Shown here piece by piece: positions 1 to 64,000 of a DNA stretch of 64,000 nucleotides. Under the pieces are notes generated by a model. That model saw nothing but the letters and a program-made list of their open reading frames with translations. It ran no database searches and had not been told where the DNA came from. The position numbers were made by a program, and so were the translations under genes. Every line of letters begins with the position of its first letter. Within the stretch, counting starts at the first letter, position 1. Origin of the DNA: Notolepis coatsorum (lineage: Eukaryota > Chordata > Actinopteri > Aulopiformes > Paralepididae); the NCBI GenBank assembly GCA_963971535.1, contig OZ020593.1, positions 40,474,766 through 40,538,765 of the forward strand. The letters run 5' to 3'.

Positions 1-276
1 ACGTTATGATACATACATTTTTTGTTTTGTGCATTTCATTTAGACATGATATTTTATGTGAAGTAATAGCCTAATATGGAAATAGCCTGTGTGGTCCGTG
101 TCTACACGATCTAACGTTAACAAATATGGATAACGTTATGAATAAATACATGCATACAGATCTATACCAGGGTAACGTTATGATACATACATTTTTTGTT
201 TTGTGCATTTCATTTAGACATTATATTTTATGTGAAGTAATAGCCTAATATGGAAATAGCCTGTGTGGTCCGTGTA
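1..276. repeat. Direct duplication, about 103 bp, period 173
   Basis: Positions 1-103 and 174-276 are the same sequence apart from a few substitutions (for example catgat versus cattat). The spacer carries unrelated AT-rich sequence. I cannot assign it to a known repeat family. It lies upstream of the ric1 promoter. Confidence 0.8.
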
Positions 277-700
277 GCCTACACTACAACCTCGATTGTT
301 GAATGGATCAATAAGCTGTGACATAGTCGACAAATCATATTGATTTGCAGTAGGCAGGCTTTTTATTTGATCAACAGCAAAATAATCGTAACTACATATA
401 ATGTAGGTATTTTGGCGCATTAGTATATGTCCATCGTTACTTCTGTGTATTCTAACGTGCAGTAAAATATGACATGGACTTTGTTAACTGTGTGTAAATA
501 CATACATGTAGACACTACAGTAAAGTGTGGAAAAACATACCATCTAAAACTGTTTACAGAAACTGACCAGCAGGTGTCGCACTGTCAATTGTTATTATTA
601 TATGCCACATAATTATGGCATCACTCACCCAAATGTGCTTTCTTTTTCCTCAGAAATTTCATAATCAGATCAGATGTCAGCAACATTCTGATTTCAAGTT
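277..700. other. Upstream intergenic sequence, nothing recognised
   Basis: AT-rich sequence between the duplication and the ric1 promoter. Open frames here are short and show no protein similarity I recognise. No transposon ends were identified. Confidence 0.5.
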
Positions 701-710
701 CATGGGGGCG

Positions 711-1273
711 GGGGGGTAATTACGTCGGATGTCAACACCTCGTTCGACGCAAACTCCCCAGCAGGGAGAGCCAATCAGATGTGAGCTCAACATACTCGGC
801 AAAGATGGCGACGGGTCGACCCACTGTGGTGAAAACTGAGTCCTTTAGCGTTCTTCAAAACACGCATTGTTATTTGAGATAACTAAAGGTTTGTCTCGTT
901 AGTGACTTCAAGAGCGACCAACTGCTGGTTGACGGACATCGTTTCGCTGTGTTCACGACTTGCAGAAGACGTTGTTTTCGAGCGGAGGAGCGCCCCTCGC
1001 CTCGGAGGACAGCTCGTCAGCTCCAAGTTGGCTAAACGTTAGCCTGGTTAGCTTTGTCGGCAGCTTGGACCGTTGTTTTGGATTTGATGGCTTGTTAGCT
1101 GCACCAGTCTCTCGACATCGGATTGCATTTGATCGGCTCAAAGTATTTTTTTTACACCACCAGCTGTTCATGAACCACGCGGGCTAAACAACACTGGTTG
1201 GGGGGGAATACGTGCCGTTGATCTGGCATTGCGACACACACTGTAGAGAGTCGGAGAGACTTGAGTGGCCGAC
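711..1273 (+). promoter_or_regulatory. ric1 promoter and 5' UTR region
   Basis: The sequence becomes richer in CpG than its surroundings just upstream of the ric1 start codon. It contains AAGATGGCG at 802-810, which matches the YY1 core often found at or just downstream of vertebrate housekeeping transcription starts. No TATA box is apparent at a fixed spacing. The transcription start cannot be placed from sequence alone; a start near 800-850 followed by a roughly 450-nt 5' UTR is an inference. Confidence 0.5.
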
Positions 1274-1414
1274 ATGTATTTTCTAACCGGCTGGCCTCGG
1301 AGGCTCCTCTGCCCGCTGAGGAGTGAAGAGGAGCCCTTTCACATCCAGCCCAGCGCCCACAGGTTCTACTTCGCCGTGTTGTCGGAGACACAACTCAGCG
1401 TCTGGTTCAGTCGG
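1274..1414 (+). CDS. ric1 coding exon 1 (RAB6A-GEF complex partner protein 1, N-terminus)
   Basis: The exon encodes 47 residues beginning [15 protein letters not shown] and ending SVWFSR, and stops exactly at a consensus donor (CGG|GTAAGT). The vertebrate RIC1 family starts the same way (MYFLSGWPKRLLCPL, then a short variable stretch, then a WYSRPSVLIV-type junction), so recognition is firm. RIC1 pairs with RGP1 to form a Golgi guanine-nucleotide exchange factor for RAB6A that acts in endosome-to-Golgi retrograde transport; its N-terminus begins a WD40/beta-propeller region. An in-frame GTG three codons upstream exists, but the ATG at 1274 matches the family start. The exon ends in phase 0, which fits exon 2 at 37124. 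Confidence 0.9.
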
Positions 1415-2339
1415 GTAAGTAATCAACGCTGCGACGAGTTGCTAGATTATACTGTATGTTGGGTTTAGTTGTCCTAAAAAAAGAATGCGTGGCATGCCAT
1501 CTCTACGTGTGTGTGTGCTAAACTGTACTCGCTGCTGCGTCACCTCATATCACTGCGTGGCACTGCCTTCCCTATCCATGAGTGTAGTGTACACACATCC
1601 ATGATCTCTAGATCCTAGTTAGATCCTAGTTGGTTTAGACAGCGTTGCATTGCTAAGTTAGCTTATTTTGCATATGTAAATGTTACAGGATATCAAGTGA
1701 CTAATTTAACAAACTGTGAGTGATGACTATCATAAAAGGGCATGACGCCCGCGGGCATTTAAAGGGCCGGAAGGAAGGCAGCATTGTAGTGCACTCTTTC
1801 TATTTAGAATATCCATCTATGTAAGTGTGTGAATAATATACAAACGCCTACTGAGTGAAGGCCTTTTCATCTGCACCATTCTTCTCATCTCCCTCATTCA
1901 TCGTAACAAAGGCTTTATGGCTCGCATCCAACAGCATAGCGATGGTGTCTACCTACCTGTTGAATGCCTTGTCTCTCTGACTGTGATTAGTGAAGAGAAG
2001 AGGGCAGTTTAATTTGATCTACGACTTGAAGGTCGACCTTTAGCCCAGGGTCTATCGGTGTTCTGTGCACGTTTGTCTTTTAATCCAAGGCCTCAGGTTG
2101 CACCGCTGTTCATTCATTTTTTGCATTTTTCCTATATATTCATATCAGAGTTGGCCCCAATTGCCCTAATCTCTGCAAACTAATCAGAATCAGTCAATGT
2201 TATCCTTAATCTAAGGAACCAATCATGCTGCTGCATGTGCGAGGCATGCATAGTATTATGTTCATGCCCCCACTTCCACCTCTCAATCAGGCGCAAGGAG
2301 GAAGGGCACATTCACTTCAGTTTTCCATTTCTTTTGAAT
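1415..2339. other. Proximal intron 1, no feature recognised
   Basis: Apparently unique intronic sequence. I looked for open frames with protein similarity, tRNA boxes and transposon ends and found none that I could support. Confidence 0.5.
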
Positions 2340-2359
2340 GGGGGGGGGGGGGGGGGGGG
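2340..2359. repeat. Homopolymer G tract, about 20 bp
   Basis: An uninterrupted run of G. It is a potential quadruplex-forming or assembly-sensitive site. The region 2360-2741 after it shows nothing I recognise. Confidence 0.9.
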
Positions 2360-2741
2360 TAAAAAGCTCACCACATCATGTCTCCCATCCACACAAATGC
2401 ACCACCCAGCAGCAATGTGTCGGATCTAAAGTGAACGTCCCCAAACGTGTCTTCTCTACCATCAGTAGCCTCTTTCAAACATGAACTTGGTTTAGAAAGG
2501 GGCTGGCACCTAGGTAGAGTGAGGGCATGGTGCATTGGCGCACGCCGCATGAAGGGAAAAGTAACCTACCTCCCTTGCCTGTGAATGGAAGATCATAATA
2601 AGGGGGGGCGACAGGAGCTCAGGAGGTAGAGCAGTCCAATGTGCAATACCATCCGGAGAGACGATAGGGGGCGGTATTTTCTCTGTTCGAGCTCAGACAG
2701 ATCCCCACTGGTAACGTGAGGCTAGATTGATGAAAAATAAC

Positions 2742-2828
2742 GATTAAAAACGAGATTTCTCGTCGGTTGGCACTCAACGCATGGCATGAACTAACAAGAT
2801 TTCTCGTGGCTCGCACTCAAAGTGTTAA
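2742..2828 (+). mobile_element. Right end of a piggyBac-like element (truncated)
   Basis: Two copies of a hairpin-headed motif (CGAGATTTCTCG followed by a G/T-rich GGC-CACTCAA stretch, then AAGATTTCTCG with GGC-CACTCAA again) end in AAAGTG followed by TTAA at 2825-2828. The same architecture ends the full-length piggyBac-like copies at 9335, 26502, 39298 and 44590. No matching left end was found upstream, so this copy is probably truncated. Confidence 0.5.
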
Positions 2829-2835
2829 CGTTACC

Positions 2836-2946
2836 TTGGCTAAAGTTGGTACTATTCATAATCCAGCAATAATGGCTGCAGACCTGCAAGCAAAGTACAG
2901 CAAGTTGGCAAAGGAGTATTCCAAGGTAAATAACTTTTTCACCAGT
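2836..2946 (+). pseudogene. Captured PPP1R21 first exon with splice donor, copy 1
   Basis: The exon runs 2872-2925: ATG, 18 codons reading MAADLQAKYSKLAKEYSK, then a consensus donor AAG|GTAAAT. Vertebrate PPP1R21 (KLRAQ-motif protein) begins with the same pattern (LQ-KY-KLA-EYSK followed by LRAQNQ), and the cut after EYSK is consistent with an exon end. About 35 bp upstream (5' UTR-like) and 20 bp of intron are shared with the copy at 27794. No continuing coding sequence is present, so this is a displaced fragment rather than the gene. It begins just after the TTAA of the piggyBac-like end. An accidental match is unlikely given the donor, but ownership by PPP1R21 rests on remembered protein similarity. 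Confidence 0.65.
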
Positions 2947-3084
2947 AACGTTACATTGTCTTGTTTCCATCTAACGTTAGCTCACGTTAACTGGCTGACC
3001 TAGCTCACGCTAACGTGGCTGATCGACCTCTCCCACACATGCACGCAATTAATGACATAATGCGGACAGCCATACCGGTTTAGC

Positions 3085-3595
3085 CAGTGGTGCAGTCGTA
3101 ATATGGGAACTGGTAACACGCCACGCCACGTGCACGCGCGCGCGGGTACGTGCATGCGCACAGAACTGATTTATACACACGCACGCACACACACACACAA
3201 GCGCATATACGCAAGTGCAATCTTTCTATCATACAAGCTCTTCTTGCTCTCTATTTGTGTGAATGTGCGCGTGGAAAGCTGGCGCGCAGCACAGACGCTT
3301 GATTCAATATCATAAGCAGGTAGACCCCATCACGAATTCCGAGCCACATTAGTATTCACCTCCACTGCCTGTGTCACACAGAATGAAGGGGGAGATGCAT
3401 TCAGATAGCCAACACCCAGACACTTAGTCTACCTGCGCTTTTTGTTATGTAAAACGGTGGCCGGGTTTTGTCACAACGAATGGATACAGCGCATTTTTGT
3501 GTGCGAGTACACATCCGTGCGCGATCGCGCGTACTTCTGCCTCAGTGATCTGGTAACACGGCGTGTAACCGCGTGTGACCACGACTGCACCACTG
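3085..3595. mobile_element. Non-autonomous hAT-like element, 511 bp
   Basis: Ends are CAGTGGTGCAGTCGT and its inverted copy ACGACTGCACCACTG. The flanking 8-bp direct repeat GGTTTAGC (3077-3084 and 3596-3603) is exact. The subterminal region repeats GGTAACACG-type motifs, and the interior is rich in alternating purine/pyrimidine CGCG and CACA tracts. No transposase coding sequence is visible. Confidence 0.85.
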
Positions 3596-3603
3596 GGTTT
3601 AGC

Positions 3604-4032
3604 AATGTCAATGTTTAGCTTTTAGTGCCAAATGAGTCTCAAAGGGGAATGTTGAATATTTATTGTGCAAAAATCACAACAGAGCCTCTCCTACTAGCTA
3701 ACTGAACCGGAGCCTTCTGGTAGCAAGTGCAACAACGTATAACGTCCGTGCGGAATCAATGTCCCAACAACCTTTCCGTGGGTGAACTCATTGAGCATAG
3801 TTGTCAATTAATGATACTAATACTAATCTATACAATCACCTGTTGTTTAATAAATACCATTACTTTATAGTTATTACTAAAAAAACAATTTTATAATTAC
3901 ATTTTTTTTTTAATGTATGCACTGGTATCTGATCAGTATCGGTATCGGCCGATATCCAAAGCTTAGGTATCGGAATCGGATCGGGAAGGAAAAAATTGGA
4001 TCGGAAGTTTCGGAACATCTCTAGAATTTGGC
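3604..4032. mobile_element. Remnant with one hAT-like end at 3930-4032
   Basis: From about 3930 the sequence carries reiterated TATCGGTATCGGCCGATA motifs and stops at AACATCTCTA. This is the structure of one end of the CGATACCG-type hAT-like elements found elsewhere in the window. The partner end is not visible. The stretch 3604-3930 shows nothing recognisable. Confidence 0.4.
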
Positions 4033-4049
4033 ACTTTGCATGGTTGCCT

Positions 4050-4150
4050 CGGCCATCGGTGTGTGAATGTGTGAGTGAATGGGTAAAAGGTGAGGAACTA
4101 ATTGTAAAGCGCTTTGGATAAAGCGCTGTATAAATGCACCATTTACCATT
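4050..4150 (+). repeat. LINE/SINE 3'-tail-like sequence
   Basis: Contains GTGTGTGAATGTGTGAGTGA, AATGGG and TTGTAAAGCGCTTTGGATAA, and ends in a short tandem CCATTTACCATTT. This is the familiar 3' end of a fish non-LTR retroelement. Only the tail is present. Nothing coding was found from 4151 to 4780. Confidence 0.55.
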
Positions 4151-4789
4151 TCAAATATGTATCTAACTGGCATGTAAACTTGACATCTTGCAAATCAGGG
4201 CAACCTTAAGTTTTTCAGAGTTAAAAAAAGGTATGAAATGAAATCAGGGTCAAGGTATTCCATACAGAGTAAAATAAGCAACCAATGGTGTCACTGTTCA
4301 CAAATTCGTTTTGGCACTGATTAGATTTGAAGAAGTCCTTCTGCATGATCATATTAATTTGCAGAAAGCCAATAATGTAGGAAACACAATTTAAAATTTG
4401 TCTAATCTGTTAGTCCACAGAAAAAAACCTATATCTATTACTCTACTAAGGATTACTTATCTTGCGGGTATGATATGGAGGGGGGCTGTTTGATTTGATA
4501 ACCCATGATTGAGGCACATTGTGTGCAGCAGCCTATTTCTACATAGCGTGTATATTTTTCTGTAGTGCAGAAATAGTGCAAACAGTCATTGTGAATTGGG
4601 GTCATTGTTTATTTCCCTAAAGCCCATGCCGGAAGAGGCTTTGCTTCCCCTCATTCTACCCCCCCTTGAGAAACTAGCCTTTATGCCTGGGAGATCCAAC
4701 TAGCTGTCCAGGAAGAGGTTCCTCTTAGGAATGTGCAAGAAAATAGGCTAGGTCCTTTCCTCTGCTGTACACCGCCACATCTGCTGCAC

Positions 4790-4960
4790 TCATTACCCAG
4801 GCCCATCCACACTCCAGCCCCACTGCTACCCAGGCGGCCAGGCCCATCCACACTCCAGCCACACTGCTACCCAGGCCCATCCACACTCCAGCCACACTGC
4901 TACCCAGGCCCATCCACACTCCAGCCCCACTGCTACCCAGGCTCAGTCCACACTCCAAAA
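4790..4960. repeat. Minisatellite, about 32-bp unit, interrupted by the Penelope insertion
   Basis: Tandem units of the type CCATCCACACTCCAGCCCCA followed by CTGCTACCCAGG repeat about five times. A further unit reappears at 8028-8067 on the other side of the Penelope element, so the element inserted inside this array. Confidence 0.85.
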
Positions 4961-5021
4961 GATAAAGCAGGGCTCGCAACTCAGTCGTAGTTCCAAGGTG
5001 TTTTATTTGACAAAAAAAGGC

Positions 5022-5060
5022 AGATGCGACGTTTCGACCCTTCTGGTCTTCTTCAAGCAT
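5022..5060 (-). ncRNA. Hammerhead-ribozyme-like motif in the Penelope 3' region
   Basis: On the minus strand the order is TGAAGA, a 4-bp stem GACC/GGTC closed by loop AGAAG, then GAAAC. This matches the hammerhead core (CUGANGA, stem II, GAAAC) known to occur in the terminal repeats of Penelope-like elements. The base before UGAAGA is U rather than the normally invariant C, so this copy is probably crippled. No second copy is seen at the truncated 5' end. Confidence 0.45.
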
Positions 5061-5355
5061 GAAGACAACAACACACTGACATCTTTTTATACAGGAAGTG
5101 AACTAAATTGATTATCAGCCCCACCTGGTGATCAGGGGCGGTCCCAATATTTGCATGATACATTCTATACATAATTAAGTAACAATTTCTTTTCATTTGA
5201 CATTTTTTAGAAGATTTGAGAAATATCTATGTTAAACACAACATTAAGACATTTACAGATAGGCAGCAGTGTTAGTCACTGAAAACAAAAATGAAAAAAA
5301 CACAAACAAAAAACAAAAACAAAGTCCATTGACTGTCTCCCTCTATAAGTTAAAT

Positions 5356-6615
5356 TTACAAATAAGGTCTAATGTCAAAGTCCTCATTAAGTCCTGTTGG
5401 TGCCATCGTTTTAAGATAATGGATCCACCATACTTCTCTCCTCAGTAGGAGATTATCTATATCTCCCCCTCGTCTTGGAAGATGCACTCTCTCTATTCCA
5501 AGGTATCTTAATGATGAGACATTGTGGTGTGCCTTTTTAAAATGTAAAGCTACTGGGCTTTTTTCATCCCCATTCCGTATCGTACTCCTGTGTTCAGCAA
5601 TGCGTGTTTTTAAAGCACGTGTTGTCTTACCGACATATGCCTTACCACATGGGCACTTAAGCATATAGATTACATTGGTAGTTGTACATGTTATTTTGCC
5701 TCTTATTTTTATCTCTTTCCCAGTTGTTGGGTGATAGAAAACAGTGCATTTTTCTGTGAAGTGACATTGAGCACACGAACCACAACGTCGGTTTCCATCT
5801 GGTAAGTCATCTAAAAAATTGTGTGTTTTCTTAGGAGGCAGGTCTGATTTAACCACAATGTCTCTGATGTTATGTGCTCTCCTGTAGACTAGTCTAGGGG
5901 GGATCTGAAAAGATTTATCCAATGTTGGATCAGAACTGAGAAGATGCCAATGTTTTTTAATAGTATGTTTAAAAAGGTTGCCTAGAGGCGAGTATTGTGT
6001 AATACACTGTATAGGTTGTCCAGAGGTAGTTTTGTTTCTTGTAGATTGTAAGCAATCTTCTTGGGTTTTATGACCCACTTTCAAAGCTGCTTTTTCTACA
6101 ATGTCTTGTGTGTACCCTCTGGTTTTAAACATCGTTTTTAAAGTATCTGTCTGTTCCTGAAAACATTCATCTGTACTACAGATTCTACGGATCCTGTAGA
6201 ACTGGCTGATAGGTAAACTGTTTTTTAGCGGAGTAGGATGAAATGAATCACTTCTCAACAGAGAATTTCTGTAACAAGGTTTTCTGTATACATCCGTTTG
6301 GAATGTACCATTGTCTTTTTTGATTATAATATCTAAGAAATTCACTTGGTGTTGGTCATACTCCATAGTAAACTTTAGATGTTCATTTTTGGCATTGAGG
6401 AAATTAAAGAATTGTATCAGTGTCATTTCATCCCCTGTCCACAGTATGCAAATATCATCTATATATCTTTTCCACATCTTAATGTATGGTAAAAACACAT
6501 TTTCTGAGGAATTGAATACATAATTCTGCTCAAAAAGACCCATATAAATATTGGCTATGGATGGGCTGGCTTTGCTTCCCATACTCACGCCCTTGATTTT
6601 GTAGATAGTTCTCAT
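5356..6615 (-). pseudogene. Penelope reverse transcriptase C-terminal half plus GIY-YIG endonuclease
   Basis: This 419-codon open frame holds the second half of the Penelope reverse transcriptase. GVSMGSKASPSIANIYMGLF is near residue 10, and the catalytic YIDD box (RYIDDICILW) is near residue 50. A Cys pair module (CGSCAQC) follows near residue 275. The GIY-YIG nuclease core (VIYMLKC, then AYVGKTTRALKTRIAEHRS) is near residues 315-345. The last residues are a normal Penelope C-terminus ending in a stop. The frame is the continuation of 6530-7639 in a different phase: a one-base slip in a short A run near 6600 separates DENYLQ from IKGVSMGS. The part is otherwise free of stops. Confidence 0.9.
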
Positions 6616-7639
6616 CTTGGAACATGAAGTAGTTATGCGTGAGTAGAGTCTCTGTCAGTTCTATAAGAACGTGTGTTTCTGGTGTTGAATCCGGTGGACG
6701 TTGATTCAGGAACAGTGTCAGGGCTTCTAGAGCCCCTGTATGGGGTACTGAAGTGTACAAGGATTCGATGTCCAAACAGGCCATGTAGGTCACAGTGGTC
6801 GGATCCTGGACGGACTTCAAAGTCTTCAGTAGGTCTGTTGAATCCTGTGTGAAGGATGGGAGAGATTTCACAATTGGTTGTAGGAAGAAGTCCACATAGG
6901 AAGAGATGTTTTCAGTGAGAGATCCAATTGCTGCCACTATTGGTCTACCTTTAGGTTGAACAGGATCTTTATGCACTTTTGGCAGGCAATAGAACACTGG
7001 AGTCATTGGATGATCTATCTTCAGAAAGGCATATTCTTTTTTGGTCAAGAGGTCATTGTCCAACCAATTCTTTAATTGATGATGAATCTCATTTTTGAAA
7101 ATAGCTGTTGGATTTCCAGAAAGTTTTCTGTAATTCTTAGCATCTCCTAACTGACGGTGCACTTCCTTCTCATAATCACTCCTATTTTGAACAACAATAG
7201 CCCCTCCTTTGTCTGCATTTTTCACAATCAAAGTAGTATCTTTAGAAAGTTTGTTTAATGCTTCCCTTTCTTCCTTTGATAGATTGTTGTACACCTTATA
7301 TTCTTTTCTGTTCTTAAGAGTATTTCTGACGTCTTGTTCTACCAATCTGCAATAGGTGTCAACGGATGCATTTCTATGTTTCGGTGGAATAAAAGTGGAT
7401 TTTCCACGAAATTTACTAGAGTTCTCTGGTGTTTTAATTTCACTAATTGTTGAATCCATTGCAGTTGGTCCATCATCCTTATTACTCTTAAAAAATTCTC
7501 GTAGTCTTATAGATCGAAAGAATTTGTGAAAGTCAATGATTGTGTTGAATTCATTACAGTCAGTTGTTGGCACAAAAGATAGGCCTTTTTTCAGGGCTGA
7601 CTCACATGCAGTAGAGAGGGGTTTGTCACTCAGGTTCAT
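6530..7639 (-). pseudogene. Penelope reverse transcriptase N-terminal half
   Basis: Recognisable Penelope landmarks in order are KKGLSFVPTT, NADKGGAIVV, PVFYCLPKVHKDP with KGRPIVAAI, and motif A (MACLDIESLYTSVP), which carries the first catalytic aspartate. The last residues after FQDENYLQ are out of frame because of the slip near 6600. At the upstream end the frame continues open before the ATG (ELHEIINIMNLS) and should be joined to the N-terminal region at 7648-8027, but a second frameshift near 7650 puts that region in another phase. A full Penelope protein is one polypeptide, so this copy is inactive as written. Confidence 0.88.
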
Positions 7640-7647
7640 GATGTTGA

Positions 7648-8027
7648 TTATCTCGTGGAGCTCCGGGTGTTGTAGTACGTCCTCTGGCCTCCGGCTCTTC
7701 CTCTGCCCCCTGCGGCATTTCTTCCTCGTCCTCGTCGTGTCTGGCCTCCTCGGTTCTGACCGGCGCCTCGTTCTAAAAAAGCGGCCCTGTTTGATGTGGG
7801 TCCGCTGGTCTCTGAAGTTGTGTCAAGATCTGTAGTGGAGGAGTGAATCACGTCATTGGCAGTGCGAATATATTCTTCTTTCTTGTCCTTTGGGATTCTC
7901 CACATATAAACTTCATTCTTTTCATAATCTTTTGCATCTCTTTGGAATTTCCACACTTTCCTTGCTTTTATTTCTTTCTCCACTTTATTCTTGTATTCCT
8001 CCAATTCGTTTTTTATATCCGTGATAG
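7648..8027 (-). pseudogene. Penelope N-terminal basic region, truncated
   Basis: The frame encodes a charged, coiled-coil-prone stretch (IKNELEEYKNKVEKEIKARK) followed by RRGRGRNAAGGRGRAGGQR and YYNTRSSTR. This is typical of the region before the reverse transcriptase in Neptune/Penelope-type elements. The open frame extends to 8076, but residues before about TITDIK come from the minisatellite target, so the element boundary is near 8027. The frame stops just before the downstream part, which marks the second frameshift. Confidence 0.75.
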
Positions 8028-8067
8028 TCCACACTCCAGCCACACTGCTACCCAGGCTCAGTCCACA

Positions 8068-9108
8068 GTATACCAAACAGGCTCATATTGCAACCCATAC
8101 TGTGATCATGTCTACATCTAGGTCTGTTTCTTAGCCCTGGGACCTCCAGGCACACTGAAATGGTTTTATTGGTGCAAGCAGCCAAGCAGGGTGGTCAAGC
8201 AGCTCTTTGTCACAGCATAGCTAGTCTGACTGAAAGGATATGGACTGTGCATATAAGGCTCCCATTGGCTGACTATTTACAAGCTTCCTTCTGGCTAATT
8301 CTTGTCTCCCCTCCGCTCTGTGTGTTGCCATCATAAAATCCTTTCTCTATAGACTTGTTCGCTCCACGTCGCGTGCATCAAGGGGGCAAAAGGAACATAA
8401 TCCTGGTCAGAACAATGGGGCAGACTACAATATATTTGCATTTGTTAGCCATGCTAGCGATATAAACAATCAATCCATGCCAAAGCTAGCTATGTAAAAG
8501 GTGAAAGACTCACAGCCATGCTGATTTGGCAAAATTACATCCAGCTGTTTGGCTCGAACACGGTATGTTTGTATACACAGCAAATAGGTCTATGCATAAC
8601 GACGACAAGCACTCGAGCTAGCAAGCTACATGCTTATGATGGAACGATTTGGATTGTGCACTTGACTAAGGCAAGCTTGCTTGGTTCATTCTGTGGATTG
8701 TTTTAAAGTCAGTCTAAAGCAATAATAAATGTGTTCTGATTTTGTCACACCACAGAAAAATCTTATTAACCACACAAATTTGAATTGTTTAAAAAAAAAG
8801 AAATCACGTAATATAAAGGTTTTTCAAAATGGTGAAAAAATAAGCAGTATTCTCTGCTCTGAGATGCTGGAGGCGTGTCCACTGAAGGCGATGGAACCAC
8901 GCCCAATCGTGAGAAAGTTACAGCTGCAAGTGTCAAATAACACTGACCTGAACAATGGATGCTCCATCTAGCAGCTCTATTGGACTTGTACAGCCCTTTT
9001 TTCTCATGTCTTTCTCTCTCTGTCTCAATAATAATTTCTTACCTCAGTGAAACAATGCACACTGTAGATACGGGACATTTTCGTCACTTTGTGGCTGTTG
9101 CTCTCATA
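8068..9108. other. Intron sequence, nothing recognised
   Basis: No transposon ends, RNA genes or coding similarity were found. The small open frames are not supported by similarity or codon pattern. Confidence 0.5.
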
Positions 9109-9334
9109 TAGGGGTACACAAAAACCACGGTACGGGTTTTCGGTACAGTGGGGGAAAGTTTGGCTTTCCATGTTCCACTCAGGGGTGATGTAGTGTGCAG
9201 TAACTAACTAATTGTACTTGTAGGGCTGTCAACGAATATTCTATATTGAAATTAATAATCGACTTGTAAAAAAAAAAAAAATAATAATAATATTAGATTG
9301 TGGGAAAAACAGCCCCCCGGTGGGCGGTCGTTAA

Positions 9335-10273
9335 CTCTTTCAGTGCCACGCCTGGTTTTCCATTTTACCGCTTGAATGCCACCATCCGCGCCAATGTTAA
9401 CGTTAATATCGCCTAATCTATGTTTTAGATTATGGCTATGTGTCTAATCTGCCCATCGCATTATCAAAGACTATTTTCCAGACAGTGCTGTGAAGGCAGA
9501 TTGTTTTTTTATCGCGTTGTTGCCGTTTCAGAGCAGTTAGAAAAGCCCCCGTTTTGATATAAAAAACAGCTCATTCTGGAGCATTCTATGAAAATCGTCT
9601 TTTAGTAGAATATTCCACAACGTTGATATTCGTCTGCCTTTTTATGAATCGTTTTCAAATAAACGCTAGATGATCAATATTATACGTGCACGCACGCACA
9701 TTACGGCCGCGCGCGGATAATCGCCTCGTTGATTTCCTCTCGGAGTTTTACATTGAAACCGAAAGAAGACATTTCACAAAACAGCTTATAACTTCATCAA
9801 ACTTACTCTGATTATCCTACCACTGATAACATAGAGTCCTTACCTGACATCAGAGGGTATCCAACTGGTATATTCCAATTCCTGATCACCATCCGAAAAA
9901 ATCGATACGTGTATGGATCCAACGCGACACAGTGGATCTCCATGATCCGCGGGGATCTGAGGCTCCAGAATGAACTCTAGTAACCCCGGCTGGATCAGTG
10001 AACTGGAAAATGTGGAGTACCGGATTTTTTTCCCCATTCATTTTCATTGAGTCCATTCCAAAATCACTTATGTCATATGGGAGACGACAGGGGGCGCTTT
10101 TTTCCACAGTGATCACCGGCGCAGCTCGGCAATACTCGGGTAGGCTCGGGTGATGCAATAATTTTTCAGATCGCAAAAAAAATAATAATAATAATAATTC
10201 CGAGAAATCTCGTGAGTGGCTAGCAACCACCTATAAAAAAACACGAGAAATCTCGTGAGTGGCACTGAAAGAG
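9335..10273. mobile_element. Non-autonomous piggyBac-like element, 939 bp
   Basis: Flanked by TTAA at 9331-9334 and 10274-10277. Inverted ends are CTCTTTCAGTGCCAC and GTGGCACTGAAAGAG. The right subterminal region holds two copies of ACGAGAAATCTCGTGAGTGG. Length agrees with other copies (945 bp at 44590 and about 925 bp net at 26502). Minus-strand open frames at 9840-10230 show no similarity to piggyBac transposase that I can support. Confidence 0.8.
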
Positions 10274-10369
10274 TTAATGGTTAACATACCGCTGTATTCG
10301 TTCGGTACACTACACAGCCGTTCGGTACGGTACACACTGAAACGGTTCGGTACGGATACGTGTACCTTT

Positions 10370-11410
10370 CAGTGTTTCCCCTAGGATTTTTTTCAGGGGG
10401 GGTGGTAGGCCCCTAAAACGACTAGTGTTGTCGCAGGGCGCGCGTGTCACGGATACGTGGTGTCAACAGTGTCGTCATTAGGGATGGGTACCTTTCACAT
10501 TTATACCGGTACCTGTGAATCGATACCGGTACCCAACGGTACCTTTTTTCGGTACTTTAGTCTCAAGACATTTTATTTACCTACCTCAGTCGTGAAAAAA
10601 AATCCAAACTTCAAATAACTACAATTTCGACAGTTTTCGGCTTGCCATTGCTCCGACTGCTTTGTTGTTGAATCAAGTCAAATCCTAGGTAAGCATATAT
10701 TGTGCGTGTGAACGTTGACATGAAAAAAAAAAAAAGTAAAAAAGAAATTTTTTTTTTTTTTTATCTCTGTATCTCACTTGAATCGATACTCGGTAGTACC
10801 GACGTGTTTCGGTTTGGTACCTCAAAAGTACCGAATTCGGTACCCATCCCTAGTCGTCATAGACGCACGCAGTAAGGCGGTTGTTAGTATCTGTGCATTT
10901 CTCTACACTGAGCTGAAATGAAACTATTGCACATACATTTACTTATTTACAATTATACATACAGTAGTGACAACACGCATATGAACTATTTACAGGGAGG
11001 CACATACAACACTCATAACTATTTACAACCACAGAAAGGGAGAATGGCTTATATGAACTATCCAGTTGATATATCAACTTACATTAACTATCCAGTTCGT
11101 TTTTATAGTGTAACGTTTGGTTACTTGAAGGAGAGGGAGAGAGACACAGACTTGTTACGTGCGACGCTACAGTCTCGGAATGGATTTGGTAGCTTTTTTT
11201 CTGTGTTTCCGTAGACTGTGCCCCACCACTGTTTTAAAGTCTTAGTGAAGATTGATTTATATGAAAACCGATTTATGTATAATTTAGCTAGCTCGCCAAC
11301 GTTACTGTGATTTAAAGCAAACTTAAAAAAGAAAAGAAAAAACGTGTTTCTTCTTTAAATACATTTTATTTTTTATTTTTTTTCTGGAGGCAATGGTAGG
11401 GGAAACACTG
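10370..11410. mobile_element. CAGTGTTTCCCC-type DNA element with nested insertion
   Basis: Starts CAGTGTTTCCCCTAGG and ends TAGGGGAAACACTG. The flanking direct repeat is CCTTT (5 bp). The interior has AACTATCCAGTT and TATAGTGTAACGTTTGG segments that recur near 30060 and, inverted, near 60350. Confidence 0.7.
10479..10852. mobile_element. TAGGGATGGGTA hAT-like MITE, 374 bp
   Basis: Ends TAGGGATGGGTACC and GGTACCCATCCCTA are exact inverted copies. The 8-bp TSD GTCGTCAT (10471-10478 and 10853-10860) is exact. The subterminal motif GATACCGGTACC is reiterated. It has no coding capacity. It is the cleanest short member of a family with further copies at 33990, 51982 and 52795. Confidence 0.92.
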
Positions 11411-11424
11411 CCTTTACACCCCTA

Positions 11425-13317
11425 CTCCCATACAGTAATTTTTTTACGGAACCCTATTATAAACGATCTGCCAATGTGGTTCAGTAATTCTACATGCCAA
11501 AGCAAAGCACATTTGGCAGGTGGTGGATGCTAACATTGGGTCATTCATTCTACACCCTCTCGGGAAGGCGAGATTTTACGTTTTTGGTAAAAACGTAAAA
11601 TCCCTACATATAATTCCTTGTCATGGCTATATTGATGCACATAAAAGATTACCCATCTGTTGCGGATTAGCAGTGTATTTTCCTATGGATTCCGCTCGGG
11701 GAACGAGGCCAATATAATATCACGTCCACTAACCTTAGCTGTGTGAAAATTATGCTAGGTTACATGTTGTAAAATTATGTTAGGGGGTTGCATCTCCTAC
11801 ACAATTCAGTAGTTACTCTGGACTACCTACTAATATATTTATATATATATATTTATTATAACATAAGCACAAGGGTAACTTAAACGTATTGCAGGGTACG
11901 ACGGTACGTACTGCTGACGTTGGCACCAGATGTGTTATTAATAGCTATTTTCGGTGGTGTATCCCTAGTTTCTTTGTTTCAGAAGTATGAAATTTAAACT
12001 TGGTCCAATAAATGGAAGTGAAGTAGGATCCTGACACCTGAGAGTAATAGCAGTGTTGTTGACAAGGACAGTAGTGGTCATGACCTCAGATGGGGGTAAG
12101 ACTACTGAATTTTGACATGTTCTACTAAAGTGAAATATCCCTTTAACGGTCTAACTCCATAATTCAGTACTACATAGACAAGTCTTTTCACATGTTTTCA
12201 GAAATTATTTTCTAACATGTATAATGTGTTCAGAAACAAATATCTGAATTCCCTTTACACAGACATTAAAGATAGCCTATTCAAAGTATGTTCAGAAAAT
12301 CTTAATCTTAAAGGTAGAATTTTTTTGCCCATTTCTTTGAGATTTAATATTATGAATGTGTTTTTTAGGCCTAGTCATTTAGATTATGCTGCCTCAGATG
12401 AAGAACGATATAAGTCCGTTTGACGTTTTCAGAGGAAAAATGTTTTCAAACTTTTATCTAAAGATGGTAAGTTAGATTATTGTGTTCATTCATCGCTAAA
12501 GAGAGTAGAGGTTTGAGTACTTTTTCTGGTACTATAACTGCATGGGCTGTTATAGGCTAACAATTAATTAAACAATTCATATAATTAGTATGAATCATCT
12601 GGGGCTGGTATAAAAGCAGTCACGTCATACCATTTTAAGTAAGTTTGTTTCCAGGTGAAGACTTTAGACTTACTTGATCTGGGCTATATTCTACACTGTG
12701 TCCTCCTGAACCACATCCACAAAGGCACAACCATGCCTATTGATGTGATGCAGTGCCTACTACCCCAGCAGTGCCCTGTGGCTTGAAGTTCATACATGCA
12801 AATAGGGTCTAGTCCTTGTGGAATGTAGCTGTGAAATCCTTGCATGCCTCAAAGGCAGCTTTTTTCCCTCTGCCTTGGGAGTGGGGGTGGCAGTTCACAG
12901 CAGTTCACTTCAAGCCAGTGTACTGTAGTAGAGTCTGGGCAATGAGTAATGTTAGAGAAAAACAGATGCAGCCTAAAGGCCTCTGCGGCCATGGTTAGAC
13001 TAGTGTATTCCTGGCGTTTTTTTATAAGTTTTTGAATACGTTTCATGTCCCTATTACACAGAAATGCGTTTTTTGGCGTTTTTTTGTGGATACGGCTGAA
13101 ACGCAAAATTGTGTTTGCGTTTTGGAGATACGCTAAAAAACGCGCCGACAACAGCGTGTAGTTTGCACAGAGCCGTTGTTGCGAAAACGCCCATGCGCAG
13201 TAGATACCATCTGCGTGCCCTTCCGGTGACAACAGTGTGTGTGTGTTTGTGTTTGGGACATAGCTCCGTGTCCCAAATAGCTTCAGCTACCATGTGTTGT
13301 CAAGTTATTGTTATAAG
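11425..13317. other. Intron sequence, nothing supported
   Basis: No delimited element was found. There is a short inverted repeat around TTTTACGTTTTTGGTAAAAACG at 11573-11600, and CGTTTTTT-rich sequence from 13000 to 13150. The open frames lack recognisable similarity. Confidence 0.45.
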
Positions 13318-13433
13318 GACCCCAGTCCAAGCTACAACAGTCTGCATTCCCTTAACAATTGTTTTTATTGAGCCGTATTGTATTGTACCCATATGCAATA
13401 TGTTAAATAAAGTTTACATCCATTCATTCTGCT
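13318..13433 (+). repeat. LINE 3' tail ending AATAAAGTTT plus CATT repeats
   Basis: Carries CCCTTAACAATTG, then GCCGTATTGTATTGTACCC, then ATGCAATATGTTAAATAAAG and a short CATT tail. The same tail occurs at 51424, 57962 and, inverted, at 54395, 54568 and 58113. At 58113 it is attached to a reverse-transcriptase fragment, which identifies it as the 3' end of a non-LTR retroelement. Confidence 0.65.
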
Positions 13434-15322
13434 AGCATTACCGATTGCATGAGCAGCTGGCTAACGTGAGTTATCAGGATTCAGACCCTGTTAGCTCAGA
13501 GCTCCTCTTTCAACTTAACAAGCATTAAACAAAATGGCCCAGTCATCTATTCACCTTTGTTTAATACACACAGCGTTGTCTCTAATGTTATCTAACTACT
13601 GATAGCTCGCGATATCATCAGTTTGGTGCTGGCTAAGTAGTGTGAGCTAACGTTAGCTTCTAGCCACAATGCTATATTGTTATAATGGCATACTCCATTG
13701 ACGTTAGCATGCAGCTAACAATGCTACCGATCTTTTTTTAGACTAAACTATCCGCTCTTGGTGGTCACTTGTGTTGATGTTAGTTTTGTTTCATCAACAA
13801 ATGACAGGCAGAACACACAGTGAATGTATCCGTTTTGTTTATTGCACTTTTATTAGGCTTTGCTGAAAAATAATTGCTGCATTGGGTAACTAGGCAAAAG
13901 ATGGTGGCCGCCTTGTTGACATTTGCTTTGCAGGCACATTCAAGTTCTGATTGGTTGAAATTGCCTTCATGTTTGCCACCTACTGCCACCTACTGCTTTG
14001 GCAGTGTACTACATCAGTGTGCTCGGGTGACAAAAAAAAAAAAAAAAAACGAAAGTGTGACTCGAGGCGCACGACGTCGCGGCGAAACGCATATGACGAC
14101 GATACGAAAATTATACGAAAGGTGTAACCGACGCCTGCATGCTACAGAAACTTCAGAGCAACTGCAACACAACATCGGCGCGATTTCAGCGCGGTTGTTT
14201 TAGAGGGTCTTGTAGACTGTGTTGCTTGGACGTTGCGTACATGTCCCCCAAATCTAACCTAAACAACCGTTGCGTTGACCGGAATTTCTCTCATTTGACC
14301 GGTAGATTGAAATCTACCGGACACTGAGGCCGGCAACAATTTTTTCTAACGGAAACCCTGGCGCGCGGGCCGCATTAACACTACACTTTGATGTCAAGTA
14401 GGGGGCCGCAAAATATCATCCCTCGGGCCGCGAGTTTGAGACCCCTGGTCTAGTGCATGAGACCTCCGTTAGCTAGGTAGCTAACGTTAGCTCACGTTGG
14501 CTCACTGTTTAAATGAAATGACCCAGTAAACTAAATAGTTCACTTTAGTTTAATGAGGCGTTGTCTAACGTTATCTAGCCGGCTAGCAGTAGCTACAGAT
14601 AGCTCCTGATATCAATGTCTTATAACATAATTGACATTATTAGTTTTTGCAGCTGTTGGCTAATTAGCTATCATGCTTCATAACTGAACACTGCAAACAT
14701 CTTATACGTTTCAGACCCTGTTAGTCAAGTTGAACTATCGCTCTGACTGGGGACGCTGAGGGCATGCTGAATGTGGTTTGACCAAAGCAGAGTATACACA
14801 CAGACAGTGGAGCTGTTTGCAGATAGCAAGCATTTTGACTTGTTGCGTGGTGGCGATGTCTCTCAGATTAAAAACTACAAGTATAATTATATAATATTTT
14901 TATAATATAAAAAAATATATAATTTATAAAACCAAAAACGATCGGTATCGGCCGATATGGCTCATAGACGATCGGTGATCGGTATCGGTGGCAAAAAACG
15001 TGATCGGGGCATCCCTTTCACCCCATCCCTTCAGTAAATTAGCATCTAATTTGGACCTGTTTGGGTTGGAGGATAGGGCTCAGTAGGCGTGTACGATTTA
15101 AAGCGATAGTTTGGAGTTTTGGACATTTTAAGTTGTATGAAATACTTGCCAGAAGCAAAGCTATTGGCTTACTTACAGAGTCCAGTGGCCGGGAGTTCTG
15201 GCCGAGTTCCGAGGGAACTGGGAAGCTTTAGACGGGCAGATTTTTTTTTACATGGCGGTAAAAGGGTTATTTCTAACACAAAATCATCATCCCCCAGAAT
15301 TGTGAAATGGCTCATAGGCCGC
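13434..15322. other. Mosaic of truncated hAT-like ends
   Basis: Three isolated right ends are visible. One, at 14282-14360, has a GACCGGTAGATT palindrome and ends GGAAACCCTG, as at 63652. A Charlie-like end at 14400-14448 reads CGAGTTTGAGACCCCTG. A CGATCGGTATCGG-type end stops at 15018 with GGGGCATCCC. No partner left ends were found. Interior sequence at 14510-14900 resembles that of the element at 19365. Confidence 0.45.
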
Positions 15323-15651
15323 CAGGGAACAAAACAAGTACCCGCCAACCGCCAATGGCGGGCAGATTTAAGGTTTGGCGAGTAACAATGAGAGGTCTGC
15401 CTGCCACCTGGCGTGTAACAAAATAGTTCATATCGATACTCTTATTTTGAAAATCCTGTGCCGGGTCTCATTTCTGCCCCAAGCGCAGCTCCAGTCATAA
15501 TATCTATGGCTCCGGCAGCTAGCAACGTTCGGTTCATATCGATACTCTTATTTTGAAAAACCCCGTGGCAACTCGACGAGGTCATATCCGCCCAGTCCGT
15601 ACTAATGTCTGTGTGGCGCAGGGCGGTCAAGCAGAGGAGCAGGGCTACACA

Positions 15652-16511
15652 CAGGGAACAAACTTAACTTTTTGACTTACCAGCCATTTGACTGGTAGAT
15701 TTTAAAAACTACCAGCCAGGCAGATTTTTTACCAGCCAAAAATTTAAAATAGCTTTTTAGTATATCGCCATGTGTTATTATTACTATATAATACTCTCAT
15801 ATGCTATTTTCAATTAATATCATAAACAACATAAGGAATATTAGCATAATTTTGAGTGGACTGAAGGAATGAGTCAGCATTAATAGTTTTAAATGCAAAT
15901 AATTTATTGAAACATAGAAGTGGGGTCGGGGACACACACACTGTTTCAACTCACCACCCCTGCATCATATTGTAGTCTAGTCTGTCTTCAAACTTCCACT
16001 CCTCTCGAAACCTTTTTATATTTGAATATCAACATTATCTGTGCATCCTCAGTAATCCTGAGTTTACTACAATATACTCCTCTCCTGAGTCCTGACTAGT
16101 GACTTCATCGTCTTTCCAAACGCACGCACACACACAGAGAAAGGGAGAGTGCCCCCCCCCCATTTCCCTTTCCCCAGTCCACACTGTCTGCTGTTCTCTA
16201 TGGCTCTGCCGCTGATCAAGATTAGCTTGTTAGCTTACGCTAACATAACGTTCATTTCGGGCGATGTGGGCATAAAGGAATGGCGACGATGCAATGCATG
16301 TTAGATGCATTTGACCCGTTGTGAGAAGAAGAAAAAACCACAGACTTATTTCGGCTCGCAAAATAGGCGCACTGCTGTGTAGCTCTGCTCTCAGGGAACA
16401 AACTTAACTTTTTGACTTACCAGCCATTTGGCTGGTAGATTTTAAAAACGACCAGCCAGGCAGATTTTTTACCAGCCATTGGCGGTTGGCTGGTACTTAT
16501 TTTGTTCCCTG
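15652..16511. mobile_element. CAGGGAACAAA element inserted into its own relative
   Basis: Starts CAGGGAACAAACTTAACTTT and ends TTATTTTGTTCCCTG, with an exact 8-bp TSD GCTACACA (15644-15651 and 16512-16519). Its interior at 15652-16383 is the reverse complement of 16512-18288 once the MITE at 16894-17940 is removed, giving arms of about 720-730 bp. A short B-end to A-end unit (16392-16511) forms the centre. Confidence 0.75.
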
Positions 16512-16893
16512 GCTACACAGCAGTGCACCTATTTTGCGACCCAAAATAAGTGTGGTGTTTTTTCCTTCTCACAACGGGTCAAATGCATCTAACATGCTTT
16601 GCATCGTCGCCATTCCTTTATGCCCACATCGCCCAATTAACGTTACGTTAGCGTAAGCTAACAAGCTAATCCTGATCAGCGGCAGAGCCATAGAGAACAG
16701 AAGACAGTGTGGACTGGGGAAAGGGAAATGGGGGGGGGCACTCTCCATCTCTCTGTGTGTGTGCGTTTGGAAAGACGATGAAGTCACTAGTCACGACTCA
16801 GGACAGGAGTATATTATAGTAAACTGAGGATTACTGAGGATGGACAGATAATGTTGATATTCAAATATAAAAAAGTTTCGAGAGGAGTGGAAG

Positions 16894-17940
16894 TAGGCCT
16901 GCCACGATAACACATTTTGCTGGGCGATTAATTGCCCCCGAAAATATCGCGATAAGCGATATTATTGCGACCGGTTAGAGAATTTTTTTTTTGGAGAAAT
17001 TTATTTCCCAAAACTTTTATTTTGAAGCCCACCGCTCCGTCTTTTCCGGTGTTTAAGACTTTTATTTTGAAGCCCACCGACCGGACCGGAAGTATTGTTG
17101 TGATTATAGGTACTTTTTGGGTACCAGAAAAGTCACGTGAAACACTGCAGACCACTGAATAGAGACGCGTCTCTAGGATTTCATAATCATTATGTTTGCA
17201 GCAGGCACAAGTGCAATAAACAAAGGATACAGTCACTGTGTATTCTGCCTCATTTATTGATTAAACAAAACCGACATCAACACAATTTGCCACCGAGCGG
17301 AGAGTTTAGTCTCGCAAAAAGATCGCTGACTTGTTAAGGCTTGTTGTTAGGTTAGGTGCTAATGTTGTGCTAGCGTTTTAGCATGGCTATCGTACATAGC
17401 GTGATCAATATAACTCGCTATTGATTGTTTGTATGAGTAACGTTAATGCTAGTAGAATAGACACAACGTGAGGTAATCACCATCCATTTTAAACCGGTTA
17501 TTACCTAATGCTAACGTTAGCAAATAGACGCGACTGGTAACGTTACAGCTTGTTAGCCTAATGCTCGTTAACGTTAGCATAGACAGCCTAGCTAACGTTA
17601 ACGCTTGTAGAATAGACACAATGAGAGGTAACGTTAGCGTTAGCAGAATAGACACAACGAGGGTCTCGTTAATGTTGTTATTGATTGATTGAAAACTGTG
17701 TTTACTCTGTTTGTATGAGTAACGTTAATGCTAGTAGAATAGACACAAGACTCCTGTGCTGTGCTCTGTAGTAAAGCCAGCGGCCCGCCTCCCAACACGG
17801 ACAGTGACTGACAAGGGGCACTGGGTCCGCCTCATTAAAACAAACGCGCAAATAGCAATTAATCGCGCCCGTCAAAATCATTGCATTCATTTTAATTATC
17901 GCTGCAATTAATCGATTTATTGCTTATCGCGGCAGGCCTA
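16894..17940. mobile_element. TAGGCCTGCC hAT-like element, 1047 bp
   Basis: Ends TAGGCCTGCCACGATAA and TTATCGCGGCAGGCCTA. The 8-bp TSD AGTGGAAG (16886-16893 and 17941-17948) is exact. Subterminal ATCGCGATAAGCGATA repeats are present. The interior holds AATAGACACAACG-type short direct repeats and many AACGTTAGC blocks. Confidence 0.9.
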
Positions 17941-18680
17941 AGTGGAAGTTTGAAGACGGACTAGACTACAATATGATGCAGGGGTGGTGAGTTGAAACAG
18001 TGTGTGTGTGTCCTGACCCCACTTCTATGTTTCAATAAATTATTTGCATTTAAAACTATTAACGCTGACTCATTCCTTCAGTCCACTCAAAATTATGCTA
18101 ATATTCCTTATGTTGTTTATGATATTAATTGAAAATAGCATATGAGAGTATTATATAGTAATAATAACACATGGCGATATACTAAAAAGCTATTTATAAT
18201 TTTTGGCTGGTAAAAAATCTGCCTGGCTGGTAGTTTTTTAAATCTACCAGCCAAATGGCTGTTAAGTCAAAGTTAATTTTGTTCCCTGTTGCCGCGTTAC
18301 CTGTGAAACGGCTCCCGCACATAGTAATATACCAGCTCTTTCTAAGGAAAAGATTTGTGCTAAGTGATAGCAGAATCCGAAGTGCTGGAGGACAATGATT
18401 TTGTGTTAGAAATAGGTAGGCTAACTTTTTAGCCACCATGTTGTGGTGTGGGTTTGAAACGTTTTGGTTTCAAGCCCCTGTTCCAGTTCGCTTGGAAACC
18501 GGCCAGAACTCTTGACCACTGGACTCTGTAAGTAAGCTAATCGCTTTACATCCAGTATTTCATACAACTTAATGTCCAAAAATGTATCTTAATCCGTCTA
18601 TTACTTGGCAGTTGGCACAGGATTCTCGATATGAGCACCAGAATGACAAAAAAATAAACAAAGAGTTCTTGTTATGTCAA

Positions 18681-19155
18681 GGGCTGTACCGAATGCTTCG
18701 AAGCTTCGATCATAATGTTGACATTCAAATTCTAAATCAACATTAGAATTTTTAATACATTTTTAAATATATATATATTTTTAATCTTTTTTGTATGTCT
18801 ATTCAATCTGTTAAAATCAATGGGGTTTTTCTTCACAGTTGCAGATAAAGTTTAGGCTACACTAATATTATAGTATTATACTATAAGACGTCACAATCAC
18901 TTTCGTACCAACTGTGCCCTTATTGGATTATTTGTTGACGAAACTGATTAGTTATATTCATTAAAGAAAGTTGATTTAATAAAAAAAATACTCATTTAAT
19001 CAGATTAATCATTTTATTCAAATTGAGTATTTAGTTTGAGAATCTTTTTATTTTTATTTTTTTAATACATTTCTTTTTGACAGACATTCGAAGCTTCGTT
19101 CGAATACTTCAATAGAAGCTTTGAATGTTAAAAAATGGCATTCGGTACAGCCCTA
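18681..19155. mobile_element. Small TIR element with TTCGAAGC repeats
   Basis: Inverted ends GGGCTGTACCGAATGC and GCATTCGGTACAGCCCTA. TGTCAA is present on both flanks (18675-18680 and 19156-19161). Subterminal TTCGAAGCTTCG palindromes occur at both ends. The interior is AT-rich and non-coding. Confidence 0.65.
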
Positions 19156-19364
19156 TGTCAAAGCGATAGTATTTGTTTAGCTGAAGAAATGTTACATGAT
19201 AACAAAACAGAGATATTTTGAAGATGTAGCACGTTTTTAGGACTATTGTTATTAAGTGAACCAACACTTAAAACCCCCTATTGCAGCGATATGACAAAGA
19301 CACTGTCCTTGTTTACATTTTCATCATTCCTTGACTCTTTGAGTTTCCATTTGTGCCTTGCACT

Positions 19365-20123
19365 CAGGGAGCGAAATTAAAGCCCGCCAAGCGCCATTGG
19401 CGGGCAGATTTTACGTTTGGCGGGTGGGACTGAGAGGTCTGTCCGCTATGTGGCGGGCAACGAAACAGTCATGTGAAAACCGATCGAATAACATGATCCA
19501 ATTCTTAGCGGAGTTCTCACTCGCTGTCAAGCACACAGACATGCAACGCGCTGCTCCTCCCTCCTCCAGCCCCTCCCAACCCCATGTAAACAGAGGCTAG
19601 AGTCTAACGTTAGCTACCGTTACAAAATGACCCAGTCAACTATTCACTTTTAGTTTAATACTGAGGCATTGTCCGTTATCTAGCCGGCTAGCTACTGATA
19701 GCTCCCGATATCAACAAATGCTCCAGCAAGTCTAGTAGTGCATAATACCTCCGTTGGATAGGTAGCTACCTAGTACACGTTAGCTCCAGTAGGGTCCAGC
19801 TGCAGCGCTGGAGAATCCTTGCTGGAGCTGGAGGCTACAGTATAGGGTCCAGCTGCAGCACTGGAGAATCCTTGCTGGAGCTGGAGGCTACTCGAGTATA
19901 CACACAGACGGTGAACGTTTGCAGATAGCGAGCATTTTGACTTGTTGCGTGGTGGCGATGTCTCGCAGATAATACAACTACAAGTATGATTATATAATAT
20001 ATATATTTTATAAAAAAAAAGAAAAATAAAAAAAATTGGCTGGTAAGAAATATGCTTGGCGGATAGATTTTTCTCATCTACCAGCCACTGGCCGGTGAGT
20101 CAAAAAGTAAATTTCGCTCCCTG
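19365..20123. mobile_element. CAGGGAGCGAAATTA hAT-like element, 759 bp
   Basis: Starts CAGGGAGCGAAATTA and ends TAAATTTCGCTCCCTG. The 8-bp TSD CTTGCACT (19357-19364 and 20124-20131) is exact. The left end contains GCCAAGCGCCATTGGCGGG and the right end contains ACCAGCCACTGGCCGGTGAG, the same layout as the elements at 15323 and 50168. Confidence 0.9.
19791..19896. repeat. 53-bp tandem duplication
   Basis: Two head-to-tail copies begin AGGGTCCAGCTGCAGC and end GCTGGAGCTGGAGGCTAC, with one or two differences. They lie inside the element at 19365-20123. Confidence 0.85.
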
Positions 20124-20950
20124 CTTGCACTCCATTTTACTGTGTGTGATTGTAGGTGATTAACTCTCCCTCCTCCTTTTCCTCCCGTGTTTTATCAGGC
20201 CATCCATCGTCTCCTCACTCTTAATCCCCATCTCTGCTCGGACACGCCGGCCAGTCCCGTCCTGGCTAGTGTCAGGCGAGGTGGTAATGGCTACGCTGTG
20301 TCCGTGTAAAGGAGCAGCTTAGCCTCCTAGTCGCTCTGTACTGCCACTCTGTCACGCCGACGTGGGTGGCTGGGACACTGCTGGGGATATCAAGGAACTG
20401 TGAGTGTGTATGTGTGATCCACAGTGTCTGTGTTTGTGTGTGCGTACTTGTGCGTGTGTGTAATAATCCTGAGCACCCGTGGGATTTCTTTAGTTACACT
20501 GACTGAGGATGTGGCTGTTATAGAGCTTGTGTATAGGGACTATTTAGAGGGCGGCTCTTTTCCTTGGTGTCAAATATCTGTTTCCTCTTTAGCCATCAAT
20601 TATAATCCTGTCTCAGTAAGGTCACTTGAGGTAACGGCAGTCATATAGTCTATAACTTTTTGTTTTGTTTTTTTACACCCAACACAGTTACCCAGGAATA
20701 ACCTCGTCAGCTGTCGGTACAACTGGACCATCCCGTGTTTGTTGACCCGGGACTATGACCCCAAGTTTTGCTTTCAGACAAATAAGCAGGATTTCACATT
20801 TGATTATAGGACCCTGTCTTACACAAGGTACACAACAAACAAACTAGGATCACATTGTTCAATGCTTCATCTCCCCTTTAATCAGATGTGACATGTGCCG
20901 CTTCAGAATTCTCCATACTATATTGTATGCAATTTTCAGTTGCAAATAAT
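20124..20950. other. Apparently unique intron block with a possible exon
   Basis: A stretch without transposon ends, more GC-rich than its surroundings near 20200-20390. It contains the exon-like segment at 20688-20827, listed separately. Confidence 0.45.
20688..20827 (+). other. Exon-like open segment, function unknown
   Basis: The segment follows CACAG after a T-rich tract and ends ACAAG|GTACAC. One frame stays open for all 46 codons (LPRNNLVSCRYNWTIPCLLT at the start, FDYRTLSYT near the end). I recognise no family. It lies between RIC1 exons whose joint reading frame is already continuous, so it would have to be an alternative or unrelated exon. A chance open segment remains likely. Confidence 0.2.
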
Positions 20951-21342
20951 TAGGGCTGACCCCTAGTCGAATAGTCGACTAATCGATCGAAAGGAGCCGT
21001 AGTCGACTGCCGCCAACCTTAGCCGAAAAAAAAAAGAGAATATTATATATATATAGTTTAATTTCTTTTTATCATTCTTTCCAAAAGAAAAGGCTAACTG
21101 CCTAAGAAAACAGGCACAGAGGCACTGAAATGATTTCACCCATCTAATGAACACACTAGACTAGACAAATATCAAGATGTATCCATCAGTGGACCAATTG
21201 CATGCTTTTGCAGAGGACAATAAGCCTTCCGTCAGACATTAAGCACCCCCACAGCCCAAATGGAATGATTTTTATGACTTTTATCGGCTCATTTTGGCCA
21301 ATCATAGTCGACTATCCAAATGCTTAGTCGGGGACAGCCCTA
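20951..21342. mobile_element. TAGGGCTGACC hAT-like MITE, 392 bp
   Basis: Ends TAGGGCTGACCCCTAG and GGACAGCCCTA. The 8-bp TSD CAAATAAT (20943-20950 and 21343-21350) is exact. The subterminal motif AGTCGACTA is repeated at both ends. A truncated relative ends at 47427. Confidence 0.9.
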
Positions 21343-21418
21343 CAAATAATGTATGAAACAGAGATTTGTATGCAAACCGAAAGTACCAACATTTGAAGTA
21401 TGGAGCGGATGGTTGCAG

Positions 21419-22663
21419 AGGGGTGGGACGATACATCGATCCAGATAGATATATCGATCTATTATCAATGATCCAATAGGATCGATGCAACGTAAAAAGA
21501 TCGGTTCATATTGCGATACTCTTATTTGAAAATCCCGTGGCAAGTCGTATCCGCCCAGCAGCACAGCAGTCTCATTTGAAATGCCATGTGTGCCTATTTT
21601 GCGACCCAAAATAAGTCAATGCTGTTTTTTCCCGCAACGGGTCAAATGCATCTAACATGCTTTGCATCCTCGCCATTCCTTTATGCCCACATCGCGTTAA
21701 AGACCGAAATTAACGGTACGTTAGCGTAAGCTAACTAAGCTAACGCTGATCAGAGCCATAGAGGGAACAGCAGAGGTCCATTAGTGGGGACTGGGGAAGG
21801 GGGGGGAGTGGCATTCTCCCTTTCTGTGTGTGTGTGCACGTTTGGAAAGACCAGATGAAGTCAGGAGTATATTATATTGATAGTAAATTTACTGAGGATG
21901 GACAGATAATGTTGATATTTATACATAAAAAATACAATACATAATAAATGTATTCATGATCATCATGCAACATAAAACAATTGTAGGAACGGTTTGGGAG
22001 AGGAAGGGGTTTTAGGTTGCATGTTGTGAGTTCCAAACTTTTTTACTTAAAGTTTAAAGCTCAATATATCAAAATGTGGCACTTTACAGTCAACATGATG
22101 TCTATTGTATTAAAAACAATAGATTGTTTGTAGGGATGCTCGATATTGGCTTTTTTACCGATACCGATATTCCGATATTGTCCAACTCTTAATTTCCGAT
22201 ACCGATATCAACCGATATCAACCGATACCGATATATGCAGGGTTTCCCCCCCAAAAAAACTGAATAATTTCAGGTAACTAATAATTTCACTGGATGCAAT
22301 ATTGTTATTTTTTTTAACCGATACCGATATTTTCCGATATCACATTTTACTGCCGATATCGGCCGATAATATCGGTCGGCCGATAATATCGGCCATCCCT
22401 AATTGTTTGTCATTTAAATGTCTGGAAGAGCTAAAAAAAAATATGTCAAATGATATTTCCGTTGCCTTTTTTGAGTTTATCTAAACGTTACTGATTGTGT
22501 TAAATGGGCAATGGCATATAATATTGTCTCATAGACTCGATCGCAGGCACCTGAATCGAATCGTATTGTATTGTATCGTGGCAGACTTTGTGATATCGGC
22601 AAATATCGTATCGTTGTCCAAAGAACCGATATCGTATCGTGATGAAACTGGTGATTCCCACCC
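21419..22663. mobile_element. GGGTGGGACGATAC hAT-like element with nested MITE
   Basis: Ends GGGTGGGACGATAC and ATTCCCACCC. GGTTGC occurs on both flanks (21411-21416 and 22664-22669). ATCGAT/TATCGTATCG motifs lie near each end. The interior 21560-21900 matches the arms of the element at 15652-16383. Confidence 0.55.
22131..22401. mobile_element. TAGGGATGCTCGATATTGG MITE, 271 bp
   Basis: Ends TAGGGATGCTCGATATTGG and CGGCCATCCCTA. The 8-bp TSD ATTGTTTG (22123-22130 and 22402-22409) is exact. CCGATACCGATAT repeats fill both ends. It is nested in 21419-22663. Confidence 0.92.
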
Positions 22664-22854
22664 GGTTGCTTCACAGTAATTTCAATCCCACAATATTTTG
22701 CGCCAGGTAATTTCCAGTGCCATTTTTGGTTCCAGTGAGTTTTCTGAATAAAAAACATACTGGCCACTGAAGCATACTTTGTGTATTTTTTGGGCAAAAC
22801 TGGCGATATGTCCTCCTGATGGCATTACTAGCAAATGGAAACAACTATGACTGA

Positions 22855-25114
22855 GGGTGCTTTCACACCAGAGCTGTTTGGTCCGGACTATCGGACCAGA
22901 ATTTTGTGCTACTTGTGGGCACTCAACGCGGTGTACAAGTTGTTTAGCGAGAGGATGGTGGTAATGTTTTCAATAGAACAATGGATCAATGCCACAAACT
23001 GCGTCAGCAATATATTAATAAATAAGCAGAGAATTAAATTAGATGTCCATAACATTTGTTTTTAATTAGCATAGCCTAAATAAATATGAATTCAAGAAGT
23101 TAAATACTGAATTAACGACATATTTATTAACAGGCTGAAAGTTAAAACGAATAACACTAACCGGCTGAAAAAACAATTAGACTATTTAATATAGGCAAAA
23201 CACACTATTATCGTTATTATTGGCGCATACACTATCGGATGTCTGTCATAAAACGATAAAGCGGACAGAAATGCGGGAACGTGTTGATTATATTTAAAAG
23301 ACGTTGACATTGAATCTAAATCTATAGTTTATTATCCGTGGCTGTCAGATAGACTCATTGGTTGCTCGTAATGTGGGATAGACGGTCTATCAAGAGAGAG
23401 AGATAGACCGGTCTATTAAAAATTATGAACAGGAACAATTTAAATAAATAACGTTAGTTGGAGATGATTTGTGTGCTAATTTAAGGCAGTCATAGGCTAG
23501 CCCCTTTCGTGACTGTGATGCAAGCCTTGTTACACTACCAGTTACTCTCGATTTAAATATAGCTCAACTACAACAATAGGTATCCCCAGAGAAATTTAGC
23601 AAGCTACACTACAAGCAACATGGCAAAAATAGCTAGCTACATCGGCACTACTTTTTTTTTTTATCAACTTCATGATCAAGTTTCCACCAAAAAAATAGGC
23701 AGGCAAAAAATTCTCAGTTTGATTGTTTATTATAAAACAAACTGAAACTGGAAACAAGCCCTCTGTCTGGCTTTTTGTGTCATCTTTTTAACATGTACTT
23801 GTATTATTAATGTACCTTGCGGTACCATGTACAAAATGTTAATAAAGTGAGGAAAAAACTGTGGAAACGTAATAAATAAAAGGCAGTGAAACCATAATCA
23901 AATAAACACCAAAATATATACCATCTCTATTGGAATGGAGACTTTTCAGCACAGGATAAACTAGGGATGGGCAAAAATAATCCAGATCGATTGATCACAT
24001 GATGTACTAATAAACGTCTTTTCCGGTGTTTTAGACTTTTATTTTGAAACCGACCGGAGCGGAAGTATTGTTATTATCCTAGCAGAACCTATGAGCGGAC
24101 AACTTGTCTTGTCCGGTTCTGTGTTTTTGAGCTAATGATGAAACAAATGTTGAGATTGTTGGTGAACAACTAACTTTAGGTTAGTTTTAACGTTAGCTAC
24201 TAACGTTAGATGCAGCTACTACAGGCAATCAATAGAATAGCCCTTAATGCGTAGGCACGACATCGCAACTCGAATCTACCTGTTATAATAAATTAATTCA
24301 TGTTTAACTTGTCCCTGTGTCCAGTCCTTTGACTTCCAGTTCATTGTAAACAATGATGCATGCAATTGTATTAACGTTATTGTGTGTTGTAGCTATGTTA
24401 TACATTGTATTTCGTTGGTTAGCTATTTAGCTAATGTTGATAGCATTGAATAGCAAAGCTAGATCTTTAATCTTTATTTAGCAGTCCAGTTTCTCCGGGC
24501 AGTAGCGAGTAACTACTTGGGTCTAAAAATAGCTACACTACAAAGAACGCTACTTGGTTCAAAAGGAGCAACGCTATTGAGAAATGTAGTTAAGCTATGT
24601 AGCGTTGCTACTGCCCAACATACGCATGGTGCTCACAGGAGCTCCTGTGCTGTACTCTAGTAATGCCAGCGGCCCGCCTCCCCACACGGGAGAGTGACTG
24701 ACGAGAGGTACTGGTTCCGCCTCATTAAAACAAACACGCAAATAGCAATTAATCGCGCCCGTCAAAATCATTGCATTCATTTTAATTATCGGGCGATAAA
24801 TTGATTTATTGCTTATCGCGACAGGCCTACCCATCAGAAGGCATCACCAGCACCGCCTCCGGCTCACAAACACACACACGTGTGCACACACGTTGGGCTC
24901 GCAGTTACGCACACGCATTTCCACTCTCTATTGTGTCCAATAGACTAGCGCCCTTTTTGACCGCGTGACATTGTTCAGAAAGTTTGGTGCGCTTGACAAA
25001 TTGCAGTGTGAATGCAGACGAACCAAATGAAGAATGCAACAATGTTGCAACTTCACCCCCCCGAACCGCACAGAGTCCGCACCGAGTCCGCCAAAACTAT
25101 ATGTGAAAGCGCCC
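22855..25114. mobile_element. PIF/Harbinger-like element, 2260 bp
   Basis: Ends GGGTGCTTTCACACC and ATGTGAAAGCGCCC, with a 3-bp flanking repeat TGA (22852-22854 and 25115-25117). Subterminal TGGTCCGGACTATCGGACCA is palindromic. It is related to the element at 30441. A three-base TSD fits the PIF/Harbinger superfamily. No transposase is seen. It contains the chimeric segment at 23962-24829. Confidence 0.65.
23962..24829. mobile_element. Chimeric hAT-like remnant
   Basis: The left end reads TAGGGATGGGCAAAAATAAT, as in the GGGATGGG family. The interior and right end (TTATCGCGACAGGCCTA) are those of the element at 16894-17940. No TSD matches, so this looks like a recombinant or deletion product. 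Confidence 0.4.
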
Positions 25115-26497
25115 TGAATTTTGTTCTTCTGGTATTATGAACGGCCACTTCCACCTGGGTGTGCGGGCAGATACTCCATACTGAACAGTATGTAGTATCA
25201 TGACATGGACATACTTTATGCAATGAATTCGGAAACAGCCTTGGCATCTGATTGCTTTCCTATGTCTGTCTGAAAAGCATGCTCAGAGTTCCTCATGTAT
25301 GAAAATCCAGGACTAGGAATGTTTTCCCCCCAGCGTGAGCCCTCTGGCATTGTTCTAATTAGCATCATTAATGCCCAAGTTTTGTGTCAGTGTTGACTCT
25401 GAAATTCATGGTCAAGGTGGGGGAGGGTGTAACCATCCCAACCCCCTCCCATGTAGAACCTTGTTTACCCTCCCACATCTCCCACTCTACCATTGGTTAG
25501 CTTATTATAGTAGAATAATTTTGTGTCTCCCTCTATCCAGTCTTAGTCAGGCATCGTTACAGTAATAGTGTGCGACAGGCTGCCCAGTCACATCGCTAAC
25601 CCCCCCCCCCCCTCTCTCTCTCTACAACATGCCATGCATGAAATTTCAAATAATTATTCCAGCATATCTTTTAGTTACACAACAAAGATTGTGTTAGTTA
25701 GGCAACGCTGAAGTATTTATAATGTTTGCTATTTGGCCAAACGAAATGGTTGGTCTAAAGTAGGGGCAGAACACACAGTCTCCAGAGAAGGAGAGAACCC
25801 CTTTATTTTTTACTTACGGGAAATGTGCAGATTTAAGAGACCATTCACAACCGTAGAATTGGATGTGGTGATGATTTCTCTATTGTTGCCTTCTCCATCC
25901 TCTCTTTCCAACCTGCCGGATATGATATCCTCGCTCTCTCGCTCTCTCTCTCTCTCTCGCTTAACCAGACCAAACCAAGCATGTATTCAAGGCAGAAAAT
26001 GTTCCAGTGCAGAGGAATGATGGTATTGATATTATGACGTCTTGTATTGCAGCATAGATCCAATTGTGAATGTTACTCTTTTAGGTGAGCTTAATCATAT
26101 AACCTCATCTCATGTGATTTTGAGTCTGGCCCCTCTCACTACCTTATCATGAAGGGGTTGCAACTTGCATCTGTCTTCCAGAGTGTTGACCTTGTCTGAT
26201 GCAGAGACTGTTTCTCTGTCATTGAGCTCAGGGTTCTTCTTCCCTCTGAGCCAGTCTCACCAACACACCAGTTTCCTTGGCAGTGTAAAGTTGTAATTGT
26301 AGGGTAAAGGATTCTTCCACAGGGTGGAATTACTGTAGATCCGCTATCAAGTTGCAATGATGGGGGAGGTGTAACCCGGCTCAAAATTGTATGTCTTAAG
26401 AATTGCTACCCAAAAGTACCGCCAAAATGTCCTACTTTTCAAATAATCTTCAGACCGGTTTCATATGTTGTTGAAAAATTGGAGGATATTCCTCGCT
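25115..26497. other. Intron sequence with a C-run and CT repeats
   Basis: A C homopolymer followed by CT repeats lies near 25600-25620, and a TCTCTCGC tract near 25930-25960. No delimited element or gene was recognised. Confidence 0.5.
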
Positions 26498-27538
26498 TTA
26501 ACACATTCAGGGCCATTGGGATTAGACACGCTATCTTTTTTTCTCTAGTTTTCACTGTGCGTGAGGTTGTTTGTAGAGCTAAATCTATATTTTATATTAT
26601 TGCTATGTGTCCATTGTCATTGTCAATTGACAGTATAAACCTTCCCCTTCAATATGCCATACATTTTTTTCCCATCAATACGTTCCCGTTTTATACCGGT
26701 GTGACTCGTGAATATGAAAGTTATATCGGAATGGTCTGGGGTAATTCCTGCAAAGCTAGTTATAGGGCGCTAGCTAATAACGTTAAATCTAGGGATGCAC
26801 CGATATGAAAATTGGCCACCGATACCGATTGTTCAACTAACACAATCGGCCGATACCGATACTTGTGGCAAAAAATAAGTATTTGTAATTTTTTTTAATA
26901 TTTTTTTTTAAATTTTTTAAATGAAACTACTGTATATTTGTATGTGTATGTTTGTATTTGTAGGCCTCTTTACTTACTTAAAAAAAGGAAACATCAAGAA
27001 ATATGTTTATGGTATCACTATCCCTCTCCCAGTATCGTCTGGCGGCCTGCAGAGGGATACTATTTTCTCAACCAGAGCTTTCAACCAATGCAATGGAACC
27101 ATTCTGGCGGCCTGCAGCGGGATACTATTCTCTCAACCAGAGCTTTCAACCAATGCAATGGAACCATTTTGATTGACAGTCGATTCGGCCAATTACGCCA
27201 CACCGCTAGCACCCACCTTCTGCTGTTCTTACCACCAATCGGCAAGCGTTTATTCATTTTCTACTTCGGGGCATGCCGCCATTGATCTGCTTGCGAGTCA
27301 AACTCAGAACCACAACAAGCTAATACGTTAGCTGCCCGGCAGTGCCCGCCGACCAGCGCGCTCCACAGGATTGCCAAACGAGACACAATGATTTTAGTAC
27401 TGCAACAAATGTTATAATAAAACAAAGCCTTTCTATACATTTGTCTGGTTGAAAACTTTATTAACAGATTGCAGAATGGGTAGTTGGGTACGGAATGGAA
27501 CCGAGCTATGAACGGCTTGCTTGCTATCTTCGGGTAAA

Positions 27539-27941
27539 TACTATGCTGATGTAATTGAACGTGTAACTAACTATATAACGTTAATGCCACAAAACGAATG
27601 TTTGTGTCATTTTAACAGCAGATACTTTCTTAAATGCCATCCTCCCGACAGAGCGGTGTTGATGGGGAGCTCTGATGGGTTCGCTTGGTTGTGTTATTAG
27701 CATTGAACAGCTAACCGAAAGCTAGCGTTAACTAATGTTAAAGGTTTAGCCATAACGTTGGCTAAAGTTGGGGCTATTCATAATCCAGCAATAATGGCTG
27801 CAGACCTGCAAGCAAAGTACAGCAAGTTGGCAAAGGAGTATTCCAACGTAAATCACATTTTCACCAGTAATAATAATATGCTGATGTTATTGTCTGTGTA
27901 ACACTAACTATATAACGTTAATGCCACAAAACGAATGCCTT
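27539..27941. repeat. Direct repeat flanking the captured host segment
   Basis: A stretch of about 62-65 bp of transposon sequence (ATGCTGATG...TAACTATATAACGTTAATGC...CAAAACGAATG) occurs at 27539-27600 and again at 27877-27941. It is present once in the related element at 61205-61264. The copies bracket the acquired segment at about 27601-27876. Confidence 0.8.
27747..27868 (+). pseudogene. Captured PPP1R21 first exon, copy 2
   Basis: The exon lies at 27794-27847 and encodes the same 18 residues as copy 1 except that the last codon is AAC, not AAG, so the base before the GTAAAT donor is C. Upstream TTGGCTAAAGTTGG, CTATTCATAATCCAGC and downstream TTTTCACCAGTAA are shared with copy 1. It lies inside the hAT-like element 26790-28182, between two direct copies of transposon sequence. 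It is non-functional as a gene because only exon 1 is present, but the start codon and splice donor could in principle be used. Confidence 0.65.
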
Positions 27942-28831
27942 GTTAATCATAAGTAGTAACTTTGATGCAGTAGCTTGTGTGTGTGTGTGTGTGTGGGGGA
28001 CGGCGGGCGTTGTGCAGGTATGTCGCGAGTGAACATTTTTTTTTTGCCTTTTGACGCTACACAAATTGATGGTTATTTATCGGCGACTGCTATCGGCACA
28101 TTTGAGCTTATCGGCCGATAGCAGTCAACAAGGCACTTATCGGCCGATACCGATACCCGACCGATATATCGGTGCACCCCTAGTTAAATCGATTGGCGTT
28201 TTGGCCCTACACAAGCTAGAGTTAAAAATCTAAATGCATATGATTGGTATCATGTTCCACCATGAATGCATGAAAGGGGGCGGGCAGGGGAAATCATTTC
28301 TGATTATTGATTACTAATAACAGCATTCGTTATTGCATCATCATACGCTGACCGGGTGGATGGCTATGAGAACAAGGCTGAAATTTACGTCAAATCGCTC
28401 TTACCTGTGGCCGGTTTGATTCCAAAAATAATTTCCCAGTTATTTGATTGCCATCTGGTAGATTGATATGTCCATTGGCCGATGCTATATTCCTTTACTG
28501 CATACTGAATTCGGCGTCGCAAAAAGTATTCCAGGCGATCTGGTGAAGCCATAGCTGTAGGCTAACAGAAAAGCTAACCCGGAGCGAAAAAAAAGTGACA
28601 CCCTGTCTGCAACAGGGGAAACTGCATTCTCGAGACGGCAATACCAATACCAGGATCTGGCCGGTACTGCACTTTCGGAGTCCTAATATGCCTTTTCCAG
28701 CCAAAATACAGCTCTGTGACATTGAGTAGGATATTAAAATGGAATAAAAGCAAAACCGAGTTTAACACGTATATATACGTGGTTGGCCATCAAGCGCTGG
28801 CTCCCAATCACGTGGTTGGCCATTGTGTTAA

Positions 28832-29584
28832 GAGGAGGAAGGGCTAGCTCACCTCCTGGCCCGTGCTTGAGTGCGTAAATCAGTCTTTTTGAAATATGGG
28901 TTCAATGCCTTGAAATCGAGGTGCCCTTCTTTTATCATAAAAATTGTTAGATATTCACCACATCCATTTGCTTCCAGTGTATCTCAAAATGTGTCTTAAA
29001 CACCACCATGAACTGAAGAAAGTCACCACATTTGACAAAAATGTGTTATGGCTTTTTTTTGTTTTGTTGCAACAATACAAGGAAACAAGGAAAATCTCTA
29101 TCAATAGACATTTTTCTCTCATCCCATGATATATATATATATATATATTGTCATATAACAGCATTAGCGGCATTGAAGGGTCATTTCTGTGTTTTTTCAC
29201 GTGATATTTAGCTGGCTCTTTGACCTGATGGTACTCTACAGAGCTAAATGAATACATGATGAACAGGAGATATCCTTTCAGTAACTAACTAATTAATTAG
29301 TAATCATCTCTCCTATTAAGGTCTCATTAGGCAGCAGGTTCACTTAGTTCTAGTTTCCAATGGCCAGGAGTAGACGGACGGACGGACGGACGGACGGACG
29401 GACGGACGTAGACTAGATTTGTATTAGGCTTAGCAGTGTCATATGAGATGATTGGATTCAACTGATGGCGCTGATTTCCTCTGTGATCCACAGTTACCTC
29501 TTCCTGTGTGAACCGGGACTTGAGGCAAGCACTGCTGTGTCTGTCTGAGTAGGAAATGACTGCTAGTGGTCTCTGGCTAGTGTG
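28832..29584. repeat. Intron sequence with AT and GGAC microsatellites
   Basis: (AT)n at about 29128-29149 and a (GGAC)n array at about 29373-29407, the latter with roughly nine units. Otherwise no recognised feature. Confidence 0.8.
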
Positions 29585-30440
29585 GTATGTATTAGGGTTG
29601 GGTACCGTTCACATTTGAACCGATACCGGTACCTGGGAATCAACACCGGTATCCGATGGTACCTTTCCCCCCCCCCCCCCCCCGGTACTTTCATTATAAC
29701 AAAACAATTATTTCTGTTGTAAAACTAAACTAAAGTCTAAACTTCTCAATTTCAACATTATTATCACACCACACCAACTAAAACCCCTCGGCCTCCCTAC
29801 CTAGTACCTACCTCTCCCAAACTGTTCCTACAATGATTACAATGATTTTTTAATGTTGCATGATCATGTATACATTTATTATGTATTATTTTTTAAGTTT
29901 AAATATCAACATTATCTGGCCATCCTCAGTAAATACTCCTCTGACCTCATCTGGTATTTCCAAAGACCAGAGATGGGACGCGTGCACACACACCAAAGGG
30001 ATAATGGCTTATAGCAGACTTAATGATTTTAGAATATTTCAGATAATGAAATTAAATGTTTATATCATCAACTATCCAGTTAGTATTTATAGTGTAACGT
30101 TCGGCTACTTTAAATCATTGAACGTAGAGAGTGAGAGAGACTCGCCCTCCCCCGTGATGTATTAGGTTTGAGTTTGAGCGTCTTTGTGCCGTAGTTGAAG
30201 TCAACACACAGAGTTGGAACCTGGAGCAGCCCGATGCATGAAGCAATAATAGAAACAGCCAATAAATGTGAAGTTATCTTTGAACCTCAGTTGTCAAGCC
30301 TCGTCAATATTACCCCCCCCCCCCCCCCCCCCCCCCCTTTCCTCACTAATGGAACTGGTGTTGTGGAGTCACTCCGCTGTAAGCGTTTCCAGGGTTAATG
30401 GCTAACGTTAGTTAGCTTAGCTTAGTTAGCGGCTAACTTA

Positions 30441-30970
30441 GGGTGCTTTCACATATAGTTTTGGTGGACTCTGTGCGGTTCTGGTGGTGAAGTTGCAACA
30501 TTGTTGCATTCATCATTTAGTTCGTCTGCATTCACACAGCAATTTGTCAGGCGCACCAAAACTTCTGAACAATGTCACGCGGTCGAAAATGGCGCTCGTC
30601 TATTGGACAATAGAGAGTGGAAATGTGTGTGTGTGTGTGGCTGCGAGCCTGTGTGTGCGCGCGCGTGTGTGTCTGTGTGTCTGTGTGTGGACTGCAAGCC
30701 CTCCAGATCAGCGGAGGCGGAGTTTCTTTATTTTGACGTGACATTGATCCATTGTTCTATTGAAGCCCATTACCACCATCCTCTCGCTAAACAACTTGTA
30801 CACCGCATTGTTTTTATGAGTGCCCATAAGTAGCTGTTTTATTTGGTCTTCTGCCCATATGTGTACAGTGTGCTTGTTTTGCAGTGAATGCCGCGCGCCT
30901 CGGTAATAATAATAATTATAATAATAAGCAGCGTTTTTTCTTCCTTCTACCCAAGATGCACAGTTAGATT

Positions 30971-31004
<34 letters not shown>

Positions 31005-31243
31005 GCAGTGTGCTTGTTTTGCAGTGAATGCCGCGCGCAGTGGTAATAATAATAAGCACTTCCTATATTTGGTCCGCGTTTGGTCCGATGAAGCGAACCG
31101 AGACCTATGTTTTTGGTCGAACCAGAGTTTGTGTGTTTGGTCCGCGGACCAAGTTCGACACGCATTCACACAAACCCGAAAAACCGGACTATCGAATTCT
31201 GGTCCGATAGTCCGGACCAAACAGCCCCTGTGTGAAAGCGACC
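30441..31243. mobile_element. PIF/Harbinger-like MITE, 803 bp
   Basis: Ends GGGTGCTTTCACATATAG and CTGTGTGAAAGCGACC, TSD TTA on both sides (30438-30440 and 31244-31246). Inverted TGGTCCGATAGTCCGGACCA lies near the right end. The interior has a GT-rich tract, a (GATA)n array at 30968-31003, and a duplicated TGCTTGTTTTGCAGTGAATG. Confidence 0.8.
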
Positions 31244-31609
31244 TTAGTTAGCGGCTAACGTTAGCCGGTTTACCGTGATGTGGAAGGAATGGCGAGGATG
31301 CCAAGCATTGGACCTGTTGCTCGTGCTGGTCTGCTGAACTTTGCCGAATGTCTTCCCCCATCTATCTCCCATTCTCCCTCTCTCTCTCTACCGGACTGCC
31401 TGGTAGCAAAAAAACAAAAGATCTACCAAAAGAAATTAAATGACAATTGCATGTCATTGAAGTGAAGGTCCGTGCTGGTCGGTCTATAATGAAATGACAA
31501 TTGCACGTCATTGGAATGGAATTCAGATTATTTTCTAACTGGGCGGGTCTTAGGTACCGAAATGTGGAACCGATTGACCTAACGTGAATCGATACTCTGT
31601 AGTACCGAC

Positions 31610-32624
31610 GTAATTGACCCCGATACCGATAACTTTATGCTCCTCAAGCCAGATATCGATACCCGATATTTATTGTATTATAATTTTTTTTTTAAATGTA
31701 TATTCCTGTAGTTTTGACCTAACCAGATTTATCATGACATGAGCGTTACTACTATGAACAAAACAAAGCCAAGACAACAGTTTTGACTGATAAAGTGACC
31801 ATATTTATTTTTCCAAATAAATATAATTTGAATCAGAAAATTCACAATCCGTCAATAACTTATAATACATCCAACCTAACAAGTCACCTGCAACATCACC
31901 ACCGCTACGATGGTGTGTGTTAAAAGCCTACGACGACGCGCGAGCTGTGAATCCAGAGCCAGCTACAAAGGAACCCGCGGCGCTTGTACCTATTGACGAG
32001 GTGTTTGCTAAATTAAAGAAGTTTGACAGAAATGACCCAAGGGCTCAAGCCGCTAGCTTTTAAGCAGTGCTTGGTGGTGCAAATTAACCTGGCTACTACG
32101 GAGCAATAAGTGACTGCGTATTCAACCGAGTGTTTCATCACAGTCATGAAAGGGGCTAGATTTGCAACAGCTTTAGCTGTTCGCGCGTCGTCGTAGGCTT
32201 TTAACACAATAACACACCATCGTAGCGGTGGTGATGTTGCAGGTGACTTGTTAGGTTGGATGTATTATAAGTGGTTGCCCTTTTCCCTCGTGGAACTTCT
32301 GCTTTGCTTTTGTTACAAATAGCAAGCAAACTTTTTTCCTCTGAAACTATTCCCACTACCGACGCCATCTTTGTTTACATCCGCGCTGCTTCAGAAACGT
32401 ACGTGGCTACGTCACAGCCACACGCTATCAGTCGCACCACAGTACTGGCAAAACGGGAGGAGCCTACAGTAAAAACAAACGCCCTTCACCTCAATTCACC
32501 CACACCGCATAATTCTTTTACCAAAAAATATATTATATTATCGCAGCTATTAATAACGTTATCGGGTTTATCGGGATGACGTCATAATTGCTGATATCGG
32601 CCCGATAATTATCGTGCATCCCTA
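31610..32624. mobile_element. hAT-like remnant built around a 100-bp palindrome
   Basis: The right end is ATTATCGTGCATCCCTA, while the left side starts with CCCCGATACCGATAAC and lacks a clean terminus. Inverted arms lie at about 31857-31955 and 32172-32271. Between and within them one frame reads PAALVPIDEVFAKLKKFDRN, then DPRAQAASF and a stop. This resembles the segment after the BED finger in some hAT transposases (weak evidence). Confidence 0.5.
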
Positions 32625-32662
32625 CTTAAAAGTACAGAGTTCGGTACCCAACCAGTATGTAT

Positions 32663-33320
32663 TTACCAGTGCTTTGTAAAACCAGCATATTAATTTCACT
32701 ACAGCCCTGTCTGTTTCCCATGGCATGATGACTATATAATGCAACAGTGCCAAAGGTTAGCATAGTTCTACAGTTAGCCTAACTAGAGATGGCAGCTTCT
32801 GTGAAAAACACAGCTTGCATAATTTGTCTTCCTGCGGTGGAATTTGGCCTCAGTTGTATTGATTATCACTGAGTCACTGGTGGCATGTCACTGTTTCCTG
32901 ACGTTGTCTACATGTGTCTATGTACTCTGGATAACACGCCACTCGGGGTCCATTGCACTCAGAAATCTAAGTTTGTCAGATACTTTGTTTCATACCCGAA
33001 TAGCCTAGTGTCAGTTTGAGGGCAAGATGAGATCCATGCCGGCCAGTCTCCACATTGGTTTTACCTTCTAAATTGAATCTGCAATATGGCCCACAACTAC
33101 CTCAGATGAACAGGAAACGTATGTAGCGGCCCCACCAAGCCTCTCCCCCTCAACCCTCAAATGACCTGTTAGAGATTTACAACCAACATGGGAGCTTTAG
33201 TGGGGACTTCTTGACCCCTTTCAAGTGGTGGGAGAAAATGTTGTGTGTGTGTGTGGGGGGGGGGGGTGAAATATGGCCCACACAAAAACACCAAAGCTCT
33301 CTGTTACTGCAGATCCCAAA
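32663..33320. other. Intron sequence, nothing recognised
   Basis: No transposon ends or coding similarity were found. A short GT tract followed by about ten Gs lies near 33243-33266. Confidence 0.5.
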
Positions 33321-33989
33321 GACTCCAGCTGTGAGAGGGACAGAATGAGTTGTGATGGTGTAATGTAATGTAATACTGGACTCCAGCTGTGAGAGGGACA
33401 GAATGAGTTGTGATGGTGTAATGTAATGTAATACTGGACTCCAGCTGTGAGAGGGACAGAATGAGTTGTGATGGTGTAATGTAATGTAATACTGGACTCC
33501 AGCTGTGAGAGGGACCGAATGAGTTGTGATGGTGTAATGTAATGTAATACTGGACTCCAGCTGTGAGAGGGACAGAATGAGTTGTGATGGTGTAATGTAA
33601 TACTGGACTCCAGCTGTGAGAGGGACAGAATGAGTTGTGATGGTGTAATGTAATGTAATACTGGACTCCAGCTGTGAGAGGGACAGAATGAGTTGTGATG
33701 GTGTAATGTAATGTAATACTGGACTCCAGCTGAGAGAGCGACAGAATGAGTTGTGATGGTGTAATGTAATGTAATACTGGACTCCAGCTGTGAGAGGGAC
33801 AGAATGAGTTGTGATGGTGTAATGTAATGTAATACTGGACTCCAGCTGAGAGAGGGACAGAATGAGTTGTGATGGTGTAATGTAATGTAATACTGGACTC
33901 CAGCTGTGAGAGGGACAGAATGAGTTGTGATGGTGTAATGTAATGTAATACTGGACTCCAGCTGTGAGAGGGACCGAATGAGTTGTGAT
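33321..33989. repeat. 58-bp minisatellite, about 12 units, left part
   Basis: Units begin GACTCCAGCTGTGAGAGGGA, continue with CAGAATGAGTTGTGATGG and end in TGTAATGTAATGTAATACTG. The array keeps a spurious long open frame on the minus strand. It is broken by the hAT-like element 33990-35647 and resumes at 35648. Confidence 0.95.
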
Positions 33990-34223
33990 TAGGGATGGGT
34001 AGTACTTTCACATTTGAACCGATACCGGTACTGGTACCTGTGAATCGATACCGGTACCCAACGGTACCTTTTTTCTGTACTTTAGTCTCAAGAAATTTTA
34101 TTTACCTACCTCAGTCGTGAAAAAAAAATAATCCAAACTTCAAATAACTACAATTTCGACAGTTTTCGGCTTGCCATTGCTCCGACTGCTTTGTTGTTGA
34201 ATCAAGTCAAGTCCTAGGTAAGT

Positions 34224-35464
34224 CAGGGTTAGAAATTAACATTTTTTTTCAAGGGCTTTTTTTGCCCCCCTTAATTGCTTTTCGGGGGCTTTTTTTTGTA
34301 TTTCGGGGGCACAACATTTTTATAATGAAAATTAACAAAGATTATAAAACATTGTTGACACTTTTTTTTACAGTCTTCGTCCCTATGTTTGATAACGTAA
34401 TGTTAATGTCTCCATATATAGGGCTCTACGCTAACCTTTTTCCCAAGGAGCACATGTGCTCCTAAATAAAATGTTAATAAATAAAATCTAAATACAAATT
34501 TAGGAGCACACAGAAATTTAGGAGCACAGTGACAATTGTTCAAGTAACACACACACACACACACACACGATGTGTGACATCATGGCTTGGTTTCATGTTT
34601 TGAGGTACCTTCAATTATCTGTAAATAATACATACATACTCTATCTAAATAGATTACATATTATTGTCCCTGAGTGAGGGCAAGTTGTGTTGTTGTCTTG
34701 ATATAATAACCGGTTGCCTCTGGATCAATGAATGTCTAATATTGAATAATATTATTAGATATTTTATTTTTAACATCCCTAATTCCAACAGTCAAGAGGC
34801 TTGTTTCAAATTGATGAAAAACCCCACACACGCAACGTTTGTGAGTATAGGCTCTGGCCAGATCGATCAATGAAATACGTTGCGCGCTCAGCGCTGTGGA
34901 ATGAAGGAAATGCGCATCGGGATCGGATTTGGATGTTATTCTTTTGGAGTTGTGTTACAAATGGAATGGTCTTTCCCCGCCGAACACAAGTTACTTAACG
35001 TTACACAGCCAGGTCGCGCTATGCAGATGCTTAGCTTGCTAACGTTAAGATAGCAGTGTAATGCTTGATGAGAGCAGAGCGCCCTCTCTGTGTTCGCAGC
35101 ACCTCTCAAGTGCCTGTAACACGCAGCGGGCCCCGCCTCCCTCCTCCTTGGAACAAACATTCCACCCAAAAACTGAATTTCAGTCCAGTTTCAATCTGAA
35201 CTATTAACAGCGGAGCTGTTTTGTAATTCTTCACAATCACTCGTCTGTCTCGCACACTGCAAGTAAATGATTTCCGGCTCGCACACACACATATTATTAG
35301 GGGCAATACGAGGGAAATGCTCGCACTGTAGAGCATATATATAATTATATATATAATTAGTAAACTGTCGGGGGCTTTTTTTGCCCCCCTTAACTGATAT
35401 TCGGGGGCATTTGGTCAATTTTCGAGGGCATTTTGCCCCAAGCCCCCGTTAATTTCGAACCCTG
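34224..35464. mobile_element. CAGGGTTAGAAATTAAC element, second level
   Basis: Ends CAGGGTTAGAAATTAAC and GTTAATTTCGAACCCTG. TSD is AGGTAAGT (34216-34223) versus AGGTAAGC (35465-35472), one mismatch. The uninterrupted version of this junction (CCTAGGTAAGCATATATTG) is present at 10687. GGGGGC-TTTTTTTGCCCCCC inverted motifs occur near both ends. Confidence 0.85.
34413..35345. mobile_element. Probable third-level insertion
   Basis: Imperfect inverted ends TATATAGGGCTCTACGC and GCACTGTAGAGCATATATA lie just inside the second-level element. GGAGCACA/GTGCTCC motifs are repeated near 34447-34530. No clear TSD could be read because the target is TA-rich. Confidence 0.45.
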
Positions 35465-35647
35465 AGGTAAGCATATATTGTGCGTGTGAACGTTGACATG
35501 AAAAGAAAAAAGTGTACAAAAAATAATAATAATAATAATAATATATTTTCTCTCTCTCTCTCGGTATCTCACTTGAATCGATACTCGGTAGTACCGACGT
35601 GTTTCGGTTCGGTACCTCAAAAGAACCGAATTCGGTACCCATCCCTA

Positions 35648-35775
35648 GTTGTGATGGTGTAATAATGTATTACTGGACTCCAGCTGTGAGAGGGACAGAA
35701 TGAGTTGTGATGGTGTAATAATGTATTACTGGACTCCAGCTGTGAGAGGGACAGAATGTGATGGTGTAATAATGC
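35648..35775. repeat. 58-bp minisatellite, right part
   Basis: Two further units and part of a third continue the array of 33321-33989, with TAATAATGTATTACTGG in place of the doubled TGTAATG. Confidence 0.9.
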
Positions 35776-36003
35776 AATATAGTTTAATGGGACTACAGCC
35801 CCAGTCTAGCAGGAACCTTTAATCTGTTTTTCTCTGCAGGCCTTTCTTTTTGGGGGGGTTATAAAAGACTATTATCATATTAAAACACACACCTGACACC
35901 TCCCTCCCCTGCATGGAGGTATGACTCCTTCTCCCGAACATGTTCTGACAAGGCTGGAGACCGTGCTTCCATGCGGAATGTAGTCCTGTGTGTGTGTATA
36001 TAA
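35776..36003. other. Short intron stretch, nothing recognised
   Basis: No element ends or coding similarity were seen between the minisatellite and the small MITE. Confidence 0.5.
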
Positions 36004-36133
36004 TAGGCTTGGGCGATATTGAAATTCCCCTACTGATGATATTGCTTTAAGAAAAACAATGATGGCTATTATCGTGGCCACATGCACACTGCACGATACA
36101 TAAACGGTAACATCGTCATATCGCTCAAGCTTA
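36004..36133. mobile_element. TAGGCTTGGGCGATATTG MITE, 130 bp
   Basis: Ends TAGGCTTGGGCGATATTG and CATATCGCTCAAGCTTA. Flanks are GTATATAA and GTGTGTAA (6 of 8). It is one of the shortest members of the TAGG...CCTA group. Confidence 0.65.
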
Positions 36134-36854
36134 GTGTGTAAGATAAGATGAGATATAATATTATTTTATTGGTCCCCTTGGACAAATCGGGGCGTCATAG
36201 CAGCATGGGGGGGAGGGGAGGTACAGGTATGGGCATGGTAATAGTAGAAGACATAAATATAGGCAATACAAATAAACAAACTATATAATTAACTCTGAAT
36301 ATAAGAACATGAGCAAGTAAACGGTGTAATCAAAGGTGCAGATGAGGGTCTGTATGCCCCATCAGTTGTTAATTATACGTTACACTTACAATAAATATGG
36401 GCAATAAAGCACTTAGTATTTGAATATGTACTATGAGTAAGTAAAGTACTATGAGTAAGTAAAGTAACACTATGTGACTGAACGTGCTCCTCATCTTGGC
36501 TAGCTCCTCGTAGAGTGAGTGGGAGGGATTCTCCAGGATAGTGGCCAGCTTCCTTTTCAACCTCCTATCTGCCACCACCTCTAGTCTGACCAGTTCGACT
36601 CCCACCACAGAGCTAGCCTTCCTCACCAGCTTGTTCAGTTTGTTGGTGTCCCTTGAGTTGATGTAGCCCCCCCAGCATACAATGGCAAAGAAGAGGACGC
36701 TGGCTTCTACAGACTGGTAAAGCGACTGTAGCAGTCTATTGCACACCTTAAAGGACCTGATTCTCCTCGGGAAGAACAGCCTGCTCTGTCCCTTCCTATA
36801 GAGGGCCTCTGTGTTGTCCGACCAGTCTAATTTGTTCTTCAGGTGTACTTGTAA
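36134..36854 (-). pseudogene. LINE reverse transcriptase C-terminal fragment
   Basis: On the minus strand, from about 36854 to 36369, the frame reads VHLKNKLDWSDN, then GQSRLFFPRRIRSFKVCNR, then LYQSVEASVLFFAIVCWGG and DTNKLNKLVRKASSVVG. This is the conserved C-terminal part of a fish LINE protein of the L2/Rex1-like group. The catalytic region is absent. The terminal part of the frame (after SHSLYEEL) degenerates into tandem ACTATGAGTAAGTAAAGT repeats. The 3' end lies near 36140 with GATAA-type repeats. It is 5'-truncated and dead. Confidence 0.75.
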
Positions 36855-37036
36855 TGAAGTCTACTTTCTATTACATAACCTCTTTGTCTCTATTGCTATG
36901 CGAGGGGAGGGGGTTAAAACTAGCATCACTGAGGCCAACTATGCACACCTTTTGCTATGATTCTATGCAATCAATAATTAATATAACTTACCCGTTGCTG
37001 TTTTAATAAGTTTCTTATAAATGTATGATGCTTTAT

Positions 37037-37037
<1 letters not shown>

Positions 37038-37077
<40 letters not shown>

Positions 37078-37120
37078 CTCTCTCGATCTCTCTCTCGATC
37101 TCTCTCTCGATCTCTCCCTC
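37038..37120 (+). repeat. CT microsatellite forming the ric1 intron 1 polypyrimidine tract
   Basis: About 70 bp of (TC)n interspersed with GATC, followed at once by CCCTCCAG, the acceptor of exon 2. The microsatellite therefore supplies the pyrimidine tract. Confidence 0.85.
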
Positions 37121-37123
37121 CAG

Positions 37124-37231
37124 CCCAGTGTTTTGATAGTCAGCTATATTGAATCTGCAAAGGCGGCGGCCCAGTTTGGCTTCTACCAGCAGGCAGAATG
37201 GAAACCAGACGACTCCATGATTGCTGTGGCG
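37124..37231 (+). CDS. ric1 coding exon 2
   Basis: The 36 codons read [20 protein letters not shown], then [16 protein letters not shown], and end at GCG|GTGAGT. Vertebrate RIC1 has the matching PSVLIVTY...QFGSYKQAEWRPDSTMIAV, so the exon is secure. It follows exon 1 in phase 0 and leaves phase 0. The next conserved residues (TANGYIL...) belong to an exon outside the window. In the RIC1-RGP1 complex this segment is part of the N-terminal WD40-like propeller; the (A/V)EW(K/R)PD(D/S)SMIAVA pattern is a WD-repeat strand-turn. Confidence 0.92.
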
Positions 37232-37601
37232 GTGAGTACTCTTGTCTGTCTGTCTATCTTGTCTGTTTGTCACATACTCTCACTTCCTCTGTTCTTTCTG
37301 CTCTCTTCATGACACAAGATTATTTTTTGTTCATGAGGGCTCACACACAGGATGCACCAATACTGGTACTGGACACTGGGGCTGATACCAGCCTAAAAAC
37401 AGGGTATTGATATCAGAGAATTTCCCCAAATAACATCTGATACCAAGAGCTCTGTGTAACATGCAAAGTTGGCACAATGAAATTACTAATGGTCTGGCTA
37501 AGTCTATGCTGTTCAGTACATTACTAATGGTCTGGCTAAGTCTATGCTGTTTAGTAAAAGTAGTGGATTTCTAATGGTCTGGCTAAGCCTATGCTGTTCA
37601 G

Positions 37602-38499
37602 TAGGCTTGGGCGGTATGACGGTATTACGGTATACCAGGATATTTCGAAATCCCGCCGGTATGATTCTCAATACCGTGACGTCACAGACTGCTATTACAC
37701 TGACACAGAGTTGATTGTAGTGCACAGCACGCGCCAGCAGAGGGTTACGTAGCTATCGTTCCGGGAGCTAACGTTAGTAGTACTAGGCTGGTGCGGGCTA
37801 ACTGGCTATCGTTCTGGGAGCTAACGTTAGTAGTACTAGGCTGGTGCGGGCTAACTGGCTATCGTTCTGGGAGCTAACGTTAGTAGTACTAGGCTGGTGC
37901 AGGCTAACTGGCTATCGTTCTGGGAGCTAACGTTAGTAGTACTAGGCTGGTGCTGGCTAACTGGCTATCATTCTGGGAGCTAACGTTAGTAGTACTAGGC
38001 TGGTGCTGGCTAACTGGCTATCGTTCTGGGAGCTAACGTTAGTAGTACTAGACTGGTGCGGGCTAACTGGCTATTGTTCTGGGAGCTAACGTTAGTAGTA
38101 CTAGGCTGGTGCTGGCTAACTGGCTATCGTTCTGGGAGCTAACTAGTAGTACTAGGCTGGTGCGGGCTAACTGGCTATCGTTCTGGGAGCTAACGTTAGT
38201 AGTACTAGGCTGGTGCTGGCTAACTGGCGATCGTTCTGGGAGCTAACGTTGGTAGTACTAGGCTGGTGCGGGCTAACTGGCTATCGTTCCGTGATTTGTT
38301 TACTTGGTAACACGGGTTGCTAAGGAATTTAGGTTCGAGGTTGAAGAAAGTGCACTTTTAGGTTGAAAGAACGGCCCTAATGTCAACGTGTTTCAATATA
38401 AGCGTTATGTATGGTGATAAGTATATTGTTAGCTCCGCCCCTCCCGCTGATGAAAATGAAAGTCATACCGTCATAATACCATGATACCGCCCAAGCCTA
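37602..38499. mobile_element. TAGGCTTGGGCGGTATGACGG hAT-like element, 898 bp
   Basis: Ends TAGGCTTGGGCGGTATGACG and ATGATACCGCCCAAGCCTA. The 8-bp TSD CTGTTCAG (37594-37601 and 38500-38507) is exact. The CGGTAT motif is reiterated near both ends. It contains a 53-bp minisatellite. Confidence 0.92.
37749..38287. repeat. 53-bp minisatellite inside the hAT-like element, about 10 units
   Basis: Units start GCTATCGTTCTGGGAGCTAA, then CGTTAGTAGTACTAGGCTGG and TGCGGGCTAACTG. One unit lacks CGTT. The array grew inside the transposon. Confidence 0.9.
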
Positions 38500-38507
38500 C
38501 TGTTCAG

Positions 38508-38693
38508 TAAAGGTAGTGGATTACTAATGGTCTGGCTAAGCCTATGCTGTTCAGTAAAGGTAGTGGATTACTAATAGTCTAATTTGATTAGATTGATGCT
38601 CTGTATGGGCCTCTACTAAAGGTCTAGGACTCAGTGACATCAGTACATCCCCAATATATACAGTTTAGACACACACACACACACACAGACACA

Positions 38694-38727
<34 letters not shown>

Positions 38728-39293
38728 AATGATACATGGGACACTCTGACAACTTGTTAACATAGCCTATAATTTTTTTCACTTTTTTTCCAATCTAGAA
38801 AGTCTGGTTAGAAGTATATTTCCGGGGGCTGCATGATACCCCCCTCTTTCTACTAGACTATTGGTGGTAATAAATTTGTTACTATCTGTGTCTGTGTGTG
38901 TGTGTTCCTGTGCCCATGTGTGTGTTGGCCTCCAGCAAGGCTGCGAGGGTGGAGTGGGTTCACCCTGTTTTGATTCATTCAGTATTTGGTTTTTCCCCTC
39001 TGCCCTCTCTGGGCTCCTGACAGGGGTGGGGTGAGTTCTCACCAGTATGTCGTTTAAAACTGAGTTGGAGTCTGTCCCCTGGAGAAGGGGCTCACAAGTG
39101 CTAAGCTGGCAACAAGAGCTTCAGTGAGGAATCTCTGATGGAAATCTGAATGGACTTCAGTCCTCGCACATGAGACTCAGAACTAGGCCGTGAGGACGGT
39201 GTAGCTAGTCGACTCTCAGGCTTTGCCGGGAAATACTAGATCTGTCATTAAAAGCACTCTGTGTTGTGCATCCAGGGAGAGACTTGGAAGCTG
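38508..39293. other. Intron sequence with AC microsatellites
   Basis: (AC)n at about 38670-38724, with CAGACACA interruptions. The remainder shows nothing recognisable. Confidence 0.6.
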
Positions 39294-39875
39294 TTAACTC
39301 TTTGACTGCCACGCTGTTTTTCCATCTTTACTCCCTGGCGCCAGCGTTTTTGACCATTTTCACGATGTTTGCAGACCCATCGTATATTCTATATTATAGC
39401 TATGGAGACAATAGTATGGCTCATTTGACAGGCAATATTTATACTCCACAATGTTTATTTATACATACCTTCGTTCCTGCGCAATCCCAGGCTAAAACCC
39501 GTCCCATTTCAAAATAATCCAGTCTCGTTTTCTGGAACGCAAGATATGACGTGTGTTGTGCAGCATGCGCATTTTGTGCGGGTTGCCCGCCTGATGACTA
39601 TATTATTTCCAGGTCAAAGGTAAACACGACCATATATAGAATGTTTCTATTCACAAAAGCCACCAAGGGAGGGACCTCACAAAAGCCACCAAGGGGGGGG
39701 TCCCTCCCAAGACTCGCTTTCCAACGCTGGGATCATTACAAAGGCATGTTTTATGATGGGGTTCGGTAAAATAGACGTTACCTTTGTCAGCAGGTCCACC
39801 AAAACCCTGTCCACTCTTGCTCCAAGTGTCTTGGATCAGAACAGGAACAATAAATATAACATTAGTTGGCCCTGG

Positions 39876-40348
39876 GGGCGGCTGGGTGGCGCAGCGGACA
39901 TTGCACTCGTCACCAACGCAAGAGACACCGGGTTTGACTCCGGCTGTCAGCGTTGCCTCCGGCTTGGGCCAGCCCTCATACTAACTCAATTGGCAGAGTT
40001 AGCGGGTGGAAGTCGATGGTTGGTAATCTGGACATTGTGGACAGCGACTCCTACAGGTCGGTTGGGGACGCCTGCACAGCAGAGACAGGAAATGGCGGGG
40101 GTAGTGTGAGCCTCCCACACGTTACACCTCGCCAATGAGAGTCCGCGCTGGCAGGTGAAAAGATGTGACGGGCTGCCTCCTCGTGTACCGGAGGGGACAT
40201 GTGATGCAAGGCTTCTATCCTCCCTACAACCGGCCAGTGGGGGGCATATGCAAGCAACGTTCAAGACAGGGGAGGGAAGAATTGGCACAGCGGAATTGGG
40301 ATGGGAGAAACATTTAAAAATAGGAGAAAAAGCGGATAAAAAATAAAA
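39876..40348 (+). mobile_element. tRNA-derived SINE, 473 bp
   Basis: Begins GGGCGGCTGGGTGGCGCAGC with an A-box-like TGGCGCAGCGG, followed by a B-box-like GGGTTTGACTCC at 39930-39941. It ends in an A-rich tail. Both sides carry the exact 18-bp repeat AACATTAGTTGGCCCTGG (39858-39875 and 40349-40366). Perfect flanks suggest a fairly recent insertion mobilised by a LINE. Confidence 0.88.
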
Positions 40349-40509
40349 AACATTAGTTGGCCCTGGCAGCGCCAGGGTAACGTTACATCCAGAATAGATA
40401 ACGTTACATCCAAACAGCCTGTTTGAAAATACTAGAATCCAACATAGTCCTTATCATCCACAAGTGTGATCATATTGTCCTCTTCATAATAATCTCCAAT
40501 AGTTTGCGG

Positions 40510-41536
40510 TAGGGGTGGACGGTATGGTCTAAAATTGATATCACGGTATAATTTGAAGCATAGACGGTAACGGTATATATCACGGTATCAGTGTTTCTGT
40601 TAGAATCATTTTTTTTGCCTGATAGGCAGGCTATATAAAGAATGACATCCTCAAGGCATGTAGATTTATAATATTTTAACTTAAAACTAGGCTACTTTTG
40701 CGTATAAAGTCATTATATTCCAAATAAAATAAGTCCCGAGTCGAGACTCCTGCTCCCATTGCAAACAGCGGGGCTGGATTTTGCTAGAAGCATATGTAGC
40801 TGCAGAGCCGCAGAGCGAATTGAATTGAATACGAATTGAGACAAAGGTGCCACTCATCCTCAGCTTTAAGAATTGACAATTGTGTCAACAAATTGACACA
40901 TGTGTCAACAAATTGACACATGTGTCAACAAATTGACACACAAAATGGTGATGGGGGGGCGCTGTTTGACGGGCCTGTGACCAGACCTGAAAGAGCCCCT
41001 GGCTCTGCGGCTCTGCAGCTGCATGCTATTCGCAAATCCACTGCTGCAGCCGTCCTCCCGGCTCCCGCTGCTGCCGTCGTTATCATAACACTACACACAT
41101 ATCGTAATGTTTACAGCAAACTGTAGTTGATCACCAGGTATGTTTTATTAACGTAGAATAATTCATATAAGAAAAACGATAGGGACATCTCTTACCTTTC
41201 TCCACTGGTTAAAAATGCCAGGAACTGAAATTGAAACTTGCTGTGCGCCGCAGTGATATGTGTTTATTATGAAATGACAATTGCGTGTTGACACGCCCAC
41301 TGCGCGAAGCCTCCTAAATAACTTTTTCCAGTTTGCACATATCTATTATCTATGACTAATTCTATCTATTTTTAGGGGCAAATGCGATTGAAATAGTCGC
41401 GCTGTGGTTACATGACGTCATTGCTATTTTAGAGCTGCTGTACCGGTTACACGGTATAGTCAAAATCCATACCGTAGAAGGCGTAGAGCAAATTAATACC
41501 GTTTATACCGTATACCGTTTATACCGTCCACCCCTA
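40510..41536. mobile_element. TAGGGGTGGACGGTATGG hAT-like element, 1027 bp
   Basis: Ends TAGGGGTGGACGGTATGG and ATACCGTCCACCCCTA. The 8-bp TSD GTTTGCGG (40502-40509 and 41537-41544) is exact. Subterminal ACGGTATA repeats are present. An internal tandem ATTGACACATGTGTCAACAA occurs three times near 40880-40940. Confidence 0.92.
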
Positions 41537-42051
41537 GTTTGCGGTCACCATTGCCGGTACCAGTTGCCTCTGGAGTGCTATCCCGGCGGCGACTATACCA
41601 CGAGCGTTGAACAGAATATGTTACCTCCTCGGCCGGTTTGACTATAGTATTTTTATGATTTACCAGAAGTGCTGAGTCCAATGTAGTCTGGTGAAAACGC
41701 ACGTTATCACCCATAAGTGTGATCGTTTTGTCCTATTCATAATAATCTCAAAGTTTGCGATCGCCATTGGTACCTCTCTACCACTGCTCGAGTGCTCTCA
41801 ACGCCGGCGTGTGAGCCCCCCACACTAAACTAGCCCAGTTCAAAAGGAAGGCGATACTGCCAGTCTGCCACCTATCGGTCGTCATTTCAATTCCAATTCC
41901 CTCAGAGCTTCAGCTTCATCACACACCAAGGTCCGCCTGACTGTTTAGTATAATAATATCATAATAATATCAACCAAAAAAAAACAGAGTATACTCGTTT
42001 TTGGCGTTCGAGTTAAGAGCACTTAATATATTCGTACGCATCTGGCATGAA

Positions 42052-43207
42052 TAGGGATGGGTATCGTTCGGATTTTATCGATACTACTACTCTTATCGAT
42101 ACTGCTTAACGGTTCGGTACTTTATCGATACTCTTATCGGTTCTTTTTGATTATTTTTTTGCAAGAAAAAAAGACAATTAATTAAGAACAGAATCGACAT
42201 TGCTTTATTATTTATACAACTTTATAAATAAGTATTATAAATAAATATAATTTCTTCAGCAACAGCAGCAGCAATGTTCTTTTATATAACTTTATAAATA
42301 AATATAATAAATGAATATAATTTCTTCAGCAACAATGTTTTAAATGTGTCTGACTCTGAATTATAGACTTTTTTTTATAATAAACAACAAATGCAAAAGG
42401 CTAACAGAACTGTGACACTCGTTCACCCTATCCTCTGTCATCCTTCCTGCTAGGGAGAAAGGACTTTGGGTGGTGGAGGGAGGTAGAGGGAGGATGTGTG
42501 GTGGCCCTGGGCTCACTGGGCTGGGACATGGTGGCTGACGCCTCAGCTTGACGATCTATACAAAGTTTTTAGATTGTATTTGTAGCTAAACAATTATTTT
42601 GTTTATTAGCCTATTTGTAATAATTCGTTATTAGCCTAGGCAACTCCGTATCTTGGCTTACCGGCTGCAGTGGACGTGGATGCAGATGGAACACTGCGTG
42701 CAAGGCAGTCGAATACGCGCATTTCTGCACACTAATATCATGTTTTGCCAACAGATGTTTTGATAAATTGCTCGTATTGCCACCCTTACTGGCAAATGTT
42801 TTGTTGCACTTGTGGCAACGTGGGTTGTCGGCATCGACTCTTGTAAAGTATATCCATACTTTCGATCGCTTCGCTCTATCCGCCATCACGAGTGCATGCA
42901 GAGGCAGAGCTGTCTGTGTCGCACCAGCACGGAGACAGCACCTTCCTTAAGTTAAGAAGTACCCGTATGTGTATGACTATCGCGACTCGCGAGGAGTTTG
43001 TGTAATAATAATGGCTCGCTGCGGCTCGCTTCTCATGCAGAGACAGAGAGAGGAGAGATCGTTCGCAACTTTTAAATAATAATAATAATAATAATTTCTC
43101 TAGAGTATCGATAGCAGTACCGATGACGTCGGAGCTTATAAATACTCTGGTCTTTTCTAATATAGTACCGGTTCCCGTTTAGAACCGGGGTCCGGGGGTC
43201 ATCCCTA
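42052..43207 (-). mobile_element. TAGGGATGGG hAT element with surviving BED domain, 1156 bp
   Basis: Ends TAGGGATGGGTATCG and GGGTCATCCCTA. The 8-bp TSD GGCATGAA (42044-42051 and 43208-43215) is exact. Subterminal TATCGATACT repeats are present. On the minus strand it encodes a BED zinc finger (42611-42889), which ties this end family to a hAT transposase. Confidence 0.92.
42611..42889 (-). pseudogene. hAT transposase N-terminus, BED zinc finger
   Basis: The 92-codon frame reads RSKVWIYFTRVDADNPRCHK, then CNKTFASKGGNTSNLSKHLL and AKHD. The CHKC pair with the later HLLAKH pair forms a BED-type C2H2 finger, and the aromatic VWIYF before it is characteristic of hAT transposases and ZBED proteins. 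BED fingers bind the transposon ends. The catalytic RNase-H-like core and C-terminal dimerisation domain are missing: after KHD the frame becomes unrelated. The element is therefore an internal deletion derivative of an autonomous hAT. Confidence 0.85.
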
Positions 43208-43314
43208 GGCATGAATGCATGTATTTTATTTTGAGGATATGGAACTGCAATCTAGGCAATTTTGTCTGAGCAGTCTGGGAAGTCGTTGCCGTTTATTTTT
43301 ATGATGGTCTCAAT

Positions 43315-44143
43315 CAGGGGTTCTCAACCTTTCTGCTGCCAAGGCACCCCTGTGTTCAATACAATATTCCAGGGCACCCCTACATACGATAAAGACTTTT
43401 CCGGTCCTGTCTTTTTTGCTACAATGATGACAAAAGTGCTTGCTTTCAAAATAATGTTTATTTAAGAAACCGGGAAACACATTTGTGTGTATATGCAGGC
43501 TATATAATGCATTATTAACAGGTGTTTCAGGTCTAAATGGCTTAGTACTGTTGACATTACACTGCTTGTAGTAGTAAATCAAATAGCATATTTCTTTAAA
43601 TAAAATTACAGAAAATTATCACTAAAGTGCCATCTGTTGCAGCTGCACTGTTCTCCATAAAAATAGCATATTTGGATAAGTTTGACCATTTCTCAAACTG
43701 AAAATCATGTATTTCTTTTAAATACAGAAACGGATCACCAACTTACCATTTCTCAAAAAATATAAATAAATACAGAAAATAAGCACTCGTTCACTCAGTG
43801 GATATTTCTAGCTCAATGCGAGGTCTGCTGCTGCTGGCTAATAATACGGTCAATACGCGGGGAGATCTTTGACAAGGCAACACGCATGTCATCCTCAAGG
43901 CTCAACTTGGCCCTATATTTTGTTTTCAGAGCTGTCATGGATGAAAAGCCAGCTTCACACAGATATGTGGTGCTGAATGGTATCAATATCTTTGGATTGT
44001 AATATCTAGTCCTATAAGCTCAACTAGTGATAATTTTCTGTAACCCAAAAATAATATATATTTTTTTGGAAACATCTCAAGGCACCCCTGGCAGCTCTCT
44101 GCGGCACCCTAGGGTGCCGCGGCACCCCTGTTGAGAACCGCTG
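43315..44143 (-). mobile_element. Charlie-like hAT element, deletion derivative
   Basis: Ends CAGGGGTTCTCAACC and TTGAGAACCGCTG. Repeated GGCACCCCTG motifs lie just inside both ends. No matching 8-bp TSD was found (GTCTCAAT versus AAATAAAT). The minus strand preserves the transposase C-terminus at 43813-44010. Confidence 0.7.
43813..44010 (-). pseudogene. hAT transposase C-terminal dimerisation domain
   Basis: An uninterrupted minus-strand frame of about 65 codons reads YNPKILIPFSTTYLCEAGFS, then SMTALKTKYRAKLSLEDDMR, then VALSKISPRIDRIISQQQQT and SH before a stop. This is the hAT family C-terminal (hATC) dimerisation region, closest to ZBED5-like and Charlie-type proteins (LCEAGFS, KTKYRxxL, LRVALS). 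The rest of the protein is gone. It is not in an ATG-initiated frame, so it is easy to miss. Confidence 0.85.
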
Positions 44144-44585
44144 AAATAAATGCTGGCGGTGGCAGCAGATCCCCCAAGGCAGCGAATGCTGCAGGTTGAC
44201 TGTGACGGGTCTTGGAGTGTGAATGTTCTACCAGAGTAAAAGGCTGTGTTAACCACCTGAGACGCACTGCTGTGGTTCAACTCCTGTCTGAAGCTGAAGC
44301 CAGAGGCTGCAGTTCACACCATAACAACAACATGTTGTAATCTCCTGTCACTTTCACTGCCTTCGTCTCCTGGCGCACTTTGTACCCCTTTTTAATACCT
44401 GTTCCCATGGCAACAGGCTGAGCCAAGGCTATGAGTAGGAGTGAAAAAGCAAGCATTCACTGCCGTGTAAAGTAATTGTTCAATAAAACGACAATTCAAG
44501 TGGATTCTGATGTTTCAGTGCATCAGTCTTACATTTTGACTATGGTTTGGCTCCGTTTTGATAAATGTTCATACTTTTAAGAGTC
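44144..44585. other. Intron sequence, nothing recognised
   Basis: No ends or coding similarity were identified. Confidence 0.5.
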
Positions 44586-44589
44586 CTAA

Positions 44590-45534
44590 CACATTGACCG
44601 CCACAGCAGGGGGCGCCAATACCCCATTAATTGCCAGGTCTTTATTCAATGCATATAGTTTTAGAATGTGACATTTGCGAGTGCTTAAAATATATCTTAT
44701 ATTATATCTATCGGTCTAATAACGCTGTCGGGTCTCAGTGAGCTGCTTCTAGTCAACTTTGCCGAGATAGATTGTTTTTTCATTAGTACATTTCCATTTT
44801 ATACCGTTTTGAATAGAGTATGGTTTGGGTGTTTTTCAGTAATTCCAGGAAAAGGCGAGAAAAATGCATTTGACTGTAATCCAGTCATCACGTTGTAATT
44901 TTTCGGCTGATTATCTAATCATCCTGAAATCAACGCTAGATTATCACTGTCTCCTCGTCCATACATGAAATGACTGTCGTAGCGGGGTGCTCCCCCCCAC
45001 CCCCACCGCAGCCAACGGTAATAAGCACATACACCTACACACAGATCGCTTTGATCACGGTAGAAATAAATGTCAGATCAACGATCAAATTCATATATGA
45101 TATTCTTACCTTGTATCTGATGTAATGCAAAAGAGATAATCTTATCACAATTCCAAATAATGCTTGTGGAGGTCCGCACCACACTACTGACTGTTTCACA
45201 ATGACGGGCGGGCGGGCGGAGTTACTGATGCCATCGTTGTATAGAAGTGGCTCGCCTGAATATTTAAACCCCGCCCGCCCGGCTCAGATCGCCTCCTAAA
45301 AGACACAAGCTCATTTTCAATGAGATGCAATATCTCCGCCTGGCAGTAGAGGGCGGTGTTGACCGTCTGCCAGCTCAGACAGGGTCTGAAGACTATACCA
45401 GAGGCTGCGGCTATGAATTGTGAATAGATATAGCGAATAAACGATATAACGATCCCAAAAACTAGTAAACTCATTGTTGGTGCTATTCGATTGGCAGCCA
45501 ATAACGAGTAAACTCGTTGTTGGCGGCCATTGTG
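44590..45534. mobile_element. piggyBac-like element, 945 bp
   Basis: The left end CACATTGACCGCCA follows CTAA (a mutated TTAA). The right end TGGCGGCCATTGTG precedes TTAA (45535-45538). The right subterminal region holds ACTAGTAAACTCATTGTTGG and ACGAGTAAACTCGTTGTTGG. Its length equals that of the other copies. Confidence 0.75.
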
Positions 45535-45538
45535 TTAA

Positions 45539-46800
45539 TAGGTATACAGTTGTCATGGGACTGATTTCAGTAAGCAATAAATAAATATGTACAATTTAAT
45601 TTCACACCAAGGTTTTAAGTTCACAGTATTATGTTTATAAATTCATTAAATACAAATGCTGATTACCATTAATTATGATTCAGTTAAATATGGTCAGTTC
45701 GACTGCACATTGGGACTGGCTGAGATACATTCCAACAAGTTCCAAAATCTCATGATAACCTAAAGCATCATTTGCATTCTGATTATCACTGATACAGATA
45801 AAATAGACCGTAATAAAAGAGTGTGCAACACTTTCAATTCAGGAGAGAGATTTGAGAGATGTTTGTAAGTTTACTGTTCAAAAAGCTAAGAAAGGGATAT
45901 TTCTATCGTTGGGGTTAACTTGTGGAACAATGCTGATACATTTAAGAATACGTAATTTGCTTCTGGTTTTTGTTTTTGAGGCTTAATTTGAATTAAAAAA
46001 TAATATAGGACGTGCATATTATATAAGCATTATGCTTCAGCCTGTACCTTTTCAGTCACTGCCAAAATGAAAGACTGTCGACAGTCTGGAGTGATTGTGC
46101 ATATTGTATTGTGTGTGATGACTAAAACTACTACTACAAAAAATAAATGAGCATTGCAGTATTTCAGTCCTCTAAATCACAGATTTAGGATCCATCCTAC
46201 AGGCCGTGGACGGCTACAGTAGCTGTAGGAATGAATTGCCTTGTTCGGGTGGAAGAGTTTCACTCTGAAGGCCAAGCCACCCACTTAGCCAATTAGGTTA
46301 CTAATTGGTTATTTGTGGAGGAAGTCTGCTCTGGCTGAGACTGAACGCCTAAACCCTGATCTCTAAAAACCCTCACCTCTCACCCCATTCCTGCAGGCTA
46401 GGCCCTGAGCTTTGTGTGTGTGTTCTACTAGGACAGACGTATAAATGGATTTAGCTACCTCAGCTATTCTCATGCTACGTTCACACTAATATGTTTTTGT
46501 TTTAAACTCGCAACAAAGCATAAAAGCTGCTCTATTGTACAACAGGGACTTCCAGCCACCCAGCAGAGCTGCTAATGTGAGAACAGGCAACACATATCCG
46601 AGGGGCACCAACTTTTTTTTACCCATAATGTTTTATAACTTTGATTTGCAACTGTTCTGTTTACATTTGATGTGTGTGAGAGAGAGATGGGGAGAGCGAT
46701 AGAGCAAGACCTAGGCTAGAGTAACCTAGTAGCAGCCTAGTAGTATTGGAGTATGTTTGTTGGTGGCTTCTGAGTGTGTGTGTGTGAGAAAGATAGAGGT
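45539..46800. other. Intron sequence, nothing recognised
   Basis: AT-rich sequence with no repeat ends, RNA genes or coding similarity that I can support. Confidence 0.5.
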
Positions 46801-46812
46801 AGGTCTTAGGTT

Positions 46813-47293
46813 AAAGGGGAACTCCAACATTTTGGGAAATTAGCTTATTTAACATCTTCCCTGGAGTTAGACAAGAAGATACATACCTTTTTTGTCTCTG
46901 TGCGTGCATTTTAGCTTTGGGAATAGACGCTCCGTTAGCATAGCTTAGCTTCATCACTGGAAGTGAGGCAGGACAGTAGCCTTACAGTGCCTTACAGTGT
47001 ATTGCAAGGTCTGACATTGACCAAATTTGATATGCATGACCTTGGTGGGCTCTAGGTCAACTCCTGAAAAGGGGGTCAATGTCAGACCTTGCAATCAAAA
47101 GTTAGGGGGCGCACTGAAATTATGGCAAGGGTTATTAGCCCCCTAACTTTTGATTGCAAAGTCTGACATTGACCCCCTTTTCAGGAGTTGACCTAGAGCC
47201 CACCAAGGTCATGCATATCAAGTTTGGTCAATGTCAGACCTTGCAATACACTGTAAGGCACTGTAAGGCTACTGTCCTGCCTCACTTCCAGTG

Positions 47294-47295
<2 letters not shown>
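46813..47295. repeat. Dispersed repeat ending in a 158-bp hairpin
   Basis: From 46813 (TTAAAGGGGAACTCC) the sequence resembles a common dispersed fish repeat. Arms at 46953-47110 and 47138-47295 are inverted copies of equal length with only a few mismatches and a 27-bp loop. The right arm is followed by (TA)n at 47298-47324. Confidence 0.85.
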
Positions 47296-47332
<37 letters not shown>

Positions 47333-47345
47333 TTATTTTTTTTTT

Positions 47346-47427
47346 GTAAGTCGACCAATAGTCGACTAACGGCAAATTTTGGCCAATCCTAGTCGACCAT
47401 CCAAATCCTTAGTCGGGGACAGCCCTA
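47346..47427. mobile_element. Truncated TAGGGCTGACC-type MITE end
   Basis: AGTCGAC motifs and the end GTCGGGGACAGCCCTA match the right end of the element at 20951-21342. The left part is missing or replaced by the TA/T-rich tract. Confidence 0.7.
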
Positions 47428-47570
47428 GTTGATAGCGTCATAACGACTAAATAAAAACCTATTCTGTCACGGCGAATGTCTTGGGGCCCTTTCTCACTTA
47501 CCTATTCGTTTCTATTCCGTTCCGTTCTAGCCCGTTCCGAGATCTAATGCGAACTTCCCCCCTCCCTCTA

Positions 47571-48812
47571 CATTTACATTTACATTTAGTCATTTAGCTG
47601 ACGCTTTTATCCAAAGCGACTTACAAGGTATAACTATCAGCTGAGTAACAATGTTCATCAAAGTGTTGCGTGTTACAGTGTTCGTTTATTAGGACAAGTG
47701 CATGACGGTAAGGTTAGTCGGGGTTAGATTTTTTTTTATTTTTTTATTTTTTTTTAATCATTTCAGATAATGGTTGAAGAAGTGAGTCTTTAGTCGACGG
47801 CGAAAGATTGGACGGGATTCGGCTGTCCTAACTGGTATGGGTAGTTCATTCCACCATTGTGGGGCAAGGACTGAGAATAGGCGGCTTCTCTTTGATGACC
47901 CTCCGGGAGCTTGGATAGGAGTAGATCTGAGGCGGCCAGAAGATGCAGAGCGTAGGGGTCTTGAGGGTGTGTAGTTAGAGACCATTGACCGGAGGTAGGC
48001 GGGAGCGGTTCCCTTTGCCGCACGGTATGCTAGGTCGAGGGCCTTGAAGCGGATACGTGCAGCAATGGGGAGCCAGTGCAGGTCCCTAAGAAGTGGGGTG
48101 ACATGGGCCGACTTTGGTAGGTTTGAGATCAGGCGGGCCGCTGCGTTTTGAATGAGTTGAAGAGGCTTGGTGGCAGTGGCCGGGAGGCCAGCTAGCAGTG
48201 CGTTGCAGTAGTCGAGGCGGGAGATGACTGTTGATTGGACGAGGAGTTGGGTGGCTTCTTTTGTCAGGAATGGGCGTATCCTTCTGACGTTGCTCAGGAG
48301 GAATCTGCAGGTTCTGGTTGTCGCTGCGATGTGAGCAGAGAAGTTCAACTGGTCGTCGAGGACAACACCAAGGTTCTTGGCGGTCGGGGACGCGGTCACA
48401 GCTGCATTCTCGACTGTGATGGAGAGGTCGGTCAGGGGGGAGGATTTGGCCGGCAGGTGGAGCAATTCTGTTTTGCTTAGGTTCAGTTTGAGGTGGTTGG
48501 TCGTCATCCAGGCGGAGATGTCGGACAGACAGGCCGAGATCCGCTCAGAGACGTGGATATCTGAGGGAGGGAAGGAGAGGAAGAGTTGAGTATCATCGGC
48601 ATAACAATGATATGAGAAGCCATGAGACGTGATAATGTTACCCAGTGATTTAGTGTAGAGGGAGAAGAGAAGGGGTCCTAGGACCGAGCCCTGGGGGACA
48701 CCCGTCCGGAGGGGGCGGGTGGCCGACAGAGTCCCTCTCCATGACACTTGGTAGGAGCGGTCATTGAGGTATGATGTCAGCCATGTCAGCGCAGATCCAG
48801 CCACTCCCATCC
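47571..48812 (-). mobile_element. L2-type LINE, 5'-truncated
   Basis: The minus-strand 3' end carries TTGTAAGTCGCTTTGGATAA, then AAGCGTCAGCTAAATGACTA and a tandem AAATGT tail, the hallmark 3' end of fish L2 LINEs. The 5' break lies near 48812, where conserved protein similarity stops. Clear TSDs were not identified. Confidence 0.85.
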
Positions 48813-48873
48813 CATGTACACACTGCAGTCTTGGTTCGCTTCGGGTTCTGTTTACGGTTTGCCTTTTGAGCAT
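47758..48873 (-). CDS. L2 LINE reverse transcriptase, C-terminal part, intact frame
   Basis: An open frame of 371 codons. Residues 1-20 come from flanking sequence, and LINE similarity begins at about GMGVAGSALTWLTSYLNDRS. Reverse transcriptase motifs follow: PQGSVLGPLLFSLYTK near residue 59 and the catalytic box YADDTQLFLSF near residue 90. Then come the conserved L2/CR1 downstream blocks HLKLNLSKTELL, NLGVVLDDQLNF, SRLDYCNALLAGLP and HVTPLLRDLHWLPIAARIRF, and the C-terminal FRRRLKTHFFNHYL. The endonuclease domain and first RT motifs are missing through 5' truncation. The absence of stops over more than 1 kb suggests recent insertion. It is unlikely to be expressed as a functional protein. 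Confidence 0.85.
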   Translation of the reverse strand: MLKRQTVNRTRSEPRLQCVHGMGVAGSALTWLTSYLNDRSYQVSWRGTLSATRPLRTGVPQGSVLGPLLFSLYTKSLGNIITSHGFSYHCYADDTQLFLSFPPSDIHVSERISACLSDISAWMTTNHLKLNLSKTELLHLPAKSSPLTDLSITVENAAVTASPTAKNLGVVLDDQLNFSAHIAATTRTCRFLLSNVRRIRPFLTKEATQLLVQSTVISRLDYCNALLAGLPATATKPLQLIQNAAARLISNLPKSAHVTPLLRDLHWLPIAARIRFKALDLAYRAAKGTAPAYLRSMVSNYTPSRPLRSASSGRLRSTPIQAPGGSSKRSRLFSVLAPQWWNELPIPVRTAESRPIFRRRLKTHFFNHYLK

Positions 48874-49098
48874 TTACGCTTGCCGTAGGCGATGATGTCA
48901 CGTTCGAAAATGTAAACAGGAAGTGTCTTAACATGACTGCGGAGACTGGATGCTGATATAAAATGAACAAATAAATAACCAATAAATATGAAGTTATATT
49001 TGAACCTCTGTTGTCAAGCCTTGTCAATATAACCCACCCCATTTTATCACGAATGGATGGTGTTGTATAGTCCGCTTTTGAGCGTTTTGCAGGGTTAA

Positions 49099-49441
49099 CG
49101 ATAGCGCTAAGCTAACGTCTAACGCTAGTTAGCTTAGCCTTTTACTAGTAACATTGCTGCATCGATTATATTGAATGTCATTGATCTACTGGTCGACCAC
49201 GGCCGACTGGTTGGGCACCACTGGTCTAATAGAAATAAATGCATTCGAACAAGAAAGTATAGTATACAGCAATGGCTAACGCTAAGCTAACGGCTAACGC
49301 TAGTTAGCTTAGCCTGTCCAGCAGCTAACATTATCCCATCGCTCGTGGCAATTATATTACATGTCATTGATCTACTGGTCGACCACGGCCGACTGGTTGG
49401 GCACCACTGGTCTAATAGAAATAAATGCATTCAAACAAGAA
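49099..49441. repeat. Tandem duplication, about 170 bp, two copies
   Basis: Both copies carry GTCATTGATCTACTGGTCGA, GACTGGTTGGGCACCACTGG and AATAGAAATAAATGCATTC, with AGCTAACG-rich sequence between them. They lie inside the Harbinger-like element. Confidence 0.8.
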
Positions 49442-49878
49442 ACTAATGTATAGAAATAGCATGGCAAACAAAAATGGCCAGGCCTAATGCGAGCCAGAAG
49501 TGCTGTGCTTTGTAATGTGGCTTCATGTTTTCATCCACTGAGCTGTGAGGTTCCACATGCTTGTTTTTGGTTGAGGTCTGAACTCTCAAATTGCCCATAA
49601 ATATCGTTTTTGTGGGTATTCTCCAGTTGTTGCTGTGTGGTGTTATCTGCCCAAAATTCAAGCAAGCATGACCGTAACGACGTTGTGTGTGTCACGCCCC
49701 CCGCTCCCACGGCCCGATTCCGAGACCACCTAATCCAACTGTCCCAGGTTCAGCGGGGGGTAAAACGAATCAGCGCGGTTCAATCTCAAAAAGGGGTGTG
49801 TCCGTCTGAGTGAGAACACTCCCCCCCCCGTTCTCGGGAGCAGTGATTCGATCCCAATACGTGAGTGAGAAAGGCCCC

Positions 49879-50056
49879 TTAGTCTCTTACACAATGTTGG
49901 ATTAGGTAATTGATGGGTCATGAGTCATTGTGGAACAAGATAAAAATCTCGCGGATTGATTGATTTTTTTTTAAATTTGTTTTCTTTTTCTTCCCCTTCC
50001 TGGCCCCTGACTGCAGAGCTCACTCTCTCACACTGTCTAGCACACTCACTCGGTCG

Positions 50057-50059
<3 letters not shown>
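49879..50059. other. Short intron stretch paralogous to 51200-51290
   Basis: Shares GATGGGTCATGAGTCATTGT and following bases with 51236-51290. No element is delimited. Confidence 0.7.

Positions 50060-50117
<58 letters not shown>
50060..50117. repeat. CA microsatellite
   Basis: An uninterrupted (CA)n of about 29 units. Confidence 0.95.
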
Positions 50118-50119
<2 letters not shown>

Positions 50120-50167
50120 CTGTCTGCAACGGCGGAGGAGAGTCAGACTGAGAGACATGGGTGCTGC

Positions 50168-51117
50168 CAGGGGAGGAAACTAACTTTTTGGCTTACCAGC
50201 CAACTGGCGAGTATCTGATTTTTTTTACCAGCCAAAGAGATTTTTTACCAGACAAAAAAAATCGCTAATTGTGATAATTACTTCTTTGTATGTCAAGCCG
50301 CGTCAATGTTGTGTATGCATCTGGGTAGGCACACTGTGCCTTTAAGACAGCACGGTGGTCTTACGACAGTGCTGTGACGTAACGTCAAGTGTTGTGGTAA
50401 CGTCAGTTGGGTTGGTGTGCTGTTGACGTTGTGTGCACAGTGCACTGGTTGAGCTAGCCCCTTTCGTGACTGCGATGTGCAAGCCAGGGGCTTTTGAGCA
50501 TGAAATAAAATGTCTAACCTTACGTCGTAGTCCGGTGCTTTTTTGGAAACATTATAGTCATAACAGATATACACCTAGCTGGCTGCTTTGAGCACACGGG
50601 GCTAACGTTAGCTAGCAAGCACCTATATCTAAAACGCTAACTAGAAGCTAACCATTGTATACAGTTCCAGTAGACAACATTACACCTCTGATTTAAATGT
50701 GTCCTTAGTAACTTATACTCGATGGTTGTACTAGGGTTGGATGCAGTTCCCCGTTGGTCAGTCTGTCTGTTTTCCATATTCTGCTGTGTTTAACGTTATC
50801 TGTTTGCGAGTGCTCCTGATGGCTAGCCTAGTAGTACCGCGGGACTTTTATTATTATTATATGTCCGCGGGTTGGCCAGTACTGCGCAAACGTTTATTAA
50901 ACATTATATGTCCGCGGGTGGTCTTGTGCAGTGCTCTCGTGGCACTGTCAACTAAAGCGAACACTCAGAAGACGCGCACCGTTTGCCAGTGCAGTGATTG
51001 CAGAATGTTTTATTTTTTTGTATACTCGCCAGACTGGCGAGTGGTCTTCATGAATCACTCGCCAAACGTAAAAAATACTCGCATTTGGCGAGTAAAGTGG
51101 CCTAATTTCCTCCCCTG
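50168..51117. mobile_element. CAGGGGAGGAAA hAT-like element, 950 bp
   Basis: Starts CAGGGGAGGAAACTAAC and ends CTAATTTCCTCCCCTG. The 8-bp TSD GGTGCTGC (50160-50167 and 51118-51125) is exact. The left end holds TTACCAGCCAACTGGCGAG and the right end holds CGCCAAACGT with CATTTGGCGAG, the layout seen at 15323 and 19365. Confidence 0.92.
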
Positions 51118-51158
51118 GGTGCTGCACTGTTTTAAGTGAGGGTGGACTGAATGGATAT

Positions 51159-51290
51159 GTTGATAGCGTCGTAACGACTAAATAAAAACCGATTCTGTCA
51201 CGGCGAATGTCTTAGTTGCTTAAACAATGTTGGATTGATGGGTCATGAGTCATTGTGGAACAAAATAAAAATCGCGCAAATTGATTGATT
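51159..51290. repeat. Empty-site paralogue of the Harbinger-like insertion
   Basis: GTTGATAGCGTCGTAACGAC through ACGGCGAATGTCTTAG and GATGGGTCATGAGTCATTGT matches 47428-47482 joined to 49879-49965 without the 2.4-kb insert. Confidence 0.8.
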
Positions 51291-51423
51291 GATTGATTAA
51301 TTGCAATTATTAAATTTTTTTTACCTACTTTCTATAGAAGCATCTAAGAATGAAGTTCTATAGAAAGTAGGTTAAAAACTAAAGAAAAGTTGGATGTGTT
51401 ACTGTATTTGTAAATCTGGTATG

Positions 51424-51533
51424 TCATAAAGTCTTTCTCTGGTCTGCATCCCCTTAACAATTGTGTGTATTTAGCCGTACTGTATTGTACCCATTCTGCA
51501 TCTGGTAATAAAATGTTCAATCAATCAATCATT
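51424..51533 (+). repeat. LINE 3' tail
   Basis: Contains TTTCTCTGGTCTGCATCCCC, AACAATTGTGTGTATT and CCGTACTGTATTGTACCC, and ends in (CAAT)n. It is the same family as 13318 and 57962. Confidence 0.65.
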
Positions 51534-51785
51534 CCAATAACACACAGTTGGATGTGTTAGTTCGTTGGATGTCTTAGTTGAGAGACAGTTGGATGTGTTA
51601 GTTTGCTGGATGTTGCTGGATGTCTTACTGAGAACAGTTGGATGCACTTCCGAGCTGTGGGAACTACTTTTTGTGGCGGATGGTTTTTTCAATAAATCTT
51701 CGATTTAATGTGTGTTTATTGTATAGCAATAAGGTTGGATGAATGTGCCAGTTGTATAAAAGCATTACACCACTTGTAGTCGTGA

Positions 51786-51881
51786 TTTGTGAAAAATAAA
51801 CCATGCCTAGGGACGTCTAACGACCTTCGGCTGCGCCTCGGGCCTAACGACCACCCCTAGGCATGGTTTATTTTTCACAAA
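51786..51881. repeat. Perfect 27-bp hairpin with 42-nt loop
   Basis: Arms at 51786-51812 and 51855-51881 are perfectly complementary and centre on ACCATGCCTAGGG. The loop contains two CTAACGACC copies. No TSD or larger element was recognised. Confidence 0.85.
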
Positions 51882-51981
51882 CTACTCCTGCGCGTGATGT
51901 AATGCTTAAATATGTGCTTGGGTTTTCAGAAAAAGGCCAGCTATGTGACGCTAATTTCTAGTTAGTATCGTGTATTGCATC

Positions 51982-52387
51982 TAGGGATGGGTACCGTTCA
52001 CATTTGAACCGATACGGTACCGGTACCTGTGAATCGATACCGGTACCCAACGGTACCTTTTTTCTGTACTTTAGTCTCTAAAAATGTAATCTACCTACCT
52101 CAGTTGTTAAAAAAAAATCCAAACTTCATATAACCACACTTTCGACCGTTTTCGGCTTGCCATTGCCCCGACTGCTTTGTTGTTGAATCAAGTCAAATCC
52201 TAGGTAAGCGTATATTGTGCATGTGAACGTTGACATGAAGAGAAAAAAAGTTTAAAAAAAAAATGTAAGTGTAAAAAAATAAAGATTATTATACCGACAA
52301 CGGTATCTCACGTGAATCGATACTCGGTAGTACCGACGTGTTTCGGTAAGTACCTTTTAAAAGTACCGAATTCGGTACCCATCCCTA
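51982..52387. mobile_element. TAGGGATGGGTA hAT-like MITE, 406 bp
   Basis: Ends TAGGGATGGGTACC and GGTACCCATCCCTA. The 8-bp TSD ATTGCATC (51974-51981 and 52388-52395) is exact. It is a close relative of 10479-10852. Confidence 0.93.
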
Positions 52388-53227
52388 ATTGCATCAGTGT
52401 AATAAGTGTAAGCACAGCAGAGCCCTGCTCCGCTTCAGACAGACAGAGACAGCGTGCGAGATCAACAACAAACCTACCGGCTCTAATAACATTAGCTCCC
52501 CGCCGGCCACGAGTAGACTACCAGCGCTCCGCAGGATGACCAAACGAGGCATAATGATTTTACTGCAACGAATGTTATAATAAAAGCTTTTCTATACATT
52601 TGTCTGATTGAAAACTTTATTAACAGATTGCAGAATGGGTACAATTCAGTACGGGCTCTCTGAGCAAAGGAAGGAACTGAGAGATATGAATGAGTAATGC
52701 TTGCTATGGTCGACTCGGGTAAATATGCGGATGTTATTGAACGTGTAACTATATGTAACGTTAATGCCACAAAACGAATGCCGTTAATCATAAGTAGGGA
52801 TGGGTACCGAATTCGGTTCTTTTGAGGTACCGAACCGAAACACGTCGGTACTACAGAGTATCGATTCAAGTGAGATAGATACCGAAAAAAAAACGTTTCT
52901 TTTTACTTTTTACCTTTTTCTTTTCTTCTTTTTTTTTAACTTTTTTTTTCTTTTTTTTTTTACCCTTTTTCTTTTCATGTCAACGTTCACACGCACAATA
53001 TATGCTTACCTAGGATTTGACTTGATTCAACAACAAAGCAGTTGGAGCAATGGCAAGCCGAAAACGGTCGAAATTGTAGTTATTTGAAGTTAGGATTTTT
53101 TTTTCACGACTGAGGTAGGTAAATAATTTTTTTTTTAGACTAAAGTACCGAAAAAAGGTACCGTTGGGTACCGGTATCGATTCACAGGTACCTGTACCGT
53201 ATCGGTTCAAATGTGAAAGGTACCCAT

Positions 53228-55252
53228 TAGAGCTGCCGCGGTATTGATGTTTTCCTTACCGCACACATTTGCAAAATATTTCCTACCGCCGCGGTTATTA
53301 CACACACACAAAAAAAAAGTTTGAATGCATTTTTTTTGTAGTCTACTCTTTATAGCATATAGCCTGCCTCTAGTCTAAATGTCTATCTTTAGAGGATGAC
53401 TTTGCAGCATGAATATTGTTTGGGATTCGGCATGCACGCATTCGTTATTAAAAGTGAAACACGGATTCGAAGTCTCCCCTCGGTGTCGCGAGCAGGGGTG
53501 GTAGCGGCGCGCCCGCCGGTTACCCCCCCGACCCTTTCTTCTTATTATTATTATAACGTTACTACTTATGATTACAAAGGCATTCGATTTGTGGCATTAC
53601 GTTAGTATAGTTACACGTTCGTATTTACCGGACCATAGCAAGGCAAGCGTTACTCAATTAATATCTAAGTTCCTTTCTTTGCTCAGAGCGTGCCGAGTTG
53701 TACCCATTCTGCGGTCTGTTAATAAAGTTTTCAATCAGACAAGTGTATAGAACGAAGGGCTTTTATTATAACATTTCGTTGCAGTAAAATCATTATGCCT
53801 CGTTCCCTGAGGAGCGACGGCGTCGGTAATCCACTCCGGTCTCCGGTGGGAGCTAACATACTATTAGCCGTGTTGTGACTGAGCTCTGATCAATGGCTCA
53901 TGGCTGAGATTCAGGAAGTAAAAGCACTGCAAGATGCTTCAGCATGTGACGCTAGGGCTGGGCGATATGACGATATTATATAAATATCGGGTACAGTTCA
54001 TTAACAATACACTTTTTCAACGTATCGTGGATATCGTGATGTTTTGCCCAATAGGATTGTGTCGCGTCAATCTGGTCCACACGTTACTCGTTCATATCTC
54101 AGCCCGTGTTGAGATATGCCCATTCCGCGGTCTGTTAATAAAGTTTTCAATCAGACAGATGTATGGAAAGGCTTTTATTATAACATTTGTTGAGGTAAAA
54201 TCATTATGGCTCATTTAGTCATCCTGTGGTGCACTGGTCTCCTACTAGTCGGTCGCGGGGAGCTAACGTTAGTAGCTTTGTTGATGTCAGCACACCGGAC
54301 ATTCAGGAAGTAAAAAACTAATAGAGCTTGCCGATTGGTGCTAAGAACAGCAGGGCGGGTGCAAGCGGTGTGACGTAATTCATTCATTCTGAATGAATGA
54401 ATGAAAACTTTATTAACATATTGCAGAATGGGTACAATACAGTACAGGAGGATGAAGACCAGAAAAAGACTTTCGGCTTTTTTACATAAGGGTCCTCCAT
54501 TTTCAATTCATCAAAACATTTAGAGACATACAAATATACAGTAGTTTCATAAAAATGCTAAAATGCTATTGATTGATTGATTGATTGATTGATTTAAAAC
54601 TTTATTAACATATTGCAGAATGGGTACAGTACAGCTCAATACACACAATTGTTAAGGGGATGCAGACCAGAGAAAGACTTTTGTCTTGTTTACATCAGGG
54701 TCCCCCATTTTCAATTCATCATATTTCATATCTAAATCATATAATATCTCATTGCTAAATATATGCAATATATTATAATCTAATAATCCAATAATCTAAA
54801 TCTAATATATAATATAAAAATGCTAAATGCATGGGTATTTTATTTTGTCTTTAATGTTAGCTTGCAAACTCAAATACTGTCTTGGTAAGCCTCATAATGA
54901 ATCGTTTGGGGTAAAAAAGAAAAACATCGTGATGCGTATCGTGTATCGCCGAAAGGTCAGAAAATATCGTGATATCATATTTAGGCCATATCGCCCAGCC
55001 CTATGTGACGCGTATCTCTTCTGCCCAATCAGTGGTCTGCAGTGTTTCATGTGACTTTTCTGGTACCCAATAGGGTCGCTTGGAATCTCGACAGAGAAGT
55101 AGGGTATATCTGCAGAGCCGCAAGACCAACGAGAGCGTAATAATAATAATAATATAATAAAAAACAGCGGTGATGCCGGTATTCAGCCCAACGCTGCGGT
55201 GGGCATGATGTAACAGCGATACCGCGGTAATACCGATACCGCGGCAGCTCTA
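53228..55252. mobile_element. TAGAGCTGCCGCGG hAT-like element, level 3 of the nest
   Basis: Ends TAGAGCTGCCGCGGTATTG and ATACCGCGGCAGCTCTA. The 8-bp TSD GTACCCAT (53220-53227 and 55253-55260) is exact and lies inside the level-2 terminus. Subterminal TACCGCGGTA palindromes are present. It is interrupted by 53953-55003. Confidence 0.92.
53953..55003. mobile_element. TAGGGCTGGGCGATATGACG hAT-like element, level 4 of the nest
   Basis: Ends TAGGGCTGGGCGATATGACG and CCATATCGCCCAGCCCTA. The 8-bp TSD TGTGACGC (53945-53952 and 55004-55011) is exact. Subterminal ATATCGTGATA repeats are present. It includes two minus-strand LINE tails (about 54395-54535 and 54568-54720) with GAAT and GATT repeats. Confidence 0.92.
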
Positions 55253-55955
55253 GTACCCATCCCTAATCATAAGTAGTAACTTTGATGCAGTAGCTTGTGT
55301 GTGTGGGGGTGGCGTTGTGCAGGTCGCTTGACTGAAACTTTTTTTTAAAGTTTGAACTTGTTGACGCGACACAAATTGACGGATATTTATCGGCCACTGC
55401 CATCGGCACATTTGAGCTTATAGGCAGATGGCAGTCAACAAGGCACTTATCGGCCGATACCGATACCCGACCGATATATCGGTGCACCCCTACTTGTAAC
55501 GGTGTCATCTAACCTCGCGTGAGCCAATGCCGTTGCTGTAGTCGAGCGCGGGCGCATGCCCTAGACACCAATGTTCACGTCGAACGTCCACGTGCACTAG
55601 ACACCGACGTCCGCGTGCCCTCACCAACGTCCGGTGAAAACCGGAAGAGAACAGGATCCATACTTTTCCAGCACTGGATTATTCAGCTAGCTATTACAGG
55701 GTGTCCGCGGATCCTTAAAAAGTCTTAAAAGGTCTTAAATTTGTTTATCAATAATTAAGGCCTTAGTTTGTCTTAAAATGTCTTAAATCCATTTTCAGAC
55801 GTCTTAAAAATGCTATAGAAAGGAAAGATAAAATGCCATGTCATCTTATGTTTTATTATGAAATCTGGGGGAAAACGGTTAACGGGAGATAAAGTTTGAC
55901 TTTTCATTGTAGAATCACGCAGACCGGAATGGGGCGGAACCAACACAACTCCTTG

Positions 55956-57286
55956 TGTAACTGAGGGGTACAATTCCCTGACTGTATTGAGAGTATGGTA
56001 TCATTAAACCACTACTTAGTTATGTACTTTAATTACTGGCCATACAGTACACGGTATATATGGTGAACACCCACACAATAACACGGCTTAACAAAGAAAG
56101 TCATATTTAGAAGTATTTATTAGAAGAGCAGCAATAGTAGATTACAGTATTGAGAATTATGAGTTGCGCTTATATGGCGAAGAACACTTAAATAGGTCAA
56201 GAGCGTAAGTCCATGAGCATATTACGATGGGTATAATTAATACCACCTGTAGCATAAGAATTATATAAGGCACACTCGTAGTCAGCTGGAGATACTAGGG
56301 GGGGTTCCCTCCGGTTGTAAGCCAGCAGGGGAGAGGAATTGTCGGGAGCAAAAGTCTGGATCAACGAGGAATAAAGAGACTCCAGGTACAGGAGACGGTG
56401 CAATAATCCCTTGGTCCTTAGACAAAGCAACAGCTATACTCCGGTATGCATTGCAGCATGGATGAAAGCTAGCCAGCCTCTGAGTCCTAGAGGCGGGCTC
56501 GACGGTGGTCCTCACAGGGTAGATCCCACACAGCAGTGGGGTAGACGGTTCTCTGCTCCAGCAGCCACAGTACCAAAGCAATATAATCCAGCCGGAAAAG
56601 GCTCTGCATTCGTCGGTGTAGGTTATCCAGTGTACATATCCACACGGTTCTCGTCTAGGACTCCTCGGATGGCGGCACAAGGTTAGGCCGCCCAGCCTGG
56701 ATAAGTACACTAGCTCGGTACGACGAACCGGTGGTAATGCTGGTCACTGTAGAACGGTAGCCGCACGATACACTATACATAATAGACTATTACTTTATAA
56801 TAGAATAAGTCGAACTCGACGATACAGCGTTAAACTCTGACACTTTAGCTATCAATTCGCACGCGGTTCTCAAGGCTCTATTTAGGGGCAAAAAGGGCCC
56901 ACTTCACAGCACGTTGTATCGTGGTGAAGGCTTCAACTTGTTGGGTTAACTAACTGCTGTATCCACCTGCGACGTATTTATACGTAAGGTGAATAATCTA
57001 GTGCCAATCTCAGTTCTGTCTCGTATTACTACGCAAACCTGGGCATGTTGAGACATGTCTTAGCAGTGGCTTTGAACTAGACATTGGGGGGTATGGCCGT
57101 TGGCGCCTAGGGGGTCGCTGTCCAATAGGAGAACGAATATTATGGTCTGGCCTGTACCTAGGTAAAGGGATATTCCGTGTATATGTACAACGAATATACA
57201 AGGGATATCCGACGATATACAAATATTATACAATATATCTCAAGTAATAAATATATATATTCGGTTTAATCTGACCCTTTGTAACA
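55956..57286. mobile_element. Probable solo LTR, 1331 bp
   Basis: Starts TGTAACTGAGG and ends TTTGTAACA (TG...CA), with an exact 5-bp direct repeat CCTTG on both sides (55951-55955 and 57287-57291). No gag/pol coding sequence is present. A 5-bp TSD with TG...CA termini is the LTR-retrotransposon signature. The family is not recognised. Confidence 0.55.
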
Positions 57287-57405
57287 CCTTGTGTAATGTG
57301 TTGGCCGGGGAACCATTTCAGCAACGGAGTCTAGCTAACGTTAGCAAGGCGAAGCGATAACGCTAACGTTACGTTTAGTTTAGTTTAGCATTTGCACTCG
57401 TTAAT

Positions 57406-57618
57406 ATGGGAAAGTGCCAATTTAACGAGAACTGGCTCGACAATCCACTGTTTGCGCGATGGTTGGTCCCAGTCAAAGACCATTACAAGCCCTGCTGCAA
57501 AAAAAAAAAGAGCAGTCGCGTCGCACATGCTGAGCGCTCTGCAAAAACCGCCTGCAAACTACTATTTCGCATTTATTTTCGGCCCCTGCCTCCACACCAG
57601 CTGCGGCATCTCAGGTAG
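57406..57618 (+). pseudogene. Transposase-like N-terminal fragment, frameshifted
   Basis: Begins MGKCQFNENWLDNPLFARWL, then VPVKDHYKPCCKKKK. This resembles the GKCKFN..W..NP.F..WL...CK.CKK start of transposon-encoded zinc-finger proteins common in fish genomes. After the Lys run the matching continuation (ASHMLSALQK, the expected SH...H side of the finger) lies in another frame, so an internal deletion and frameshift have destroyed the domain. It sits inside the CAGGGTGTCCGCGG element and may come from that element's own transposase. Family assignment is tentative. Confidence 0.4.
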
Positions 57619-57784
57619 GACTATAACATCTGCACCAACAGAAGTCCGGATAACATTCGGTTCCACGCCAAAGCTTGAAGCTGAGGTCTTAACTTGAAAA
57701 TAATCTATTCACGGATGTAAACAAGGACACGTTTGTGTTTATGTTCGATGAGAGCTCCACCCACTATGTATTTTTTCCTCCCAC

Positions 57785-58456
57785 CCACCCCCTCCTAATG
57801 ACGTACAGTATCCTCCCATGTATGTTAGGATCTATGGGTAACAGTACTGTATATTTGCATATCGTATGTCACAAATGTAACGGTACAGTACTATATACCT
57901 GTATGTCCCTATGCCATAAATGTCATGTATGTTGAGTGTCATAAATGTCACTATGAATTGAAAATGGGGGACCCTGATGTAAACAAGACAAACGTCTTTC
58001 TCTGGTCTGCATCCCCTTAACAATTGTGTGTATTGAGCCGTACTGTATTGTACCCATTCTGCAATCTGTTAAACAAAGTATTCATTCATTCAACCAAAAC
58101 CATAAAAACAAAACAACTGGATGAATGAATGAAAACTTTATTTAACAGATTGCAGAATGGGTACAATACAGTACGGCTCAATACACACAATTGTTAAGGG
58201 GATGCAGACCAGAGAAAGACGTGTCTTGTTTACATCAGGGTCCCCCATTTTCAATTATAGTGACATGACATTTATGACATACTCAACATACATGACATCA
58301 TGACATTTATGGCATAGGGACATACAGGTATACTATATAGTACTGTAGTGTTACAATTGTGACATATACGATATGCAAATATACAGTACTGTTACCCAGA
58401 GATCCTCACAGAAAATATATACATATGATGGGGAGGAGACTGTACATTAGGAGGGG
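57785..58456. repeat. Tail-to-tail LINE palindrome
   Basis: Left arm 57785-58098 (+ orientation, ending TTCATTCATTC) and right arm 58113-58456 (minus orientation, starting GAATGAATGAAAACTTTA) are inverted copies with small indels, separated by about 14 bp. Confidence 0.8.
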
Positions 58457-58779
58457 GGGGGGGGGGGGGGGGGTTGGACATTTACGGTGCCCAGTTTCTA
58501 ATTGCAGCCTCCCGTAGGTGCTCTTTAAGAGCGGTTTTGAATGTGGGCAGGGGTAAAGTGGGTTTTAGGAGTGAGGTTAAGCAGTAGTCTGACCAGTTTG
58601 TTTTGTGATGTTTGTAATCTTGTTTTTACGGCCTTTGAGGTGCTTTGGTACCATGAGGTGCAAGCATAGTCGTAGTACCCTTGAATGAGTGCTCCTGTTA
58701 GAGTCTTCAGGGTATTCTTGTTTACCAGAGAGGAGATCCGGCACAAGAATCTTGTTTGTTGGTTGACTTTTTTGATACC
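58113..58779 (-). pseudogene. LINE reverse transcriptase C-terminal fragment with 3' tail
   Basis: Minus-strand frame from about 58779 to 58525 reads GIKKVNQQTRFLCRISSLVN, then KNTLKTLTGALIQGYYDYAC, then TSWYQSTSKAVKTRLQTSQN and KLVRLLLNLTPKTHF. This is the post-catalytic C-terminal region of a fish LINE (compare SLIQCHFDYACS-WY...LQ-SQNK). The catalytic region is missing. The 3' UTR reaches 58113 and ends in (CATT)n. A G homopolymer (about 58444-58474) lies in the UTR. Confidence 0.7.
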
Positions 58780-59116
58780 CTGGGGAGGGTGGTAATAGTT
58801 ATGTGTTCTGACAGTGGCTGTTGCACTTGCTGCTTGGCCCCTGGTATATTTTGTATAGCTATATTTGCTATTTATGTTTGGTCACCCCTTTGTTGAAATT
58901 CATCCAATCCAGTTACTCCTTTAAGTTCAAGATTTTTAAGTTTCCAAGTTATGTTTTAATAAACATCTTTGGACCAATGTGTCCCTAAACTTAAACTAAT
59001 TGGTGTCGTTGCATGATTTTTGTTATTGTGTAATTGGTATTAAATTTAATTTTGAGTGGCATTAAAAAGTCTTAAAAGGCATTAAATATGACTGGGCTAA
59101 ACCTGCAGATACCCTG

Positions 59117-59705
59117 TATTAGTAGCCAAGCACATAGACTGTTCCATAGCATACGCATTCAGTTGACCATAGCATACGCATTCAGTTGACCATGACAAAT
59201 CCTCTCGACTCTTATCGTGCCGATTAAAAAGCCTCCATAATTTAGTAAATAGTATTCCCATTGCTGGTGTTGAGATTTTACGATGCCAGCTTGTGATAAT
59301 TCGTTGTAGCCAGCCAGCTGGCGCTGATGCTATTCAATGCTATCAACATTAGCTAAATAGCTAACCAACTAAATACAATGGTATCCTGAGGTAACGTTAA
59401 ATACAGACAACTTTTGATTACCAACGATAGCTAGCAAGCTAACTAAATAGCGTTGTTTGTCTGGACTATCATAGTTTAAGTTCAAGTTTCTTTATTAGTT
59501 GTCATACAGAAATACAGGATACTTTTGTATGAAATGCTTCTTTCTGTGTGATGTGTTATGTCTAGCTGTAGTTCCCTGTCATGGTTTTGTAGTCCTTATC
59601 GTTTTCCCTTCCAGGTGTACCCATTCGTAATCAACCCAGGTGTGTCTCGTCTCGTCATTCCCTCATGTATAAGTATTCTGCCTTCCCCTTTGTCTGGTGC
59701 TGATC
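59117..59705. other. Intron sequence with a 27-bp tandem duplication
   Basis: CATAGCATACGCATTCAGTT occurs twice in tandem at about 59147-59193. GTTTCTTTATTAGTTGTCAT near 59489 may be a retroelement tail. Nothing else was recognised. Confidence 0.55.
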
Positions 59706-60458
59706 TAGGGCTGGGCGGTATATCGAGTATACTCGATGTATCGCGGCTTGTTCTACATGAGATGTAGTACATTACTATATCGTGAACATCGAGTATATGT
59801 TGTCACGTTGCGGCTGAGATGAGACTTGCTTTTGCGCAGAGCTGTCCTCATTTCATTATAGACAGACCAGCGCGGACCATGGACTAATAAACACATGACC
59901 AGCGCAGACCTTTAATGACATGCAATTTAATTGACACGAGCAATGGGCTAACGTTAGCTGCTAACCAAGATATCCATGAGGACTATGCTAAGCTAACTAG
60001 CGTTAGCTGCTAACCCTGGAAAACGCTCAAAGCGGACTCCACAACACTAGTTCCATTCGTGAGGAAAGGGGGTGGGTTATATTGACAACACTTGACAACA
60101 TAAGTTTAAACATAACTTCATATTTGTTGGTTATTTGTTTCTTTATATCATCCAGTTTCCATCTCCGTGTGTTAAACTCTTCCTGTTTACATTCGAGTGT
60201 GACATCATCACCTACAGCAGCTTAGACGGGGGCGGCGCTGGCTCTCGCGCGTTCTCGCCCTCTCTTGCTCTCGCTCTCTCGCTCTCTCTCTCTCTTGCTC
60301 TCTCTCTACATTCAATGATTTAAAGTAGCCAAACGTTACAGTATAAATACTAACTGGATAGTTGATGATATAAACATTTAATTCCATTATCTGAAATATT
60401 CTAAAATCATTAAGTCTGCTATAAGCCGTTATCCCTTTGTGTGTGTGATTATTATTTT

Positions 60459-61508
60459 TAGGGATGCACCGATATGAAAATTTGCCACCTATACCGATTG
60501 TTCAACTAACACAATCGGCCGATACCGATATTTGTGGCAATTTTTTTTTCTTTTTGTAATATATATATATATTTTTTGTAATATATATATATATATTTTT
60601 TTTATGAAACTACTGTATATTTGTGTTACAAATTGTGCTCACCGATATGAACATAGGCCTCTTTACTTACTTAAAAAAAGGAAACATCAAGAAATAGCAC
60701 TATCTCTCTCCCAGTATGTTCTGCCGGGCTGCAGCTAGATACTAGTTCTCCCAGTATGGTCTACCGGGCTGCAGCTGGATACTATTGTCTCAACCAGAGC
60801 TCTCAACCAATGAAATTTTGATTGACAGTCGATTCTGCCAATTACGTCACACACCGCTTGTACCCGCCTCTGCTGTTACCACCAATCGGCAAGCGCGTAT
60901 ACATTTTTTACTTCCGCTTTTGTCCGCCATTGTTTTTGACGAGAGCTGATCTCTACAACAACAACAACGTTAGATCCCCGCGGTGGCGCGGCCGACGTTT
61001 AGCTTTTAGCTCCGCAGGATGACTAAACGAGGCATAATGATTTTACTGCAACGAATGTTATAATAAAACAAAGCCTTTCTATACATGCGTCTGATTGAAA
61101 ACTTTATTAACAGATTGCAGAATGGGTAAAACTCAGGGCTCTATGAGCAACGGAAGGAACTGAGCTAGTATGAACGAGTAATGCTTGCTACGTTCGGGTA
61201 AATAATATGCTGATGTTATTGAACGTGTAACTAACTATATAACGTTAATGCCACAAAACGAATGCATTTGTTAATCATAAGTAGTAACTTTGATGCAGTA
61301 GCTTGTGTGTGTGTGGGCCGGGGGCGGCGTTGTGCAGGTCGCGACGCGACTGAACTTTTTTTTGCCTTTTGACGCGACACAAATTGATGGATATTTATCG
61401 GCTACTGCCATCGGCACATTCGAGCTTATCGGCCGATAGGCCGATTGCAGTCAACAAGGCACTTATCGGCCGATACCGATACCCGACCGATACATCGGTG
61501 CACCCCTA
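60459..61508. mobile_element. TAGGGATGCACCGATATG hAT-like element, 1050 bp
   Basis: Ends TAGGGATGCACCGATATG and ATACATCGGTGCACCCCTA. The 8-bp TSD ATTATTTT (60451-60458 and 61509-61516) is exact. It is a close relative of 26790-28182 but without the captured exon. (AT)n tracts lie near 60560-60600. Confidence 0.92.
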
Positions 61509-61525
61509 ATTATTTTCTCACAGTA

Positions 61526-61563
<38 letters not shown>

Positions 61564-61895
61564 TTGGCTAAAGTGGATAGAAAACACTACTGTGCAAAAG
61601 TCTTAGGCACCCAAGAGTTTTTATATAAATTGTCTTAGATGTAAATAATTTTTTTTTATTGGTGTGTCAGTAGACTACTCTTAGTACATTTTCATTAAAT
61701 TATTTTTTAAAGCATCTTCATGGTTTAATAATGCAAACATATGTTGCAGGGACTTATTATAATCATCATATTGGCGTGACTATGCATCAAAGGGTTAAAT
61801 CAAGCATTTTTAAGTGCTTTAGAGGAAATGCCAAAAATCGCGATATATATCGTGTATCGTGATATGGCCAAAAAATATCGAGATATCATTTAGAG

Positions 61896-62247
61896 CAGTG
61901 TTTCTCAACTGGTGGGTCGCGACCCAAAAGTGGGTCGCGGGGCCATTTTGAGTGGGTCGTGGATGTGTGAGTAAAAAAAATTAAAATTAAAAAAATTAAA
62001 AAAAAGTTTAATTATTATTTTTTTTCGTTTTTTTTTTGCACTACCTATCTTTGTGAAAGTGGCTTCTCAGCTCTGGTCCAGCTGAAGACAAAGCAGAGGA
62101 ACAGATTGGACATTGAGCATAACCTCAGAGTTGCTTTGTCTACCATCACCCCAGACTTTGAGACTCTTGTCAGGAGCAAACAACATCCCCAGTTATCCCA
62201 TTAGTTCCCTGGGATGTTAAGCTAAGAAGTCTGCTAAGAAGCATATA

Positions 62248-62325
<78 letters not shown>

Positions 62326-62658
62326 TTATTTCATTGGGTTTTTAGCCCTAGTTGCACTTTTGTTGCAACCCCAGTTATCCCATTAGTTCCCCCAAACTTA
62401 GGTCTGTTATGTTAAGCTAAGAAATCTGCTAAGAAGCATATTATTTATTATTATTTTATTTCATTGGGTTTTTAGCCCTAGTTGCACTTTTGTTGCACTT
62501 TTCTGTGTTTATTTCATGTTTTTAACAGTGCATGAAAGATTGTGTATTACTGCAAAAAAAATATTTGAAATAAATCACAGTGGTTAAAAAATTTGGGTTG
62601 CGACTTAATGACTAAGGAAAATGTTGGGTCCCGAGGCTAGACCAGTTGAGAACCACTG
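61896..62658 (+). mobile_element. Charlie-like hAT deletion derivative, 763 bp
   Basis: Ends CAGTGTTTCTCAACTGGTGG and CCAGTTGAGAACCACTG. The 8-bp TSD ATTTAGAG (61888-61895 and 62659-62666) is exact. GTGGGTCGCGACCC repeats lie near the left end. It contains a transposase C-terminus and a long (ATT)n array at about 62249-62325, with a local duplication around it. Confidence 0.92.
62043..62204 (+). pseudogene. hAT transposase C-terminal dimerisation domain
   Basis: An open 53-codon tail reads TYLCESGFSALVQLKTKQRN, then RLDIEHNLRVALSTITPDFE, then TLVRSKQHPQLSH and a stop. It is the hATC region of Charlie/ZBED5-like transposases. Upstream coding sequence is replaced by a T-rich tract. It has no start codon and is a relic of an autonomous source element. 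Confidence 0.85.
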
Positions 62659-62801
62659 ATTTAGAGGCCGTATCGCCCAGCCCCTATGCTGATCCTGTCT
62701 GTGCAGTTATGTGTTCTTGTCTGTCATTACTTTATACTTCCTTTGTTCAACAATGGTAATTATTAATTAAATATTCTTTGTTGAATACTTTGGCTACCGT
62801 C

Positions 62802-63652
62802 CAGCGTTTCCGTTAGCCGGTAATTACCGGTATTTGACCGGCAAAATCTGTTGAAGTCCGACATATTTAATCTCTCCGGTCTTAATGTCCGGTGAAAATA
62901 ATGCCCTCTAAGCACAATTTGATTATTTGAATTGTATTAAAATAGGCTAAAATTAAATAGCCTATGCGATGAACGAAACAATCATTACATTTGTTTCATC
63001 GTTGCTTCACCAAGCAGGTATAATAATGTTGTCAGCGGGAGCTTAGTGCTGGGTTTTGCGAGTGCATGTGTAGCTGCAGAGCCGGAGCAGCAGCGGCACA
63101 GTGCAGTACTCCAATTCAGCCATTGGCAATTCAGCTGTTGGGTGTGGGGCGCTGTTGAGCGATCACCAGATAGAGCCAAAAAACTGCTGAATCTGCTGCT
63201 CTGCAGCGCCATACTCTTTGCAAATAAGTCGTTGCGAGGTGGAGAGAGTCATCACGCAAACCCATGATAATGTTGCCGTCTCTGCCAAATTTCTCAGTTC
63301 TTCGCTTGATATAATTAATACAAATGTCCAATATAACGGAATTCGTTAGCTCATAAAAATGTGATTATAACAGACTGTTGTTTATTAATGTCGGGCGACT
63401 GCCCACAGACACCTATTTGATTTAAAGTCGGCAGCAGCACGGAGTCTCTGGACTTATTTTATTTGGAATATAATGATTGTATACGCAAAAGTAGCCTAGT
63501 TTTAAGTTAAAATATTATAAATCTACATGCCTTGAGGATGTCAATTATTTTTAAGCTCAATAAACTCTGACCGGAATTTCTCTCATTTGACCGGTAGATT
63601 TAAATCTACCGGACCCTGAGACCGGCAAAAAAAATTTCTAATGGAAACCCTG
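62802..63652. mobile_element. CAGCGTTTCCGTTAG hAT-like element, 851 bp
   Basis: Ends CAGCGTTTCCGTTAG and TTCTAATGGAAACCCTG. The 8-bp TSD CTACCGTC (62794-62801 and 63653-63660) is exact. The right subterminal palindrome CCGGTAGATT/AATCTACCGG is the same as at 14282. Confidence 0.9.
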
Positions 63653-63660
63653 CTACCGTC

Positions 63661-64000
63661 TCCTTATTATGTTACATTGACCACTGACCAGACATCGAGC
63701 TTTCTAACCATCAATGGTAACGTAAAACAGAAATTCCATATTGTGCCTTTAAGCCCATTAGATGTTTTTTTCCCCTCAAGGGAAGTTTTCCATCTTGAAG
63801 GTACCACAGGTTTGATTTATTTATTTTTTATTTCTCATTCAATGTCATGTCTTCATAAAAATGCCCCGCCCACATGGGCATTATTTTGAACTATAGTAAA
63901 TCAGAGAAGAAGTAGCTTCCTCAGGGTTGTCTGTTCAGTCTCATTGTTTTCCACTGGGCATCAGCTTTCTGCAGCCCTCACAGCTGCATTATTCATCCAC
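63661..64000. other. Intron 2 sequence, nothing recognised
   Basis: No ric1 exon 3, repeat ends or RNA genes were identified up to the window edge. Confidence 0.5.

Follow-up and report, generated by a model that had tools for sequence, protein, structure and literature searches.

The hAT element at positions 26790-28182 of the window (the whole 64,000-nucleotide stretch of Notolepis coatsorum DNA analysed here) carries the first exon of PPP1R21 together with adjoining sequence. This fragment very probably arrived in two steps, being captured from the gene by one hAT family (family 2) and passed on to another (family 1, to which the window element belongs), with amplification in both.

The chimeric element and its PPP1R21 fragment

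The family-1 element lies on the plus strand and is complete, with a length of 1393 bp. Its bounds agree exactly with those given by the first-pass annotation, and on each side stands the 8-bp target site duplication (TSD) GTTAAATC, at 26782-26789 and 28183-28190. The TIRs, TAGGGATGCACCGATAT at 26790-26806 (plus strand) and TAGGGGTGCACCGATAT at 28166-28182 (minus strand), had been described as exact; in the window copy they are identical at 16 of 17 positions, and it is in the majority sequence of a 17-copy family-1 alignment that they agree at 17/17. Family 1 belongs to the hAT elements by its 8-bp TSDs, as well as by the TIR TAGGGGTGCACCGATAT and the subterminal sequence that it shares with a transposase-coding element described below.

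Within the element, two direct copies of transposon sequence bracket the insert at 27537-27600 and 27872-27937, both on the plus strand. They are 89.4% identical over 66 columns, and the pair had already been recognised from the sequence. The right copy is about 90 bp shorter in the window than in the family-1 majority, where the right repeat matches the left at 80.8% over 125 columns. Three relatives of family 1 are free of the insert. The one at 60459-61508 (plus strand), flanked on both sides by the TSD ATTATTTT, contains the bracketing repeat only once, so the comparison from which a capture had been proposed was borne out. The second, at 52524-55492 (plus strand), is incomplete in its left part and has a single bracketing repeat at 52722-52780, while the third is a 4.66-kb element on contig C1. 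Since such relatives exist, the segment is not ordinary transposon sequence common to the whole family. The relative at 52524-55492 is itself split by a hAT-like insertion at 52795-55265 with the TSD ATCATAAG, a composite with the ends TAGGGATGGGTA...TACCCATCCCTA. Furthermore, a stretch of about 33-40 bp at 27446-27482 (GAAAACTTTATTAACAGATTGCAGAATGGGTA) is common to family 1, other window repeats and PPP1R21 intron 1, and it is also found at several places at 51-61 kb of the window.

The parental gene was located on contig C23. A genome search with the Pfam domain KLRAQ (PF10205) gave a single match, on C23 (5 candidates, all 5 scored), and it is from this one search that the single-copy status of PPP1R21 is taken. 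In the 120 kb examined there, exon 1 (MAADLQAKYSKLAQEYSK) lies on the minus strand and ends at 6664243, where it is followed by GTAAAT; exon 2 (LRAQNQVLKKAVVDEQ) lies near 6646366 on the same strand. The joined peptide of exons 1 and 2 matched PDB 7nd2_A (Protein phosphatase 1 regulatory subunit 21) with an E-value of 3.9e-13, and a further C23 exon matched the same entry with an E-value of 1.5e-14. Window positions 2833-2948 were also considered as the real PPP1R21 gene and were rejected, as the KLRAQ exon is on C23 and 2825-3079 is itself a repeat.

Alignment of the insert to this 120-kb stretch revealed two collinear blocks. The 5' flank (27605-27704, plus strand) is 84.5% identical to C23:6664874-6664766 (minus strand; E 4.5e-25), and the block with the pre-ATG sequence, exon 1 and the start of intron 1 (27753-27870, plus strand) is 89% identical to C23:6664337-6664219 (E 3.5e-39). 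Between the two blocks the gene contains an expanded short repeat and additional sequence missing from the insert. By eye, the PPP1R21 5' flank at about C23:6664790-6664560 has an expanded tandem repeat with a unit of about 30 bp. The segment had been taken for the 5' flank, exon 1 and intron 1 start of PPP1R21, and this identification stands because the insert aligns to the C23 locus in collinear blocks, with E-values that speak against chance, and the match includes both the 5' flank and the beginning of intron 1. The captured exon (MAADLQAKYSKLAKEYSN) occupies 27794-27847 on the plus strand. An ATG exon of 18 codons had been read here, and both the exon and the GTAAAT that follows it at 27848 are present; the final residue is N, not K, the last exon base being C where the PPP1R21 gene has G.

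Two amplified hAT families

Family 2 is represented in the window by a member at 2825-4023 (plus strand) whose left end is not present. Its PPP1R21 exon 1 lies at 2872-2925 (plus strand) and keeps the donor AAG|GTAAAT as in the gene. A search with positions 2641-3080 yielded 5,420 candidates, of which the best 40 were scored, query included, and seven were compared. The family is hAT-like, about 1.05 kb long, with the TIR TAGAGTTGTTCCGATA...TATCGGAACATCTCTA. Perfect 8-bp TSDs were found in four of the five copies tested (L043, L044, L045 and L046), which identifies family 2 as hAT; the right end of the fifth (L047) was not found, and L048 and L049, whose left ends differ, were left out of the test. 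The segment 3080-3605 (about 526 bp) of the window copy has no counterpart in any of the seven family-2 copies with which it was compared.

In a 1054-bp member, positions 148-322, 327-517, 534-608 and 784-877 are collinear with C23:6664936-6662611, and positions 609-783 had no listed match to the C23 locus. Family 2 thus holds a gene fragment with its flank and intron inside its TIRs, as expected of a Pack-TIR that captured DNA and not a retrocopy, and its parental locus was identified as PPP1R21 on C23, which had been checked against PDB 7nd2_A. In addition, a search with the PPP1R21 gene as query (70 pieces, best 40 scored of 3,427 candidates) led to seven loci, which we examined as long copies. 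The left border of the captured stretch is at C23:6664936 in five of the seven, and four have 6662611 or 6662614 as the right border. A 1.32-kb piece of intron 1 (C23:6664162-6662842) is not covered by the hits above 70 bits listed for the seven long copies, and in L053, L055, L056 and L057 the sequence is continuous across its place; much of this piece has counterparts in repeats at other places on C23 and in the window. Given the absence of the 1.32-kb piece and the sequence running across its place, the family-2 long copies appear to preserve PPP1R21 intron 1 from before a 1.3-kb insertion.

The amplification of family 1 was followed with the 276-bp segment as query, for which the best 40 of 2,255 first-look candidates were scored and 28 of these 40 were examined with their flanks, the window copy included. 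Seventeen of the 28 are complete, with perfect 8-bp TSDs and lengths of 1299-2487 bp, and they represent 15 distinct insertion sites, as L004/L005 and L030/L032 share their TSD pairwise. The chimera has therefore transposed after the capture. The remaining 11 were excluded from the alignment for missing recognised end(s), assembly gaps or unequal flanks. The complete copies differ from their own majority by 0.4-2.4%, a range that belongs to the top of a similarity list, the family as a whole being more diverged.

Copy numbers were obtained only from whole-genome pattern counts, which may include duplicated assembly stretches; the candidate numbers 2,255, 5,420, 3,427 and 10,698 were not used for this purpose. 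With up to three mismatches, the left junction of the family-1 insert gave 1,198 matches (596 + 602) and the reversed-pattern control none. A 57-mer over the family-2 exon-intron border, also with up to three mismatches, gave 1,449 (706 + 743; control 0), and a 47-mer over the exon and donor that admits both families gave 3,678 in the genome (1812 + 1866; control 0). Whether the chimera is amplified, a question raised by the first-pass annotation, is thus answered by 15 distinct TSD sites and 1,198 junction matches. Six extra family-1 copies were chosen among the matches to the left junction because their exon border did not appear among the exact matches listed, a choice that biases them towards altered copies; four of them keep the exon end, at 85-94% identity to the majority, and two are without it.

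A hAT domain search (best 150 scored of 10,698 candidates) was used to look for a transposase source, and the stretches after four of the matches were examined. By eye, two of the four, beside frames of 660 and 655 codons, run into family-1-like sequence. The first of the two, followed to both ends, is an intact-looking transposase-coding element of 4660 bp at C1:198861699-198866358; it has the TIR TAGGGGTGCACCGATAT, the TSD CTAGTAGG on both sides and no insert, and its right 374 bp are 93% identical to family 1. It contains an open frame of 660 codons, and the 640 codons run through Pfam gave zf-BED and Dimer_Tnp_hAT. Judging from the shared ends only, this element may mobilise family 1 in trans. 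Several similar frames of 655-660 codons among the matches listed suggest recently active hAT transposases.

Source of the family-1 fragment and competing explanations

The immediate donor of the family-1 fragment was probably family 2, with its earlier and larger capture, and not the PPP1R21 gene. All of the insert that matches PPP1R21 falls inside the stretch of the gene carried by family 2. At one exon site the gene, six of the seven long copies and human PPP1R21 have Gln (LAQEYSK), while all eight short family-2 copies and all six family-1 copies have Lys; the long copy L052 also has Lys, so the change may not be unique. Furthermore, a 10-bp deletion upstream of the ATG is common to family 1 and the short copies of family 2, and is absent from the gene and from 7/7 long copies. 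A tree rooted on the gene was built from 26 sequences, picked by similarity, over just 263 columns. In it family 1 joins the short copies of family 2 in a clade with UFBoot 96, outside of which stand the gene and the long copies. Support was 100 for family 1 alone and 97 for the family-2 short copies, and the nodes that decide where the joint clade sits among the long copies have low support (55-74).

The sites themselves are not uniform. Among 279 aligned sites, 19 unite family 1 with the family-2 short copies against the gene, 25 have a state found in family 1 alone and three are different in all, while at eight the insert has the state of the gene and not that of the majority of the family-2 short copies; five of these eight lie in a poorly aligned stretch. 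None of the 15 family-2 copies aligned matches the family-1 insert at every diagnostic site, and the exact donor was not found among them. We read the conflicting sites as pointing to an intermediate donor that was not sampled. Family 1 is therefore classed not as a primary Pack-TIR capture, with its fragment taken directly from the host gene, but, as its nearest source is family 2, as a secondary derivative behaving in the manner of a Pack-TIR. The first-pass annotation had proposed a Pack-type capture by a hAT from the gene itself. The hAT assignment and a Pack-type structure fitting template switching were retained, but a direct PPP1R21 donor is improbable in view of the shared Gln-to-Lys change, the 10-bp deletion and the tree.

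The process probably ran as follows. A non-autonomous family-2 hAT would have acquired about 1 kb of PPP1R21, consisting of about 640 bp of pre-ATG sequence, exon 1 itself and some 310 bp of intron 1, and would have multiplied, internal deletions producing the short form. Subsequently, during the repair or replication of a family-1 element, synthesis may have changed template to a family-2 element, taken from it about 275 bp that include exon 1 and re-entered family 1 about 125 bp upstream of its exit, which would place the fragment between direct repeats. A family-1 transposase acting in trans would then have spread the chimera by ordinary hAT transposition, with the PPP1R21 piece most likely a passenger.

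The bracketing repeats bear on this route in both directions. The left and right repeats differ by 19-20% in L062 and L063, and by 24-26% in the majority, L058 and L061. Those of L062 and L063 have common features missing from both insert-free relatives in the window, and for this reason the bracketing repeat looks like a duplication made at the entry of the insert that later diverged. However, a difference of about 19-26%, depending on copy and alignment, counts against a simple story, as a single recent duplication alone would not give it, and so does the putative microhomology at the junction, which by eye is a short one of about 4 bp (AATG).

Alternatively, family 1 could have drawn its fragment straight from the PPP1R21 gene, with family 2 making its own capture separately; the eight of 279 sites at which the insert sides with the gene would fit, and a fragile or open promoter could have exposed the same exon to two hAT families. 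We consider this unlikely, since the Lys residue and the 10-bp deletion are common to family 1 and the short copies, the 19 sites that unite these two against the gene are to be added, the clade of UFBoot 96 leaves the gene and the long copies apart, and the insert's matching part is contained in what family 2 carries. It is also quite unlikely that the insert is what deletions left of a whole family-2 element that had inserted itself into a family-1 element. Nested insertions do occur here, as at 52795-55265, but neither a family-2 end nor an 8-bp TSD was seen at the borders of the insert, and a simple insertion yields no direct repeat of some 125 bp of element sequence.

The reverse direction, in which the fragment is old transposon DNA and the first exon of PPP1R21 was born from it, would agree with the high copy number alone. 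It is extremely improbable given that the C23 peptide of exons 1 and 2 can be aligned with human PPP1R21 beginning close to its start, and that the long copies follow the gene collinearly through upstream, exon and intron sequence. A separate matter is whether the captured exon and 5' flank have a function, providing promoters, first exons or small RNAs against PPP1R21 that aid the spread of the elements. The ATG exon has been kept by both successful families, family 2 retains the gene-like AAG|GTAAAT in a border with 1,449 matches to the 57-mer, and some animal Pack-TIRs are transcribed, often as host chimeras, according to the part of the survey drawn on here (Tan et al., 2021; PMC8277862). 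The sequence data nevertheless make this very unlikely. Exon divergence was not significantly lower than flank divergence in the seven long copies (8/369 against 39/1279, p 0.48) or in the eight short ones (3/432 against 19/1205, p 0.23), and among the 15 family-2 copies two have in-frame stops and two others indels. In family 1 the last exon G of the donor is lost, AAC standing before the donor where the gene has AAG, in 28/28 copies and in the four of the six extra copies that keep the exon end; three of these four also have GC for GT at the donor. Since family 2 keeps a gene-like donor, a cryptic first exon is possible at some of its sites.

Relation to known gene-capturing transposons

Pack-type capture by animal hATs is already known, and what is unusual here is the copy number and the transfer between families. 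The part of the animal survey of Tan et al. (2021, Nat Commun; PMC8277862) drawn on here counts 370 animal Pack-TIRs, 208 of them with hAT, and four multicopy cases (1.4%), for which a model of template switching followed by transposition is presented. Among the multicopy cases is hAT-N8_XT, which carries 291 bp from the 5' UTR of CAPSL and has been amplified onto three frog chromosomes. As in our case, these are non-autonomous hATs with a host gene fragment, for which template switching has been proposed. However, the examples in that part of the survey have few copies, compared with the 1,198 junction and 1,449 exon-border matches in the present genome, and, unlike those cases, the fragment here has apparently moved between two hAT families. 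The filters described there (a unique top hit and a length 80-120% of that of the parental copy) could well overlook a family of this kind.

Other systems share individual features, as far as the sections of the reports used here describe them. Plant Pack-TYPE elements, including Pack-hAT, are likewise non-autonomous DNA transposons that capture and shuffle coding DNA, though in plants (PMC8903248). Transduplication by Turmoil-1 of C. elegans also concerns an animal transposable element with host coding sequence, but its captured sequences lie inside its inverted terminal repeats, unlike the arrangement here (PMC2572040). The mar family of Drosophila hAT MITEs similarly consists of short non-autonomous hATs, for which the available portion of the report, in contrast to our case, mentions no captured host exon (PMC3517528). 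In titles and the beginnings of abstracts, with most subscription papers outside the scope, no report was found of this PPP1R21-hAT family or of a transfer between hAT families.

In the part of the animal survey cited (PMC8277862), most captures of genes by DNA transposons are single-copy, whereas here one exon has given rise to thousands of matches in two hAT families. As the exon appears to have been passed between the two families, a gene fragment borne by a transposon can become the source of the next capture. The gene, the long capture, the short derivative, the chimera, the insert-free relatives and the transposase-coding relative share one genome, so that it is possible to order the steps of the capture and to test them. 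A bolder view, for which we see only a small chance, is that a promoter and first exon form a module transferable between hAT families, which would spread a start codon and donor to thousands of sites and serve there either as a portable first exon or to trigger small RNAs that PPP1R21 must evade.

Finally, two frames on the minus strand of the window matched reverse transcriptase (PF00078), one at 5359-6654 with an E-value of 8.3e-5, below the curated cut-off, and the other at 47761-48873 with an E-value of 1.3e-16.
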